DNA of 56,071 nucleotides, from assembly GCA_903919615.1 (NCBI GenBank), contig CAIXIX010000070.1, positions 1 to 56,071 on the forward strand. Direction: 5' to 3'. Position 1 is the first letter of the stretch; each line of letters starts with the position of its first letter. The position numbers and the translations under genes were made by a program. The stretch is from an uncultured Chthonomonas sp. (GTDB taxonomy: Bacteria > Armatimonadota > Chthonomonadetes > Chthonomonadales > Chthonomonadaceae). The notes under the pieces are model-generated. The model was not told where the DNA came from, did not search any database, and saw nothing but the letters and a program-made list of their open reading frames with translations. This document shows, piece after piece, positions 1 to 56,071 of this stretch.

Positions 1-741
1 CCCCACGGGATAGTGATGAGCCCATGCATGCGCATAGGCGACAGCCAGCTCTGTTTTGCCCTGGCCGCCCAGCCCATGTACTGCCGTTACCACACCGACC
101 GCGCCGGTCGCCAGCCCCTCGTGCAGGCGGCGCAGTTCGGGTTGCCTGCCAACAAAGTAAGGAGTCACGCGGCGCACGTTGCCCGGCACCTGCTGCACGC
201 TGCGCGCGCGCTGAATGCGCTCCCAAAGGCTGCCGCCAAGCGCGGCGATTCGCTCCTTCACCTCCTGCCGCTGAAGGGCAGCCGCGCCCTCGGGGAACCA
301 GGGCCGGATATCGGTGTAGTTGTGGCGCAGCAGCTCATCCAGCCAGCGGGCGTTATCGGCCTCTTTTGAATCTGGCGCCTCTACAAAGTAGACCGGTGCG
401 ACACTATCCGAACCGATCTGATGCCGCGCCTGTCGCGCACGGTACTCGTCCCACTCCCAGCGGCACGGCTTGCTGGCGAAATAGGCGGGTGAAAGGCAGA
501 CAAGCAGGATCTTCGAACTGCGCAGCGCCGCCTGGATCCGATGCCGCCAGTCGTCCAGATCCTTGATTTCGTCGATATCGAAGAAGATCTGAAGCGGTTC
601 CGTGGAAAACCGGCGATGATCTTCGAGGATGTGATCTCGCAAAGCCGTGACCCAACCGACCGAAGCGCCTTCTGGAATGGGCGCGTTATCCACGCGGGCA
701 TAGGAGATGAAGATTTCGTACTGGGTGTGTTGGGTGGTCAT
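1..741 (-). CDS. TIR-NB-ARC (STAND) protein, N-terminal part, cut by window edge
   Basis: First 247 residues of a protein that continues past the left edge. Residues 8-115 form a TIR domain: FISYAR at 11-16, an acidic FFDIDEI stretch at 53-59, and the catalytic-type glutamate E96 in CRWEW. The sequence then reads FVGRQPELRRL (196-206) and a Walker A, GLGGQGKT (223-230), opening a STAND/NB-ARC ATPase. TIR domains of bacterial immune proteins cleave NAD+ or make signalling nucleotides, and STAND modules are ligand-gated oligomerisation switches. A sensor domain (TPR, WD40 or similar) would be expected in the missing part. The start is the ATG at 741. G+C is clearly higher here (about 63-73% in two lines counted) than in neighbouring genes, which hints at separate ancestry. 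The TIR-STAND assignment is secure; a role in defence is inferred. Confidence 0.85.
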   Translation of the reverse strand, partial: MTTQHTQYEIFISYARVDNAPIPEGASVGWVTALRDHILEDHRRFSTEPLQIFFDIDEIKDLDDWRHRIQAALRSSKILLVCLSPAYFASKPCRWEWDEYRARQARHQIGSDSVAPVYFVEAPDSKEADNARWLDELLRHNYTDIRPWFPEGAAALQRQEVKERIAALGGSLWERIQRARSVQQVPGNVRRVTPYFVGRQPELRRLHEGLATGAVGVVTAVHGLGGQGKTELAVAYAHAWAHHYPVG

Positions 742-1017
742 TGCTCGTTAGTTCGGCAGGAGCGGAAGGGAGTCCTTCGGGGAAGCGGTCACTCCAATGA
801 AGTCGATGAGGCCATTCAGGTTCTTTCGGGACCAACTATTTCTGTATTCTCCGCGTTCATTCTTGCGCGCCAGCGGCACGCAAGGAAGAACGAGGAGGAT
901 AGAATGATTGGTGTGGTGGGTGGGGCGCGTTCGATTCCCAGTGCCCTCGACCCTGAGCTATCCTCTCACGCCCCTTCAGGGCTAAATCCGACGTATGCCG
1001 GACGCCGATTACCGTCC

Positions 1018-1941
1018 CTATTTCTTTCCTGCTGCGGCAATGTCATATCGCATTTTGAGATAGAGAGTGAACTGTACCGGAGGATCCATCACAAGAGGAT
1101 TGATCACCTGATCGAAGAGGCGTGCGTTCAATCCGCTGAAGTAGAACGTGCGGCTTTTGCGAGCGCCCTGTACGATGTACTTCTGATGGTAATAACCACT
1201 GTTAACCTCTTCCGTTTCCAGAGCCGAAAACGAGTCGTACATCTCGCTGGGAGAGTAGGTAGTGTACTTTTCTGCGAGTAACTGAGGGGACGACTTAAGC
1301 GCTACTCCGAAAAGGCGTCCGTGTGCAGCGGCTTTTCGTTTGATGATAGCGGCGGCAGCGTCTATCAAGCGCGAATGAACTGCGGCGATATCGGTCACGA
1401 TGTAGTCCACCTTTATAAGGTCATAAACATCCAAGACTGCTGCCGCGGCAATTAACTTGTCCAGCATCGCTTTGTTCGTATAGTGAACCATGACATTTTT
1501 CTTAAGGTCGAAGCCAACCAGTTTCTCTTTAGCGATATCGCTGGTCACTTCGTAACCGTAGGACTTGCTTAAAGCGACATAATCCACGGATACGTCGTGG
1601 GTTCCGACGCCCAGCGCCTTCAGGCTGGACGAGAACTTCTCAATCGTAGCGTCCATCTTTTGCAGGCACTCTTGAGGGGTGGTTCCCTCCTGGTTTACGC
1701 CGAATGTCGCGACATACTCATCTGCCTGCACATTTATCAAAACACTTGCATCGAGAACAAAGGAGGTTGGGCTTGCAGGCTTTTCGTCTGGTGAAACTAC
1801 CCGTTTCTGCCTTTCGTTCTGTTCCGCAGCGGCTCTCCCGCCTGCCTGGCCCTGGTTGTAGATGCTGCCCCCTCCGACCTGTGCCATGCAGGCTTGCGAT
1901 AGGAACGCTGCCATCACTAAGAATGTTATTCGTCGGATCAT
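1018..1941 (-). CDS. Secreted SIMPL-domain (DUF541) protein
   Basis: About 307 residues. The start is the ATG at 1941, preceded by AGGAG about ten bases upstream, not the longer in-frame extension. The N-terminus is a signal peptide (MIRRITFLVMAAFLSQACMA) with cysteine in a possible lipobox position (SQAC), so it may be a lipoprotein. From about residue 60 to the end the sequence follows the SIMPL/DUF541 pattern: a beta strand with V-x-ADEYVATFGV, a helix with repeated paired residues, SLKALGVGTHDVSVDYVALS, a GFDLKKNVMVHY strand, and a long alanine-rich helix AAAAIIKRKAAAHGRLFGV. SIMPL proteins are periplasmic and often of unknown function; members include BP26/OMP28. It stands alone between the TIR gene and mutS2, with a long empty leader upstream. 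Confidence 0.7.
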   Translation of the reverse strand: MIRRITFLVMAAFLSQACMAQVGGGSIYNQGQAGGRAAAEQNERQKRVVSPDEKPASPTSFVLDASVLINVQADEYVATFGVNQEGTTPQECLQKMDATIEKFSSSLKALGVGTHDVSVDYVALSKSYGYEVTSDIAKEKLVGFDLKKNVMVHYTNKAMLDKLIAAAAVLDVYDLIKVDYIVTDIAAVHSRLIDAAAAIIKRKAAAHGRLFGVALKSSPQLLAEKYTTYSPSEMYDSFSALETEEVNSGYYHQKYIVQGARKSRTFYFSGLNARLFDQVINPLVMDPPVQFTLYLKMRYDIAAAGKK

Positions 1942-2200
1942 GTTTGGTCCTCTCCTGCTATCTATCTTGAGTGTCGATTGATCCCAGTAGGTGTTCGGGG
2001 TGTGGCAGGGCTTTGCTTGCCAGTGAGTTCGCAGCCGCAACGTCGAAACATAACAAGGCGGGTATTAGGCGTTTGGTTTGCACTCCGCGTTACATCGCTC
2101 ATTCTTCACGCGTCCGCAGTGAACCCGGTGTCTTGACGGATTAACAGCCTCCCGAACTTGCCGGGCACACACTCACAGCGAACGCGAAGCCGAAACCAGA

Positions 2201-2278
2201 ACAGGGAAAAGGCAAGAGGGATGAGGGACCAGTGATCACCTACGCGCTCTTCCCTCGTCCATGATGCCTCTTCCCTGT
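2201..2278. repeat. Long imperfect inverted repeat (32-bp arms)
   Basis: Arms at 2201-2232 and 2247-2278 match in inverted orientation at 25 of 32 positions, around a 14-base loop. The left arm is purine-rich (ACAGGGAA, AGGCA, GAGGGA) and the right arm is its pyrimidine-rich partner. It lies about 260 bases upstream of the SIMPL gene and 250 bases downstream of mutS2. It could fold as a hairpin RNA or be a relic of a miniature inverted-repeat element; no flanking target duplication was identified. Confidence 0.6.
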
Positions 2279-2474
2279 GTTTGGCCCTTTATCAAATAGC
2301 CGAGGGGTTTTAGGGCAGGCGGCCTGAGCCTTCCCTAGCGGGATCGCCCCTACCGCCTTGATTCCTTGCTGCGCGGCGGCGGCAGGGAACCCGGGCGGAG
2401 CCCTGCAAAAGTACTATCACGGGGCAAGAGCTTCCTACGAAGCGCAAACCCATCGGCGACAAAAAAAGCACAAA

Positions 2475-2526
2475 CACCAACACCCCAAAAACCCAAAACC
2501 GGGAGTTTCAGAGGCTACGCCTCTGA
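2475..2526 (-). terminator. Probable terminator of mutS2
   Basis: A perfect 8-bp stem TCAGAGGC/GCCTCTGA with a 3-base loop lies at 2508-2526, three bases after the mutS2 stop codon. Downstream on the minus strand the sequence becomes T/G-rich with short T runs (TTTT, TTTTT) but no classical uninterrupted U tract, so efficiency is uncertain. Confidence 0.5.
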
Positions 2527-2529
2527 GCC

Positions 2530-4920
2530 TCAATTCGCTGCAAGCGTCACTATCGTCACGCCATCGCCGCCTTCGCCCTCTTCGCCCAGTCTGCACCCTT
2601 TAACTGCCGGATGGCCGGTCAAGAACTCCCACACGACTCGACGCAGAGCCCCTGTACCCTTGCCATGAACGATCCGCACCTGATGCATCCCAGCAGCATA
2701 GGCATCGTCCATGTACTTATCGAGCATAGACTGCGCCTCTTCAGCACGCAGCGCCCGCAGCATCAGCTCACTAGAAACCTGCATCGCCTTGCGCGTCGCA
2801 ATTTCGCTTGCTCCAGAGGATGGCGCAGGTTTCTTCGTGGCCAAACCGCCTTTTGCGGTATCGGCGGTGGTGTGAGGCCGAAACTGCACTACCGGGAGCG
2901 TCACGCGCATCGCGCCGACCTGCACGGGAGCCACACCATCTTTTGGCGCTTCGAGCAACTGACCATCCATATTTAGTGAGATCACGCGAACGGTATCCCC
3001 TGCCCTGTAGACATGGTTGGGGTCGATGGGGGCGAGCGCGATTGGCTCTGGCTCCGGCTCTTTGAGTGCGGTGAATGTTTCGGTGCGTAGAGTATTTATC
3101 TTCTGGCGAACCGCGGGCGCTTTGCGTGCTCCCTTGTTCAAGCGATCCAGATCGCGCAGGATGTTCTCTGCCTTATCCGAAGCGCGCCGTAAAATGTCGC
3201 GTGCCTCCTCCTGGGCCTGAAGCCTCACCGTCCGCTGCGCTTCCGTAATCTGTTGGACACGCTTCTGGTACTCATCTCGCGCGGCATAAGCATCGTCGCG
3301 GGCTCGCTTCGCCTCGGCCTCTGCCTCTGCCGCGATCTTGCGGCTCTTCTCGATCTGTTGAAGCAGTTCACCGGTCTCCAACTCACGACGAGAGAGGTAG
3401 GAGCGCGCATCGTCGATGATCTCAGCGCGAAGGCCCAATCTCGAGGCGATATAGAACGCGTTGGAGCTTCCAGGCACGCCTACCAGGACCCGATAGGTCG
3501 GTGAGAGAGTCTCTGTATTGAACTCGACCGATGAGTTCTCCACCCCTGCGCGCGAGTAGGCGTACTCTTTTAACTCGCCGTAGTGGGTGGTCGCAACCAC
3601 CCGCGCTCCGATTGAGCTTAGATGATCGAGGAGGCTCTTGGCGAGAGCAGCGCCTTCTGCAGGATCGGTGCCAGATCCAACCTCATCCATCAACACGAGG
3701 GCGTTAGATCCGGAGGTCTCAACAATCCTGACGATGTTTTTGAGGTGAGCGCTGAAGGTAGAGAGGCTCTGCTGAATATCCTGCTCATCGCCGATATCGG
3801 CAAAAACCTGATCGAAGAGTGAGATCGTGCTGTCGGCGCCAGCGGGTATCTGAAGGCCGGCTTGCGTCATCAGCGTCAGCAAGCCAATTGTCTTGAGGGT
3901 AACTGTCTTGCCGCCGGTATTCGGACCCGTGATAAGCAGCGTTGTAAAGCGATCGCCGACCTCAATATCGATGGGGACGACATTCCCTGGAAGCAGTGGA
4001 TGCCGGGCTGAGTAGAGCCTGACGATTCCTTTCCGGTTCAGCCCCGGCTCGATTCCGCCCATCTCCTCGGCGAGTACGGCCTTGGCATGAATGACATCGA
4101 TATGGCCAAGCAGTGTGGTCATCTGCTGCAGTTCGTTGTAGTAAGATCCAACCAGCGCCGAGAGCTCTCGAAGTATCCGCGATACCTCCTGCTCCTCACG
4201 GACGGAGAGCTGTTTCAGCTCGTTCCCAAGTTCAACAGTTTGCGCTGGTTCAATGAATACAGTCGCGCCAGACTGGCTGCTGTCGTGAACAATGCCACCA
4301 AAAGCTCTGGCATGCTCGGCCTTAACCGGGATGCAGTATCTGCCCTCGCGCACAGTTACAACAAAATCCTGAATATGCGTTCCGGAGCGCTCACTTCCAA
4401 GCAGGCCCTGTAAGCGGTCCGTCAGCCGAGCCGATGTGATCTTAATCTGACTCCGAATTTTCCCTAGCTCGGGCGACGCGTTGTCTTTCACTTCGCCACC
4501 ATCGCCGATGCAGTTTTCAATTCTGGATTCGACCGCTTGAAGGACCGGCAGATTGGAGCCCATCTCGGCCAGGAGCGGAACGCTCTCCTTCCGGTTTAGC
4601 AGAAACATACGGATCCTGCGCGCCGCCGAGGCTGTGTACATAATCTCGACAAGTTCGAAACCGGTGAGCTGCGTTTGAATACGCGCACGCTCAAGCGTTT
4701 CTCGGATGTCTCGAATTCCACCGAGTGGTATGCCGCTGTCATTATCTCGAAGAAGGCGCGCCTCACGTGTCTCTTGCAGACGGCGCGTTACCGTCTCCGG
4801 ATAGGGCAGCGGTTCGAGAGCAAGTGCATAGTCACGCCCGATCCCATTGGAGGTGTACGCCACAAGCTTATCAATTACTTTTCTATATTCCAGCACATGC
4901 AGCGTGTGCGCATCGAGCAT
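2530..4920 (-). CDS. mutS2: MutS2 family protein (DNA/ribosome-associated ATPase with Smr domain)
   Basis: 796 residues, normal length for MutS2. It starts at the ATG at 4920, preceded by GGGAG. The order is an N-terminal MutS core and lever region (1-300), a Walker A TGPNTGGKT in the middle, the MutS signature LMDEVGSGTDPAEGAAL about 80 residues later, a long charged coiled coil (about 520-620, rich in Glu/Arg/Ala), and a C-terminal Smr domain with VRIVHGKGTGALRRVV. MutS2 lacks the mismatch-recognition domain of MutS. It has been linked to suppression of homologous recombination and, in Bacillus, to splitting collided ribosomes, with Smr acting as nuclease or RNA-binding module. Nothing is unusual in the key motifs. 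A TATAAT box on the minus strand at 4974-4979 may be its -10, although no good -35 accompanies it. Confidence 0.95.
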   Translation of the reverse strand: MLDAHTLHVLEYRKVIDKLVAYTSNGIGRDYALALEPLPYPETVTRRLQETREARLLRDNDSGIPLGGIRDIRETLERARIQTQLTGFELVEIMYTASAARRIRMFLLNRKESVPLLAEMGSNLPVLQAVESRIENCIGDGGEVKDNASPELGKIRSQIKITSARLTDRLQGLLGSERSGTHIQDFVVTVREGRYCIPVKAEHARAFGGIVHDSSQSGATVFIEPAQTVELGNELKQLSVREEQEVSRILRELSALVGSYYNELQQMTTLLGHIDVIHAKAVLAEEMGGIEPGLNRKGIVRLYSARHPLLPGNVVPIDIEVGDRFTTLLITGPNTGGKTVTLKTIGLLTLMTQAGLQIPAGADSTISLFDQVFADIGDEQDIQQSLSTFSAHLKNIVRIVETSGSNALVLMDEVGSGTDPAEGAALAKSLLDHLSSIGARVVATTHYGELKEYAYSRAGVENSSVEFNTETLSPTYRVLVGVPGSSNAFYIASRLGLRAEIIDDARSYLSRRELETGELLQQIEKSRKIAAEAEAEAKRARDDAYAARDEYQKRVQQITEAQRTVRLQAQEEARDILRRASDKAENILRDLDRLNKGARKAPAVRQKINTLRTETFTALKEPEPEPIALAPIDPNHVYRAGDTVRVISLNMDGQLLEAPKDGVAPVQVGAMRVTLPVVQFRPHTTADTAKGGLATKKPAPSSGASEIATRKAMQVSSELMLRALRAEEAQSMLDKYMDDAYAAGMHQVRIVHGKGTGALRRVVWEFLTGHPAVKGCRLGEEGEGGDGVTIVTLAAN

Positions 4921-5269
4921 AAACCTGATCTCCCGGTTAGCCGCCTTGGGCGAGCAATCGACTCACATCGTTCATTATATCCGACTGTCCTGCAGCCTGC
5001 TCCTGTACCCTTTCGCTTCGGAGGTCGGAATTGCTAAATTAGGGGTGTGATTTGGAACCTGGACACAGCTTCGATGCAATAACTTATGTCGCCCTTTCAG
5101 GGCTCAGCGAAAGCTTCGCACGACTGCTTTCCAGGCCTTGCAGCCTGGGCTAACGAAATGTCGCACCTTCGGCTCGGGTGCGAAGTCACTGATTGTCGGC
5201 TGGGGTTGCGGGTAAACTGAAATCTACGTTTCGGTTTACTGCCTGTGTCGTCGGATAAAGAGGTCAAAA
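4921..5269. other. Divergent intergenic region between mutS2 and the SDR gene
   Basis: About 350 bases with no credible gene. It should hold promoters for both flanking, divergently read genes. The clearest candidate is a minus-strand TATAAT at 4974-4979, some 50 bases before the mutS2 start. The right half is occupied by a REP-like cluster of three hairpins at 5091-5183. Confidence 0.55.
5091..5183. repeat. REP-like intergenic element with three consecutive hairpins
   Basis: Three perfect small palindromes follow one another: GCCCT-ttc-AGGGC (5091-5103), CCAGGC-cttgca-GCCTGG (5131-5148) and TCGCACC-ttcggctcg-GGTGCGA (5161-5183). Serial short GC-rich hairpins of this kind are typical of repetitive extragenic palindromic elements mobilised by RAYT-type transposases. 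A fragment resembling the first hairpin (CCCCTTCAGGG) occurs near 970. Only one complete copy lies in this window, so family membership is inferred from structure. Confidence 0.55.
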
Positions 5270-6277
5270 TTGAAGCTGCTAATACTTGGTGGAACGCTAT
5301 TTCTGGGGCGGCATGTAGCGGAGATTGCGCTTTCTCGTGGACACGAAGTCACGCTTTTCAATCGAGGCAAGCGCAATCCGGAACTATTTCCGGATGCAGA
5401 GCATCTTGTAGGCGATCGAAATGGTGACCTGGGGGCGCTTACTGGCAGATCGTGGGACTGCGTTATCGATACCTGCGGCTATGTCCCACGGATCGTCGCG
5501 CTCTCGGCAGAGCTCCTGAAGGATTCGGCCGATTACTACATGTTCGTCTCCAGTGTGTCGGTATATTCCGAACTGAGCAAAGAGAATGTGGATGAAACCG
5601 GCGCAGTTGGAGTGCTTGATGACCCAACGATTGAGGTGATCGATGGCGAAACCTACGGCCCGCTTAAGGCGCTATGTGAAGAGGCTGCCCTATCGCGATT
5701 TGAGGGCAGGTCGTGTGTCATTCGCCCCGGCCTTATTGTCGGTCCGCACGACCCGACCGATCGCTACACCTACTGGCCCGTGCGAATCCATCGAGGCGGT
5801 GAGGTGTTGGTTCCAGCGGATGGCTCCGTCCCCGTGCAGATCATAGACGTACGAGATCTCGCGCACTGGATGGTGGACTTGGCCGAAACGAAGACGACTG
5901 GGATCTTCAATGCGGTAGGGCCTGCTGAAACGCTCAGCTTCGATGCGATGATTTCAGCATGTGTAGCGGACGGCCAATCGATGCCCGCGCTCGCGCGCGT
6001 TAAAGAGGATTGGCTGGAAGCCAACGAAGTTCAGGCCTGGTCGGATTTGCCGGTGTGGATTCCGGACACTGCGGATGTGCGTGGAGTTTCGAGAATCGAC
6101 GGGAGCCGCGCGATTGGGGCCGGACTAAAATTGCGGCCGGTTTCAGAAACCGCAGCCGACACCTTGTCGTGGGCTTTAAGCCGACCTATCGATTATGTAT
6201 TAAAGGCCGGGCTGCCGTCGGTGCGCGAAGCCGAGCTATTAAAACTCTGGCATGCTGAGGCAGACGCACACCGCTAA
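5270..6277 (+). CDS. NAD-dependent epimerase/dehydratase (extended SDR family)
   Basis: 335 residues, translated from a TTG at 5270 with AAAGAGG six bases upstream. The N-terminal Rossmann motif is GGTLFLGRH (residues about 7-15), a variant of GxxGxxG common in atypical extended SDRs. VSSVSVYS is followed by the Y-x3-K pair in YGPLK, and the mid-part RPGLIVGPHDPTDRY is the usual substrate-domain signature. It most resembles the sugar-nucleotide or isoflavone-reductase-like SDRs often annotated as NAD-dependent epimerases. Substrate cannot be told from the sequence. It converges with the following minus-strand membrane protein; the two stop codons are about six bases apart. Confidence 0.85.
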   Translation: MKLLILGGTLFLGRHVAEIALSRGHEVTLFNRGKRNPELFPDAEHLVGDRNGDLGALTGRSWDCVIDTCGYVPRIVALSAELLKDSADYYMFVSSVSVYSELSKENVDETGAVGVLDDPTIEVIDGETYGPLKALCEEAALSRFEGRSCVIRPGLIVGPHDPTDRYTYWPVRIHRGGEVLVPADGSVPVQIIDVRDLAHWMVDLAETKTTGIFNAVGPAETLSFDAMISACVADGQSMPALARVKEDWLEANEVQAWSDLPVWIPDTADVRGVSRIDGSRAIGAGLKLRPVSETAADTLSWALSRPIDYVLKAGLPSVREAELLKLWHAEADAHR

Positions 6278-6283
6278 CGCCTC

Positions 6284-6925
6284 TCATTGGGGATCCAGAT
6301 CGGGATCGTGCCACTCTTTTTGCTGGAGCACTCGCTGATGCAGCTTTTGTAGCTCTTCCTGGTGAATTGCCGAATCTGCGGGTGACTCCACATCCTCTTC
6401 GCGCTCCATCTCAACGATATTGCGCGCAAAGATAACACCCGCCAGTGCTGCTACTCCTGTAACAAGCATGATAATTGCCTGCCAGGACCTGTATGCGATA
6501 TAGGTGTTGAACCCAGCGCCGAGAAAGTAGAGAGACGCACCGGCAAAGTAGCATCGTCGTGCCCACACCGTCCCGGGGCGAAGCGTTTCGGCCAATGCTG
6601 CAAGCATGCTTAGGGCCGAAATCATACCCAACGCTATTATACGCAGGTAGTGATAGGTTCCAGCACGAAGCTCTACGGGCATACCCAGCGTGTAGATGAT
6701 ATCCCGGGCGGCAAGAAACCCTACGCCATAGCAAAGGGTAGTAATTACGGAGTGGCGAAGTTGTGGATGTAAGAGGGAGCCGACGAGTGCGAACAGCAGG
6801 ATCAGCAGTGTCGTCTCATGCCGTCCTGACCAGTTGGTTAGCCACGCACTGTAATGTACGCATGCAAATGCTGCAAGCGGTGGTAGGATTTTGAATAGGA
6901 TGCCGGCATTTCGGCTTGATAGCAT
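6284..6925 (-). CDS. Polytopic membrane protein of unknown family
   Basis: 213 residues with about six hydrophobic segments (for example LLILLFALVGSLL, GMISALSMLAALA, YFAGASLYFLGAG, IIMLVTGVAALAGVIFA) and an acidic, glutamine-rich cytoplasmic-looking tail of about 45 residues. I do not recognise the family. The start ATG is at 6925. It has its own strong promoter upstream and is read divergently from zwf, so it is probably a single-gene unit. Confidence 0.65.
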   Translation of the reverse strand: MLSSRNAGILFKILPPLAAFACVHYSAWLTNWSGRHETTLLILLFALVGSLLHPQLRHSVITTLCYGVGFLAARDIIYTLGMPVELRAGTYHYLRIIALGMISALSMLAALAETLRPGTVWARRCYFAGASLYFLGAGFNTYIAYRSWQAIIMLVTGVAALAGVIFARNIVEMEREEDVESPADSAIHQEELQKLHQRVLQQKEWHDPDLDPQ

Positions 6926-6982
6926 GGTTCCCAGATACTCAGGACAAACCGATTTGGGTTGCGATAACCAGCGAGTGTTGCC

Positions 6983-7011
6983 AGTATACCAGTGCCAACA
7001 TGCCCTGTCAA
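6983..7011 (-). promoter_or_regulatory. Sigma-70 promoter of the 6284-6925 membrane protein
   Basis: On the minus strand TTGACA (7006-7011) is followed after exactly 17 bases by TATACT (6983-6988), with TGG directly before the -10 box, giving an extended -10. Transcription would start near 6976, about 50 bases before the ATG. This is a near-perfect housekeeping promoter. Confidence 0.7.
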
Positions 7012-7116
7012 TGTAGCAAATGCGTGCGTTACGGTAGAATAGTGGTTACGAACCGGATGCTATGTACGCATCAGGTTGGGCCAATAAAAGCGGAATACTC
7101 ACGAAAGCGAAACCAG

Positions 7117-8793
7117 ATGTCTCAAAGTCAATCCGATGCGCATGATTCTCCGCAGCAGCTAACCGCTACACCCGAATTTCGGTCCGCATCGCCTTCGGGT
7201 TTATTGCGCCCGACAGATGGTGTAAGTTTTGTAATCTTTGGCGCATCTGGAGATCTAACGAAGCGTAAGCTCATCCCAGCTCTGTACAATCTTGCCTGCA
7301 ACAATCTGCTTCCGGAAGACTTCTCCGTCTTCGGTTATGCCGTTACTCCGATGACGGACGAATCGTTCCGCGACGCGATGAAAACCGCCGTCCAGGAGAG
7401 CAAAGAGGCCAATCCGTTCGATGCTCGTATATGGGATAGTTTTGTTAAGGGGCTTCACTATATTACAGCGGATTTCGTTGCTCCGGACGGTTACAAGACG
7501 CTTGCTGCAAGGTTAGATGAGATTGAAAAACAGCGAGGTCGTGCGGGCAACAGGCTCTTCTACTTAGCCACTCCGCCCAGCTTTATGGCGGATATCGTAG
7601 CCAGGCTTGGAGCGCATAAACTTACCACAGAGTCTTATAAGCCCGGAGATGGCTGGTCCCGGGTCGTCCTCGAAAAGCCGTTTGGTCGCGATTTGAAGTC
7701 GGCAATCGATCTGAATGCCTCTATCCATCGCACTTTAAAAGAAGAACAGATCTACCGGATCGATCACTATCTTGGCAAAGAGACGGTACAGAATATCCTC
7801 GCCTTTCGATTCGCCAATTCAATTATTGAGCCCATCTGGAACCGCCGGTACATTGACCAGGTGCAGATTACTGCAGCTGAGACACTCGGCGTTGAACACC
7901 GTGGAGGTTATTACGAGCAGGCAGGCTGCCTTCGGGACATGTTCCAGAATCACCTGCTTCAGCTTCTTGCCACCGTCGCGATGGAAGCGCCTGTACGCTA
8001 CGGCGGCACCAGCGTGCGAGACAGAAAGGCCGATGTGCTCCACGCGATCGTACCGATCAATCCGGAGAATCTGGCCGAAACTGCGGTCCGTGGCCAGTAC
8101 GGTCCCGGCATGGTGGACGACCAAAGTGTTATCGGTTATCGCCAGGAAGATAGCGTAAGACCCGATTCCAACACGGAGACATTCGCGGCGCTGAGGCTCT
8201 ACGTGGACAACTGGCGCTGGGCAGATGTCCCGTTCTACCTGAGGTCCGGCAAGCGCCTGCCCTCGAAGACCACAGAGATAATGATTCAGTTCAAGCGTGT
8301 TCCCCATCTGTTTTTCCATCTTGGCCCGGATGATCAAATGGAGCCGAACATTCTTACCATCCGCATTCAGCCAGACGAGGGTATTGCGCTGCGATTTGGC
8401 GCCAAGGCTCCGGGGCCGGAGGTGCACCTCCGGCAGGTGCAGATGAACTTCTCGTATACAGATTCTTTCAGGGTCGATCCCGCCACTGCCTACGAGACAC
8501 TGTTGCTCGATGCCATGGATGGTGACCCTACGCTATTCAATCGTGCCGATCAAGTGGAGACTGCGTGGACCGTTATTGAACCTCTGATTGATATCTGGAG
8601 CGCAACCGGGCCGTTTACTCCCTTCCCGAACTATAGCGCTGGCACCTGGGGACCCGCCGCTTCGGATGCTTTGCTAGCTCGCGATGGAAGAGCATGGCGC
8701 AACACGCCAACTTCTTCGCCGGGATCCACGGTACATCTGGAACATAACGCACACGTTGATGCACAGTCCGCACCTGGTGGCACAACACGTTGA
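7117..8793 (+). CDS. zwf: Glucose-6-phosphate 1-dehydrogenase
   Basis: 558 residues from the ATG at 7117. An open frame extends further upstream, but that part is cysteine-rich and unlike the family, and it would run back over the divergent promoter. Oxidises glucose 6-phosphate to 6-phosphogluconolactone with NADP+ (or NAD+), the entry to the oxidative pentose phosphate pathway. The cofactor motif GASGDLTKRK lies at 42-51 and the active-site signature RIDHYLGKE at 214-222. The mid-region QITAAETLGVEHRGGYYEQAG and C-terminal WRWADVPFYLRSGKRLP are also canonical. It carries an N-terminal extension of about 35 residues. It overlaps the next gene by the TTGA stop/start arrangement, so the three genes are probably cotranscribed. 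Confidence 0.96.
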   Translation: MSQSQSDAHDSPQQLTATPEFRSASPSGLLRPTDGVSFVIFGASGDLTKRKLIPALYNLACNNLLPEDFSVFGYAVTPMTDESFRDAMKTAVQESKEANPFDARIWDSFVKGLHYITADFVAPDGYKTLAARLDEIEKQRGRAGNRLFYLATPPSFMADIVARLGAHKLTTESYKPGDGWSRVVLEKPFGRDLKSAIDLNASIHRTLKEEQIYRIDHYLGKETVQNILAFRFANSIIEPIWNRRYIDQVQITAAETLGVEHRGGYYEQAGCLRDMFQNHLLQLLATVAMEAPVRYGGTSVRDRKADVLHAIVPINPENLAETAVRGQYGPGMVDDQSVIGYRQEDSVRPDSNTETFAALRLYVDNWRWADVPFYLRSGKRLPSKTTEIMIQFKRVPHLFFHLGPDDQMEPNILTIRIQPDEGIALRFGAKAPGPEVHLRQVQMNFSYTDSFRVDPATAYETLLLDAMDGDPTLFNRADQVETAWTVIEPLIDIWSATGPFTPFPNYSAGTWGPAASDALLARDGRAWRNTPTSSPGSTVHLEHNAHVDAQSAPGGTTR

Positions 8794-9623
8794 CGGCCGC
8801 CGGTTTCGGACAGCAAGCGCGAACGATCTCTGTGATTACTCCCGAGAACGTCGAAGTTAACTATCAGCTCGCTGGCGTAATCACAAGATCGATGGCGCTA
8901 ATCGTCGATCTTGTGATTCAGGCTCTGCTGTTACTATGCGTTGTATGGTTTTTGAACGTAACCAGCCATATCGGGTTCGGTTTGAACCACATTCTAACCT
9001 TCATTGGTCTGATTGCCAGCTTCTGCGTACTTCTCGTCTACAACATCTTTTTTGAAATGATGTGGGGAGGCAGGACTCCGGGCAAGAGGCTGTTCAGACT
9101 GCGCGTGCTGCGCGACGGCGGGTATCCGATCAATCTCATCTCTAGCTGTATCCGGAACATACTTCGATTTATCGACCTGGGCATCCTGATCGCGCCATCT
9201 GCAAACGCAACCTGTATTTTATTCGGTACACCGGGCCTGGTGTGCGTAGTCTGCAGCCCACTTTACAAACGAATTGGAGACTACGCCGCTGGAACGATTG
9301 TGATCCATGAGCAGACGTCATTCCTCGCTCAGTCGGACGTCACGTCCGCGCAAGACGTGTCACGGGCGGGAGGCATTGGAGACATCCTGCCAAAGGTTAG
9401 CAATATCGACCGTGTGACGCCTCACGATTACCAGGTCATCAGGCGCTTTACGGCTCGCCGCGCGTCGCTTGAGCCTATCGTGCAGGCGGCAGTGGCAGAG
9501 GCGATTGCCAGGCCACTCCTTATTCGAATGGAAATTAAAGTGACGATAGGTCATCAAATTCAGTACGCTGACGTACTTGCAGCCATTGAACAGCGATATG
9601 TTGAGGAGAATGGCCTTCTTTGA
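8790..9623 (+). CDS. RDD family membrane protein
   Basis: 277 residues, beginning at a TTG that overlaps the zwf stop codon. The RDD domain covers about 15-170: ITRSMALIVDLVIQ carries the conserved Arg and Asp of the family, then two to three hydrophobic helices, and MMWGGRTPGKRLFRLRVLRDGG, the usual cytoplasmic loop. The C-terminal about 100 residues are soluble. RDD proteins are inner-membrane proteins; some are proposed Na+/H+ antiporters, most have no assigned role. In many bacteria an RDD protein neighbours SpoIIM-like membrane proteins, but here the partner is a different large membrane protein, again joined by a TTGA overlap. Confidence 0.85.
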   Translation: MTAAGFGQQARTISVITPENVEVNYQLAGVITRSMALIVDLVIQALLLLCVVWFLNVTSHIGFGLNHILTFIGLIASFCVLLVYNIFFEMMWGGRTPGKRLFRLRVLRDGGYPINLISSCIRNILRFIDLGILIAPSANATCILFGTPGLVCVVCSPLYKRIGDYAAGTIVIHEQTSFLAQSDVTSAQDVSRAGGIGDILPKVSNIDRVTPHDYQVIRRFTARRASLEPIVQAAVAEAIARPLLIRMEIKVTIGHQIQYADVLAAIEQRYVEENGLL

Positions 9624-11884
9624 ATCAAGACACTAAATCCGCAAGCGGCCCCGATAACGCAAGACTTGCTCAACTGATCAATGGAGTCCTTACAGGAATC
9701 ACCTTCTGGATCGTAGGGCTCATTGTAAATATGAGGAGTTTCGCCGAAGCGATCTTTCCGCACATATCTACCAGCAGCACCAGTGTTGAACTGAAATACC
9801 TTTCTCAGTCCCGGCCCATTCCCCACTTACTGGACTGGAGTTACGGCACGCTTGAACGGCTACTGGATCTAAAAGAGATGAGCGCACCGCTGCTTCTGTT
9901 TGGGACGCTGGTACTCGCCTTCATTCTGCTTATTACAGCGATCACGGTGATTAACCCGACGTTTCATCCGTTCTCGCGCCGACACGATTCGTCACCGATC
10001 GAGGAAACTGCGCCAGCCGATAGTGAGACGACGTTAGATCCGCCGAACGATGAGGCTGCTGTACTTGATGATGCAGCATCTGAGGAGACCGTTCCCGAAG
10101 TTGATGTGCCCGATCACGAAGTACCTGTGGAGGCGACACCCGATAAGGCCACTGCCCAACAGGCAAAGCTATCGCAGGCGCTGGCTGGCAGCCTTCACCT
10201 AGATGGCGTCCATGTAGAGCAGGCCATTCGTATTTTTGCCATCGTTGGAATTCCTTTTCTTGTAGTCTGGTATATAACCGGTGGATCTGGCTCAATGCCG
10301 GGTGGACTCGCTTCGCACGTTACTTCCAATAACAGCATTCTCTGGAAACTGGATCTCATCCGCTGTGTGGCCGCAGGAATTGCCCTTTTTGCCGGCTTCA
10401 GCCTGAATGGCATAGCCGGCATGTTTGGCATACTTCATCAAGCTTATCAAACCGACCATGCCATTACGCCTGGCAGGCCCGCCTTGATTAACCAGAGATT
10501 TCTCTTAACACTTATTCAGGGAGCGGTTTTTGGCGCAGCGCTTTGGGAGCTGCAACGGTTCGCGCCCCATAGCCCCGACGATGCAATTTTGGCGAAGCTT
10601 CACGCCCTCGGCACCTTTACGACGACTAACTACGATCTGTTGCTGCGCCCATACGTTTATGGCGCATCCCTAACCTGGCTTGGCTGCGGAATCCTTTTGT
10701 ATGGCCTTGGGAAACCCGGTTTGAACACCATACTCCGGCTGGTTCTGGTGGCTCCAGTATTGGCATGTGGGTGGTCGGCTCATCGCGATGCCGCAGAAAT
10801 CACAGATTCTGCCCTTGCCAGGCGTTACGACTTGACGCCAGCCATACTCGCAACGGCGCCTGCCTTCGATATTCGCCGCCCGGATGTCTCCGTACCGCAG
10901 GGAGAGGAAGCGGGGATTCTGTTTGGAAAGTCTCTTGGCATAAAATCGGCCGCTTCTACAGCGGTGCATGGCAAAGATTTTATTGTATTTCACCCTCAGC
11001 GCACCTTTGTCGTTGAGGCACAGTGCGTAACGGATGATGGCTTAATTGCTGAGCGCTCACAGATAGACGTGGTCAAGCAGTTCCTTCAAACAAAGAAATA
11101 CCGAACGGCGCTGTCGTGGGTGGGCATCAAGTACCTGTTCAATCAGGCAAATCTAGATCTCGATTCTACCGCGGCGATCCGGACAGGCCTCGATGATTTG
11201 GAGTTCTGCCCGCACGTTATCAATACATCCGAAACTACCAGAGACATGCTCTATCTCTGCTCAGCATCGCCCGCGAATATCAAGTTGATGGACGAATACG
11301 CGGATTCGCGGCACTTTACGAACGATACACGTGGCGCCATGCGGATGATTGGCTCGATGTATCGCAGATTTGGGGAACCGGAAAAGGCCCTGACCTGGTT
11401 CAAGAAGGCGGACATGCCGAGCAGTTTTCTGGAACGCGTTCGAAACGAGCCTCCGATTTTTCACAATGGGAAGGTTACTGGAAAGCTCATCTGGAACGGA
11501 AAACCACTTTCCGGAGTTCGCGTTGGAGTAGTGCCACAAAGGCTAAACGGACTTACGAAGGAGCTGGAGTTCTTTGCGCTGAGATACAGCAGAGAGCTCT
11601 TTTCAGAGGCGCCAGATCCGAGCCCCTATTTTGGGGTCTATCATCCCAGGCCATTTCATCTGCGATGGATTACGGGCGGAGTAACGACGGGCGCTGACGG
11701 CAGTTTTGCGGTGGAGCACCTCACCGAAGGTGAGTACTTTCTCGTATGCTCGCTGCCAGATGGAACGCACCTCACCGTGCCTATCGATTCGCACCTGGCA
11801 GTCCATAACAGTCCACCCGCATTTACGCTTAATTACAAAGCGCCTGCTATCAATCTAGGTGAAATCGGATTCTCGCGGCAGTAA
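9620..11884 (+). CDS. Large membrane protein with carboxypeptidase-like regulatory domain
   Basis: 754 residues from a TTG overlapping the stop of the RDD gene. Layout: two membrane segments (about 22-37 and 89-111), an acidic Glu/Asp/Pro-rich linker (about 125-178), then five more hydrophobic stretches between about 203 and 395, and a soluble C-terminal half. That half includes one TPR-like helix pair (MYRRFGEPEKALTWFKKA) and, near 610-720, a beta-sandwich resembling the carboxypeptidase regulatory-like fold (GKVTGKLIWNGKPLSGVRVGVV ... GADGSFAVEHLTEGEYFLVC). Such domains are usually extracytoplasmic. The overall family is not recognised. Translational coupling to zwf and the RDD gene suggests a joint role at the membrane; nothing links it directly to sugar metabolism. 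Confidence 0.7.
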   Translation: MNQDTKSASGPDNARLAQLINGVLTGITFWIVGLIVNMRSFAEAIFPHISTSSTSVELKYLSQSRPIPHLLDWSYGTLERLLDLKEMSAPLLLFGTLVLAFILLITAITVINPTFHPFSRRHDSSPIEETAPADSETTLDPPNDEAAVLDDAASEETVPEVDVPDHEVPVEATPDKATAQQAKLSQALAGSLHLDGVHVEQAIRIFAIVGIPFLVVWYITGGSGSMPGGLASHVTSNNSILWKLDLIRCVAAGIALFAGFSLNGIAGMFGILHQAYQTDHAITPGRPALINQRFLLTLIQGAVFGAALWELQRFAPHSPDDAILAKLHALGTFTTTNYDLLLRPYVYGASLTWLGCGILLYGLGKPGLNTILRLVLVAPVLACGWSAHRDAAEITDSALARRYDLTPAILATAPAFDIRRPDVSVPQGEEAGILFGKSLGIKSAASTAVHGKDFIVFHPQRTFVVEAQCVTDDGLIAERSQIDVVKQFLQTKKYRTALSWVGIKYLFNQANLDLDSTAAIRTGLDDLEFCPHVINTSETTRDMLYLCSASPANIKLMDEYADSRHFTNDTRGAMRMIGSMYRRFGEPEKALTWFKKADMPSSFLERVRNEPPIFHNGKVTGKLIWNGKPLSGVRVGVVPQRLNGLTKELEFFALRYSRELFSEAPDPSPYFGVYHPRPFHLRWITGGVTTGADGSFAVEHLTEGEYFLVCSLPDGTHLTVPIDSHLAVHNSPPAFTLNYKAPAINLGEIGFSRQ

Positions 11885-11896
11885 CTCTGGTAAGGG

Positions 11897-12691
11897 CTAA
11901 CCCAGATTCCACGTTTCGCAACCGCGAAAGGGCATATGGACTCCTTCGAGGTAGCGAGGTCTTGGGTTGTAACTATTCACTCCAGGAGTCTCAACACCAC
12001 GAAGCATAAATGCGCTCGGCCAGGGGCCATCGTTGCGCACAAGTATCTTTGTTGTTGCCGGAATGTATCGGATCGTGAGGCCGCAGCGTCGCCTGGCCGA
12101 GTGGTTTGCTTCGGAGCCATGAATTACATTTGGATGGTGAACTGAGACTCCACCACGCTCCAATACACAGTCAATCGCGCGCGACTCATCCACAAATGCA
12201 GAATCCATGCTGGAGCTTAGAACGTTCGGTTTGCTCTTATCCGGTTTCATCTCCTGGAGAGCCATGTTCTGGGTGCCGGGTATCAGGCGCATACATCCGT
12301 TTTCAGGCAATGAGTCGTCGACTGCCAGCCACAGCGTGATCACTTCCATCGGCTGCAGGGGCCAGTAGCTTCCATCCTGGTGCCAGAGCACTGGCTGCCC
12401 ATCATGCGGTGGTTTGCAGATATAGTGAGACGCAAACAGTGCGATGTCTGGTCCAATAAACTGCTGGGCGATATCTAGCAGCCTATTATCGCTCACGAGC
12501 CGAACCCAGAATGGATCCTCAGTCATGAGCGTATGACCCAGGTGCTCTGGTCGCAGACCGGGGTTTCGCGCAAGGAGCCATGCAACGTGGCTGCTAGCCT
12601 CATCCATGAGCTCCACATCCAATGCATTGGGAAACAGAACATAACCGTCCCGGTTATACTGCTCCACCGCGCCTGTTTTGATGTCTGCCAT
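11897..12691 (-). CDS. Phytanoyl-CoA dioxygenase (PhyH) family oxygenase
   Basis: 264 residues from the ATG at 12691. That start has AGGAGT seven bases upstream, whereas an ATG six codons earlier lacks one. It is an Fe(II)/2-oxoglutarate-dependent oxygenase: the metal triad is H104-x-D106 in LWHQDGSYW and H191 in NVIHGSEANHS, followed by RRRCGLTIRYIP for 2-oxoglutarate. Conserved WLAVDDSLPENGCM sits between. Bacterial PhyH proteins hydroxylate diverse small molecules or amino acids, so the substrate is open. It is the last gene of a seven-gene minus-strand run, 48 bases after the FemAB-like gene. A second PhyH gene lies at 29661-30521; the two share the HQD-SYW and WLAVDD blocks and are paralogues. 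Confidence 0.9.
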   Translation of the reverse strand: MADIKTGAVEQYNRDGYVLFPNALDVELMDEASSHVAWLLARNPGLRPEHLGHTLMTEDPFWVRLVSDNRLLDIAQQFIGPDIALFASHYICKPPHDGQPVLWHQDGSYWPLQPMEVITLWLAVDDSLPENGCMRLIPGTQNMALQEMKPDKSKPNVLSSSMDSAFVDESRAIDCVLERGGVSVHHPNVIHGSEANHSARRRCGLTIRYIPATTKILVRNDGPWPSAFMLRGVETPGVNSYNPRPRYLEGVHMPFRGCETWNLG

Positions 12692-12739
12692 TATTTCGAC
12701 TCCTGCCATTGAGCCTGGTACCGCGATTGACTCACTGGG

Positions 12740-13816
12740 CTATCCGGATATTTCTGCGCTGCCAAGTTTCTCAACAATCCGATCGGCCAGCCTGTCGTAG
12801 AAGATGAGGTCGTAAGCGCCGAGCGAATCGAAACGCGCTCCTCCCAGTTGCTTTTTGAACCGGCTAAAACCTGCATAGGGATGATCTGATGTTCCAAATG
12901 GATCGAAGCCGTACAGATCGTACTCGGTATAGCCATCGGCTTGCATCTCTTGAATGATCCTCCAATGCAGGAGGTAGACAGGCATAACGCGGCGATGCTC
13001 GACGGAAGAGCCGCCATAAAGGAATGTGGCGCGCTTCCCAAATCGGATTACGAGGGCTGAAGCAAGCGTCTCACCCTGAAACTCGGAGAAGAAAATCTGA
13101 GCCCCGCCGGATGGGAAATGAGCGGCGCAAAGATTAAGGAAGAAGCTGTAGGGTTCGGCGAAGAAGCCGTTTCGGCCCGCAGTATCCGTAAATAATTGGT
13201 GAAACAGCTTGACGTCCTGCATCGCAGTCGATCGCCGCACCTGCACTCCATGGCGTATCGCCACACCGATATTGTATCGGCCCTTCGGATGCATCTGTCG
13301 CTTCAACTCGTCTTCATTTTGATTGATGTCAATAACAAGCGAATGCGCCGGGTTTAGATCCACCGGCGCACGGCTCCAGTTACGCATCACGGAAGGTCGA
13401 GGCGGCGATATTCTAGGCTCGATACGCAGTCCAAGCCCACCCTGGCGGTCGGCAAGCGCCGTCGCTTCACCAATGATCATTTTGAGCGCCTTACGGGAGT
13501 GCTCCGTACTTTCCCATGGCACAATCGGCCCATCGGCGCAGATAAGCATGCCTTCGGAAACCGACGACGGATAAGAGAGCAGCGCGGCGCCGCCACCAAG
13601 CTTGCCCATGTTGAACAGCCCGAATTGATTAACCTCGTAGCCTTCAGAGCGCTTAAAGCGAAGCCATGCGGTGCTCTGCATGAATCCGGAATAGGGGCTT
13701 GCTGAGACCATATGATCCCATTCAAGATCGAGTTCCGAACCCACGGTTGAGATCGTCGGATCAAACCGCTCTTCTGACAGCCCCGACGGTTCAACCAGCT
13801 CCGCTCTTTTTTTCAT
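12740..13816 (-). CDS. FemAB-like (peptidoglycan bridge / lipid II aminoacyltransferase) family protein
   Basis: 358 residues with the double-GNAT FemAB layout. Features seen are SGFMQSTAWLRFKRSEGY near the N-terminus, a GPIVPW strand, the linker-like MHPKGRYNIGVAIRHGVQVRRS, and a C-terminal GNAT half ending YDLYGFDPFGTSDHPYAGFSRFKKQLGG, the family's hallmark. Fem proteins transfer amino acids from aminoacyl-tRNA to the peptidoglycan stem peptide. Relatives attach amino acids to other surface peptides or small molecules. Its ATG overlaps the stop of the SpeE-fusion gene by one base (TGATG), so the two are tightly coupled. Whether tRNA is the donor cannot be told here. Confidence 0.8.
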   Translation of the reverse strand: MKKRAELVEPSGLSEERFDPTISTVGSELDLEWDHMVSASPYSGFMQSTAWLRFKRSEGYEVNQFGLFNMGKLGGGAALLSYPSSVSEGMLICADGPIVPWESTEHSRKALKMIIGEATALADRQGGLGLRIEPRISPPRPSVMRNWSRAPVDLNPAHSLVIDINQNEDELKRQMHPKGRYNIGVAIRHGVQVRRSTAMQDVKLFHQLFTDTAGRNGFFAEPYSFFLNLCAAHFPSGGAQIFFSEFQGETLASALVIRFGKRATFLYGGSSVEHRRVMPVYLLHWRIIQEMQADGYTEYDLYGFDPFGTSDHPYAGFSRFKKQLGGARFDSLGAYDLIFYDRLADRIVEKLGSAEISG

Positions 13817-16302
13817 CAGCCCGCTATTCGGGATAGCGCGGCATCGATCCGGTTAAGATGGAGGTTCAGCCGATCGATGTCCTTCATCGTCGCATTCGTA
13901 TCCGCTTCGTTCTGCCTGATGTCTCGATTAGTTCTGCGAAGCGCTTCGATCACCGAGATCTCTTCTGTGCCGTAATCGACCTGATAGTAGGGATCGCCAT
14001 AGTTCATGGACTGAAGGTTGCTGTAGTCGTTAAGATCGCGATAAAGGGATCTTGAATCATTGGCGAGCAACTGCAGATCGTTTTGATCGGAAGCGATTCC
14101 GCCTGAGGTGTCTTTCCGCATCTGAAGCAGTGCGGATCGAACCACCTTCTGAAGCTGCGGCGGAGCCTGGCGCACTCCGTTTATTGAGCCACCGCTTATC
14201 TGTCCAGCATCAAACGTCATCCATGCTCCAGACGCATCGCGCATCTGTATCGCGCCCGACGCCGTTAGTCTTGCATCGATGAAAAGCTCGAGGTCATCGG
14301 GATGCAGATCGGTTGGGATCACTCCGGCCGGCGGATTGCCGAGCCTCTGCATCGCGACATCCAATTTCGATGAGAGATCCTGAAGATTTCGCAACTCCTG
14401 CATGTCTCCGGCGACAGCGGGCATAAACCAGGATGTCCATCCCACCCACGACAACCACTCTCTGCGCGCAACGATCGCATTTTGAACACTGTCCTGCTGG
14501 CGCGCAATCTGATCTCTCACATTCGCGAACAGTGAGGGATCCGGATAGAGCGAAATGACCGGATTGGGCGAATCCTGGCTCATTAGAGCCACAGTTCCAT
14601 TCGTAAGCAACAAGAAGGCGTTATCCGAAACATTAATGACTACATCGCCATTATCAAGAACGGACATGTCTTCGCTAGCCAGAAACAGAGCTTCATGCTT
14701 CTCTGGCGGAGCCATGTTTGGATTTCCGCCACCGACGGATGTATAGGGATGAACGTGACCGTAACCGCTCCCACAGTAGGAGTAGACCCGCGCTGGTTCG
14801 TACGTGCCGTAAATATCTACGGCATGGCCTCTGCCGTATGCCGTTCGGAATCCCGAGCTTGTAAAGGTGGGCGACGAAGGACCTGAAAGTACGCTATGAC
14901 TTGCGGAAAAGCCGCCATTGGCGCGTCCTGTTGCCGTTCCGCGAGCACCTCCAAAGCTGCTGGAACTCTGTCTTCCACCAGCGGAAAAGCCGCGAGCCCC
15001 GCTAAAACTGCCCGATTCTGGCGCTCCGAATCCGGCGCGGGCGCCGAAACTGCTATGGCTTACCGATACGCCTCCGTGCGATCCACCGCCAAAGGATCCC
15101 TTAGCAAACGCATTGTCTGGTGCAATCGCATTTGCGAGGGTCATCATAATGACCAGAGTCGCAAACAGTTTATAGCTCCATGCGCTAAAGAGCTCGAAAC
15201 GAAATGCGTGGTCTCTCAAAAAACTGCGCAGCCGGTTGAGCTCTGTAATGACTGATTCGGGCAGCTCTTTTGCCCGCTTCAAAACAGCGTCAAGCAGCCT
15301 TCGAATGTCAAGCTCACGTACGGTGCCAACAATCTGATCAGCCAGAGTCTCGATCATCACACGCGTATGGTATGGATGCGAGATCGGTATGGAGTTCAAC
15401 AACGGATTGAGATCGTACGGCGATGCTTCCTGCGGCTCATCCGATGTTTGTGTGGCAAGTGTTGGGTTTAGCAGCAGCGGCAGCAGAGCAGCATTCCCGC
15501 AGTTATTGATCGGCACATGTCGCATCAACCCTCGCTCTGAAGCAGAGAATCTGGCAGCGCGAGCTAATGATTTAAGATCGACCAGGCAAGATTCAATGGG
15601 AATGCTAAGCGCCTTTAGGTCTGATGCGCGAAAGTTTTCCTGACTGCAAAGCATGAACGCCCAGACACCATAGCCATGATCCCGAAAACTTGGGATGCAG
15701 ACGCGATATGGCATCGGATTGAAACCCGCTGATTTTACCGTTTTGGCAAGGCACCAAAAGGCCAGCGGCGTCGTTTGAGGTGATACGCCATTAATCGCGA
15801 GGACAGCGCGCGCCCCCAGGCTGAGCTTCAGCAAGCCGTACCACTCCGCGCTGAATACTCGGGTATCTTCTGGGCGGCGTGGAACGGTGAAATCACAAAT
15901 CACTACGTCGTAACCATGGGCGGCCTGCAAGAAATCCCAGGCGTCCTCAATAAAAACGCGCACGCGCGCATCCGAAAAGGCTCCACAGTTAACTTGATCA
16001 AAGAGAGTTCGGCCCAGCTCAACAACGTCTTCACTGTAGTCGACAAGATCTACAGAACTAACGCCTGGGAAGCGAAGGCATTCACGCAGCGCCAGGCCGT
16101 CTCCTCCACCACAAATCAGTACTTTCAGGTCATTGGCTGTTCTGGATCGAGCAAGTGCAAGCGCAGGCAACGCCAGGTATTGATGATAGATAGCCTCATC
16201 GGCAGTGTCAAATTGAAAATCGCCATCAATGTAAAGGGCGAAACCCGGTTCTGTTGCACCGTCCAGGCGCTCGCGCTGGTCGACGAAAATGTTAGGATTC
16301 AT
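13816..16302 (-). CDS. Spermidine-synthase-like enzyme fused to a transmembrane Gly/Ser-rich surface region
   Basis: 828 residues in one open frame. Residues 20-220 are a spermidine synthase (SpeE)-type methyltransferase fold: LYIDGDFQF (23-31), DEAIYHQYL, the nucleotide motif GGGDG (65-69), LVDYSEDVV, and VVICDFTVPRR with D137 in the place of the catalytic aspartate. The second aspartate of the usual D-x-x-D/DLPDP motif is replaced by V140. Residues 376-396 form one hydrophobic segment ending NAFAKG, which reads like a signal peptide with an AFA-K cleavage site. Residues 401-490 are Gly/Ser-rich low complexity, and about 580-828 are helical with a coiled-coil-like end. SpeE moves an aminopropyl group from decarboxylated S-adenosylmethionine. 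Here the enzyme would face the cytoplasm and the tail the outside. It overlaps the next gene upstream by ATGA. Confidence 0.8.
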   Translation of the reverse strand: MNPNIFVDQRERLDGATEPGFALYIDGDFQFDTADEAIYHQYLALPALALARSRTANDLKVLICGGGDGLALRECLRFPGVSSVDLVDYSEDVVELGRTLFDQVNCGAFSDARVRVFIEDAWDFLQAAHGYDVVICDFTVPRRPEDTRVFSAEWYGLLKLSLGARAVLAINGVSPQTTPLAFWCLAKTVKSAGFNPMPYRVCIPSFRDHGYGVWAFMLCSQENFRASDLKALSIPIESCLVDLKSLARAARFSASERGLMRHVPINNCGNAALLPLLLNPTLATQTSDEPQEASPYDLNPLLNSIPISHPYHTRVMIETLADQIVGTVRELDIRRLLDAVLKRAKELPESVITELNRLRSFLRDHAFRFELFSAWSYKLFATLVIMMTLANAIAPDNAFAKGSFGGGSHGGVSVSHSSFGARAGFGAPESGSFSGARGFSAGGRQSSSSFGGARGTATGRANGGFSASHSVLSGPSSPTFTSSGFRTAYGRGHAVDIYGTYEPARVYSYCGSGYGHVHPYTSVGGGNPNMAPPEKHEALFLASEDMSVLDNGDVVINVSDNAFLLLTNGTVALMSQDSPNPVISLYPDPSLFANVRDQIARQQDSVQNAIVARREWLSWVGWTSWFMPAVAGDMQELRNLQDLSSKLDVAMQRLGNPPAGVIPTDLHPDDLELFIDARLTASGAIQMRDASGAWMTFDAGQISGGSINGVRQAPPQLQKVVRSALLQMRKDTSGGIASDQNDLQLLANDSRSLYRDLNDYSNLQSMNYGDPYYQVDYGTEEISVIEALRRTNRDIRQNEADTNATMKDIDRLNLHLNRIDAALSRIAG

Positions 16303-16880
16303 CGTGCGGCACCTCGAGGCAGAAGGTGGGAGGCAACAACACTGATGCCGCCGGATATAACCCCAGCGCCAATCGAAAACAGCACGATCGTGGTTGCGGC
16401 GGCAAAGAATTCGTCGCCAACCTGCGTGTAATCCTTATGAAGGTGGTCGAAAAGCACGATCAGGTTCGCCGCTGAATATAACATCATGGCAAAGACAGAT
16501 GCCCTGAAGCCATCAACAAAAGCAAACTTGACAGATCGTTCGCCTGCATGTCGCCAACCAACGAATATCCCGGCGACAGCCGGCACCACACCAAGAATCA
16601 GCATTAGCCAGATCCCTGGCTTCCATCCCTCAGGCTGGCGTGTAGAAACGATCAAGTAGCCGATCAGCGCGATGACAAATCCGATTCGTACACTAACCGC
16701 CACGGTACCTTCACGGGCCAGTCGTGCAAAGCGAAGTTGCCGGCCGAGATCGGATATCCGCATCGGGTCGCCGCCATCGTGCGCCGCTCGGTTTAGCGCT
16801 TCGTCGGCTTCATCGAACCGTCCTTTTTTTATTGCATCAACGGCTGCTTGAAGGTCTTTTTGTGCTGCTGATCCATCCAT
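16299..16880 (-). CDS. Membrane protein of unknown family
   Basis: 193 residues. A short helical, TPR-like N-terminus (AVDAIKKGRFDEADEALNRAA) precedes about five hydrophobic segments: VRIGFVIALIGYLIV, IWLMLILGVVPAVAGIFVGW, a polar loop with GERSVKFAFVDGFRAS, FAMMLYSAANLIVLF and TIVLFSIGAGVISGGISVVAS. The ATG at 16880 follows AGGAG at a rather long 12 bases, and the 3' end overlaps the SpeE-fusion gene by ATGA. DUF350 membrane proteins occur beside SpeE-like/DUF2617 genes in other bacteria. This one has no clear DUF350 signature, so I leave the family open. Confidence 0.65.
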   Translation of the reverse strand: MDGSAAQKDLQAAVDAIKKGRFDEADEALNRAAHDGGDPMRISDLGRQLRFARLAREGTVAVSVRIGFVIALIGYLIVSTRQPEGWKPGIWLMLILGVVPAVAGIFVGWRHAGERSVKFAFVDGFRASVFAMMLYSAANLIVLFDHLHKDYTQVGDEFFAAATTIVLFSIGAGVISGGISVVASHLLPRGAAR

Positions 16881-16915
16881 ATGCGCAGTTTGCTCCTGAA
16901 GCCTTTACCACGAGA

Positions 16916-17452
16916 CTACGAGATAGCAATGATTCTGGTTCTGCTTCGCACCCAAACATTTTCGCCGGGGTACGTATGTTGTGTTTCGAGGGTTGCCCCG
17001 CCATCGAATGCGCTCCACCTCATTCGCGTCCAGGCTGGAGAATCGCTGTCCCCGTCCGGATAAGCCTGTTCGATGGTGCCATCTGGTTTGCCCCAGTTTG
17101 CGAAGGTGCTAAGATCGCTTAGCGGCAGTATATCTATGCGAGCATGAATTCGAATCCCATCGGCATCGAGGTCAAGTATGTAACCACTTATTGAGGCAGA
17201 TTCTGCCACTAGCTCGGTGGACAGGCGATCGCTTCCACAGCTCAGCACTTCAGTAATCGCGCCTGTGGCGCTGCGCACACACATTGCGTGGCTAGCGCCT
17301 AGCGCGTAGAAAGTGATGGTTAGTTCTGGCCCGATATACGTCTCTTTACTGAGAATTCGTAAAGACTCCACCGGCGCCTCACCCTTGTAAACTCTATAGA
17401 CCAGTTCTCTCGACGAATACGGTAACTTTGGCTCCAACCGGTAGTTCTCCAT
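16916..17452 (-). CDS. DUF2617-like protein
   Basis: 178 residues. The LGASHAM core (51-57) and the C-terminal block W-x-x-FDGG...HTYPGE-x-x-VRSRTR (about 145-172) match the pattern I know for DUF2617: a central G-x-SH, then an FPGD-like turn and a final W-x-x-HxYP-x-T-G-x-x-V-x-TRT. Here the turn reads YPDGDSDSPA. DUF2617 genes are known neighbours of spermidine-synthase-like genes, which fits this location three genes upstream of the SpeE fusion. No biochemical role is established for the family. The ATG follows the HEAT-repeat gene's stop directly (TGAATG), so the genes are translationally coupled. Confidence 0.6.
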   Translation of the reverse strand: MENYRLEPKLPYSSRELVYRVYKGEAPVESLRILSKETYIGPELTITFYALGASHAMCVRSATGAITEVLSCGSDRLSTELVAESASISGYILDLDADGIRIHARIDILPLSDLSTFANWGKPDGTIEQAYPDGDSDSPAWTRMRWSAFDGGATLETQHTYPGENVWVRSRTRIIAIS

Positions 17453-18211
17453 TCAATGTTCCGATATCATAGCAACTGCGGTATTTGCCGCTTCGGCAAC
17501 CGAAGGGTTGTCGTCAGTACACAATCCCAGGATGCGCGGCAAGGCATCCACAGCCTCGCTTCCGCCTATTTTACCTATGGCGAGCGCTGAATGGCCGCGA
17601 ACATCATCGTCGACATCATCTAGCGCCAGGCACAAACTGGAGATAGCATCTCTGCTGCCAATTTCGCCAAGCGCCCAGGCTGCGTACCAACGTACTTTCT
17701 CGTCGGGGTCTTTAAGGGCATTTATCAATGCTGGCGCTGCGTCGAAAGCAAGGGGGCCCATTCGCGCCAGAGCGCCAGCTGCGCTCCACCGGTATTCGCT
17801 ATTCTGTTGCTCCAGTTCGCGCATGAGAGCCGGTATGGCATCGGCTGCATCGGGACCTAGCCCGGCGATCGCGGAAGATGCCATACCGGGAAATACTCCC
17901 GTGCGATCTTCGAGCGCAGAGATGAATTGTGGTAGATGTGGCTCCAAAGTGCCAGTAATCTTGACGATGGCGTATCGTGCCCAAAGGCGCGATGTGGCAT
18001 CCGTATGCTGTAGGACCGCAGCTAATGCCGGAAGCGCCGACTTTGCTTCAGTCTGAAGCCGGGCCAGATCCCGCGCGGCATTCCAGACCACTGAAACATG
18101 GGGATCGCTCAAGGCTCGAGCCAACAGCTTAATGCGTTCAGAAGTGGCTTGTAATATTGGACTCGATGTAGGATCCACCGGGCTAAAACAGGCCGATGAT
18201 GCGGCCATCAT
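17453..18211 (-). CDS. HEAT-repeat protein
   Basis: About 252 residues made almost entirely of HEAT/PBS-lyase-type repeats of 30-32 residues. Each helix pair is recognisable, for instance [35 protein letters not shown], and [19 protein letters not shown]. These are protein-interaction scaffolds with no catalytic residues. The start is uncertain: a TTG at 18223, ATGs at 18211 and 18208 and a GTG at 18178 are all in frame, and none has a good Shine-Dalgarno site. The first three overlap the 3' end of fhs, which suggests translational coupling. It is probably a scaffold for the downstream DUF2617 / SpeE / FemAB proteins, an inference from position only. Confidence 0.8.
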
Positions 18212-19859
18212 CGTCGACGTCAATACTTTCAGCAGATGGCACCGGCGACAGTCCAGGCATTGTCATTATGTCTCCCGCAAGAGCCACAATGAATCCTGCA
18301 CCAGCGCTAGGCGTTAGAGATTTGATCGTTATCTTGAAACCTGTGGGCGCGCCACCAGCCTTAGGGTCATCGCTAAACGAATACTGCGTCTTCGCGATAC
18401 AAACTCGCAATCCGCCCAATCCATTCGTTTCAAGCCATTTCCGCTGTGCGTCTGCCTCCGCAGTAAGTACGACGCCGTCCGCGCCATATACCTTGGTGGC
18501 AACTGCATTCAGCTTATCTAGAATCGGCTGAGTTGCATCGTATGCAGGGGCAAATTCGTTAGGTTTATCAAGAGCATCCAGAACTGCCTCGGCAAGTTTA
18601 ACGCCACCAGCCCCACCTTCGCCCCACACGCTGCAAAATGCGATGCTCCAGCCGCGAGATGCCGCATGTTCGAGCACCGCAGCGGTCTCAGCCTCTGTAT
18701 CGCTGCTGAAATGGTTGACGGCAACAACGAAAGGAGCTCCCATCTGTTCAACATTGGCTGCATGGCGATCGAGATTTGAAAGTCCCCGCTTTACAGCGTC
18801 TACGTTTTCCGCATCAAGCCGTTTCTTGTTTACCCCGCCGTGCATCTTAAGCGCACGAATGGTCGCAACCAAAACTACCGCATCGGGCGGAAGGCCCGCA
18901 GACGGGGCGACGATATCGCAGTACTTCTCGAATCCTAGATCGGAGCCGAAACCAGCCTCTGTCACCACGATATCACCCATGGCCTGCGCCAACTTGGTCG
19001 CGAGTGCGCTGCTGCAGCCATGCGCGATGTTGCCAAACGGTCCGCCATGCACAAGAGCCGGCGTGTTCTCCAATGTCTGGACGATATTGGGCTTCAACGC
19101 ATCAAGCAAAATCGCAGTCATTGCGCCATTTGCCTTGAGCTGGGCGGCGGTAACGGGAGCGCCATCTAGATCGCGCCCAACAATGATGCGCCCGAGGCGG
19201 TCTCGCAACTCTGCGATACTGTTGCTCAAACACAGGATGGCCATTACCTCGGAAGCAACCGTGATCGAATACCCGGATTCGCGAGGCACACCTCCGGTCT
19301 TACCGCCAAGACCGATAACGATCTGACGCAAAGCACGATCGTTCATATCGACGACACGCTTGAAACCGATTGTTCTTGAATCGATTCTAAGGCTGTTTCC
19401 CTGATGTAAGTGGTTATCCAGCATCGCTGCCAGCAGATTGTGTGCAGCGCTTATCGCATGCATATCCCCCGTAAAATGGAGGTTTATATCTTCCATCGGC
19501 AGCACCTGGGCATATCCGCCGCCTGCAGCCCCACCCTTGACACCGAAGACTGGCCCCATTGAAGGCTCTCGAGTCGCGGATATAGCGCGCTTACCCAGCT
19601 TGCACAATGCCTGCGCGAGGCCAATCGTGGTTGTCGTTTTCCCCTCGCCTGCAGGCGTTGGCGTAATTGCCGTGACCAGGACAATCTTGCCCTTTGGCCC
19701 TGACGTGCTGGAAAGAAGTCGACTTATTGCAGGGAATGAGATCTTTGCCTTATATCGGCCATAAAGCTCAATATCTTCTGGCCCGAGCCCTAAACTCTCC
19801 GCGATGTCCACAACAGGCAACAAAGTTGCGGACTGAGCTATTGCGAGATCTGTATTCAT
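18183..19859 (-). CDS. fhs: Formate-tetrahydrofolate ligase
   Basis: 558 residues, the usual length for Fhs. It makes 10-formyltetrahydrofolate from formate, tetrahydrofolate and ATP, feeding purine synthesis and one-carbon metabolism in the cytoplasm. The nucleotide-binding motif [12 protein letters not shown] is at 67-78. Other conserved blocks include [31 protein letters not shown] (about 109-139), [14 protein letters not shown] and [14 protein letters not shown]. The start ATG at 19859 has GGAG some 11 bases upstream. It is the first gene of the minus-strand run. Its 3' end overlaps the HEAT-repeat gene, so a metabolic enzyme leads a cluster of apparently envelope-related genes. Confidence 0.97.
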
Positions 19860-20085
19860 CTGAAACGACGCTCCATTAAGGAATTCCCAATATAACCGTA
19901 CGTTCGTCGGAAAACGAATTTACTCCTGCCTGCTGCAATCTCGCACATCGCGAAAGCTATGCGTTGACTTCATCTCATTTTGAGAAAAAGTTACGCTTCG
20001 GCGAACTGCCTTTGTCTTACAAACTCACTAACCGACTAACTCACTCATATTTGGCTGCCGCTATGGTGCTTTATGTCTGACTCAT

Positions 20086-20682
20086 TCATAGTGAACGTAT
20101 TGCTGCTGCGGCAAACTGTGCAGTACGATCGAAATCGGAGTCGCCACGAATGATTAGGTCCGCGTACTCGCGAGACGGCTCAACGAACTGGTTATGACCG
20201 ACACGAGCACATTCACGATAGTATGTTGAGATCCACTCTGGATCCGTGCTGCCTCGGCCGCCTTTTGTATCCCTAAGCAGCCGGCGCAGTGCCCGAATAT
20301 CTGCATCGAGTTCAATGAAGATCTTAAGATCAAGTATCTCACGTAACTCCGGTATCTGCAGAGTCATGAGACCTTCAACAATCACGACATCCGGCGCATC
20401 TTCTGCGGAAACGAGAATCTTCAGGTCTGCAATTAGCCGGTCATTATCGGCTGAATTGGGATGGTTATTGTTTGGCAGGATCTCTCCTGAGGAGGGAGAG
20501 ACAAACAGTGGGCCACCTGGCGCTCCGCGGTAAAAATATCGATCCATACCTATGATTTCAACTGTTAACGCCGGATACTCCCGATCGAAATGGCTCTTTA
20601 GAGCCGCAGTAAACGTAGTTTTGCCGGAAGCAGAGCCTCCGGCAATTCCAACGAGAGTACATTTTGCACGCTTACACGGCAT
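20086..20682 (-). CDS. udk: Uridine kinase-like P-loop kinase
   Basis: About 198 residues. The P-loop is GGSASGKTTF near the N-terminus, followed by the PRK/uridine kinase pattern of GMDRYFYRG, NHPNSADNDRLIADL, VVIVEGLMTLQ and the arginine-rich lid RALRRLLRDTKGGRG. Uridine kinase phosphorylates uridine or cytidine for pyrimidine salvage; distantly related members act on other small molecules. I chose the ATG at 20682, with AGGTG six bases upstream. A GTG at 20691 would overlap the upstream stop. It forms an operon with the secreted protein and the zinc-ribbon protein upstream, an unexpected pairing for nucleoside salvage. Confidence 0.8.
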   Translation of the reverse strand: MPCKRAKCTLVGIAGGSASGKTTFTAALKSHFDREYPALTVEIIGMDRYFYRGAPGGPLFVSPSSGEILPNNNHPNSADNDRLIADLKILVSAEDAPDVVIVEGLMTLQIPELREILDLKIFIELDADIRALRRLLRDTKGGRGSTDPEWISTYYRECARVGHNQFVEPSREYADLIIRGDSDFDRTAQFAAAAIRSL

Positions 20683-20687
20683 CGGAC

Positions 20688-21830
20688 TCACCTATCCTGC
20701 TGATAAAAATAGAGATGCCCCTCCGTGTCCTTGTTTTCCGATGTTAGAACGAGGATACCGACTTTGCCATCATTTTTCGGTTCACCTATTCGCACATCGA
20801 GGAGGTGGCCAGGCAGAGAATCACTCCGCCAATCCTCTTCGAAATCATCCATTGTTAGCTGCCAGAATGACTTGCCTCTGCTGGCAAATTTCGGAACATA
20901 AACCACAAGCCTGTCACCGGTTGAAGCAGCTGGGTTCTGATCTGTAGGCGCTGCGCTTCCGCGGGCCACGCCGATCATCCACTTGTACTTACCGTCCCAA
21001 ATCGATTGTACATACCTTATGCCTGGCGCAAGGGTCATTTTTTCAGCGCCAGGAAATATCTGAAGCCCAGCACCGTGCCGCGCATATCCACCTCCTGTGG
21101 TCGGCGCGCCTTCGGCGCTCGGCTGTGCCCGGTTTAAGCCAATCTCGTAAGATGTTGCAGAGTCACCGGTACCGCATATTACGCGATCGTCGAGTTCTTG
21201 CTCCCCAAGTACGAGACCCATACGCGGATCTAAGGGCGTTGGGTAGAGCTTTGCAAGGGCTCCCTTTTGCCACACGTAGACGCCGTCGGTTGATACGACT
21301 TGAATTGGCGGGAGCGTCTGTCCGTTAAATACGTTCGGGGTAACAGGTCGCGGGGCAGCAGTTCCATTTACTGGCGGGCGGCCAACTGTCGACGGTCTAT
21401 CAAAGGGAGAGTGATCCTGCGGCGATACATGCGACGAACGAAATTTGCCTGCCATCAAGAAATCGATCGACTGGCCTCGGACATCAAGTCGCCCGTCCGA
21501 AGAAAACCTGAGGCCATCCCAATGCAATACGAGCAGAGCACGGCCTCCTTCGTTCGCATTATCCGATGGCTGAAGAACGATAAGGTTATTGCGCTTCGTA
21601 TCCGTAACCGGACCGACGTCGATTAATCGAGCCGGCCGTTCAAGTTGATAATCCCAGATTTTGCTAAAGCTGATGGTAATGAGATTGCGGCCGGCTGTGG
21701 ATGTCTGTTGCCTGGCTCTCACCTGACTCAAGGCATCTATCCGCGGAACGAACACGCAACTAAATATAGCAATGACCACGAAGGCCTTAGTGGGCCCTCT
21801 ACTCGTCCGCTTTGTGAAAGACATTTGCAA
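20688..21830 (-). CDS. Secreted or anchored protein of unknown function
   Basis: About 380 residues with a basic N-terminus and a hydrophobic segment AFVVIAIFSCVFV (about 16-28), consistent with a signal peptide or anchor. The body is beta-rich with a Pro/Gly linker near 150-185 and repeated motifs of the type ALLVLHWDGLRF, DGVYVWQKGALAKLYP, GKVGILVLTSENK. These suggest a beta-propeller or FG-GAP-like fold, but no family is recognised. Start at the TTG (21830) or ATG (21824) with AGGGTGG upstream. It overlaps the zinc-ribbon gene by 26-32 bases and the kinase gene lies at its 3' end, so the three are translated together. Confidence 0.6.
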   Translation of the reverse strand: MQMSFTKRTSRGPTKAFVVIAIFSCVFVPRIDALSQVRARQQTSTAGRNLITISFSKIWDYQLERPARLIDVGPVTDTKRNNLIVLQPSDNANEGGRALLVLHWDGLRFSSDGRLDVRGQSIDFLMAGKFRSSHVSPQDHSPFDRPSTVGRPPVNGTAAPRPVTPNVFNGQTLPPIQVVSTDGVYVWQKGALAKLYPTPLDPRMGLVLGEQELDDRVICGTGDSATSYEIGLNRAQPSAEGAPTTGGGYARHGAGLQIFPGAEKMTLAPGIRYVQSIWDGKYKWMIGVARGSAAPTDQNPAASTGDRLVVYVPKFASRGKSFWQLTMDDFEEDWRSDSLPGHLLDVRIGEPKNDGKVGILVLTSENKDTEGHLYFYQQDR

Positions 21831-23742
21831 TATACCACCCTGCCATCGCCAGAAGTGAAGTCCAGCTTGTGAAAATGTTCGCGGGAAGAGAGATAGAATC
21901 TTCCGGGTTGGTCGCTGGGGGGGGCGTTATCCAGGGTGGATTCAGAATCATCATCGAGAATCCATGTCCGGCGCTCAGCTCCATTACGCCTCGAGAGAAA
22001 AGAGCCACTCCGAGAAGAGCCAGAACTGAGACATTAGCTTCCTGTCGCAATAGACAGATTACGGTATAGATTACCAGACCAACGGCTGGGCCAAACACGA
22101 GTGAAAGGATCAGCAGCCAAACGGCATCATCTGCGTCCTCATCCTGCCACGGGATAAGGTGGAAAACCGGCAAAAACATTCCGCCAAAGAAGGTTGCGAA
22201 GCACAACGGCGCCACGTACGCGGTTGGGAAGAAGCCCGCTGTGAGACCGCAGACGAGAAGTACTCCGGCATACGAAAGCAGATACTTAAGCAGCAGAGGC
22301 CCAAGATCCTCTGTTGGCTCATCCCAGTGGAAGATAATTGGCGGAGCAGTAGAACCCGGAATCGGGGGCGCAGAGGTTACTTCTCCGGCAGGATTATAGT
22401 GAAAACCTGAGATCGAGTCAACCATCGTATCCGAATAGTACTTTGAATGCACCAATCCAAGGCTGGCAGTCATCGCAGCCTGAGCATGCATCTGCTGAAT
22501 ACTTGGGATCGAAGGCTTGTTTGATGCCGCTACGCCGCTCGCTAGTCCGCCTACCTCTTCGACCTCCGCTTCGGCGTGCGGCTGATCCGCTTGCTGATAC
22601 GGCTGTGTGGGAGCGGCCAAAGGCTGTTGTGTAGGCGCAGAGCGTCGACCGCCCACCCCTCTCGACATCTGTTGCGTGGGCTGAATCGGCGCAGGCGGCG
22701 TCGGGTGTTCGTGCTGTTCCTGCGGCGCATTACGGCTGGCAGCTTGTTGCCGTGCAGAGACCGCCGGCGGCGCAGCGGCAGGCGGGGGCGGAGCCTGAGC
22801 TCTCTGTTGGGCACCAGGCAGTGGCTGCTGCCTCGAGTTCGGAGGCGACTGCTGCGGATATGCAGGCTGAACTGGCGGCGGAGGCGCCGGGCGCGAATCC
22901 AAAGGTGCGGAACGCTGTGGAATTGGCTGTCCCAGTGGCGATCGCGGCGCGGGGCCTCGCGGCGCGGGAGGCGCGGGAACGCGCGCTCCAGGCTCCATGG
23001 TCGGCTGGTGCGCAAGCGGCGGCAAATCTGAGTCAACTTCACCAAGAGGCTGCGGGGCCGTGCGTGGAACCGGCGCTGCAGGGCCTGGCGCATGCCTTAC
23101 GATTGGAGCAGGCGGCGTCTTTGCAACGGGCGGCGTTGGAGTTACAGGCTGGGCAGGTTGGTGCGCATCTACCGGCGCCTGCTGCTGTGCAGGTGATGAA
23201 ATTGGGGCCGGCCCACGTCGAATTACCGGCGGGGGCGAAGCCGCAGGAGGTGGCGCAGATGGCGCTGCCGTCTGGGAACCCGGAGGCGGCTGAACAGGAG
23301 CAGTTCTGTAAGTAGGCGGCGGCGGGGGCGCGGCAGCACGAGGTCCAGACGCAGGAGGAGGCGTCGGCTGCGCTGAAGGCGGCACGGGCCGACCTCGAAC
23401 ACCGATGATTGGCCGCGCTACTCCAGGTGCAGAAGCTGCTGGCGGAATAGAGTTTGGCGGCTCCGGAGCCACGCGCACAGGAGCGGGTGTCGGATCGGGT
23501 GGCGCCGTCTGCCAGGGAGCCGCAATCTCAGGCTCGTCCTCTTCAGGTTCTGGCCCCGTGAGCGGAACATGCGGCGCCGACCTGACGATAGGGCGTGGCG
23601 CCGCACCCCTGTTCGACGGCGGTGGCGGTGGAGCAGTCGTGGACCGGGTTCCAGCTTCGCCCGTTGCGGCAGTGAGAGGATGGCGACACCAACTGCACAC
23701 GTTGGGTGTCGTGCTCTCCATGCCACAATGCTTACAAAACAT
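21799..23742 (-). CDS. Zinc-ribbon, proline-rich membrane protein
   Basis: 647 residues from the ATG at 23742, which has GGAGGAT seven bases upstream; the frame is open further upstream but lacks such a site. A CxxC...CxxC zinc ribbon (CKHCGM ... CSWCRH) occupies residues about 3-20. Residues about 30-390 are low-complexity Pro/Ala/Gln/Arg, probably disordered. The C-terminal about 170 residues hold four to five hydrophobic segments (YLLSYAGVLLVCGLTAGFF, ATFFGGMFLPVFHLI, WLLILSLVFGPAVGLVIYTVI, VLALLGVALF, and a final one). Zinc-ribbon plus proline-rich plus membrane architecture is common among uncharacterised proteins of Planctomycetota and Armatimonadota. Function is unknown. It has a consensus promoter and a roughly 150-base leader. 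Confidence 0.7.
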   Translation of the reverse strand: MFCKHCGMESTTPNVCSWCRHPLTAATGEAGTRSTTAPPPPPSNRGAAPRPIVRSAPHVPLTGPEPEEDEPEIAAPWQTAPPDPTPAPVRVAPEPPNSIPPAASAPGVARPIIGVRGRPVPPSAQPTPPPASGPRAAAPPPPPTYRTAPVQPPPGSQTAAPSAPPPAASPPPVIRRGPAPISSPAQQQAPVDAHQPAQPVTPTPPVAKTPPAPIVRHAPGPAAPVPRTAPQPLGEVDSDLPPLAHQPTMEPGARVPAPPAPRGPAPRSPLGQPIPQRSAPLDSRPAPPPPVQPAYPQQSPPNSRQQPLPGAQQRAQAPPPPAAAPPAVSARQQAASRNAPQEQHEHPTPPAPIQPTQQMSRGVGGRRSAPTQQPLAAPTQPYQQADQPHAEAEVEEVGGLASGVAASNKPSIPSIQQMHAQAAMTASLGLVHSKYYSDTMVDSISGFHYNPAGEVTSAPPIPGSTAPPIIFHWDEPTEDLGPLLLKYLLSYAGVLLVCGLTAGFFPTAYVAPLCFATFFGGMFLPVFHLIPWQDEDADDAVWLLILSLVFGPAVGLVIYTVICLLRQEANVSVLALLGVALFSRGVMELSAGHGFSMMILNPPWITPPPATNPEDSISLPANIFTSWTSLLAMAGWYIANVFHKADE

Positions 23743-24257
23743 CGGAACGATCCTCCGTCCTGTTGCGACCGCGGCCTCTCCAGACAAGAGAGAAATGATT
23801 GCATTGGTTGTTCCCACACTCAAGGGAACGTCCGGAACAGACCGCAAAATTGGAAGGGCGCAGTTCGGCTATCGAACAGGACATAGTACTCAGAACCCTA
23901 TTATAAGATGATGTGAAACGGTTGTCAACGCACACGCGGGACTGTATCGGTCAAAACCTGCCGACAGCCGCATGGGAATTGCGAAAAAATGCCAGATGGC
24001 CGTAACGGCATCCAATATAGCTACTAGAATACCGTATCTCGTCCGATTTCCACAGCACGTGCTCATCAGTGACACTTCTCTGCTATCTGGACGCCTCACA
24101 ATGCCTTTTCGGTTCCATATGGCACTGTCTTATCGGCACCGACCTTATACGATCACAACGCGGCAGGCGCTGCACACGGCGCCATTGCGGAACGAAACAT
24201 GAAGAAGGGCCGTTTAATAATATTCCAGCTTGACTATGCCTGTGCCATAATCGCAGC
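23743..24257. other. Divergent intergenic region with a structured leader
   Basis: About 515 bases with no credible gene. The left part is the leader of the zinc-ribbon gene and carries two short perfect stems: GTTCCC/GGGAAC (23810-23829) and GTTCG/CGAAC (23863-23877). The sigma-70 promoter sits at 23900-23928. The remaining roughly 330 bases ahead of the AddB-like gene show no clear promoter or hairpin. Confidence 0.55.
23900..23928 (-). promoter_or_regulatory. Consensus sigma-70 promoter of the zinc-ribbon operon
   Basis: On the minus strand TTGACA (23923-23928) and TATAAT (23900-23905) are separated by exactly 17 bases, a perfect match to the bacterial consensus. Transcription would begin near 23893, giving a leader of about 150 bases before the ATG at 23742. 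The promoter probably drives all three genes down to 20086. Confidence 0.75.
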
Positions 24258-27200
24258 ATGGAGCCATCTGACTATAATCATTCGGCAAGTCGCGTCGTTG
24301 AACCTGCAAAAATTCTGCTTATTTGCGGTCCAGCGCGCTCCGGCAAGTCAAACAGAGCCATTGAGTTCGCGATATCGGTTCCACGTGGGGAACGTGGGCT
24401 GGTAGTATTGCCATCAGAACCTACTGCCGTAAGAATTCTCGAATATGCTCGGCATCTGGTTAGGAATCACCAGATCGGCTCTTGCTCCGAACGCTTACAT
24501 GCGGTTTCGATGCGCGATCTTGTTCATGAAATCTGTCGCGAGTCTCCCCGAAAAGGCCATAGGATCGGTGCTTCGGCGCAGAGTTTAATTCTCGCTGAAC
24601 TCTCGGTTCGCCGATCGGGAACGAGAGTCCTTACCAACGATGCCTACGCAAGCTCGGGTTACGCTGCTGCGCTGCAATCAGCGATCCGGCACCTGAAACT
24701 CTCCGCATGTTCACCCGACGCAGTCAGCGTTGCTATAAGCAAGGCTACTGCAAAACACGCTGACGTCACGAGGTTTCAAACTCACCACGCGCAGGACCTT
24801 GTAGAGATGTACGGAGTTTATCAAGAATTCCTTTCATCTAAGAATCTGTATGATGAGGCGGATGAGATCCTGCACGCGATTCGTTCGCTGTCGACCGCAT
24901 CTAGCAGAACACCCTTCGGTGCGAGCCGAATCGCATTTGATTGTTTCCACGACCTGACACCGGCGGAAATTGGGCTTCTGAAGGGGCTGGTTAATCGCCT
25001 TACCCGCATCACCGCAACGCCCATTGCGGCGACGATTACGATTGATGAGGCCAGGCCCGTTCTGTCTGCCTCGTCTATCGCACTTCGCGATCGAATCCAG
25101 ACCACGGTGCCCACACGGATCGAGAATCGGCCACCGCAACAGCCGGCCGCGAATAATCTAGGCAAGCTGGCGCAATCGATGTATTCGAGCGTCAGTGCAC
25201 CCGTATCATCAGCGCAACCCACATCTGACGACAGTGTGTTGATGATTAGCGCTCCAGATATCCTATCGGAACTAGAGGAGATTGCGCGTCAGTTTACTGA
25301 TGCCGCGAAATTGCTGTCGACTGGATGGGGCAGTTTCGCGCTCGTAACGGATAGACCAGAGGATTACAGGTATGCAGCGCCGGCCGCATTCCGACCATTC
25401 GGAATCCCCATCTGCTGCCTGCATACAGAACCCCTAAACAAACAGCCGCTCATTGCGACCGTCTTGAACCTGATGGATGTCTATGTTTCCAACTGGAAGC
25501 GATCCTCCGTGGTTTCTCTGTTACGCCGCAACACCCTCATGACGAATCCCGAGTTTGCGTGTGAAATCGTTGCGGCTGCAGACAGGCACGGTGCATGGTC
25601 AGGAGATGCAGTATGGCGGCAGATAGTTAAGAGCCACGAGCTGACGAAAGATCCGTCCGACTGGATTGAACGGTTCCTTGGCTGGCAGCAGATGATTGCG
25701 TCGTTCGGTTTAACATCTGACATACGCGGTAAGCACATTTCCGATGCAATACGTAAAATCGCAGAATGTTCGTCTCAATCAAAGTCCGACGGTGTCGACC
25801 TGGAGCCTGTTCTTAAGCGATTTGAAGCGGTGCTTGCAACTCTAACAAACATTGAGCGCTCCCTGGAGACCACACCTGTAGACTTCGAAAAGTATGTCGT
25901 GCGGCTGCACCGCTTGTGCAGTGAAGCGCGTCAGCCGCAGGGCTTGCCGAATGAAGAGACTGTGCTAATTGTCACGCCCGCGGAAGCGCAATTGATGGAT
26001 ATCCGAGTTGCCGCAGTGGTAGGACAGGTAGAGCGAGGCAAGAGCAGTATTTCTGCAACGGGTCAATTCCTTCCGCTCAGAGTTCAGTCCGAGTTAACGG
26101 ATCTCGCATCGTTTCACAGTGATGACGACATTACGCGCGCCAATTGGTCCCGATTTCAGTGCTATTTGAGTGTATCAGCACCCTCGCATCAGCTCATCAT
26201 CTCGTATCCACGTGTAATGCACAATTCCGATAGCATTCCATCGTTCTGGCTAGACGAAGTACGCAATTGCATCCCGCCAGTCGAGCAGGTCGCACAGCTG
26301 GGCTGGGTCCCATCAGTCCGATATGGCAGCCCTGCCAAATATGACAATCGGTTCACTCTTACAGAAGATGACCTGGTCGCTGATGCAAGTACAGAGCAGT
26401 TGTGCATTACGGTGCAAGAGTTAATCGCATATGCAGAATGTCCTTTTAGTTTCCTTTTGAAGCATAGGCTGGGTCTCACAGACCGATACGAGCAACGGTT
26501 CAAGGACGCGATCCAATCGGGAAGATTTGAAGAAGCTTCAGACATACTCTGGCGGTCGAATTCGATCGATGGGTCAGGCAGAGACAAACCAACAGGAATG
26601 ACCGCAGGTCATGCGATCCCACCATGGTTATGCCCAGAACATATCCCACTATTGCAGCGCCTCGTAAAGCGAGAAGTTGGCGAATCGATAGCTCGCTTAA
26701 CCGAGTTCCGTGACCGATATAGTGCGTCACGCAGTTGGAGCAGCATTTCCTTTGGACAAACTCTCGATCAGGCCAACTTCAGGAATCCAAGCCGTAATCA
26801 CGTTTTCAGTTCGGCATCCGCAGCCGAAGCGCTCAAATTGCAGTGCGGCCCCGTCGAAAACCCATTCGAGATCCGCATTGCGGGGATAATTGACCGTTTG
26901 GACTATGTGGTCTGTACAGGAGCAAGTGGATTAGTTTGTATTGTAGACAGTGACGAATCTGCTGATTTTGGACGCGTCGCACGTGGCGAGGCGACTCAGC
27001 TCGTACTCAGCATGCTGGCCGCAGAGCAGTTATTCGGCTTACCTGTTGCTATTGGCCTGTCACAGGGAATTCCCGCACAGCCCAACTTACGCCTGGTTCG
27101 AGCTCGACACGCATCGCCAAAACAGTTTGAACCGTCTGTGCATGAGCTGTCACAAGGTGACACGATTCGTGCGGTAACGAGAGAAGAGTGGGACGCATTG

Positions 27201-27362
27201 GTAGCAGCGGTCATACACTCGGCACACACAATTTCATCCGGAATCGAATCCGGCCATTTCATCCCGGGGCGCATACGCTGTTCTTCTTGCCTGCACCCAG
27301 CATTGTGCAGGACCTACGGCGTAGGACGCCACTCCCAAACCATACCTAACACCTTCGACTGA
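24258..27362 (+). CDS. AddB-like helicase-nuclease family protein with altered nuclease site
   Basis: 1034 residues. The N-terminus has a Walker A GPARSGKS (24-31) as in AddB. The C-terminus has the RecB-type nuclease framework: AECPFSF with C728, D879 in GIIDRLDYV, D897 in IVDSDES, and Q914 in EATQLVLSML. A second cysteine group C1008-x2-C1011-x5-C1017 gives, with C728, the four iron-sulphur ligands expected of AddB. The catalytic D-x-K is D897-S-D899 here, so the lysine is missing. AddB works with AddA in processing double-strand ends; no addA lies in the window. It may be an inactivated nuclease or a stand-alone variant. The start ATG is at 24258 with no strong Shine-Dalgarno. It converges with the kinase gene, seven bases away. 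Confidence 0.75.
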   Translation: MEPSDYNHSASRVVEPAKILLICGPARSGKSNRAIEFAISVPRGERGLVVLPSEPTAVRILEYARHLVRNHQIGSCSERLHAVSMRDLVHEICRESPRKGHRIGASAQSLILAELSVRRSGTRVLTNDAYASSGYAAALQSAIRHLKLSACSPDAVSVAISKATAKHADVTRFQTHHAQDLVEMYGVYQEFLSSKNLYDEADEILHAIRSLSTASSRTPFGASRIAFDCFHDLTPAEIGLLKGLVNRLTRITATPIAATITIDEARPVLSASSIALRDRIQTTVPTRIENRPPQQPAANNLGKLAQSMYSSVSAPVSSAQPTSDDSVLMISAPDILSELEEIARQFTDAAKLLSTGWGSFALVTDRPEDYRYAAPAAFRPFGIPICCLHTEPLNKQPLIATVLNLMDVYVSNWKRSSVVSLLRRNTLMTNPEFACEIVAAADRHGAWSGDAVWRQIVKSHELTKDPSDWIERFLGWQQMIASFGLTSDIRGKHISDAIRKIAECSSQSKSDGVDLEPVLKRFEAVLATLTNIERSLETTPVDFEKYVVRLHRLCSEARQPQGLPNEETVLIVTPAEAQLMDIRVAAVVGQVERGKSSISATGQFLPLRVQSELTDLASFHSDDDITRANWSRFQCYLSVSAPSHQLIISYPRVMHNSDSIPSFWLDEVRNCIPPVEQVAQLGWVPSVRYGSPAKYDNRFTLTEDDLVADASTEQLCITVQELIAYAECPFSFLLKHRLGLTDRYEQRFKDAIQSGRFEEASDILWRSNSIDGSGRDKPTGMTAGHAIPPWLCPEHIPLLQRLVKREVGESIARLTEFRDRYSASRSWSSISFGQTLDQANFRNPSRNHVFSSASAAEALKLQCGPVENPFEIRIAGIIDRLDYVVCTGASGLVCIVDSDESADFGRVARGEATQLVLSMLAAEQLFGLPVAIGLSQGIPAQPNLRLVRARHASPKQFEPSVHELSQGDTIRAVTREEWDALVAAVIHSAHTISSGIESGHFIPGRIRCSSCLHPALCRTYGVGRHSQTIPNTFD

Positions 27363-27369
27363 GCACGCC

Positions 27370-29436
27370 TCACTTGCTTGTTGCCTGCGAAAGCACGTCG
27401 GCGACCATTTGCAATAGCTGGCGCGAAGAAAACGGTTTTTGCAGAAATGCAGCCGCAGTGGCTGCCGGAACTCGCGGGGTGTATCCGGTCTCTGTATACC
27501 CAGAGGCAAGCATGAGTCGAATTGCAGGATACTGTTCGCTTACTCGATCGAGCAGTTCTCTGCCTCCCATCAATGGCATCACCGCATCAGAGATTAGCAG
27601 ATCGATCGTCGCGCCGTGTTCGGCGAGCACGTCAAGCGCGTTCAGACCGTTTTCTGCTTCCAGTACGGTATAGCCGCCTCGGCGCAATGCTTTAACGGTA
27701 AGCTCACGGATTAAGGGTTCATCCTCCACCACCAGCACCGTTTCGCGATTTGAAGTTCGACTCATCTCATCCTGGGCCTGGTCGCCCTTATGAAGGGATT
27801 TTATCGCGGGCAGATAGACTTCAAAGCAGGATCCATGGTCTGGGATCGAGCTTGGAACAATTGTACCGCCGGCCTGCCGGACGATACTGAAGCAGGTTGT
27901 AAGGCCAAGACCAGTTCCATTTCTATCCGACTTGGTCGTAAAGAACGGGTCGAAAGCCTTCTCTAACACCTCTGGCATCATTCCAGTACCTGTGTCTTCC
28001 ACGCGAATGCAGACATACTCACCGGGAACTAATTCCAGGCTAGCATTTCCATTCAGAACAGGATTGGTTGTGTTATAGGCTTTGATAACCAGTTTGCCAC
28101 CATTCGGCATAGCATCGCGAGAGTTAATCGCGAGATTCATGATCACCTGTTCTAACTGTGTGGGATCGATGCGGATATCGCTAACATCGGAATCCATCAG
28201 CAGCACAAACTCGATCTCAGCGCCTAGCAGCGGCCGCAGCATCCGTGTGGATTTTAACAAAAGGTCGGATGGCGAGATAGCAGTCGGCTGGTCGACATGT
28301 CGGCGAGCGAATGTCAGCAGTTGCCGCGTCAGATTTGCAGCGCGATTTGCTGCATCGTTGATGTAGCGCACGCTGTCCATGAGTTCGTTCTTGGGTTCGA
28401 TACCCTCCTGGAGAAGCTCTGCATGGCCAAGAATCACGGTGAGCAGGTTGTTGTAGTCGTGAGCCAGCCCCCCCGCGATCTTGCCGAGCACTTCCATCTT
28501 TTGCGAGTGCAAGAACTGCGCCTCAATCCGCTTGCGATCTGTTACATCCAGCACCAGGGACAGAACAGCGTATGCTGCCCCGGTATCATCCGTGAGCGCA
28601 GAGTTATACCATTCACAATGAACGGGCACACCTGTGCGAGTAAAGCCCTTGAGTGAAAGATCTCTACCGCCGCCCACGCCCACGCCCGTTAGCAGGCCAT
28701 TTAAGGATGCAGATAATGACGCGCGATCCTCCTCGCGATCGAGTTGCCACGTATCAAATGAGGTGTTAAGCATCTCCTCTGAAGTGAAGCCAAATATCTT
28801 CTGTGCGCCCGAAGACCAGTACCGGATTCGCATAGCCGAGTCCCACTCGATAACAGCCATTGGCGTATTTTCGATGTAGGATGTAAGCTTGCGATGCGAT
28901 TTGCGCAGCGCCTGTTCGACCTGTTCACGGTCCTTTTTCTCAGTTACGTCTGCAACGATGCCAACAACTCGCACGGGTTCATTCGAAGAATCACGAATTA
29001 TCCGGCCCTTAATGTGCAGCCATCGGATTCTACCGCTCCTGCAAACAATTCTTACATCAATATCTGGATCGTTGATGCCGGCCTTTGCACTTTGGACCAT
29101 CGCGATAAACGCAGCGCGGTCATCTGTGTGGATGCGGGGTGCGAGCTGACTCGCTGAGCCATTGAATTCGCCGGGATCGAGGTCTAAGAGGGTTTCCGTT
29201 ACATCTGTTCGCGACACGGCAAGCGAGGGCAATTCAAACTGCCACACGCCAATTTCACCGGCGCGGAGCGCTGCGTTAAGTCGCTGCTCAGCATCGAGCA
29301 TCGATTCCAGGGTACCGGACGGAACGGTTACCAGCCTTGACTCGTTAAGCTGCCTCAGTATCTGGGAACCGGTCTCATCGAACGTATCCATCAGTCCTAC
29401 CACAGTCTTTCCCACCTTGAAGCCAATACTGGGCAT
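27370..29436 (-). CDS. Hybrid sensor histidine kinase with PAS domains and a C-terminal receiver
   Basis: 688 residues from the start at 29436 (an ATG 45 bases later is possible). No membrane segment is seen, so it is probably cytoplasmic. Two PAS/PAC domains (about 50-170 and 175-305) end in VADVTEKK and VLDVTDRK. The dimerisation/phosphoacceptor helix has H326 in GGLAHDYNN. The ATPase follows with N434 in the N-box, DTGTGM and GTGLGL. The receiver begins at about 565, with the acceptor aspartate D617 in ISDAVMP and K-PF near the end. It senses an unknown signal through PAS and probably passes phosphate to its own receiver or to an unlinked response regulator, as none is adjacent. Confidence 0.92.
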   Translation of the reverse strand: MPSIGFKVGKTVVGLMDTFDETGSQILRQLNESRLVTVPSGTLESMLDAEQRLNAALRAGEIGVWQFELPSLAVSRTDVTETLLDLDPGEFNGSASQLAPRIHTDDRAAFIAMVQSAKAGINDPDIDVRIVCRSGRIRWLHIKGRIIRDSSNEPVRVVGIVADVTEKKDREQVEQALRKSHRKLTSYIENTPMAVIEWDSAMRIRYWSSGAQKIFGFTSEEMLNTSFDTWQLDREEDRASLSASLNGLLTGVGVGGGRDLSLKGFTRTGVPVHCEWYNSALTDDTGAAYAVLSLVLDVTDRKRIEAQFLHSQKMEVLGKIAGGLAHDYNNLLTVILGHAELLQEGIEPKNELMDSVRYINDAANRAANLTRQLLTFARRHVDQPTAISPSDLLLKSTRMLRPLLGAEIEFVLLMDSDVSDIRIDPTQLEQVIMNLAINSRDAMPNGGKLVIKAYNTTNPVLNGNASLELVPGEYVCIRVEDTGTGMMPEVLEKAFDPFFTTKSDRNGTGLGLTTCFSIVRQAGGTIVPSSIPDHGSCFEVYLPAIKSLHKGDQAQDEMSRTSNRETVLVVEDEPLIRELTVKALRRGGYTVLEAENGLNALDVLAEHGATIDLLISDAVMPLMGGRELLDRVSEQYPAIRLMLASGYTETGYTPRVPAATAAAFLQKPFSSRQLLQMVADVLSQATSK

Positions 29437-29660
29437 TGACGGTCAGGCTGCACGCATCTGCTCAGCGTGACCCTTACACCTGGTGCTGTCTAGGTTCTCT
29501 ATTTTACTCCAAATATTTGCATCTTAAATCATCTTATTTTCATAAACTTCATGATCGCCGACGAGGTCGGAGGATTCAATCACTTGTCCGTCGAACGGCG
29601 AGGCGTTACCGGTACTGTCTCGTGATTCCAAATCGGATATTTCCCAGGAGCGATTCGAAG

Positions 29661-30521
29661 ATGAACCTTGCGCAGCGTGTATTTGACGATTCGCAGACGT
29701 GGGCGGGATTGGACCGCGACCTTAGCTTTGTCCCTACCGCCAATGCATTGCCCAAGAGGCTCACAGCGGCTCAAATTGAGCAGTATAACTCCAGGGGCTA
29801 TATCAAAAACCTTCCCGTGTTTGATTATGCGCAGGTTCTTGAGCACCGATCGTACTTTGACAGGCTCCTGACACGTCAGATGGCGGATGGCGGAGATGCG
29901 AATTCGCTGCGGAGAATGCAGCGATTCAGCCAGCCGATTTGGGATATTATCGTCAATCCGATTATTCTAGATTACGTAGAAGATCTGCTGGGACCAAACA
30001 TCGTGGCGTGGGGACAGCAGTACTTCGTGAAGCTTCCTGGCGATGGCAAAGTCGTGTCATGGCACCAAGATGCCTCGTACTGGCCCTTCACGCCGGCTAG
30101 AACGGTGACATTGTGGCTTGCGGTAGATGATGCCGATCTTGAGAATGGCTGCATGCAGGTGATTCCGGCCACACACACGTTAGGGCACTTGGACTTTGAT
30201 ATGGCGGGGCGAGAAGAAAACTCGGTGTTGCCTCAGAAGATCCACGGGATCGAGAGATTCGGCGATCCTGTGCCGATAGACCTTAACGCAGGAGAGATAT
30301 CACTTCACGCGGACATGCTGATCCATGGTTCGGCTCAGAATAGTTCGCCGCGGAGAAGGGCGGGTCTGACGGTAAGATACGCTTCAACGGAAGTGAGATC
30401 GCTGGACCCCAACTGGAACCAGAACAGTATTGTGTGCCGAGGAACCGACCTGGATGACCATTGGGCCAATGTGCCGCGCCCTGAGGTCGACTATCTCGAC
30501 CTTCTCGACTCGCAGAATTGA
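29661..30521 (+). CDS. Phytanoyl-CoA dioxygenase (PhyH) family oxygenase
   Basis: 286 residues from the ATG at 29661, preceded by AGGAG; the frame is open further upstream but that part is unlike the family. The iron ligands are H135-x-D137 in WHQDASYW and H222 in LIHGSAQNSS, with RRRAGLTVRY after it for 2-oxoglutarate. WLAVDDADLENGCMQVIPATH is the usual central block. It is clearly a paralogue of the PhyH at 11897-12691. The next gene, 33 bases on, is a DUF2961/GH172 protein and then an MFS transporter, which suggests a small catabolic unit for a hydroxylated or glycosylated compound. Substrate unknown. Confidence 0.9.
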   Translation: MNLAQRVFDDSQTWAGLDRDLSFVPTANALPKRLTAAQIEQYNSRGYIKNLPVFDYAQVLEHRSYFDRLLTRQMADGGDANSLRRMQRFSQPIWDIIVNPIILDYVEDLLGPNIVAWGQQYFVKLPGDGKVVSWHQDASYWPFTPARTVTLWLAVDDADLENGCMQVIPATHTLGHLDFDMAGREENSVLPQKIHGIERFGDPVPIDLNAGEISLHADMLIHGSAQNSSPRRRAGLTVRYASTEVRSLDPNWNQNSIVCRGTDLDDHWANVPRPEVDYLDLLDSQN

Positions 30522-30554
30522 CAGACAGAATTAATAGAATTGGGAGCATCCGAC

Positions 30555-31649
30555 TTGAGCGAAGCATTTAACGGGCTTGGAGTTGGCCTGCACAACATCT
30601 CCAGACTTTCCAAAGCCAAAACCCGCTCCATAAGCGCCGAGAACTTTACCGGCGCCAAGGGCGCCGCCGCCATGGCGACCGAAGGCACGGGCGCAAACGC
30701 TGCCAGAGATCTGGGCAAGGGCTGGAAAGTATCGCCATCGATACACATCGAACCCAGGCAAACGGTGGTTCTCGCGGAAATTGAAGGCCCTGGCGCTATC
30801 CAGCATATCTGGAACACAGTGGCTCCGGACTGGTGGCGAAAGCTCATTCTCCGCGTATTTTGGGACGGCGAAGAGACTCCCTCCATTGAGACGCCATTGG
30901 GCGATTTCTTCTGCAACGGCTGGTGCCAGCGCTGCAATATCAGCTCTGCTCCAATCGCGGTTAATCCTGCGGGTGGGTTCAACTCCTATTGGGAGATGCC
31001 ATTTAGGAAGTCTGCAAAGATTACGCTGGAAAACCTTACTGAGGATCTCTGCCGGGGCTACTACTATCAGGTCACCTACGCCCTGACAGATGTTCCGGAT
31101 GATGCCGCATACTTTCATGCTCAGTTTCGTCGCTCAAATCCACTACCCTATGCGGAAGTGCACACACTGCTCGACGGCGTTAAGGGCCAGGGCCACTATG
31201 TTGGAACCTACCTCGCATGGCAGGTAAACAACACAGGATGGTGGGGTGAAGGCGAGATCAAGTTTTACCTGGATGGCGATGACGAATATCCGACTATTGC
31301 AGGCACCGGTACAGAAGACTACTTCGGCGGCGCCTGGAATTTTGAACATCCTCAGGGCCAGTACGGTATATTCTCAACGGCCTATCTCGGAATGCCGCAG
31401 GTGATTATGTCCGGAGATGGCGGAATGTACCGATCTCAGCAGAGGCACGGAATGTACCGCTGGCATATTCCAGATCCCATTCGCTTTGAAGAGGATCTTA
31501 AGGTGACCATCCAGGCGCTTGGCTGGAGGTCTGGAGGCCGATACTTGCCGCTGCAGGATGATATTTCGTCCACAGCGTTTTGGTACCAGGCTGAACCTCA
31601 TACGCCATTTCCAACGCTGCCAGACAAAGATGGCCTCGAAGTGATCTAA
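30555..31649 (+). CDS. DUF2961 (GH172) family protein
   Basis: 364 residues from the TTG at 30555. GGGAG lies eight bases upstream; an earlier TTG at 30540 has no such site. The family pattern is clear: SKAKTRSISAENFTG near the N-terminus, VVLAEIEGPGAIQHIW, the FWDGEETPSIETPLGDFF beta block, NPAGGFNSYWEMPF, and GTGTEDYFGGAWNF toward the C-terminus. DUF2961 is now glycoside hydrolase family 172; characterised members act on alpha-D-fructofuranosyl and D-arabinofuranosyl linkages. No signal peptide is seen, so the enzyme should be cytoplasmic. It lies between a PhyH gene and an MFS gene. Confidence 0.88.
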   Translation: MSEAFNGLGVGLHNISRLSKAKTRSISAENFTGAKGAAAMATEGTGANAARDLGKGWKVSPSIHIEPRQTVVLAEIEGPGAIQHIWNTVAPDWWRKLILRVFWDGEETPSIETPLGDFFCNGWCQRCNISSAPIAVNPAGGFNSYWEMPFRKSAKITLENLTEDLCRGYYYQVTYALTDVPDDAAYFHAQFRRSNPLPYAEVHTLLDGVKGQGHYVGTYLAWQVNNTGWWGEGEIKFYLDGDDEYPTIAGTGTEDYFGGAWNFEHPQGQYGIFSTAYLGMPQVIMSGDGGMYRSQQRHGMYRWHIPDPIRFEEDLKVTIQALGWRSGGRYLPLQDDISSTAFWYQAEPHTPFPTLPDKDGLEVI

Positions 31650-31769
31650 CAAATTGGCTGGCGGTTGGCATTGCATTCCGTTGGCAAGTTCGACGATATC
31701 GCAAGGCTATGGTATAAAAAGGGCGCTGCTTGATCTACTAAATGCGGCGCCCATACTAGAAAGATAACC

Positions 31770-33029
31770 TTGCAGACCTCTGACACTCACTTCGCTTCCA
31801 GTAACGAAGAGGCAGCCGTTCGGCGCGACTGGACTCGATTTACGCTTCTTACTTTCCTCTTTTCGTTTGGCTTCGCTGTTTATGGCGGCGTATTCCAGAA
31901 CTTCCTCAAGGATGTTTTGAATGCAGATGCCCTTCAGCTTGGCCAGCTCGAATCCTATCGCGAGATCCCGGGCCTCCTTGCTGCGCTTACAGCCGGAACC
32001 CTCGTTGCGCTCGCCGAAACTCGCATCGCCGGCCTCGGACTTATCATCACAGGGATCGGTATTGCCCTATCGGGCCGCGCTCACTCGTTCCCTCCACTCA
32101 TCGTTATCACCGTCTTCTGGTCTATCGGTTTTCATCTGTGGGCAACGATGCAATCGGCCATCACGCTAACGCTTTCTCGGGGCTTGCATGGCGGAAAGAA
32201 CCTCGGGCGCATGTCTGCAGTAGGAGCAGGAGCTACGCTCAGTGCACTGGGATTCGCGTGGGTTATGTCGTTTACACTTAAGCACAATCAGTATCAGCCT
32301 TTCTTCATTATTGGCGGCAGCTGCATCTCCGTTTCAGGGCTAATCTGTTTGTCACTTTCCCAGCATGCATCTGGGACTGGAGCACGCGCCAGTATTATCT
32401 TTCGAAAAGAGTACGGCCTTTACTACCTGCTAACATTTCTCGAAGGGTGCAGACGGCAGATCTTCAGCATCTTTGCGTCGTTCGCGCTGATTCTTGTTTA
32501 TCACGTACCACTGAACAAGATGCTGCTTTTGCAGCTTGTTAATTCGGTTCTAATCACGATAACCGCACCAGCGATCGGCAAGCTCGTCGACAAAAAAGGC
32601 GAACGAGGTCCATTGACGTTTTACAGTATTGGGCTGATCGTCGTTTTCCTGGGATACGCAACAACGCACACTGTAAACGCACTTTACGCGCTATTCTTGA
32701 TAGATAATGTGCTGTTCAGCTTTGGCGTCGGTTTCACAACCTACCTGAATAGAATCGCGCGCCCGGGAGAGCTCACGCCGAGCCTCTCCATGGGGGTAAC
32801 GATGAGCCATATCGCCGCTGTAACCGTTCCTGTCGGCGGCGCGTGGTTATGGCTGCACTATAAGAACTATCAGGTGCCATTTTGGGTAGGCGTCTTCTTT
32901 GCCTGTGTATCTCTGATTGCAAATCACTGGCTGCCTAAGGATCCTCGTCCTGCGACGGCGCATCCTGTGGCGGTTGAAACTCCTCCGCAAGAGGAGACGC
33001 CAGTACTCCTGCAGGACGACCCAGCTTGA
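31770..33029 (+). CDS. MFS transporter
   Basis: 419 residues from a TTG at 31770, with AGAAAGAT before it. About 12 hydrophobic segments are visible, for example FTLLTFLFSFGFAVYGGVFQNFL, LGLIITGIGIAL, LIVITVFWSIGFHLWA, and a central loop before RKEYGLYYLLTFLEG. The proline/glutamate-rich C-terminal tail of about 25 residues is soluble. The substrate cannot be predicted. It follows a PhyH gene and a GH172 gene on the same strand but has 120 bases of its own upstream sequence, so cotranscription is only likely. Confidence 0.8.
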   Translation: MQTSDTHFASSNEEAAVRRDWTRFTLLTFLFSFGFAVYGGVFQNFLKDVLNADALQLGQLESYREIPGLLAALTAGTLVALAETRIAGLGLIITGIGIALSGRAHSFPPLIVITVFWSIGFHLWATMQSAITLTLSRGLHGGKNLGRMSAVGAGATLSALGFAWVMSFTLKHNQYQPFFIIGGSCISVSGLICLSLSQHASGTGARASIIFRKEYGLYYLLTFLEGCRRQIFSIFASFALILVYHVPLNKMLLLQLVNSVLITITAPAIGKLVDKKGERGPLTFYSIGLIVVFLGYATTHTVNALYALFLIDNVLFSFGVGFTTYLNRIARPGELTPSLSMGVTMSHIAAVTVPVGGAWLWLHYKNYQVPFWVGVFFACVSLIANHWLPKDPRPATAHPVAVETPPQEETPVLLQDDPA

Positions 33030-33102
33030 TAGCAGGTAGAATGTAGAGACGGCATCGCGGCGCGTTTAGCTGCAGCCGAAGATTTAAGGCAGATCGTCCC
33101 TC

Positions 33103-34776
33103 ATGGATTCGTGGTTACCCAAATCAGTTTTGTGTTTGCGCACGTACACGCTTCAGCAGTTTATTGCGGATCTCATCGCGGGCCTCACAGTGGGGCTGGT
33201 GGCGCTGCCGCTCGCGATGGCGTTTGCGATCTCGTCTGGAGTGGCACCTCAGGCAGGGATTTATACGGCTATCATCGCCGGTTTTCTGATCTCTGCTCTC
33301 GGAGGATCCAGTGTCCAGATTGGCGGTCCAACTGGCGCCTTTGTTGTGGTTGTATCTGGCATTATTATTAAGCACGGCTTGGACGGGCTTTTCATCTGTA
33401 CGCTTATGGCAGGCGTGCTTCTGGTATTGCTAGGTGCCACGGGGCTAGGGACAGCGGTTAAGTTTATTCCACGTCCGGTCGTTATTGGCTTTACCAACGG
33501 CATCGCTTTGCTAATTGCGAGCACACAGATCAAGGACTTCTTCGGAATCCGAGTTGCAAAGGTCCCGGGCGAGTTCTATGACCGTGCAGTAGTCCTAATC
33601 CAACACTTTAATACGCTGTCGATCGTAACAAGCGCTCTGTCTGTTGGCGCCCTCGCATTAATTATCCTCACTGTGCGGTATGTGAAGAAGGTTCCAGGAT
33701 ACATCGTTGCGCTGGTGATTGGTACCGTTGTGGTTTACGTGTTTAAATTGCCGGTAGAAACGATCGGAACTCGATTTGGCGGCGTACCGCAAGGGTTGCC
33801 GCACTTTCATCCTGTTCATTTCAACATGGGGATGGCGCGCGCCCTGTTTCCGGACGCGCTCACCGTAGCAATGCTTGGCGCCATCGAATCGCTGCTATCC
33901 GCAGTCGTTGGCGATAGAATGGTAAATGACAAACATAATCCAAACGTCGAACTGATCGCGCAGGGGCTGGCCAATCTAGCATCTCCATTTTTTGGCGGCT
34001 TACCCGCAACAGGCGCTATCGCGCGAACCGCAACTTCTATTCGTTCCGGAGCGCAAACCCCGGTCGCCGGCATGATCCATGCTCTGACGCTGCTAGCCGT
34101 GATTGTCTTTGCCGCCCCACTTGCCAGGTTTGTTCCGCTCGCGGTTCTCGCTGCCATTCTCTTTGTCGTGGCGTATAACATGGGCGAGTGGAAGGAGATC
34201 CCACACCTACTGAAGATGACGAAGGCGGACATCTCTGTATGGCTGGTGACGTTCATGCTCACGGTTTTTGCCGATTTAACCGTGGCAGTCGAGGTCGGCA
34301 TGATTCTCGCCGCGCTCGTGTATATTCGGAAGGTTACGCAGACAACCACTGTTTCCGAGGTGACATCGGATGACATCGATGACGGAAAGCTCCATGTCTT
34401 ACAGGACAAACTTATTCCTGAGTATGCCTCCGTGTTCCGCATCCACGGGCCGTTTCTTTTCGGCGCGACGGACAAGATTGCGGATATCTACGAAAGGATG
34501 AGCGAACTGCCGCCAATCGTGATTTTGAGGCTGCGCAATATGACGGCGCTCGACTCAACCGGTCTGCAGGCGCTTGAAGATCTTGCTAGCAGGCTGAAGA
34601 AAACCAATCGATCTCTCCTGCTTTGCGGTGCGAGAGAACAGCCTGCACGGCTCATGGAGCAGACACATTTCGAGAAGACAATCGGAGAAGGTAACATCTG
34701 TCCGCACATTCAGGCAGCGCTAGATCGGGCAGAAGAGCTTTACCTTGATGAGTACAACGTGGTGCCAACAACATAG
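33103..34776 (+). CDS. SulP family anion transporter with STAS domain
   Basis: 557 residues. The N-terminal about 420 hold the SulP transport core: FIADLIAGLTVGLVALPLAMAFAISSG, SGVAPQAGIYTAIIAGF and SSVQIGGPTGAF are diagnostic. The C-terminal STAS domain includes VFRIHGPFLFGATDKI and the phosphorylatable-type DSTGLQALEDL. SulP carriers import sulphate, bicarbonate or other anions; which one is not clear. The start ATG is at 33103. It ends convergently with the next minus-strand gene, with 64 bases between. Confidence 0.92.
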   Translation: MDSWLPKSVLCLRTYTLQQFIADLIAGLTVGLVALPLAMAFAISSGVAPQAGIYTAIIAGFLISALGGSSVQIGGPTGAFVVVVSGIIIKHGLDGLFICTLMAGVLLVLLGATGLGTAVKFIPRPVVIGFTNGIALLIASTQIKDFFGIRVAKVPGEFYDRAVVLIQHFNTLSIVTSALSVGALALIILTVRYVKKVPGYIVALVIGTVVVYVFKLPVETIGTRFGGVPQGLPHFHPVHFNMGMARALFPDALTVAMLGAIESLLSAVVGDRMVNDKHNPNVELIAQGLANLASPFFGGLPATGAIARTATSIRSGAQTPVAGMIHALTLLAVIVFAAPLARFVPLAVLAAILFVVAYNMGEWKEIPHLLKMTKADISVWLVTFMLTVFADLTVAVEVGMILAALVYIRKVTQTTTVSEVTSDDIDDGKLHVLQDKLIPEYASVFRIHGPFLFGATDKIADIYERMSELPPIVILRLRNMTALDSTGLQALEDLASRLKKTNRSLLLCGAREQPARLMEQTHFEKTIGEGNICPHIQAALDRAEELYLDEYNVVPTT

Positions 34777-34840
34777 CCTTACGATGAGATCTGCTGCCGA
34801 TCATTTGTACAACTAACTGCTGTCGTACCCCATCACAATC

Positions 34841-36046
34841 TTATTGATCGCCAGCGCACGATATAGTGTATTTGCCTTGAGGGCTCACGGAATATGTAAC
34901 GGTATCGGTTCCGTTTTTGCTGGCAGGGTCCAACGGAATCCTGGCCAGGTAGCCGGGGCATAACTCCGTTAGGTCACGCGGATACCGCTTCTTTTCGAGA
35001 TGGAATCTTTCAACTGCCGTTTTTGTAACTAAGATCGAAAGGTGAACTTCACACTTTAGCTGGCTGCGGATGGCAATCGGAGCCATGCCGATTTCAAGAC
35101 TAGCTAAAAGGTTAACCGGCTGATCGACGTGCTCACGCTGGGCAGGCGGCTTCACCATCTCCTTTGAAAGCTTAAGGAAATACCATAGGTTCTCACTCAG
35201 GATACTCGACTTTTTTGTCGTCAGGTACCTAGCGAGCCGGGTTCGCTGAGCCCATGTTAGTGGCCTATCCTCATCCTGCGCGATCAGATTCCTTATCGAT
35301 GCGTAGCTGTTTAACCCCTTTTTGCCAGTTCTGTTCATCAGGTCCTGAAATGCAGCTGTTTGAGCGTAACCTTCCGTCCGCAACATGTCGGAGAGGCTCG
35401 ATCGCAGCCCACGTATATGTTCGAGTCTAAGGGCACACTGGTTCAGCAGAGCACTATCCATCGTGGAAAGCAATGCATCTATGGCTGACTCAAATTGCAG
35501 TTCGTGTGCCAGGATTGGTAGAACTCCATCGACGGTTTCACCGTGCGCGGCAGTCACACACAATTCGAGCCCGTCCAGCAGGATCGATAACTCCTGCTGG
35601 GCGCTTCCTGATCTTTGCTGATATTCGGCACATGCAGTCAGCGCTTCAGATAGTTTGTGAACGTGCGCCGCGCCGGGCCTGGTGATAATATCTTCATACT
35701 TTTCCACGCCCGGCGCCATATACGGCAGTTCCAAAGCCTGTTCAACCGCCAGTGCGACAGGCATAGCTTCTCTGCCGTATTCAATCAGAGCAAATCGGTA
35801 CTGGGGAGCATCGGTTGGTGGCGGCTTTACCCTGAGCGCGGCCGCTTGGTCTGCAGCGCGAGACAGCTCGTCGTATGCGTTGTTACTTAAGTGCTGTGAG
35901 GTCGGGAGCTGAATGTGTGGCGAAAGGTTGAGGATAAACCCAATTCCGAGCACAAGCCCAAGAAAAACGCAAATTGTCCCCAGGCAACAGCTTGGAGACC
36001 TACCGTGCCGGTTCCGCTCTTGTGGATCAATTGTTTCGTGTACCAT
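34841..36046 (-). CDS. Membrane-anchored protein, paralogue of the 36107 gene
   Basis: 401 residues with one N-terminal transmembrane helix (CLGTICVFLGLVLGIGFIL) and a long helical extracytoplasmic region. The final 60 residues (KRYPRDLTELCPGYLARIPLDPASK) share the RxPxxLxELxPxYLxxxPxDP pattern with the C-terminal parts of GspG-like pseudopilins and with the neighbouring gene. Proteins of this layout are found in Planctomycetota and related phyla without assigned function. No pilin-type leader peptide was recognised. It forms an operon with the gene upstream, 60 bases away. Confidence 0.65.
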   Translation of the reverse strand: MVHETIDPQERNRHGRSPSCCLGTICVFLGLVLGIGFILNLSPHIQLPTSQHLSNNAYDELSRAADQAAALRVKPPPTDAPQYRFALIEYGREAMPVALAVEQALELPYMAPGVEKYEDIITRPGAAHVHKLSEALTACAEYQQRSGSAQQELSILLDGLELCVTAAHGETVDGVLPILAHELQFESAIDALLSTMDSALLNQCALRLEHIRGLRSSLSDMLRTEGYAQTAAFQDLMNRTGKKGLNSYASIRNLIAQDEDRPLTWAQRTRLARYLTTKKSSILSENLWYFLKLSKEMVKPPAQREHVDQPVNLLASLEIGMAPIAIRSQLKCEVHLSILVTKTAVERFHLEKKRYPRDLTELCPGYLARIPLDPASKNGTDTVTYSVSPQGKYTISCAGDQ

Positions 36047-36106
36047 AGTTTAACTGGATCAGCTTGCCGCGCAGCGCTGCGAGTGGCCCAGCTTCTCGAA
36101 ACACTC

Positions 36107-37447
36107 TCAGTGCTTACCGATTAGGTGGGTCTTTCTACTGATGGAGCCAGCGACAATATCCCCAACCTCGTCGCTGGCGGATCTTCCAGTGGCGCCGCCA
36201 TTGTCCTTCAAATCTAACCCAATACTATAGAGAGTAAACTCTTTGCCTCCTGCCGCGGCCCGGTAGTGCAGTGGAGCCCCTCCGCAAGGATCCACGGGCA
36301 CCACACTCATATAGGCCGGCGTCAGCTCATTCAGCGTGTCAGGAAATCGGCTCCTGTCCAACTTGAATCGATAGAGTGCGACCTCGGTTGCGATTACGGC
36401 CATGGCTGCGTCTCTAGCCGCGAATGGATATCGACCTTTTTCTAGTCCGGCCTCCGAAAGAGTAGCAAGCAGGTTGTCTGGCGGGTTTATCTTTACCGGG
36501 CCATGGAAGGTCTTGTGTGCATCCTCAACATACTGCTGGCGCCATTCGTAGTTCGCTCGCAGCATGGTCGATTTGTCCGCTAGAAGGAACTGTACTGAAG
36601 CGAACCATTTATGAGCGTCTTGTTTCCAGGACGTAAGCTTGTCGTCATCATCCATTATCAGGCTAGTTGTGACCCCACCTATCGTCTTCGTTGCAGGATC
36701 TCGCAATATCTCAATTTCGGTCGAGGTACAGACGTAGTTTTCTTCCTGTAAGACATCCGCATAGGACACACGGTCGCTTGCTATATGATTGAGACGATCT
36801 GCGGTTGATTTGAGTTCTGCTGCGGATAGCCGCGGCAGAAGCGGCTCTAATCGCGATTCTGCAATCGCCTCACAGGCTGCCCCCACTAAACCCGCCATGA
36901 GGCCACCCCCTTTAGGGGCTTTTACTCCCGCTTCGATACCGTCAAGATCGGTTATCATCGCTTTACCAGGCTGGCCTGTTAACTCGTAATAGCCTGCAAC
37001 GCCCAGATTAATCCGCTCCAATTCGCGAAGTCCGCTAAACCCGGTAAAAGCATTAGACTTCACGGATCGAACTGCCGGGTAGACACTGGCATGACCTATG
37101 CCTTCTTGAAATAGCTGTATTGTCGGCCCTGCATCTTTTGCGCAGTCGCTGAACTGCCGCAGCGTGAAACCATTATCGCCAACATTCGGAAGGTCGTACG
37201 GTGACCGATGGTTCATCATTTTGGACGCTGCAAGTGCCCGTGAATAGTAGTTCCAGGCATTGTCGGCAGGCACCGTGTGAGTTGGAATGTTAAAGACATC
37301 AATGCGATTGCTGCGATGGTAACGCCAGAACACACCAATTACCAGCACAGAAATCATAAAAACGAGCCGGCCGACTATCCTCCAGGCAGGATTTCTGCCT
37401 TTGCCATGCTTTGCCGATGTTATGCCACCAGGTTCTCGCGATTTCAT
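36107..37447 (-). CDS. Membrane-anchored protein, paralogue of the 34841 gene
   Basis: 446 residues. One transmembrane helix near the N-terminus (LVFMISVLVIGVFW) is followed by a helical domain of about 330 residues and the same C-terminal signature as its neighbour (RSRFPDTLNELTPAYMSVVPVDPCGG). The helical parts of the two proteins differ widely, so the duplication is old. It lies 46 bases after pepP and 60 bases before its paralogue, all on the minus strand. The role is unknown. Confidence 0.65.
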   Translation of the reverse strand: MKSREPGGITSAKHGKGRNPAWRIVGRLVFMISVLVIGVFWRYHRSNRIDVFNIPTHTVPADNAWNYYSRALAASKMMNHRSPYDLPNVGDNGFTLRQFSDCAKDAGPTIQLFQEGIGHASVYPAVRSVKSNAFTGFSGLRELERINLGVAGYYELTGQPGKAMITDLDGIEAGVKAPKGGGLMAGLVGAACEAIAESRLEPLLPRLSAAELKSTADRLNHIASDRVSYADVLQEENYVCTSTEIEILRDPATKTIGGVTTSLIMDDDDKLTSWKQDAHKWFASVQFLLADKSTMLRANYEWRQQYVEDAHKTFHGPVKINPPDNLLATLSEAGLEKGRYPFAARDAAMAVIATEVALYRFKLDRSRFPDTLNELTPAYMSVVPVDPCGGAPLHYRAAAGGKEFTLYSIGLDLKDNGGATGRSASDEVGDIVAGSISRKTHLIGKH

Positions 37448-37493
37448 CTTCGAACCCCGCTTTCAGCCATTGTCACTTGGCCATTCACAACGG

Positions 37494-38804
37494 CTACCGT
37501 TCCAGCTCTGGGCCAAGCCGAACAAGCCCATCTACCGTAACCAAATAGTCATCCTCAATGCGTACACCGATTTTCTCTGATGGTAAATAGATGCCCGGCT
37601 CAACCGTTATCACATGGCCTGGTGCGAGCGGAATCTCTCTATCGCCAACGTCGTGAACATCGAGACCAAGGTGGTGGCTCAATCCATGAGGCATAAAGAC
37701 ATCCAGGGTTTGCTCGACCCCACTCGCATCCAGGGACCGAAGGGGCGAACTCTTAAAGAATGCCTTACATCGATCAGTGAGGTTTTGAAGCGTCTCTCCA
37801 TGTTTGAAATCAGATACAGTTCGCTCCAGCGCCTCGAGCACCAGATTGTAGATCTCAGCCTGTCGTTCGCTTTTTACGCCCCCGACAGCATAGGTTCTGG
37901 TGAGATCGCCACAGTAGCCTCCGAACTTCGCGCCGATGTCCACAACAACCAGGTCTCCAGCGTTTAGAACTGCGTTATTATCCTCATAATGGAGAACGGT
38001 GGCATTCGCGCCCCCACCTACGATGCAGCCGAAAGCGAGGCCAGCTCCATGGCTGCGGAAAGCTCCAAGAACAGCGGCTTCAGCTTCAAACTCAAGGCGG
38101 CCAGCCCCAGATTCGACGACTTCGCGTGCGGCCCGGTGACCTGCCTGCGTGACTTCAATAGCCTGCACGATTCTTTCAATTTCCGTCTGAGACTTCACCA
38201 TGCGCAAACGGCCAATCGCGTTTGTGGCATCTTTGATCTTGATGCTTGGAGCCAGATCCTGCAGATTCCGAATAAGGCCAAACTCGCGGGTGAAGCGCGC
38301 GTTCTCACCGAATGGCACAGCGGTATATAACGACGGATTGTGCCGCAGCCAGGAAAGTAGCGCTCCGTTCATCGAGCTGACGTCAGCAGTCTTATGAATG
38401 CCAGTAGCGGCCTCCGTATCTTCGCCAGGTCCGAGTTTTGGACCGGTCCATGTTTCTACGGTAGCATTGCGCGCTGGGAGAAAGAGAATTTCGCGAACGT
38501 CTGGACTTGCGCCACGAATGCCGATCGAGGCATGCAAATCAGGCGGAAGTAGGACGAGAAATGCACCTGGAGTTTCGACACCGGTTAAGTACAGAAAGTT
38601 GCTATTCTGGCGGTATCGTGCAGGGTTTACGACCTCATCTTCCGCGCTTCCGCGCAGCAGAATAATTGCATTGGGGCAGGCAGAACGCAGCGCCGAACGG
38701 CGAGACTGATACTCTTCCTTGCTAAAGCCGAGAAGCGGAGCGGGCGGGGTTAACAGCTTAGGGCTCGATGCCGATGGAGCAGACTCGGCAGATGGTACAG
38801 GCAT
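37494..38804 (-). CDS. pepP: Xaa-Pro aminopeptidase (M24 family)
   Basis: 436 residues. It removes N-terminal residues preceding proline, with two metal ions. The ligands are the aspartates in DIGAKFGGYCGDLTRT, His in GLSHHLGLDVHD, Glu in TVEPGIY and Glu in GVRIEDDYLV. The N-terminal domain carries NFLYLTGVETPGAFLVLLP. The start ATG at 38804 has GAGGAG some nine bases upstream. A lone TATAAT on the minus strand at 38844-38849 is well placed as a -10 box, though no -35 matches. It leads a three-gene minus-strand operon with the two anchored paralogues. Confidence 0.92.
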   Translation of the reverse strand: MPVPSAESAPSASSPKLLTPPAPLLGFSKEEYQSRRSALRSACPNAIILLRGSAEDEVVNPARYRQNSNFLYLTGVETPGAFLVLLPPDLHASIGIRGASPDVREILFLPARNATVETWTGPKLGPGEDTEAATGIHKTADVSSMNGALLSWLRHNPSLYTAVPFGENARFTREFGLIRNLQDLAPSIKIKDATNAIGRLRMVKSQTEIERIVQAIEVTQAGHRAAREVVESGAGRLEFEAEAAVLGAFRSHGAGLAFGCIVGGGANATVLHYEDNNAVLNAGDLVVVDIGAKFGGYCGDLTRTYAVGGVKSERQAEIYNLVLEALERTVSDFKHGETLQNLTDRCKAFFKSSPLRSLDASGVEQTLDVFMPHGLSHHLGLDVHDVGDREIPLAPGHVITVEPGIYLPSEKIGVRIEDDYLVTVDGLVRLGPELER

Positions 38805-38952
38805 TTTATCGCACTCCTCAATTTAAATAGGTACATTTGCCTGATTATACCCGTGCTGGGACGAGGAGGTACGGAAACGGGAGATTTACAAGGACGAGAC
38901 GCTGTCGCAGGAACTGGAGGTTCTAGACTAAGACAGACAAAAGGCGACAGAA

Positions 38953-38981
38953 GCGGAGCGGGATAGTATATTCCGCTCCGC
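38953..38981 (-). terminator. Probable terminator of the STN-domain gene
   Basis: Nine-base perfect stem GCGGAGCGG/CCGCTCCGC with an 11-base A/T-rich loop, 14 bases after the stop codon of the gene at 38995-39648. The downstream minus-strand sequence is T-rich (TTCTGTCGCCTTTTG). The genes on either side run in the same direction, so it separates the STN-domain transcript from pepP. Confidence 0.6.
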
Positions 38982-38994
38982 CCTAGTTCAGAAT

Positions 38995-39648
38995 TTATGG
39001 CTTAGCTCCAGCAGAGCTGGAGCCTGAGGTGACGATAACATTACCGTGGCCAGTGCCAGTTAAGTTTTCACCGCCTTGAAAGAAGCTACCGGTTTGGCCA
39101 CTACGCTGATTTTGCGAAGTACCGCCGCTCAAACTGGGAATATAGCCGAGATTAAGGATGGTGCCGCCAAATGCCTGCACGATGTCCAGATCGGAGAGAT
39201 TGTAGACTCGAATAAGTCGCACGGTTGAACGACTGCTATCTGGATGGTCTGAATGCTGTATGTTATTGGTATCAAGAGCGACCGAAGGGATAGATTGGTC
39301 GGTGCTAACTTTTACCACATAAACGCCGTCCTCCTGACTGCACGTTAACGCTACACTCGTAGATTTGAGCAGTTTGTCCAATGCAATTCGAAATGGCACC
39401 TGAGTGAGGTGCGCGGTCACCTTGAGGCTCCTAAGCGACTCATCGATAGTGAAACTGAGTTTTGTTTGCTTGAATATCTGCTTCAGGGCATCGTAGATGC
39501 TGCTGCTTTCAGCCTCCAGATCGACCTTCAGTGATTCAGCCGAAGTGGGCTGCCCGATGCCTGTACCCTGGGCGATCGCGCCGCGAGATGTAAATATAAC
39601 CGCACAGGCTGCTAATGCCAGTGAAGCACCATAGATCTGTTTCTTCAT
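38995..39648 (-). CDS. Secreted STN-domain protein
   Basis: 217 residues with a clear signal peptide (MKKQIYGASLALAACAV, cleavage near AIAQ). Residues 40-115 match the secretin/TonB short N-terminal (STN) fold: DLEAESSSIYDALKQIFKQT, TIDESLRSLKVTAHLTQVPFRIALDKLLKST and ALTCSQEDGVYVVKV. Residues 142-165 (VRLIRVYNLSDLDIVQAFGG) resemble the following N-domain of secretins. The C-terminal 50 are Gly/Ser/Thr-rich. No secretin channel follows, so it is a stand-alone periplasmic module. The start at 39648 has GAGGGC upstream. A divergent acetyltransferase gene begins about 155 bases away. Confidence 0.7.
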   Translation of the reverse strand: MKKQIYGASLALAACAVIFTSRGAIAQGTGIGQPTSAESLKVDLEAESSSIYDALKQIFKQTKLSFTIDESLRSLKVTAHLTQVPFRIALDKLLKSTSVALTCSQEDGVYVVKVSTDQSIPSVALDTNNIQHSDHPDSSRSTVRLIRVYNLSDLDIVQAFGGTILNLGYIPSLSGGTSQNQRSGQTGSFFQGGENLTGTGHGNVIVTSGSSSAGAKP

Positions 39649-39802
39649 AATAAGCCCTCATTCCCATTGTTGAACTGAGCGTTAGGCGAGGATAGGGCCG
39701 GTTTGGTTACAGTTGTAATAGAGGGAGAAGCTGGGACTGATGTCGAATTGATGTCGCAAGTAATATGTTCTGATTGATGGCAAATCGCGGTGGAGGGTTG
39801 AA

Positions 39803-41023
39803 ATGGCCTTCAGGGAGTACGAAGCAGACCGGGACCGGAACGCAATACATCGTATATGGACGGAGATCGGCTGGATACAAAAACCAGGGCAAGAGAAGCT
39901 GGATCGGTTTCTTGAAGCTGGCACAACACTTGTTGAAAACGGCGAACGCGAACTAGAATGCGCGGTGTTCACAACTTACGGCGAATTGCGGCACCTTCAA
40001 CAGGATCTTCCAGCAGGTTTTATTGGTGGCGTCACTACTGGGAGAGCCGGTCGAAAGCAAGGGCTCGCGAGTCGGCTAACTGCGGCATCCTTAGCGAAGG
40101 CAGCGCTGAATGGAGTTGCGGTTGTTGGGCTCACCGCCTTCGAGTCTGGTTTCTACGACCGACTTGGATTCGGTAGCAGCTCTTACGAGAACCACTTGGC
40201 ATTCGATCCGAGCCAGTTGAAGGTTTCGGTTGCGGCCCGCCCACCTGTACGGCTAACTCCCCAGGATTGGCAGCGAGCACATCGGGCGCGACTCAAAAGG
40301 TTAAAACTGCACGGCGCCTGTACCCTAACTTCAGAGTTTATTACTCGTTCCGACATGGAGTGGACTGATGATCGATGGGGACTAGGATACGAAACGGCTA
40401 ATGGTGATCTGTCTCACTACATATTCCTGGATGATGGGATGGGACGAGAGGCACGGATTTGCTGGATGAACTATGAAACGATAGTGCAGTTTCAAGAACT
40501 CCTAGCGCTAATAAAGACCTTTGGTGACCAGTGGATGCGCGTCAAGATGTTTGAACCACCGGGGGTACAGATGCAGGGTTTATTGCTACAGACGAGCCGA
40601 GGCAGGTGCTTAACGCAGAATTCACCATTTGAGCAGTACAACCGAGCAAGGGCAGACAATCAGTTTAGAATCTGCTGTATCGAGAAAGCGCTATCCGCCA
40701 CCAAAATCCCCGGAGATACGCTTCGCTTTAACCTGTGTTGCGACGATCCAATTACAAATTGGAGTGATGATATCGAAGGTTGGAAAGGAACCGCTGGAGA
40801 GTACACGGTAACAATTGGGCCCGAGTGCAGCGCAAGGCGCGGCGCCACCGCTGGACTGGACACGTTGAGCGCATCCATATGTGGCTTCACACGGCTATGG
40901 CTGGGCGCTGTCACCCCGGTGGGTCTGGCTCTTTCAGGAGAAATCCAGGCACCGGCTGCGCTTCTTGAGCGTCTCGAAGATATATTACGACTTCCCCGGC
41001 CAAGAACAGACTGGGAGTTCTAA
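39803..41023 (+). CDS. Eis-like acetyltransferase (GNAT plus SCP2-type domain)
   Basis: 406 residues, the length and layout of Eis-family enzymes. An N-terminal GNAT core carries GGVTTGRAGRKQGLASRL, with the acetyl-CoA-binding R/Q-x-x-G-x-A/G turn, and FYDRLGFG. A second degenerate GNAT and a C-terminal sterol-carrier-like domain end in ICGFTRLWLGAVTP. Eis enzymes acetylate amines such as aminoglycosides in mycobacteria; substrates elsewhere are unknown. The ATG at 39803 has GGAGGG about seven bases upstream. The 3' end overlaps the convergent GNAT gene by four bases. Confidence 0.82.
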   Translation: MAFREYEADRDRNAIHRIWTEIGWIQKPGQEKLDRFLEAGTTLVENGERELECAVFTTYGELRHLQQDLPAGFIGGVTTGRAGRKQGLASRLTAASLAKAALNGVAVVGLTAFESGFYDRLGFGSSSYENHLAFDPSQLKVSVAARPPVRLTPQDWQRAHRARLKRLKLHGACTLTSEFITRSDMEWTDDRWGLGYETANGDLSHYIFLDDGMGREARICWMNYETIVQFQELLALIKTFGDQWMRVKMFEPPGVQMQGLLLQTSRGRCLTQNSPFEQYNRARADNQFRICCIEKALSATKIPGDTLRFNLCCDDPITNWSDDIEGWKGTAGEYTVTIGPECSARRGATAGLDTLSASICGFTRLWLGAVTPVGLALSGEIQAPAALLERLEDILRLPRPRTDWEF

Positions 41024-41676
41024 TCCTGGCAAGGCAGTGTTGCGCTCAAACCTGGATCACTCACCGATATCAGGGATTCGCCAAAGATCTCACGCGCCCG
41101 GCTAAACAGGTCTTCTGGCTCGGGCCTAGGCAACACTGGATTCACGAACAGGAGCAGGTTCATAGGGATCGGCTCCTGATAGGCAACTCTCTGAGTGTAA
41201 TTTACACCCGTGAGCTGTAGCGCTCCATGTCTAACCATGTAAAAGCGGTTGCGCTTCTCAATTTGAGATCGACGGTTCATATCACCGTGAGCATCGGACT
41301 CCACTTCCAAAATAACAAAACCGCAATTCCGCTCTCTAAACGCGAGATCCAGAACTTGTCTGAGCATCTGGCTGCCATATCCAGTGCCCTCGAGCCCAGG
41401 CGCAACGGCTAGATACCAGAGAACTGCCGCGTCGGCGCCAGCGCAGTGTTCGTACCAAGCCATTCCTACCGAATCTCCAGCAGGTTGAGAATGGGCCGTA
41501 AAAAAGTGATGATGTACGCCTTCGCCATTCGCTTTTGCCTGCCACTGTCGTAGTACGCTGCTGCAAAGGACCTGTTCATTCAGCGGAAACTGCCGTTGCA
41601 GCAGGTTTAACCAGAAACAGCATTCCGTTTGTAACGGACCCACTATTTCACGAAGTTCCAGCGTCACTGGTATCAA
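41020..41676 (-). CDS. GNAT family acetyltransferase
   Basis: 218 residues. The acetyl-CoA site is recognisable in LWYLAVAPGLEGTGYGSQMLRQVL, followed by CGFVILEVESD and the C-terminal RNRFYMVRHGALQLTGVNY. It is a paralogue of the gene immediately upstream (41673-42317), sharing the FLWYLA.. and RRI/RNR-Y-x-R-x-GAL-x-x-GV-x-Y blocks. The ATGA overlap shows translational coupling. Substrate unknown. Confidence 0.85.
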   Translation of the reverse strand: MIPVTLELREIVGPLQTECCFWLNLLQRQFPLNEQVLCSSVLRQWQAKANGEGVHHHFFTAHSQPAGDSVGMAWYEHCAGADAAVLWYLAVAPGLEGTGYGSQMLRQVLDLAFRERNCGFVILEVESDAHGDMNRRSQIEKRNRFYMVRHGALQLTGVNYTQRVAYQEPIPMNLLLFVNPVLPRPEPEDLFSRAREIFGESLISVSDPGLSATLPCQD

Positions 41677-42317
41677 ACAGACTCCCCCAATCCGTTCAGA
41701 CTTACTGGGCCAAGCTTACTGATAGATCCTGCAAAATAGGTCTCGAGCCGCTGATAGAGGGCGTCTGGACCAGGAGATGTTCCGATATACTCGACCATCA
41801 CGTACATTAGCGTGCGTTCGTCCGTAGAATCAACATCCTGATAATACTCGACGCCCTTAACCAAGAGAGCTCCCTGCCGCTGATACCAACGTATCCGCCT
41901 CGCCGCAATCTCGCCGTCAAGGTAGGAGTGTGCAGCTGCCAACTCGGGAATTTCGACCTCAAACACCAGCAGATCCAGACCTTCTGACTCCGCCCGATTT
42001 CGCACCTCCGCATAGAGCGCAGGGCCGAGCCTCTGATTCCTCAGATCGTCGCGAATTGCGAGATACCATAAAAACGAGATTCTCGCTTCGCGATCGGTTT
42101 CGAAGTAGAGAATTCCCTGTACGTCAGACTGATTAGCTTCGTCAACCATTGCCAGCATGTGCCTGCCAGCCCCATCGTCTAAAGGTGCGGCAAGCACGCC
42201 TTCAAAGTATGCAACTGTCATCCTCTCATGCGCTGGGAAGCTGGCCAGATATATCGATTTCCAGCTTTCCCAGAGGACGTCGTCTGTGCTAGAGATCTCC
42301 CTGAAAGTAGTGCTCAC
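41673..42317 (-). CDS. GNAT family acetyltransferase
   Basis: 214 residues. SFLWYLAIRDDLRNQRLGPALYAEVR is the acetyl-CoA-binding motif; LLVFEVEIPE, RRIRWYQRQGALLVKGVEYYQ and YVMVEYIG follow. It is a paralogue of the downstream GNAT, with which it overlaps by four bases. The start is the ATG at 42317. The TIR-STAND gene ends 37 bases upstream on the same strand, so transcription may continue from that gene through both acetyltransferases. Confidence 0.85.
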   Translation of the reverse strand: MSTTFREISSTDDVLWESWKSIYLASFPAHERMTVAYFEGVLAAPLDDGAGRHMLAMVDEANQSDVQGILYFETDREARISFLWYLAIRDDLRNQRLGPALYAEVRNRAESEGLDLLVFEVEIPELAAAHSYLDGEIAARRIRWYQRQGALLVKGVEYYQDVDSTDERTLMYVMVEYIGTSPGPDALYQRLETYFAGSISKLGPVSLNGLGESV

Positions 42318-42353
42318 GTATCGGTACTTCTCCCTTCAACTTATTGAATGAAC

Positions 42354-45284
42354 TTATGTGCGATGAGTTTTAAGGACTTTTCGAAGTGATGTTTCAAGCG
42401 CTGCCGCGCTTTCCTGAATAGCCTCTGTCATCGCATCGAAATCAGGTTCGGAGCCGAGTTCGGGCACGGCCGGTAACACGCGGATTGGACAATTAGCTGC
42501 GGATTGTTCCGACATGAGTATACATTCCTCCGCCTTCTGAGTTGCGGCGATCAAACCGGCCTCCGCTTCTGACATTGAAAGAAGCTGTTCGATTTCGGCT
42601 ACACCTGGGCGTGTCCAACCGGCGAAATTTTCCTGAAGATAGGGTTGCCAGAAATCGAGACACCTTTCGGCTAACTCTTTGCCGTCCAACTTATCCTCAT
42701 GATACCGCTCTCGCAGCCGATCCATTAGCGACCAGTTCATCTCATCCATGTACAGGTAATAATATGCATCCATTTCACCAGACAGGCCCTGTGGCACCAC
42801 ATGCGCAAGGTAAAGTGCCGCAATGTATGCGTCAACTCCTAACTGCCTGTCTCCACTATCCCATAGAATATCTGCATACAGCCTTAACACCTGCGAAGTA
42901 ATCTCAGGATCCTGAAGGTCCGCTTCCAATTCAATCGCATCGGCTAGAAGGTTTAAAGCTCTACTTTTTATTCCGGATGCATATTCGCAATCGGCCGCAT
43001 CGATCATGGTGTACGGCACTGCCCATTTGTATGCACCGCAATCCCCGAATGCTGTAATTGCGGTGTCGTACTGCGATCGAGCGGCATCAAAGCTGCCAAT
43101 CCCGTGAAGCGCCTCAGCTCCCATAATTGCCAGGCTGGCATCGATGACGGATAATTCGAGCGCAAATTCAGAGTTATTGGCCGCGCGGTTTCTGGATCTC
43201 TCACTAATTGTTGTCGCTAGCGCGCGGTAGGCGCCAAGGGCATCTGCCCAGCAGCCGACATCAACGGATCTCCTTGCCCGCTGCGAGGGTCTTCGCTGTA
43301 TCCATACACTTCGCGCTAATTTCCACGTCGAACGTAATCTACCCAGGGCTCTGTATACTCGCGTACATGAAAGCGCTTCCTCGTTGTCTTTGTGAGCCAG
43401 GCGTAACCTAACGATACCGAGAAGATCCACCATTCTTGAACACAGCTCAAACGTTTGCGTGAACTCATCCCACCACATGTGGCCGTAAAGATACCAAGCT
43501 AGTATTGCCACATGACTCAGGTTTCCATTCACCGGAACTATAGCTTGAAGCCAATCCTCCACGAGCTTTTGTCCCGTATCTTCTATAAACTCGGTGATAT
43601 CTGCGGCGCTATCGGCTTCGTAAATCGGGGTTGTAAACTGAGCTCGCCAACCATTAGCTAGCAGACCGTAAAAGAGCTGATTACAGGCCCCATTAGTCTG
43701 TTTCAGCACATACTCACCCATGAATTTGTGAAAATATCCTAAGCGTGGTTGACCGTCATCGTTTCTACCAAGCTCAATTAGCAGGCCTTTTTCTTGTTTC
43801 AACACTTCTGGCAGAGCGGCAACAATGGCATCCACAGAAACCTGCTTAAGATCAGAGTAAGCTGCGGATGAAAATGGCTCGAGTCGTGTCTCGGTTGAGA
43901 GGCTACGTAGTAGAGTTGTCAATTCACTCTCAGAAATTGGTCGGTGGCTTGAAGCGATTAGGGATGCAATCGCCAGAACCACACCGCGGCCGTGATTGCG
44001 CGAGGCTGTTTCGCTGAAGCGCTGATACAAAAGGCTGGCATAGTGCGTGAATCCGTTTGGAATAGTGTCCGGGCCAGAGACCCAGGCACGCAGATCCTCA
44101 GCATCCGAGTGCGTTAAAAGATGCTCCAGCATCATAAAGCAGCCATCTGATCGCTCAGACACCACTCGAAGGAAACCCGGTTCGAGCCCAAGGTTCTTAG
44201 TACGATTTAGTTGCTCAGAGTATGCTAGGAGCGCCATCGCGTTGCTTTCGTGAGCATCTGTGGCGATGTCAAGAGAACTAACGGCATCGCCTGGTGGGAG
44301 GTGTGTCAACACGTGAGCATCGGATCTAGCAGATATTACGAAAATCACTCCTGGAAGTACGAGGCCATTAAGTATTCGGCCCATCGAATGTGGCTCATCA
44401 GCGTCACCTATTGACTCATCAACGGAATCGATATAGACCACGGTGCGGTCATTAGGTCTGTCTTCTCGATCATTTGCCGCAACAATATGTCTTAACGTTG
44501 CTCTCAACTCATGGACAGCACGTTCCGGCGTAATCTCAGAATCGGATATTATTCTCAGATCAACGTTGTGGCTTACCGCAAGCTGGCAGGCAATTGAATA
44601 AAAAATCGTTGATGGTGTATCTTGCTTGCTTGTAAACCAGTAAGAAACGCTCTTTCCATCCCGCTGTTCGCGCTCAATGCAATGCCTGAAATAGGTAGTC
44701 TTGCCGAATCCTGGCGGTGCTGTGATTACTATAATGCCGCTGTCGCGATTCTCCAGCTGACCATCGAGCCAGGTGTCGAGCCATTCGCGCCCAACGACGG
44801 CTTTTAGCGGAGGCAGTTGAGGAACAAACGAAGATCCCAGCCGTTTGACAAATGTCGGCTTGCTTAGCAGCACCTTCTCAGGACCAAGTGACTTAGGCCC
44901 ATCCGCGGAATTGTAGTCCACGCCATGAAGCAGAAGAAAGCTCTGGATGTATTCATCTGTACCTTCTGGAATTTCAGGCTTCTCGCCGATAAAAAAAGGA
45001 ATTACGTTCTTACCTGTACGGATAGCCTCACGGATTTCCTCAAGGAAATAGTCAACCTGTGCACTTGAAAGCGCCCTGTTAGTAAGACAATTGGTCGTTA
45101 CAAGAACAATGACATCTGTTGCAGTATTGATGCCTCGACGCAGAGCGTCTGGAAAATTTGCGCCGGCTCTTAAGGCGTCTCTATCCATAAACACCGTGTA
45201 GCCCTCATTTTGGAGGAAGTGAAATACGTTCCACGCAATGTCTTGTCCTAGATCTCTTCGGTAACTGATAAATACATCTGCCAT
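42354..45284 (-). CDS. TIR-STAND NTPase with helical-repeat C-terminus (candidate defence protein)
   Basis: 976 residues. The TIR domain spans 1-125: VFISYRRD at 4-11, VFMDRDALRAGANF at 31-44, and the acidic EEI (E82/E83) in the position of the TIR catalytic glutamate. A STAND ATPase follows, with Walker A APPGFGKT (189-196) and Walker B VVYIDSVDE (282-290). From about 560 to 860 the protein is helical, with TPR-like pairs. Proteins of this architecture are immune sensors: invader binding at the C-terminus assembles the protein and activates the NADase. The ATG at 45284 has GGAGG about ten bases upstream. It is followed by GNAT genes and preceded by a GNAT and a membrane protein on the same strand. 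Defence role inferred. Confidence 0.85.
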   Translation of the reverse strand: MADVFISYRRDLGQDIAWNVFHFLQNEGYTVFMDRDALRAGANFPDALRRGINTATDVIVLVTTNCLTNRALSSAQVDYFLEEIREAIRTGKNVIPFFIGEKPEIPEGTDEYIQSFLLLHGVDYNSADGPKSLGPEKVLLSKPTFVKRLGSSFVPQLPPLKAVVGREWLDTWLDGQLENRDSGIIVITAPPGFGKTTYFRHCIEREQRDGKSVSYWFTSKQDTPSTIFYSIACQLAVSHNVDLRIISDSEITPERAVHELRATLRHIVAANDREDRPNDRTVVYIDSVDESIGDADEPHSMGRILNGLVLPGVIFVISARSDAHVLTHLPPGDAVSSLDIATDAHESNAMALLAYSEQLNRTKNLGLEPGFLRVVSERSDGCFMMLEHLLTHSDAEDLRAWVSGPDTIPNGFTHYASLLYQRFSETASRNHGRGVVLAIASLIASSHRPISESELTTLLRSLSTETRLEPFSSAAYSDLKQVSVDAIVAALPEVLKQEKGLLIELGRNDDGQPRLGYFHKFMGEYVLKQTNGACNQLFYGLLANGWRAQFTTPIYEADSAADITEFIEDTGQKLVEDWLQAIVPVNGNLSHVAILAWYLYGHMWWDEFTQTFELCSRMVDLLGIVRLRLAHKDNEEALSCTRVYRALGRLRSTWKLARSVWIQRRPSQRARRSVDVGCWADALGAYRALATTISERSRNRAANNSEFALELSVIDASLAIMGAEALHGIGSFDAARSQYDTAITAFGDCGAYKWAVPYTMIDAADCEYASGIKSRALNLLADAIELEADLQDPEITSQVLRLYADILWDSGDRQLGVDAYIAALYLAHVVPQGLSGEMDAYYYLYMDEMNWSLMDRLRERYHEDKLDGKELAERCLDFWQPYLQENFAGWTRPGVAEIEQLLSMSEAEAGLIAATQKAEECILMSEQSAANCPIRVLPAVPELGSEPDFDAMTEAIQESAAALETSLRKVLKTHRT

Positions 45285-45331
45285 TGATCAATTTGCCTCC
45301 ATTTCGTAAGACGCGTTTGAAGAACTAACCG

Positions 45332-45360
45332 ATAATACATAGATCGCATGTTAGGGCCAA
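45332..45360 (-). promoter_or_regulatory. Possible promoter of the TIR-STAND gene
   Basis: Minus-strand TTGGCC (45355-45360), 17 bases, then TATTAT (45332-45337); 4/6 and 5/6 matches to the -35 and -10 consensus. Transcription would begin about 40 bases before the start codon. The box pair lies in the only gap between the upstream GNAT gene and the TIR-STAND gene, so the latter may be expressed independently. Confidence 0.4.
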
Positions 45361-45398
45361 GTGCTAATTTGCATGTGTAGTGTAAATCGCTAATCACC

Positions 45399-45926
45399 CT
45401 AGATTTTTCTCGACATTACAACGCCGTCTGTATTGGCCGAATAGAGCTGGGCTAACCTTCCTTCTACCGAGAATCCCATTTTTAAGTAGAACCGTGTCGC
45501 AGGACCATCAGCTGACGTTTCCACTTTCAACACCGAGGCGCCGCGAGAGCGGGCTATCGTTATAAGCGCATTCAGCATGGATGTTCCGTACCCGTGCCCC
45601 TGTTTTGATGGATCCACTGCGAGCCAACCGAGCCAGAGACAGCCTTCCCACCACCAGTTGGCACGATATAACCCGCAAACGCCAATACAATCGTGCTCGC
45701 ACGTGCCTTCCAACACCCAGTACTCGCAGGGTATTTGTTGATCTTGCTGGTCGGTAAGGCGTGTTTGACTCTGACCGGAACTGCAGTAAAGGGATAGGCG
45801 CCTGGCTACTTCTTCGCCGAGGTCCATAGAATTGAATGCACCACTAATGACATGCTGCAAGGCTGAAATATCACTCAACTCTAGGCGTCTTAGTAGTAAA
45901 CTATCGTCGATTTGAATTACCGACAC
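45399..45926 (-). CDS. GNAT family acetyltransferase
   Basis: 175 residues from a GTG at 45926 with AGGAGG six bases upstream, a better start than the in-frame ATG 54 bases earlier. The domain starts at once with LLRRLELSDIS. The acetyl-CoA motif is LGWLAVDPSKQGHGYGTSML, then LKVETSADGPATRFYLKMGFSVEGRLAQLY. It is close in layout to ribosomal-protein or amino-acid N-acetyltransferases; no specific substrate. The 5' end overlaps the membrane-protein gene by about 26 bases and the TIR-STAND gene follows 115 bases downstream, so the three may be one unit. Confidence 0.85.
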   Translation of the reverse strand: MSVIQIDDSLLLRRLELSDISALQHVISGAFNSMDLGEEVARRLSLYCSSGQSQTRLTDQQDQQIPCEYWVLEGTCEHDCIGVCGLYRANWWWEGCLWLGWLAVDPSKQGHGYGTSMLNALITIARSRGASVLKVETSADGPATRFYLKMGFSVEGRLAQLYSANTDGVVMSRKI

Positions 45927-46941
45927 GACGCTCCTCCTCCGGCTCGCAGAATGCAGAACTGGCGTAGGGGATGCCTTCAATCTTACATAGTAGGTAGCAA
46001 ACTCCCAGTGTCCGATCTACAGCAGTGCCATTGTAATATGCCTTTAAGTACTCCTGAAACATTTTACGCAGTCTTAGAGGGGGATTTAACGTTCCCCATT
46101 CGTTTGAGATTGGTTCAAACGGTATTAAATTCAGCCAGTAGTAGAGATACTGTTGAAGATCATCATGCGAAACGATACCGTCCCGAACAAACTTGTGAAA
46201 ATGGACAAAGTAGCTCAGGAATGTATCCATTTCATACGCAATCATGTTCTCACGCGGAGTGTGTGCATGTTTTAAATCATTGATTTCGCCAGTGTCTATA
46301 TGTCGAAATGGTATGTATTTGCTTGTGCCCTCGTCGGGAGTGAGACCATCGAGAAGATTCTGCCGGGACATTTCCACGTGCACGCGAGTTACCAATCCTG
46401 ATCTCGTTGTATCCAGATCCTCAGGCGATACTACATCGAGATCTAACCGTGCATTGTAGCCTGCATCAAATGCCTCTAGAATCCGTTTTGCGTTGATCAC
46501 GGAGCGATCCTGTGTGAACAATCGGATCTGGGTGCTGATGAATTCCGTCTTTCGCCACTGATCCTCGCGATCGCGCTGATGCTGCGACCTCATTGCCTGA
46601 ACCTGAGCCTGTCGCAACTGAAACACAGTGCCAGCGAAGCCCAGAAAGAAGACAAACGCTGTCACAAGCGGAAAGAGCTCCTTAACGTTGGAGACATTCG
46701 AGATGTCGACGGCTGCCAGTTTGCCATCGATCAGTAGGGTCTCATGGGCAACCCTTGATGTCTGCATGAAGCTGGCTCCATGGGTCTTAATCCAGACATA
46801 ACCAATTAGGAACACAAACAGGCAAAATAGTAACATGCTAAGTGCGACAAAACTCAAAGCTACTGCATCTGCTGCTGAACCAAAACGCCTGAACCAGAGA
46901 TTATGATGCGCCGGATGTGCTCTCTTTTGTTCCATCACCAT
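45901..46941 (-). CDS. Two-TM membrane protein of unknown family
   Basis: 346 residues, starting at the ATG at 46941 (or two codons later). Two hydrophobic helices (AVALSFVALSMLLFCLFVFLIGY and LVTAFVFFLGFAGTVF) enclose an extracytoplasmic loop of about 45 residues. The remaining about 220 residues are cytoplasmic, starting with a charged helix (FQLRQAQVQAMRSQHQRDREDQ) and with a phenylalanine/tyrosine-rich helical part (YFVHFHKFVRDG, YLYYWLNLIPFEPI). Similar small two-TM proteins with a helical cytoplasmic part are widespread and unclassified. I found no match to a named family. It is the first gene of the run that includes the GNAT and TIR-STAND genes. Confidence 0.65.
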   Translation of the reverse strand: MVMEQKRAHPAHHNLWFRRFGSAADAVALSFVALSMLLFCLFVFLIGYVWIKTHGASFMQTSRVAHETLLIDGKLAAVDISNVSNVKELFPLVTAFVFFLGFAGTVFQLRQAQVQAMRSQHQRDREDQWRKTEFISTQIRLFTQDRSVINAKRILEAFDAGYNARLDLDVVSPEDLDTTRSGLVTRVHVEMSRQNLLDGLTPDEGTSKYIPFRHIDTGEINDLKHAHTPRENMIAYEMDTFLSYFVHFHKFVRDGIVSHDDLQQYLYYWLNLIPFEPISNEWGTLNPPLRLRKMFQEYLKAYYNGTAVDRTLGVCYLLCKIEGIPYASSAFCEPEEERRVGNSNRR

Positions 46942-47236
46942 TCCGTCCTTAGCCAGGGGCTTCGCCGCATAATAATCTGATAGGTACTAACCGATTAGCC
47001 CGATGCATGATTGTGACACCACTTCCGTGACGACATCGTAACCAAACGGCCATTTTTCTTATTCTATTTCCGATTGATCGTACCTTTTTATGCAAATGCG
47101 AGCGTCGCACAGATTTCTGGGAGCATCCTCTAGCCTCTTGCATTTTCTGCGCGTTCAGTTCGGCCAGTCCGTGACAAGGATTCGCACACAGAAAACGGGA
47201 AAATTCACAGTAAGTAAGCAATGAGAGGATACACGG

Positions 47237-48691
47237 ATGGCATATCCAGAGTACGAGATAATTGGAGAATCAATTCAGCGCGAAATGACCGAGAAGTCAA
47301 TTCCTTCTCTGGCCGTGGCTGCGGCAAGGGATGGCGAGATCACTTGGGAAAAGGCCTTTGGCTGGTCGAACCGCGAACTCAGGGTTCCTGCTACGGTTCA
47401 CACACCCTACTCTCTCGCCTCTATTAGCAAGCCGATCACGACGACAGGGCTAATGATTCTTGCCGAACGCGGGCTGCTGGATCTCGATGCGCCCATAAAC
47501 AATTATCTCGGCAGCGCAAAGATAAAGGCGGTATTCGGTGATGCGGATAAGGCGACGATAAGAAGTATCGCAAACCACACCTCCGGTTTGCCACTGCACT
47601 ATCAGTTCTTCTATGCCGATGAACCCTATTCCCGCCCAAGCATGGATGAGACGATTCGGCGATATGGAAATCTGGTTCGCGCTCCCGGCGAGCGTGTACA
47701 ATACTCGAACCTGGGATTTGGAATTCTCGACTATCTGATAGTTCGGCTAAGCGAGAAGAGCTATCGCGATTTCATGCGTGAAGAGGTGTTCCAGCCCCTC
47801 GGAATGTTTCAATCCTCGGTGGACTTGACCCCACAGCTCGAGGCGAACCAGGCGGTTAGATATGGGGCAGATGGAGTGCCCTACCCCTTTTACGACTTCG
47901 ACCATCCCGGCGGATCCGCTATCTACGCCAGCGCACACGACCTGGTAAGGTTTGGACTGCTGCACGCAGGTTGTCTCATGAGCGACATGCGTCAGATATT
48001 AAAGCCCGAGACTCTGGTCGCAATGCGAACGCCTGTCAATGGTCCGGATGAACCGTACCTGTTCGGTGTCGGATGGAGATGTGAGGTCGACACGGACGGC
48101 GTGCAGGTAATCAGCCACAGCGGAGGCATGGGTGGTGTTAGCACCGCTCTTCTTATTGCTCCAGAACAGCATGTGTCTGTGACAGCTCTTGCGAATTTCG
48201 GCTGCAATCTGCCACATCGTGTTGCAGAAGAAATGCTGGCGTACCTGCTGCCGGACGTTGGAAAACGGCGAAGTGAAGCCCGCGAGCGACGAAAAGAGGA
48301 GGAAGCCGCAAAGCCACCTTACAAATGGGAGCCTGTCGAAGAAATTATCGGTGAATGGATCGGAACCGTACAGGTCTACGATCGAGAACTTCCGCTCACA
48401 ATCACAGTTAAACCGTATGGCGACGTGCATGTAAAGCTGGATAATCAGCTCACTGCGCTCGTGAATGAACCCAAATTCCGCGACGGTAACTTCGTTGGCA
48501 TTTTCGTGGGTGATCTGGACGTCGAAGACGTCAATCGCCGGCCACATCGCCTGCATCTAGACCTGAAATGGCGAGGCGAAGAGATGACAGGCTGCGCCAT
48601 CGCCGTAACACATATAGAACGCGGGGAAGGTGGCGCGAGTGGCCGAAGAATGGGCAATGCGCTCAGCTTCCCCTGCAGACTTCAGAGGTGA
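47237..48691 (+). CDS. Serine hydrolase (beta-lactamase class C / penicillin-binding-like)
   Basis: 484 residues with no signal peptide. The class C triad motifs are S62-I-S-K65 (SxxK), YSN in RVQYSNLGFG, and HSGG (H-x-G) in VISHSGGMGG. After about residue 350 comes a glutamate-rich linker and a small beta-rich C-terminal domain (about 100 residues). This matches the serine beta-lactamase-related hydrolase/esterase family, whose members hydrolyse peptides or esters; cytoplasmic location is unusual for a resistance enzyme. The ATG has GAGAGGAT upstream. The next gene is convergent, three bases away. Confidence 0.88.
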   Translation: MAYPEYEIIGESIQREMTEKSIPSLAVAAARDGEITWEKAFGWSNRELRVPATVHTPYSLASISKPITTTGLMILAERGLLDLDAPINNYLGSAKIKAVFGDADKATIRSIANHTSGLPLHYQFFYADEPYSRPSMDETIRRYGNLVRAPGERVQYSNLGFGILDYLIVRLSEKSYRDFMREEVFQPLGMFQSSVDLTPQLEANQAVRYGADGVPYPFYDFDHPGGSAIYASAHDLVRFGLLHAGCLMSDMRQILKPETLVAMRTPVNGPDEPYLFGVGWRCEVDTDGVQVISHSGGMGGVSTALLIAPEQHVSVTALANFGCNLPHRVAEEMLAYLLPDVGKRRSEARERRKEEEAAKPPYKWEPVEEIIGEWIGTVQVYDRELPLTITVKPYGDVHVKLDNQLTALVNEPKFRDGNFVGIFVGDLDVEDVNRRPHRLHLDLKWRGEEMTGCAIAVTHIERGEGGASGRRMGNALSFPCRLQR

Positions 48692-48694
48692 GGC

Positions 48695-50449
48695 TTACGG
48701 CAGGTTTGCGTCGGCAATGGCTCTTCTCCTGCCAGTAAAACAATCTGCAAACAGACTGGGATCGGCTTTTGGCTCTCTATCGTACGTCAGCAGTCCGTTC
48801 AACTCCAGCTCGACATCCGTAAGCTGCGTGTAGACAAAGCCTGAGAGGTTTGCAGCCTCAAACAACTGGGTCGTTTGAAAGCAAATTCCAGTCAGCAAAC
48901 TATCTGCATCCTTAGCTGTCTGGTAGCCCCAGCCGCCTGCCCAGGTGTGCCCCAGAATTGGCAACGCGATTCCGCCAAATTCTCCAACGACTTTTGGCTT
49001 TAGGGGCACTTCGACACCGTGACGCAGCAGTTCGTTACCGTAGTCATGCACATCATCGACATCGGTGAGCGACCTTTGGGTCCATCCCGAGGCGTCGGTT
49101 ATCGGTCGAACTGAATCCAATGAGCGCGTCAGCAGCACGATCTCATCCTGGAACTCCTCCGGATTACCCCAATTTTCGTTGAAGGGAATCCAGTGAAGAA
49201 TACAGGGATATCCTCGAAGGGTGTCCATCACTTCTTGCCACTCCGCAGTAAAGTTTGCTTTCGCCTCGGACGAGTTAAGATTATGCGGAGATGGCATATC
49301 CTGCCATACTGCTATACCAAGCACATCGCACCAGTAGTACCACCGGGGATCTTCGATTTTCACGTGTTTGCGTGCGACATTGAATCCGAGCTTCTTCGTC
49401 ATCTCCACATCGTATCGAATCGCATCATCTGTCGGCGGCGTCAGAATCCCGTCGGGCCAGTAGCCCTGATCTAAGACGCCACGTACAAAGAACGGTTCGC
49501 CATTTAGCACAAGGCGAGCGTTTTCGATGCAGTAGGAACGAAATGCCGAATAGGAGGTAAAACTGTCGAGCTCAATACCATCGCGCACGATTGTGACATC
49601 GATATCGTATAGCGCTGGACTATCGGGGCTCCAGTGCTCTGGATCAGGAACACTGATGATCACCACACCGCTGGCCGTAATGTCTGCAGACTCTGAAGCA
49701 AGCTGTGCGCCGTTTCGAAATACTTTGACCTGTGCCGTAACTGTACTCTCGTCGGTTAGTTTCACCAATACACACAGCGTAGAGTTCTCGAGGTCAGATT
49801 CTGTTCGGAATGAGGCGACTGAAGTTGTGCTCACTGGTTCGATCCAGACGGATTGCCAGATTCCGGTCGTGCGCGTGTACCAGATCCCTTCGGTTCCCAA
49901 CTGCTTACCACGAGGCTGAAATCCTGTTGTTTTTGGATCGGCCGGATCGTACACCGAGACCACAACTTCCTGTTCATCACCAGGAACCAGTGCATCTGTA
50001 ATGTCAAGAGAAAAGGGAGCGTAACCGCCGATATGGCTCCCCGCACTCACTCCATTGACATAGACTGTCGCCTGCCAGTCCACCGCGCCGAAATTCAGCT
50101 TTATGCGCTTGCCGGCTTCTCGCCAGTCTGCCGGGATTGAAAACAGTTTCCGATACCAAACATGCTCATGTATCTCTTCGCCCTTGCCTATGCCAGAGAG
50201 AGCAGCTTCAAACGTAAACGGCACAAGGATCTGCTCATTAAGGTCGGTTTCGCTCTGCCAGCCTAGCGCTTGGCCAGCACCACCGTCATCAAATGCAAAC
50301 TGCCAGATTCCGTTGAGGCTCAACCATTCTTTGCGAACCAATAGTGGGCGGGGGTATTCCGGCCTCGGTTGTGCTGGAGATACATCGGCAGCCCATCGCG
50401 TCGTCAGTGGCGCTGGCGCCGGTTTCCAGGTCGAATCTGTTGAAGTCAT
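48695..50449 (-). CDS. Glycoside hydrolase family 2 enzyme (beta-glycosidase)
   Basis: 584 residues, shorter than LacZ but normal for small GH2 enzymes. The N-terminal jelly-roll (about 1-185) contains GIWQFAFDDGG and LNFGAVDWQATVYVNG, the usual sugar-binding-domain signature. An immunoglobulin-like domain (about 190-290) follows, then a TIM barrel. The acid/base glutamate is in WIPFNENWG and the nucleophile glutamate in VVGEFGG. GH2 includes beta-galactosidases, glucuronidases and mannosidases; specificity is open. No signal peptide, so intracellular. The following beta-propeller gene lies on the same strand but has a strong terminator after it, so the GH2 gene is probably its own unit. Confidence 0.9.
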   Translation of the reverse strand: MTSTDSTWKPAPAPLTTRWAADVSPAQPRPEYPRPLLVRKEWLSLNGIWQFAFDDGGAGQALGWQSETDLNEQILVPFTFEAALSGIGKGEEIHEHVWYRKLFSIPADWREAGKRIKLNFGAVDWQATVYVNGVSAGSHIGGYAPFSLDITDALVPGDEQEVVVSVYDPADPKTTGFQPRGKQLGTEGIWYTRTTGIWQSVWIEPVSTTSVASFRTESDLENSTLCVLVKLTDESTVTAQVKVFRNGAQLASESADITASGVVIISVPDPEHWSPDSPALYDIDVTIVRDGIELDSFTSYSAFRSYCIENARLVLNGEPFFVRGVLDQGYWPDGILTPPTDDAIRYDVEMTKKLGFNVARKHVKIEDPRWYYWCDVLGIAVWQDMPSPHNLNSSEAKANFTAEWQEVMDTLRGYPCILHWIPFNENWGNPEEFQDEIVLLTRSLDSVRPITDASGWTQRSLTDVDDVHDYGNELLRHGVEVPLKPKVVGEFGGIALPILGHTWAGGWGYQTAKDADSLLTGICFQTTQLFEAANLSGFVYTQLTDVELELNGLLTYDREPKADPSLFADCFTGRRRAIADANLP

Positions 50450-50481
50450 TATTATCTATCCATCTCCATCGTTGTCCAATT

Positions 50482-50521
50482 CAAAAACGAAGCGCCCCAC
50501 GGCAATAAGCCAGGGGGCGCT
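50482..50521 (-). terminator. Rho-independent terminator after the beta-propeller gene
   Basis: Perfect eight-base stem AGCGCCCC/GGGGCGCT around a 15-base loop (50491-50521), followed on the minus strand by TCGTTTTTGA. It lies about 35 bases after the stop of the gene at 50557 and ends the ROK-to-propeller transcript before the GH2 gene. Confidence 0.8.
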
Positions 50522-50556
50522 GCTATTCAATGCCTCCAGGTAAATTTGGTGTGATG

Positions 50557-51513
50557 TTACCTGATTACTTTTCCCTTTACATCAAGGATCTGCGCTGCTG
50601 CGGTATCGTTGCCGAGCGCTTCCCAGTTCTTAAGGGACCACACGACCTGCTTATCTCGCGTCACTTCGATTAGCTGTGGATTTGTCTCGCCAGCGTGCGT
50701 ATTCCCGATAACGATATGGCCATTCGGCAGAACTTCAAGCGTGGTAACCCAGAAGAACTGGATGCCCGGCAGATCCTTGTAGCCAAGCTTCCAGACGACT
50801 TCGCCCTTTGGCGTCACTTCGATCACCCTGTTACCATTGCCGCAAGCCATCAGTGTGTTCCCGCTGGGCAGACGAACAGCGTCGAACACGTTGATGCCGT
50901 GTCCGTCGTGGCCATCCGTTGCAGGATGATCGTCGAGATCCAGAGTGTAGCTCCAAACAACTTTGCCCGTACGATCATATTCGCGCACGACGCCGTCGCC
51001 CTCATGGCAAGCCAGAATGTGACCATTCCTGAGCTCACGCACCAGGCGTGTATCCCGATGCGGATTAGGGTGATCCACCGTGAGCGGCATCGAAAACACG
51101 ATCTTGTCGTCCTTATCTACCTCGATAATGCGCTGGTTTCCGCTCTCCGAAACCATGGTATCCCCGTTGGGCAACCGCTGAAACGCGTGGATCTGGACAT
51201 CTCCGCTATATCCGTCCTTAGGTACCGACGTATGCTTCCAAACAATCTGCTTCGCCGAGTTCATCTCTATGATGGTTCTGTTATCGGTATGGAACAGAAC
51301 GTTGCCATTCGGCAGCATGTGGAGATCGTGACAGGTGAATCCGCATGGAGTTTCCCATTCAACCTTACCGTTGGCATCCAGGATTACCACATGTCCGCGG
51401 TCTTGTGCAAGAACGCGGTGCGTCACAGGCTTATCGACCTGTTGAGCAATTGATGGGCCAATGACAGCAAACATTGCCGCTGTAACACCAGCGATGGTGA
51501 GGGTTGGTTTCAA
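50557..51513 (-). CDS. Secreted beta-propeller protein (PQQ/arylsulphotransferase-like repeats)
   Basis: 318 residues from a TTG at 51513, preceded by AGAGGA. Signal peptide: MKPTLTIAGVTAAMFAVIGPS, cleaved near SIAQ. The mature part is a series of about six blades of the form LPNGNVLFHTDNRTIIEMN, LPNGDTMVSESGNQRIIEVD, LPSGNTLMACGNGNRVIEV and LPNGHIVIGNTHA. Such propellers are found in arylsulphotransferase-related and PQQ-like proteins. No catalytic set is recognised, so it may bind carbohydrate or act as a cofactor-binding or structural unit. It is the last gene of the ROK-DUF1553-DUF1501 run, 52 bases after DUF1501. Confidence 0.75.
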   Translation of the reverse strand: MKPTLTIAGVTAAMFAVIGPSIAQQVDKPVTHRVLAQDRGHVVILDANGKVEWETPCGFTCHDLHMLPNGNVLFHTDNRTIIEMNSAKQIVWKHTSVPKDGYSGDVQIHAFQRLPNGDTMVSESGNQRIIEVDKDDKIVFSMPLTVDHPNPHRDTRLVRELRNGHILACHEGDGVVREYDRTGKVVWSYTLDLDDHPATDGHDGHGINVFDAVRLPSGNTLMACGNGNRVIEVTPKGEVVWKLGYKDLPGIQFFWVTTLEVLPNGHIVIGNTHAGETNPQLIEVTRDKQVVWSLKNWEALGNDTAAAQILDVKGKVIR

Positions 51514-51565
51514 TGAATAGTCCTCTCAGAGAGCATAGTAACTGTAAGATACGAATGTGAACGGG

Positions 51566-53017
51566 CTAGATAATCTGGTGGATCGGCTCTGTGTGTTCTA
51601 CGCCTACGAGTTTTTGGTTCAGACCACCATAGAAATAGCTAAGGCGATTGGGATCGATACCCATCTGGTTCAAAACGGTAGCATGGAGATGCTTCACTTT
51701 AAAGGGGTCCTGGATCGCTCTGCTACCGAGTTCATCCGTCTCGCCGACACTGAACCCACCGCGAACTCCGCCTCCCGCCATCCACATGGTGAAGCCGAAG
51801 CAGTTGTGGTCTCGCCCGGTTCCCACGGCATACTCGGCCACTGGCTGCCTTCCGAACTCGCCCCCCCAAACGATCAGGGTGCTATCCAGCATTCCGCGCT
51901 GTTTCAGATCTTTGATCAAGCCTGCGATTGGCAGATCGGTTTCACCAGCATGCAGCGTATGGTTTTCCATGATGTCGTTATGAGCATCCCAAGTGGTCTC
52001 TGTGTGATTGCCACCAGAATATATCTGAATAAAGCGCACGCCACGTTCCACGAGCCGTCGAGCCATCAAGCACTGGCTTCCAAACACTTCGGTCTTCTTG
52101 CTGTTAAGGCCATACATCTCTTTTATGTGCTCTGGCTCGCTATGTACGTCTGTTGCTTCTGGCGCCGAAGATTGCATCCGGTAGGCTAACTCGTAACTCG
52201 CTATTCTCGCAGCCAGGTTAGAGTTGTCTCCACGCATGGCCTCATGCTCAGAATCGTATTCGCGAATCGTATCGAGCATCTGCCTTTGCATGGCATCGCT
52301 TTCGCTCTCCGGCCGCTTGAGATTCATAATGGGAGTTGCGCCAGAGTTAACCACCGTAGCCTGGTATGAAGCGGGCATATATCCGCTGCTCCAGTTTTTG
52401 GCCCCGCTAATCGGTCCTCCACGTGGATCGAGCATTACTACAAAACCGGGCAGGTTTTGATTTACCGTACCAAGACCATAGTTAACCCAGGACCCGATGC
52501 ATGGCGAGCCACTTAGGATCTTGCCCGTATTCATCTGCAGCATAGCAGAACCATGAATAGGAGAATCCGCCGTCATCGATTTGATGAACGCGATATCATC
52601 TATCACAGTGGTAAGGTGCGGGAACAGATCGGATACCCACGCGCCAGACTGGCCATACTGTTTGAAATTCCATTTCGGCTCTACAATTCGTCCCTCGTTC
52701 TTATGTCCGCCCCGGCCGAATGTCGTGACCTTTATTGTTTTGCCGTCCATCCCCTTCATGCCAGGCTTATAGTCGAAGGTATCTATATGGCTCGGCCCGC
52801 CATACATGTATAGGAAGATAACACTCTTGGCTTTAGCAGGAAAGTGTGGTTTTTTCGGCGACAGTGGGTTGTCAAATTTTGTTACGCCATCTGCAGCATA
52901 GGCCTGTGAGTCTATAAAGCCATCTTCTGCCAGCATCGCCGCTAGCGCAACGGAGGTAAACCCGCCGCCGGCCTGCCATATAAACTCCCGCCTGGTTCTT
53001 CCACATGGAACGCTCAT
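51566..53017 (-). CDS. DUF1501 family protein (Tat-exported)
   Basis: 483 residues. The N-terminus has a twin-arginine signal (TRREF at about 8-12, then hydrophobic). It belongs to the alkaline-phosphatase-like DUF1501 family of Planctomycetota and neighbours. Conserved stretches are IFLYMYGGPSHIDTFDYKPG, FGRGGHKNEGRIVEPKW, WDAHNDIMENH and IVWGGEFGRQP. It lies directly downstream of a PSCyt1-DUF1549-DUF1553 gene, the standard pairing, and is presumably exported with it. The start at 53017 has AAAGGA upstream. Confidence 0.92.
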   Translation of the reverse strand: MSVPCGRTRREFIWQAGGGFTSVALAAMLAEDGFIDSQAYAADGVTKFDNPLSPKKPHFPAKAKSVIFLYMYGGPSHIDTFDYKPGMKGMDGKTIKVTTFGRGGHKNEGRIVEPKWNFKQYGQSGAWVSDLFPHLTTVIDDIAFIKSMTADSPIHGSAMLQMNTGKILSGSPCIGSWVNYGLGTVNQNLPGFVVMLDPRGGPISGAKNWSSGYMPASYQATVVNSGATPIMNLKRPESESDAMQRQMLDTIREYDSEHEAMRGDNSNLAARIASYELAYRMQSSAPEATDVHSEPEHIKEMYGLNSKKTEVFGSQCLMARRLVERGVRFIQIYSGGNHTETTWDAHNDIMENHTLHAGETDLPIAGLIKDLKQRGMLDSTLIVWGGEFGRQPVAEYAVGTGRDHNCFGFTMWMAGGGVRGGFSVGETDELGSRAIQDPFKVKHLHATVLNQMGIDPNRLSYFYGGLNQKLVGVEHTEPIHQII

Positions 53018-53065
53018 TACTCAATCCTTTCGAGCTTCTGCCCGGTGAGACCAATACAGACCGCA

Positions 53066-55615
53066 CTAATCGAGATAGACGAACTCATTCAAATTAAGTG
53101 CGACGACACAGAAGTACCGCAGCGCCTCAGCCTCGATCAGTTTCTGTTTTGTCATCGCTGATGAGATGAACTTGACGCCTCGATCGAGCTCTCTTGCAGA
53201 AACGGGCCGCTGTAAGCAGCGCTCCAGGACGGTTCGTACCTGGTCGACGGGATGACTACCCGCACTCTTTAGAATATTATCGGCGAAGATCTTCGCCTGA
53301 GTGTTTGTGAATTCGCTGTTGAGCATGCCTAGCGCCTGTGTTGGCTGGGTCGTCACGAACCTGACTGGACATGTGAAGTCGGTGTCGGCTGCATCAAACG
53401 AGGCGAGAATCGGAATTGCTACGGACCTTTTGATGTGAATGTAAACGCTTCTGCGTGCCTGTTGTTCTGGCGTCGATTTTTCCCAGTTTGCGCCGGGACG
53501 CGATTCTCCAGCCAACACCTCCGCAGGCAGATCTGGATAGACCGGCGGTCCGCCCATGTCGAGGTTGAGTGTGCGATTGACTGCCAGGAGAGAATCTCGG
53601 ATCTCTTCGGCATCCAATCTGCGCATATCAAAACGCCAGAACAGATCGTTTTCCGGATCCACCTTAAGTGCCCGCGCATTTGCCGTAGAAGCCATCTGAT
53701 AGGCGCTGGACAGCATGATTAATCTGTGAATCGGTTTGAGCTTCCAGCCGTTCCGGATTACCTCTGTCGCAAGCCAGTCCAACAGTTCCGGATGCGTAGG
53801 CGGAGTGCCGAGGAATCCGAAGTTACTGGTCGAACGCACGATACCTCGGCCAAAATGGTATTGCCATATTCGGTTGGCAATCACACGTGCGGTTAGTTTG
53901 TTATCCGGGCTCGCGATCCAATTTGCTAGAGCAAGTCGTCTTCCAGATGTGGCAATTCCAGAGGGTGCGTCTCGGATAACAGGTGCAGGCGGTGCGAGAA
54001 TAGATAGGAACGCCGGCTGCACGGTATCGCCAGGTACGTGCGGATTACCTCGTATCAGAACAAAAGTTCCTGGCGCGACCTTGCCAGTCTCGGTTACACA
54101 AAGCGCCTGTTCCAACCCTTTGGGTGGTGAATCTTCGAGCGCCTTCTTCTGTTTGCTCAGCGCTTCCGCCTCGGCGTATTCGGCTTCCGACAGAAGCGTC
54201 CGTACGCGCTTTTTCAGGATTTGCAACCTCGCATTCGGATTGCGAAACTCTTCGACCTCGACGGGAGTGAGGTCCTTCTTTACAACCGCTTCTAACTGGG
54301 TAAGGCGGTCACTTGTCTGTTTTAGTTTTAAACGGTACTCTGCATCCTCACGTTCAAATCGCCTTTTTTCGGATTCGGGCCCGATCGGCCGTAATGAGTT
54401 CTGCTCGACGGAGCCGCCTCCTCCGCCGTAACGGGTGGTGCCCTGGAAGAAGCTGAGAAGACTATAGTAGTCCTTCTGTGGGATAGGATCTATTTTATGA
54501 TCGTGGCAGCGAGCACAGTTTACTGTTAGTCCCAGGAAAACCTGACCGGTAGTAGCAACAATGTCGTCCAGTTCATCGTAACGAGCCTGTTCAGGATCGG
54601 CAGGCTCATCATCCCAGGCCCCCATCCGATAGTAGCCAGTAGCAATCAGGGTTTCGTCGTTGGCATTCGCGAGTTCGTCACCAGCAAGCTGTTCTTTCAC
54701 GAAGCGGTCGTAAGGTTTATCCTGATTAAACGAGCGGATTAAATAGTCTCGATAGCGCCATGCAAAGGGCTTTGGATTATCGCGCTCAAAACTGTTGCTC
54801 TCCGCGTATCGTACGAGATCCATCCAGTGGCGCGCCCATCGTTCACCGTAGTGCGGAGAACTCAACAGGCGATCAACTACTTTTGCGTAGGCATTGGGGC
54901 CTTTATCTGAGAGAAACGCTTTGACTTCGGCAGGCGTGGGCGGCAGACCCGTTAGGTCATAGGTTGCCCGCCGGAGCAGAGCAGTCTTAGACGCACGCTC
55001 TGATGGCGAGAGGTGCTTTTTCTTCAGACCAGCCAGGATAAATGCATCGATAGGGTTAGAGACGAACCGCCGTGCAACAGGATCGGCTGCAGGAACGGTG
55101 GGGCGCTTCAATGGTCGAAACGACCAGAATTTCATGGTTTCTGCATTGACAGGCGGCGCAACGGTCCGAGCAGGCGCTTCCGTTTTTTGAGAAGCTGATG
55201 TTGGTGCGCCAAGTAGTACCCATCGAGTTAGCACATCAATCTGGGCTGCACTCAGCTTTCCAGAAGGCGGCATCTGGCGGCCCTTATAGTTGATCGCCTG
55301 CACGATCAGACTCAGCTCTGGCGACTTACCGTCCACCGCTGGGCCACTTACGCCGCCCTTAACGATCGCATCATGGGAGGCGAGGTTCAGGCCACCGCTA
55401 ATATTTCCACCTGAATGGCAGCTAAAGCAGGCAGTCTGTAGAAGAGGTTTTGCCTGTTTAACATAAAACTGAATGGGGTCAACAGGAGGATTGCTTCCCG
55501 GCAACTTTCGTGTAGGCGGGGCTTGAGCCATCGACACAGACGTCTGCGCGATTGCGGCAAGGCACATAGCAAGGCGAAACGAATTGCCTACAGTGATTTG
55601 GTTAAATCGAGTCAT
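53066..55615 (-). CDS. Planctomycete-type cytochrome c / DUF1549-DUF1553 protein
   Basis: 849 residues with a signal peptide (MTRFNQITVG...AMCLAAIAQTSVSMA). The PSCyt1 heme site is C63-F-S-C66-H67 (CFSCHSGG), with a later CARCHDHK motif at about 370. In order: cytochrome domain, DUF1549 (about 185-390, RRATYDLTGLPPTPAEV), a charged coiled region, and DUF1553 (about 560-820, LANWIASPDNKLTARVIANRIWQYHFGRGIV). The set is typical of Planctomycetota and related phyla and is periplasmic. The start codon overlaps the ROK gene stop by ATGA and the DUF1501 gene follows after 48 bases. Role unproven; often linked to polysaccharide breakdown. Confidence 0.92.
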   Translation of the reverse strand: MTRFNQITVGNSFRLAMCLAAIAQTSVSMAQAPPTRKLPGSNPPVDPIQFYVKQAKPLLQTACFSCHSGGNISGGLNLASHDAIVKGGVSGPAVDGKSPELSLIVQAINYKGRQMPPSGKLSAAQIDVLTRWVLLGAPTSASQKTEAPARTVAPPVNAETMKFWSFRPLKRPTVPAADPVARRFVSNPIDAFILAGLKKKHLSPSERASKTALLRRATYDLTGLPPTPAEVKAFLSDKGPNAYAKVVDRLLSSPHYGERWARHWMDLVRYAESNSFERDNPKPFAWRYRDYLIRSFNQDKPYDRFVKEQLAGDELANANDETLIATGYYRMGAWDDEPADPEQARYDELDDIVATTGQVFLGLTVNCARCHDHKIDPIPQKDYYSLLSFFQGTTRYGGGGGSVEQNSLRPIGPESEKRRFEREDAEYRLKLKQTSDRLTQLEAVVKKDLTPVEVEEFRNPNARLQILKKRVRTLLSEAEYAEAEALSKQKKALEDSPPKGLEQALCVTETGKVAPGTFVLIRGNPHVPGDTVQPAFLSILAPPAPVIRDAPSGIATSGRRLALANWIASPDNKLTARVIANRIWQYHFGRGIVRSTSNFGFLGTPPTHPELLDWLATEVIRNGWKLKPIHRLIMLSSAYQMASTANARALKVDPENDLFWRFDMRRLDAEEIRDSLLAVNRTLNLDMGGPPVYPDLPAEVLAGESRPGANWEKSTPEQQARRSVYIHIKRSVAIPILASFDAADTDFTCPVRFVTTQPTQALGMLNSEFTNTQAKIFADNILKSAGSHPVDQVRTVLERCLQRPVSARELDRGVKFISSAMTKQKLIEAEALRYFCVVALNLNEFVYLD

Positions 55616-56071
55616 ACAGTTAATACCCCAACAGCCAACAGCTGATCACGATATTCAGCACTTCTTGGATAACCATTATCCATCAGCGCCGGAGCCACGG
55701 CGCTGGTGAGATATTCGATCATTGCTGCGACGGCGCCCTGTCGCTTGCTGCCACGTGCTTGCACGATTGTGCACTCTTGATATGAAGGTTTCAAGGCTCG
55801 GCGCTCCGTCTCTTCAAGCAATCTCAAGAACAGCGATGGATCTGCCGAAAAGAGTTCACCGTGTACAAACAGAGCGGATGGATTCATCATGTTGATGACT
55901 GCTGCGAGCGCAACGGCCAGGTACCTCGCCGTTTGATCCAGTTCGGACTTTGCATCGATCTCGCCCGATCGAATTAGCTTCACCGCTTCGTGAATAGATA
56001 CGCGGCGTCCCAGTTTGAGCGATACTGCATAGGCAAGCGCGGAATCACCAGCAACAGTTTCAAGGCATCCA
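55612..56071 (-). CDS. ROK family protein (kinase or repressor), C-terminal part, cut by window edge
   Basis: The last about 152 residues of a ROK protein that continues past the right edge. The visible sequence begins at GCLET, the end of the ROK zinc motif CxCGxxGCLE, followed by the SALAYAVSLKLG helix and, in the C-terminal lobe, ARYLAVALAAVINMMNPSALFVHGELF, the usual NLxxxxnP segment. ROK proteins are either sugar kinases (glucokinase, N-acetylglucosamine kinase) or transcriptional repressors with an N-terminal HTH. The N-terminus is absent, so the two cannot be separated. It overlaps the DUF1553 gene by ATGA, so it is probably the regulator or first enzyme of that operon. Confidence 0.8.
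   Translation of the reverse strand, partial: GCLETVAGDSALAYAVSLKLGRRVSIHEAVKLIRSGEIDAKSELDQTARYLAVALAAVINMMNPSALFVHGELFSADPSLFLRLLEETERRALKPSYQECTIVQARGSKRQGAVAAMIEYLTSAVAPALMDNGYPRSAEYRDQLLAVGVLTV

Follow-up and report, generated by a model that had tools for sequence, protein, structure and literature searches.

A candidate membrane-associated modification module of DUF2617, a SpeE-like membrane fusion, and FemAB in Chthonomonadales

Gene content of the locus

Seven open reading frames lie on the minus strand of the window, which is the whole stretch of 56,071 nucleotides of uncultured Chthonomonas sp. DNA that we analyzed. The initial annotation had described them as seven genes on one strand with overlaps or short gaps, and its coordinates, junctions, and family assignments all held. 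The genes are co-directional and tightly packed: DUF2617 starts one base past the HEAT stop (17453/17452), MEM and the SpeE fusion overlap by ATGA (16299-16302), the SpeE fusion and FemAB have a single base in common (13816), and the other intergenic gaps are 35 and 30 bases. Pfam matches of the window proteins were strong for FTHFS (6e-250), FemAB (1e-31), PhyH (4e-31), Spermine_synth (2e-27), and HEAT_2 (2e-26), DUF2617 matched at 7e-9 (above the curated cut-off), and MEM matched no Pfam family. The features are as follows.

18183..19859, minus: formate-tetrahydrofolate ligase (Fhs; PF01268), probable bystander; adjoins the module only in the host genus
17453..18223, minus: HEAT-repeat protein, probable bystander; adjoins the module only in the host genus
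16916..17452, minus: DUF2617 (PF10936), predicted AdoMet-decarboxylase-like from structure matches and SpeD complementarity
17291..17293, minus: DUF2617 Ser54, candidate serine for forming a pyruvoyl group; the Ser-His pair is invariant across the DUF2617 alignment
17237..17239, minus: DUF2617 Cys72, candidate catalytic cysteine; invariant except in genome G247
16976..16978, minus: DUF2617 His159 in the HTYP motif, candidate catalytic residue; conserved without exception and aligned by profile with the catalytic His of SpeD
16299..16880, minus: MEM, small membrane protein of no known family; kept ahead of SpeE in Armatimonadota
13816..16302, minus: SpeE-like/membrane segment/Gly-Ser-rich tail fusion (PF01564; alignment)
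15628..16248, minus: domain resembling aminopropyltransferases, its acceptor site altered (V140, N171, GYG insertion; alignment)
15097..15132, minus: N-x3-P-D-x2-[FY]-[AG]-K-G signature where the membrane segment ends; 60/64 fusions
13819..15096, minus: Gly/Ser-rich region of the SpeE fusion together with its conserved C-terminal domain (alignment)
12740..13816, minus: FemAB-type aminoacyl ligase (PF02388), SpeE-fusion partner; linked in 55/56 loci
11897..12709, minus: PhyH oxygenase (PF05721), accessory in the host family; near DUF2617 in genomes G005, G013, and G014

Promoter-like and terminator-like signals showed no excess above chance that would mark the seven-gene run as one transcript. 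The run of genes is more than chance, and the true unit is smaller and older than seven genes. DUF2617 and a SpeE-like gene occur in exactly the same 7 of the 17 genomes of the host family, and FemAB is found in 6 of those 7 and in 0 of the other 10. The order DUF2617-MEM-SpeE fusion is kept in five family genomes, with FemAB next in four and a contig end cutting off the fifth. HEAT and Fhs, on the other hand, adjoin the module only in two species of the host genus, and since relatives outside the genus lack them at that place, we dropped both as members of the unit. PhyH is a family-level accessory; its HxD...H iron triad (H-Q-D and the distal His of IHGS/VHGS) is conserved in orthologues, and it remains close to DUF2617 at a locus without FemAB (L012). 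The core consists of DUF2617, MEM, the SpeE fusion, and FemAB.

DUF2617 and the absence of SpeD

SpeE-like genes without the donor-making SpeD present a puzzle. As had been noted from the window, no SpeD is visible: PF02675 found none in the window's genome or in any of the 17 genomes of the host family, and the control genomes matched. (A genome search with PF01536 was uninformative, as its controls gave no match.) Among 291 Armatimonadota genomes, DUF2617 occurs in 9, all of which also hold a SpeE-like gene, and SpeD in 125, with an overlap of 0, and among 38 genomes carrying the module DUF2617 occurs in 6 and SpeD in 28, again with an overlap of 0; these counts are not independent because the DUF2617 lineages covered were few (Chthonomonadales, G247, and two controls). 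C. glutamicum and H. volcanii, which served as controls, combine DUF2617 with SpeE and lack SpeD, and in G247 DUF2617 is independently linked to a 7TM-SpeE. SpeD is linked at 25 loci, where it retains Ser, His(+5), and Cys(+20), and at one armatimonad locus (L026) it occupies the cluster place that DUF2617 has in Chthonomonadales. Against the pathway proposed below, the linked SpeD homologues could instead decarboxylate ornithine or arginine (PMC10407285), four Pseudanabaena genomes carry the SpeE-FemAB pair with neither gene, and a sentence in PMC11237479 can be read as placing an AdoMet decarboxylase in some operons that have DUF2617. Plasmid searches for further DUF2617 yielded nothing usable. 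DUF2617 itself probably accounts for the missing SpeD.

The hypothesis that DUF2617 is an AdoMet decarboxylase (AdoMetDC) predates our structure modelling. We obtained two AlphaFold2 (AF2) models from one shared alignment of the same five sequences (pLDDT 84 and 85), and the best structural match of both was human AdoMetDC, with VIA-align Z scores of 8.9 (137 residues, 3.3 A) and 9.1 (135 residues, 3.0 A), to be read with the aligner's own caution that a Z of 7-8 is common among models with no clear match. Below the top match both lists continue with AdoMetDC-family entries, the highest-scoring unrelated ones standing at Z 5.2 and 5.0, and a two-half beta-sandwich core is matched by VIA-align across the whole of DUF2617. 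Both models are nearly all beta, with at most one short helix, and our first reading, that an all-beta fold rules out AdoMetDC, was overturned by this structural comparison. Because the flanking helices of the AdoMetDC alpha-beta-beta-alpha sandwich are missing, we do not file DUF2617 as a member of that family; it is a predicted relative, possibly with the same way of working. With Foldseek, AdoMetDC was absent from the best 50 matches for either model, and the matches returned (thioesterases and fatty-acid-binding proteins) were discarded as meaningless at a TM of about 0.2.

Profile comparisons gave little: the DUF2617 profile did not match PF02675 or PF01536 at E up to 10, searches of PDB sequences and Pfam found no relatives, hhalign matches were short, and hhalign of the two DUF2617 halves against each other found no internal repeat. 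Ser54, followed by His, and His159 are invariant in aligned DUF2617, and Cys72 is present in all but G247, with site equivalence to SpeD taken from a weak profile alignment. The predicted match to eukaryotic class 2 AdoMetDC extends over the whole of DUF2617 and that to class 1b SpeD over the N-terminal half, and the candidate Ser, Cys, and His may be placed as a duplicated enzyme would need. DUF2617 differs from class 2 enzymes in being about half their size, and from AdoMetDC generally in its almost helix-free model, its lack of detectable profile similarity, and an Ala or Thr rather than Glu before the candidate Ser54. DUF2617 is likely to be related to AdoMet decarboxylase, and we lean slightly toward its acting as one.

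A less favored, rather unlikely explanation is that DUF2617 is folded like AdoMetDC but is not a decarboxylase, serving SpeE as a non-catalytic partner or as an allosteric subunit, with the donor coming from elsewhere or being AdoMet itself. The AdoMetDC-like N-terminal domain of human spermine synthase and the trypanosome prozyme are models for such a partner, and the structural matches of DUF2617 do include entries for human spermine synthase and for T. brucei AdoMetDC/prozyme. The genome without SpeD homologues, the substituted Glu, and a Cys72 that is not universal would also fit, but the Ser-His and His are invariant, and the mutual exclusion of DUF2617 and SpeD, together with the exchange at L026, suggests replacement rather than assistance.

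The SpeE fusion and its FemAB partner

The SpeE domain retains the GGGDG nucleotide motif and the first catalytic Asp. In the window, V140 replaces the second Asp of DxxDP and N171 replaces a conserved Gln; absence of that Asp, Asn for Gln, and a GYG insertion were found in 64/64 fusions and in 0/16 seven-TM SpeE controls. Since this altered acceptor site is common to the fusions, they are likely not spermidine synthases, and their acceptor is probably something other than putrescine. The membrane segment lies C-terminal to the SpeE domain and not in the N-terminal 7TM arrangement of 7TM-SpeE/DUF350 operons. The C-terminal tail matched no family in our family search; in cyanobacterial fusions it consists of a short Gly/Ser loop with a second hydrophobic stretch behind it, and in nine cyanobacterial genomes the fusion is the sole SpeE-like protein. 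Display of a product on the Gly/Ser tail, as first proposed, found no support: the tail belongs to the SpeE polypeptide itself, where it comes after a conserved membrane segment.

The altered acceptor site, the lack of SpeD in the family, and the Pseudanabaena genomes with neither SpeD nor DUF2617 could also be explained if the Chthonomonadales SpeE-like protein were a methyltransferase or aminocarboxypropyl transferase using AdoMet itself and no longer its decarboxylated form, with DUF2617 in an unrelated hydrolytic or binding role, and putrescine N-methyltransferases did derive from spermidine synthases (PMC3725402). However, the identical altered site occurs in many SpeD-linked genomes, so that SpeD loss came without visible donor-site change, and DUF2617 matches AdoMetDC in structure, which makes this explanation improbable.

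FemAB directly follows the SpeE fusion in 55 of 56 testable loci (those with room for it), with a median gap of 5 bases, across Armatimonadota, Cyanobacteria and their non-photosynthetic relatives, Chloroflexota, and Geomonas, and it was found at 0/16 seven-TM SpeE control loci. SpeE and FemAB almost certainly form one functional unit. We did not count their mirror-tree correlation (r = 0.95) as evidence because vertical descent alone can yield such a value. Like the aminoacyl-tRNA-dependent ligases FemX and FemA, the cluster FemAB matches PF02388, with 6snr and FemX as solved relatives, and a conserved Phe-Lys pair is present, as in at least 95% of linked FemAB; unlike them, it is tied to an aminopropyltransferase, and it is distinct from a second FemAB that lies separately in the host genome beside alanine racemase. 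At other loci, the SpeE-FemAB pair is linked to DUF4178, DUF350, and SpeD. DUF350 stands beside FemAB in genomes G001 and G002, and the window genome has none. FemAB family enzymes act on lipid-linked wall precursors, and this, the loss of acceptor residues in every fusion, the fused membrane segment, and the membrane partners argue against a cluster whose product is an ordinary or unusual free cytosolic polyamine, such as spermidine, thermospermine, or an aminoacyl-polyamine, and whose FemAB uses that polyamine as its substrate for acylation. We consider that outcome quite improbable, although the SpeE fold and catalytic Asp are retained and GlnA3-type polyamine glutamylation, reported from Actinobacteria, demonstrates amide formation on polyamines (PMC11841054).

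The view of the initial annotation that DUF2617 and FemAB belong with SpeE is borne out by their co-occurrence in the family and by FemAB following the fusion across several phyla. In other genomes, where it had proposed to look for the gene set, the SpeE fusion-FemAB pair recurs across phyla and DUF2617-MEM-SpeE fusion in the five family genomes, and unlinked genes, which it had held would count against a unit, were found in part. That the seven genes are mere neighbours, with SpeE-FemAB a real pair and DUF2617, MEM, and PhyH in separate roles, would suit the spread of the cluster genes over three contigs in G008, the gene that separates PhyH in G005, and DUF2617-PhyH lying away from SpeE, a classical 7TM-SpeE, in G013, but is very unlikely given the perfect DUF2617/SpeE co-occurrence in the family and the independent linkage in G247.

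A candidate pathway and its closest relatives

We favor, with a probability of about 0.5, the explanation that the core represents, in Chthonomonadales, a widespread type of membrane-associated modification module in which DUF2617 makes decarboxylated AdoMet, SpeE aminopropylates, and FemAB aminoacylates. The analysis shows gene content, order, conservation, co-occurrence, the change in the acceptor site of SpeE, and, as a prediction, a structural resemblance between DUF2617 and AdoMet decarboxylase, whereas all three steps are inferred. DUF2617 would decarboxylate S-adenosylmethionine, the job of SpeD in other phyla, with a pyruvoyl group probably formed at Ser54 and Cys72 and His159 in the active site. 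The SpeE-like domain, which its C-terminal membrane segment would keep on the inside of the membrane, would then aminopropylate a non-putrescine, membrane-side acceptor. FemAB would add an aminoacyl-tRNA-derived amino acid either to the primary amine so created or to the envelope target that SpeE modifies, and in the host family PhyH may hydroxylate substrate or product. Aminopropyl transfer by SpeE and amino-acid ligation by FemAB, as initially suggested, are the most economical reading, supported by the SpeD genes linked in other phyla; that FemAB works on the aminopropylated product is put forward tentatively. Also tentative is the broader proposal that DUF2617 is an unrecognised further kind of AdoMet decarboxylase, a minimal relative of the eukaryotic class 2 enzyme that takes the place of SpeD in those bacteria and archaea whose SpeE-like enzymes lack one, and that SpeE-TM/FemAB carries out a multi-phylum aminopropylation and then aminoacylation of an envelope component.

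Should DUF2617 prove to be the decarboxylase that these genomes seem to lack, an activity could be assigned to a so far uncharacterized domain found in Actinobacteria, haloarchaea, and Armatimonadota, and the origin of the eukaryotic class 2 enzyme could be viewed in the light of a prokaryotic relative. An AdoMet decarboxylase with an MFS-SpdSyn fusion reportedly has a polyamine-independent role (work attributed to Li et al., 2019). Both there and here, a decarboxylase and a SpeE-like membrane fusion are proposed to aminopropylate a non-putrescine target, whereas SpeD, not DUF2617, reportedly supplies the donor in the MFS-SpdSyn system. We know of no FemAB partner reported for that system.

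Operons of a SpeE-7TM fusion with DUF350 and DUF4178 (or DUF4247-DUF2617) have been described with the phage-shock-protein system (PMC11237479), and we see this form at Holophagaceae loci L085-L099 and armatimonad locus L102. They share with our module a membrane-tied SpeE-like domain and the recurring partners DUF2617, DUF4178, DUF350, and AdoMet decarboxylase, whereas the fusions described here have a C-terminal membrane part, a Gly/Ser-rich region, an altered acceptor site, and FemAB next to them; the text of PMC11237479 does not mention FemAB. In SpeE-TM/FemAB we have a concrete candidate, found across phyla, for polyamine-independent aminopropylation followed by formation of an amide, and the ATP-grasp ligase that accompanies other SpeD/DUF350 operons offers a parallel (PMC11237479).

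The seven-gene run and its SpeE-FemAB core

The initial annotation had described seven genes running along one strand. All of them were found on the minus strand, with families confirmed by profile search and gene junctions matching the earlier description:

11897-19859, minus strand: genes for Fhs (formate-tetrahydrofolate ligase), a HEAT protein, DUF2617, a small membrane protein (MEM), a SpeE fusion (SpeE-like domain, C-terminal membrane segment and Gly/Ser-rich region), FemAB and PhyH

When 84,980 species, each represented by a single genome, were scanned with an alignment of the SpeE domain, linker and membrane segment, this architecture turned up in further Armatimonadota, in Cyanobacteria, in Obscuribacterales/Melainabacteria/Sericytochromatia, in Herpetosiphon and a relative, and in a single Geomonas; more distant matches were the SpeE proteins of Holophagaceae, which carry an N-terminal seven-TM part (7TM-SpeE). 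FemAB was the next gene on the same strand in 55 of the 56 fusion loci with downstream room (median gap, 5 bases) and was found in none of the 16 Holophagaceae-type loci. Neighbour clustering placed DUF4178 upstream in 32 loci and DUF350 downstream in 25, with SpeD, the bacterial AdoMet decarboxylase (AdoMetDC), nearby in 23 (25 by profile). Since envelope operons of SpeE, DUF350, DUF4178 and SpeD are already known (PMC11237479) and the latter three recur as neighbours here, the module is a FemAB-bearing branch of these operons. No report joining FemAB with spermidine synthase or DUF350 was found among the openly licensed papers searched.

The window's genome belongs to an armatimonad of Chthonomonadaceae type, with metagenome-assembled genomes of Chthonomonadaceae and Chthonomonas as the nearest named relatives. 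Among the 17 genomes of this family, single copies of DUF2617 and of the SpeE-like domain occurred in an identical set of seven, and FemAB in six of these seven and none of the remaining ten. The order DUF2617-MEM-SpeE fusion was kept in the window's genome (G000), G005, G014, G002 and G001, with FemAB directly next in the first four; the contig of G001 stops within the fusion, and G008 has all parts spread over three contigs. HEAT and Fhs adjoined the module in the window's genus only. PhyH orthologues (~71-74% identical) lay close to the module in G005 and touched DUF2617 in G014 and G013, and because this contact is present even in G013, which lacks FemAB, the partner of PhyH seems to be DUF2617. 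G013 carries DUF2617-PhyH on one contig (L012) and a classical DUF4178/DUF350/7TM-SpeE set on another (L016).

Upstream of Fhs (20086-21830) there is a uridine-kinase-like gene together with one for an uncharacterised protein; both may belong to the wider neighbourhood, since two species from a different genus have them downstream of FemAB-DUF350 (L017, L018). At 21799-23847 (minus strand), a 682-aa protein combines a zinc-ribbon-like CxxC close to its N terminus, a very long proline-rich region and hydrophobic segments at the C-terminal end.

DUF2617 as a proposed counterpart of SpeD

The SpeD profile (PF02675) had no match in any of the 17 family genomes, nor in the six Chthonomonadales genomes of loci L020-L025. 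Among 38 genomes with the SpeE fusion-FemAB pair, 28 had SpeD and none of these had DUF2617, which was found in exactly the six Chthonomonadales just named; the other four without SpeD were Pseudanabaena. Of 291 Armatimonadota genomes, 9 carried DUF2617, 125 carried SpeD and none carried both; like the others on this exclusion, these counts are phylogenetically non-independent, the pattern being seen in about four separate lineages. One of the nine, G247 from another family, has DUF4178, DUF2617, DUF350 and 7TM-SpeE side by side. Of 14 control genomes, only C. glutamicum and H. volcanii had DUF2617, both with a SpeE-like gene and lacking SpeD. Another armatimonad locus (L026) is arranged SpeD-MEM-SpeE-FemAB, so SpeD there occupies the place of DUF2617.

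Before folding, the conserved GASH...C and HTYPE motifs had been noted to recall SpeD, in an arrangement fitting a class 2 (duplicated) enzyme. The top structural match of the AF2 model of the window protein (pLDDT 84, pTM 0.81) was human AdoMetDC (Z 8.9, 137 residues, 3.3 A). Next came SpeD of T. maritima and A. aeolicus, aligned over the N-terminal half, and human spermine synthase, which has an AdoMetDC-like N-terminal domain; the first unrelated structure came at Z 5.2. For a second model, of the G005 orthologue (pLDDT 85), human AdoMetDC led at Z 9.1 and 8.9 ahead of AdoMetDC/prozyme entries from T. brucei, with the first unrelated structure at Z 5.0. Profile alignment placed Ser54 of the N-terminal half on the SpeD pyruvoyl Ser, a match that was not significant, and His159 of the C-terminal half on the catalytic His; the catalytic residues of T. 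maritima SpeD are S63, H68 and C83 (PMC10407285). We therefore describe DUF2617 as a predicted AdoMetDC-like enzyme rather than a class 2 member, because AdoMetDC was not among the best 50 Foldseek matches of either model, its flanking helices are missing from the DUF2617 model, both models came from one shared alignment, and no sequence family connects the two.

The SpeE fusion and a proposed pathway

In spermidine synthases, the second Asp of DxxDP and a conserved Gln bind the polyamine acceptor. All 64 fusions have lost this Asp, carry Asn for the Gln and contain a GYG insertion; in contrast, the 7TM-SpeE of G013, G247 and Holophagaceae retain the canonical residues. The nucleotide side is intact in the fusions. 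The membrane segment ends in N-x3-P-D-x2-[FY]-[AG]-K-G in 60 of 64 fusions and is followed by the Gly/Ser-rich region, which, judged by eye, forms in cyanobacteria a short loop leading into a second hydrophobic stretch, and elsewhere a long tail that includes a conserved domain at the C terminus. Past the membrane segment (window 15097-15132 and relatives), [FY]-[AG]-K-G resembles a signal-peptidase I site, so the tail might be cleaved off and released.

The fusion was the sole SpeE-like protein in nine cyanobacterial genomes, eight of which had a single SpeD; this SpeD therefore most probably serves the fusion, although decarboxylases of ornithine or arginine also occur among SpeD homologues (PMC10407285).

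On the most parsimonious interpretation, DUF2617 (or SpeD) would make the donor, the SpeE fusion would transfer an aminopropyl group to a membrane-side acceptor, and FemAB would aminoacylate, before or after that transfer. SpeD/DUF350 operons can likewise carry an ATP-grasp peptide ligase (PMC11237479), a parallel to FemAB that suggests, by analogy, a recurring logic of aminopropylation followed by amide formation.

The second FemAB of the window's genome (L019, G000:C556, 1637-3964) directly adjoins an alanine racemase and is probably a cell-wall cross-bridge enzyme, which suggests that cross-bridge work is done outside the module. The Pseudanabaena genomes (L031, L044, L049, L053) keep the SpeE fusion and FemAB with neither SpeD nor DUF2617.

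Follow-up and report, generated by a model that had tools for sequence, protein, structure and literature searches.

A spermidine synthase-like domain joined to a predicted exported orphan domain in the Armatimonadota

Membrane-embedded homologs of spermidine synthase (7TM-SpeE) are encoded in PSP/polyamine operons together with DUF350, DUF4178, a small secreted protein and either SpeD or DUF2617/DUF4247, and operons with membrane-type SpeE have been linked to envelope stress (PMC11237479). In halophiles, 7TM SpeE proteins occur without an AdoMet decarboxylase, their putrescine residues are not conserved and their function has been called unknown, and SpeE homologs that lack this decarboxylase have been raised as an open puzzle (PMC5178350). 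In SpeE itself, the Asp of the GGGDG motif holds the aminopropyl group; of the two Asp residues in the D-x-x-D motif, the first deprotonates the amine and the second anchors the far end of the diamine (PMC10146546).

The locus described here lies in the window, by which we mean the whole stretch of 56,071 nucleotides that was analysed. It ties a SpeE homolog from a genome without SpeD to the membrane, with the diamine anchor gone, and it adds a predicted exported orphan domain that is covalently attached to the putatively cytoplasmic enzyme, an arrangement that we did not find described in the literature searched. The features are as follows, in the direction of reading of the genes, with the basis of each assignment in brackets.

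16916..17452, minus strand: DUF2617 protein, a conserved partner (profile match, gene order)
16299..16880, minus strand: membrane protein of 193 aa with a TPR-like N-terminus and about four transmembrane segments by eye; conserved upstream partner, with a 4-base overlap with the start of the fusion gene (frame, gene order)
13816..16302, minus strand: fusion gene, 828 aa, consisting of a SpeE-like domain, linker, transmembrane helix, Gly/Ser region and putatively exported orphan domain (frame, PF01564 match, homolog alignment)
15613..16251, minus strand: SpeE-like (PF01564) catalytic domain, residues 18-230, with a shortened N-terminal beta part and no TPYQ strand (Pfam/NCBIfam, PDB sequence match, alignment, Foldseek)
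16096..16110, minus strand: GGGDG motif, residues 65-69, the Asp of which holds the aminopropyl group in SpeE (alignment; role from PMC10146546)
15880..15894, minus strand: D-F-T-V-P, residues 137-141, with the catalytic base kept and Val140 in place of the diamine-anchoring Asp (PDB sequence match, alignment, PMC10146546)
15193..15612, minus strand: helical linker, residues 231-370, partly of low confidence (alignment, AlphaFold model)
15124..15186, minus strand: predicted transmembrane helix, residues 373-393, preceded by Arg/Lys (N-in, C-out) (hydropathy, model)
15097..15111, minus strand: signal-peptidase-like A-F-A / K-G site, residues 398-402, with F, K and G invariant (alignment)
14833..15102, minus strand: Gly/Ser-rich linker, residues 401-490, variable in length among homologs (composition, alignment)
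13819..14670, minus strand: orphan C-terminal domain, residues 545-828, with beta hairpins, long helical hairpins and a YxVDYGT motif at 773-779 (alignment, profile searches, model)
12740..13816, minus strand: FemAB/GNAT-type transferase, with a 1-base overlap with the stop of the fusion gene (profile match, gene order)
11897..12709, minus strand: phytanoyl-CoA-dioxygenase-like protein, which several genomes of the same family have close to the cluster and whose assignment to it is uncertain (profile match, gene order)

The single frame of 828 residues noted in the first-pass annotation is real, but it belongs to the minus strand, where it runs without interruption from a start at 16302 to a stop at 13816; the plus-strand reading of 13816-16302 is riddled with stops. 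The fusion is present in ten Armatimonadota genomes from four families, namely the window genome (G000) and nine others, being full length in G001, G007, G010, G015, G030, G044, G113 and G114 and a contig-end fragment in G013. The eight full-length homologs align end to end with the window protein at 40-54% identity, and nine fused copies made up the aligned set used for the residue comparison and the SpeE-domain tree. The fusion is thus genuine and conserved. A sequencing or assembly error that fused two genes, or the loss of a stop in one strain, would account for the two unlike halves, and such an error had been named in the first-pass annotation as grounds for refutation; a stop-free joined frame in ten genomes of four families refutes this reading and leaves it practically no probability. 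It had also been suggested that two ancestral adjacent genes were joined. This descent is unsupported, as the C-terminal half was looked for in 291 genomes and occurred unfused in none of them, with the sole exception of a short and weak match in G239 (40 residues, E = 9e-4).

The N-terminal part carries the proposed SpeE-like catalytic domain. The PF01564 match has an E-value of 1.8e-27 and a score of 96.5 bits, above the curated cut-off of 22.9, and spermidine synthase models match residues 18-274; a weak match to Methyltransf_25 was also obtained in the Pfam search. The fold was confirmed in the structural model, which matched 1inl in Foldseek (E = 1.3e-14) and had pLDDT values of 80-97 over most of the domain. 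The best NCBIfam match was to the polyamine aminopropyltransferase model PRK03612 (E = 3.7e-59), with a score of 200 bits that falls below the curated cut-off of 472; this model (PRK03612 / NF002956) covers the membrane-embedded type of SpeE. The 7TM N-terminus is absent from the fusion protein, in which about 20 residues precede the SpeE domain. In the SpeE-domain tree, the nine fused copies formed one clade (100/100), which joined with the 7TM SpeE proteins of the same phylum (100/98), apart from soluble SpeE. The fused clade therefore belongs to the membrane-embedded SpeE lineage rather than to soluble SpeE. Its stem branch is long, with 1.63 changes per site, given which the chemistry of the enzyme may have been changed or lost.

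The fused copies keep Y39, the GGGDG Asp, D88, D120 and D137, and of these the GGGDG Asp and D137 are invariant in 9/9 copies. As previously noted, the partner of D137 in the D-x-x-D motif is V140, at a position where the solved SpeE sequences have Asp. This second Asp is lost in all nine aligned members, seven of which have Val and two Phe, which supports the suggestion of an altered acceptor site. Furthermore, Asn171 is invariant in the fused copies, at a position held by Gln in the 7TM copies and in most soluble ones, and the N-terminal TPYQ strand is absent from the alignment of fused copies. Since the GGGDG Asp and D137 are kept and the second Asp is gone, the donor side and the catalytic base look intact and the diamine anchor missing, and a putrescine-like acceptor appears unlikely because the residue for the diamine end is lost in all nine members.

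The transmembrane or export segment proposed to end at NAFA-KG was recovered as a hydrophobic stretch at residues 373-402, and after the helix, 9/9 fused copies have P-D-x-(A/V)-F-(A/G)-K-G, a sequence compatible with a signal-peptidase site. The prediction of export is based on hydropathy and this motif; at the hydropathy cut-off used (1.5), the helix of the window copy falls below the threshold and those of its relatives pass. The helix has basic residues in front of it, from which the SpeE domain is predicted to be cytoplasmic and the remainder of the protein outside, where signal peptidase may release the exported domain. The low complexity that follows is likewise as first noted, with Gly and Ser making up 50% of residues 401-490 compared to 17% of the whole protein.

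The C-terminus, which had been described as helical, is modelled in residues 545-828 with long helical hairpins as expected, and with short strands as well. The AlphaFold alignment contained 15 sequences, only two of which covered the C-terminal half, and while confidence was high for most of the SpeE domain, the block means for residues 545-828 were mostly 58-92 pLDDT. Folding of the C-terminal half as a single sequence was poor (pLDDT 43), and a Foldseek search of the PDB with this poorer model gave no match below E = 0.02. The search for domains in this half against Pfam and against PDB sequences gave no convincing relative. We also considered whether an internal start might let the exported half be made separately, with a signal peptide of its own; the only candidates inside the helix were two TTG and two ATG codons, and inspection by eye showed no clear ribosome site.

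The order DUF2617, 193-aa membrane protein, fusion and FemAB is found in G000, G001, G010, G015 and G030, so that DUF2617 lies two genes upstream of the fusion in the window and in most fused genomes, and FemAB is directly downstream of the fusion wherever the contig extends far enough. G013 has the first three of these genes before the contig ends, G113 and G114 have the membrane protein, fusion and FemAB genes without DUF2617, and in G007 the DUF2617 and membrane protein genes sit on a separate contig from the fusion. In G044, the order is SpeD, membrane protein, fusion and FemAB, with SpeD in the position of DUF2617. The SpeD of G044 (L036:7893-8276) has T-S-H at the self-processing site (LLATSHLSLHTWPE), and since most other SpeD proteins examined have E-S-H, its processing may differ. 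At 7TM-SpeE loci in this phylum, both DUF4178 and DUF350 are present; no DUF4178 was found in the ten fused genomes, and no DUF350 was linked to the fusion in any of them, with unlinked DUF350 in two.

The 7TM-SpeE loci also carry an apparently undescribed membrane protein of 61-92 aa, with a Gly-rich tail that ends in GGG(P/G)GFGK, near the DUF4178 and DUF350 genes (L037:4423-4608, L038:8183-8368, L040:4644-4829, L041:4675-4878 and L042:5059-5337). Homology between this protein and the exported part of the fusion is unsupported (hhalign probability 3.7). Two DUF2617 genes were seen unlinked to SpeE, one in G007 that adjoins the gene for the 193-aa membrane protein (L061:5291-6413) and one in G011 that adjoins a PhyH gene (L062:6510-7133). 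Elsewhere in the window, a second and different phytanoyl-CoA-dioxygenase-like gene is located at 29436-30521. The protein encoded at 21799-23847 belongs to no clear family; its start is zinc-ribbon-like, its C-terminus is of membrane type, and it contains about 400 residues of low complexity rich in Pro. At 9620-11884, a 754-aa membrane protein with no convincing Pfam match is encoded next to an RDD protein, and these two are both kept in G001.

The fusion is the only PF01564 protein in the window genome, in which profile searches identified neither SpeD nor the PF17810 arginine decarboxylase. Across the phylum, SpeD was identified in 125/291 genomes and DUF2617 in 9/291, with no overlap; several of the genomes surveyed are fragmentary. 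Membrane-type SpeE is present in 9/9 DUF2617 genomes. Among the 23 genomes with membrane-type SpeE, 11 have SpeD, nine have DUF2617, none has both and three have neither, the last being 63-87% complete. The exclusivity is significant by Fisher's test (p = 3e-4) when kinship is left uncorrected, and with seven of the nine DUF2617 genomes belonging to one family it reflects few independent events (families f1, f3 and f4). This either-or pattern makes the question of the donor testable. The control genomes of Corynebacterium glutamicum and Haloferax volcanii likewise gave PF01564 and DUF2617 matches and no SpeD match. No DUF2617 was found on plasmids, and phage records gave matches to ordinary SpeE only.

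DUF2617 thus looks like a stand-in for the missing SpeD. Ser-His and HxYPxE are invariant in DUF2617, as are Ser-His and HTxPE in SpeD, but the comparison of profiles gave no significant relation between the two (hhalign probability of 13.6 over 11 columns at HTYP), and the idea of a replacement therefore rests on distribution and operon position. A search with DUF2617 against the PDB gave no match. As a tentative conjecture, DUF2617 might be an unrecognized substitute for AdoMet decarboxylase, or some other enzyme that forms the donor, and would then feed membrane-type SpeE enzymes that modify a membrane or envelope molecule rather than make free polyamines. If true, this would explain why Corynebacterium, Haloferax and other such bacteria and archaea have SpeE but no SpeD.

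Several functions can be imagined for the fusion protein. The SpeE domain could be weak or dead as an enzyme and serve to sense an AdoMet derivative or a polyamine in the cytoplasm, signaling through the membrane to the exported domain, a scheme that suits the kept donor pocket and altered acceptor site, the long stem branch and the single helix that links two folded domains. Yet the invariance of D137 and the GGGDG Asp in 9/9 copies argues for retained chemistry and the AxA-KG site suggests that the halves separate, and we consider a sensor unlikely. Somewhat less likely still is that AdoMet itself is the donor, as in a methyl or aminocarboxypropyl transferase built on the SpeE scaffold. The absence of SpeD from seven of the ten fused genomes and the Methyltransf_25 match would agree with such a transferase, as would the halophile SpeE homologs that likewise lack SpeD and the putrescine residues (PMC5178350), but the invariant GGGDG Asp is the residue that holds an aminopropyl group, and SpeD shares an operon with the fusion in G044 and, in most of the 7TM-SpeE genomes that have it, lies close to SpeE.

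The least probable of these functions is that of an ordinary spermidine synthase with an incidental tail, converting putrescine and dcAdoMet to spermidine. Such an enzyme would be expected to give the strong PF01564 match, to keep GGGDG, D137 and Y39 and to have SpeD as a neighbor, as in G044. However, none of the nine copies has the diamine-anchoring Asp, Asn171 invariably stands where Gln is usual, and the beta part at the N-terminus is cut short; furthermore, the window genome lacks both SpeD and the arginine decarboxylase, and the protein groups with membrane SpeE and not with soluble SpeE.

We infer as the most likely function of the fusion protein the transfer of an aminopropyl group to an envelope component, with DUF2617 taking the place of SpeD. 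The fuller proposal of an aminopropyltransferase-like enzyme that belongs to the membrane-embedded SpeE lineage and is tethered to the membrane, with an exported domain, an acceptor in the envelope and a donor role for DUF2617, is one that we hold at about even probability. In this proposal, the catalytic domain would reside in the cytoplasm, and the single transmembrane helix would place the Gly/Ser linker and the separately folded domain beyond the membrane, the latter perhaps to be freed by signal peptidase. The aminopropyl group, or a related group derived from AdoMet, would be transferred to an envelope component and not to putrescine, because the enzyme retains its donor pocket and base but has lost the diamine anchor. 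It would work together with the small membrane protein and the FemAB-like transferase encoded in the same operon, and where SpeD is lacking, DUF2617 would form or handle the donor. The absence from the window genome of SpeD, and so of a proven supply of decarboxylated AdoMet, speaks against the proposal, as does the long stem branch.

The closest described relatives are the 7TM spermidine synthase homologs (PRK03612 / NF002956), with which the fusion shares its SpeE lineage, its best NCBIfam match and an envelope-linked style of operon. Unlike these, it has no 7TM N-terminus and instead a single predicted transmembrane helix and exported domain after the enzyme, it has lost the diamine-anchoring Asp and it scores under the cut-off of the model. 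The PSP/polyamine operons (PMC11237479) resemble the locus in having DUF2617 as a partner, a membrane-type SpeE and an extracytoplasmic Gly-rich component. They differ in that the fused genomes have no DUF4178 or linked DUF350 but FemAB and the 193-aa membrane protein instead, and in that the presumed extracytoplasmic part is covalently fused. HVO_0255 and HVO_B0357 of Haloferax volcanii (PMC5178350) are similar in being membrane-type SpeE proteins with unconserved putrescine-binding residues, in a genome that has DUF2617 and no SpeD, but they are of the 7TM type and no fusion to an exported domain has been reported for them. With soluble SpeE (1inl, 2o06), the fusion has the catalytic fold, the donor pocket and the catalytic base in common, whereas the acceptor site, the shortened N-terminal domain, the membrane anchor and the exported half set it apart. 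The fusion represents a genuine and conserved new form within the membrane-type SpeE group, one that probably acts on an acceptor other than a diamine.
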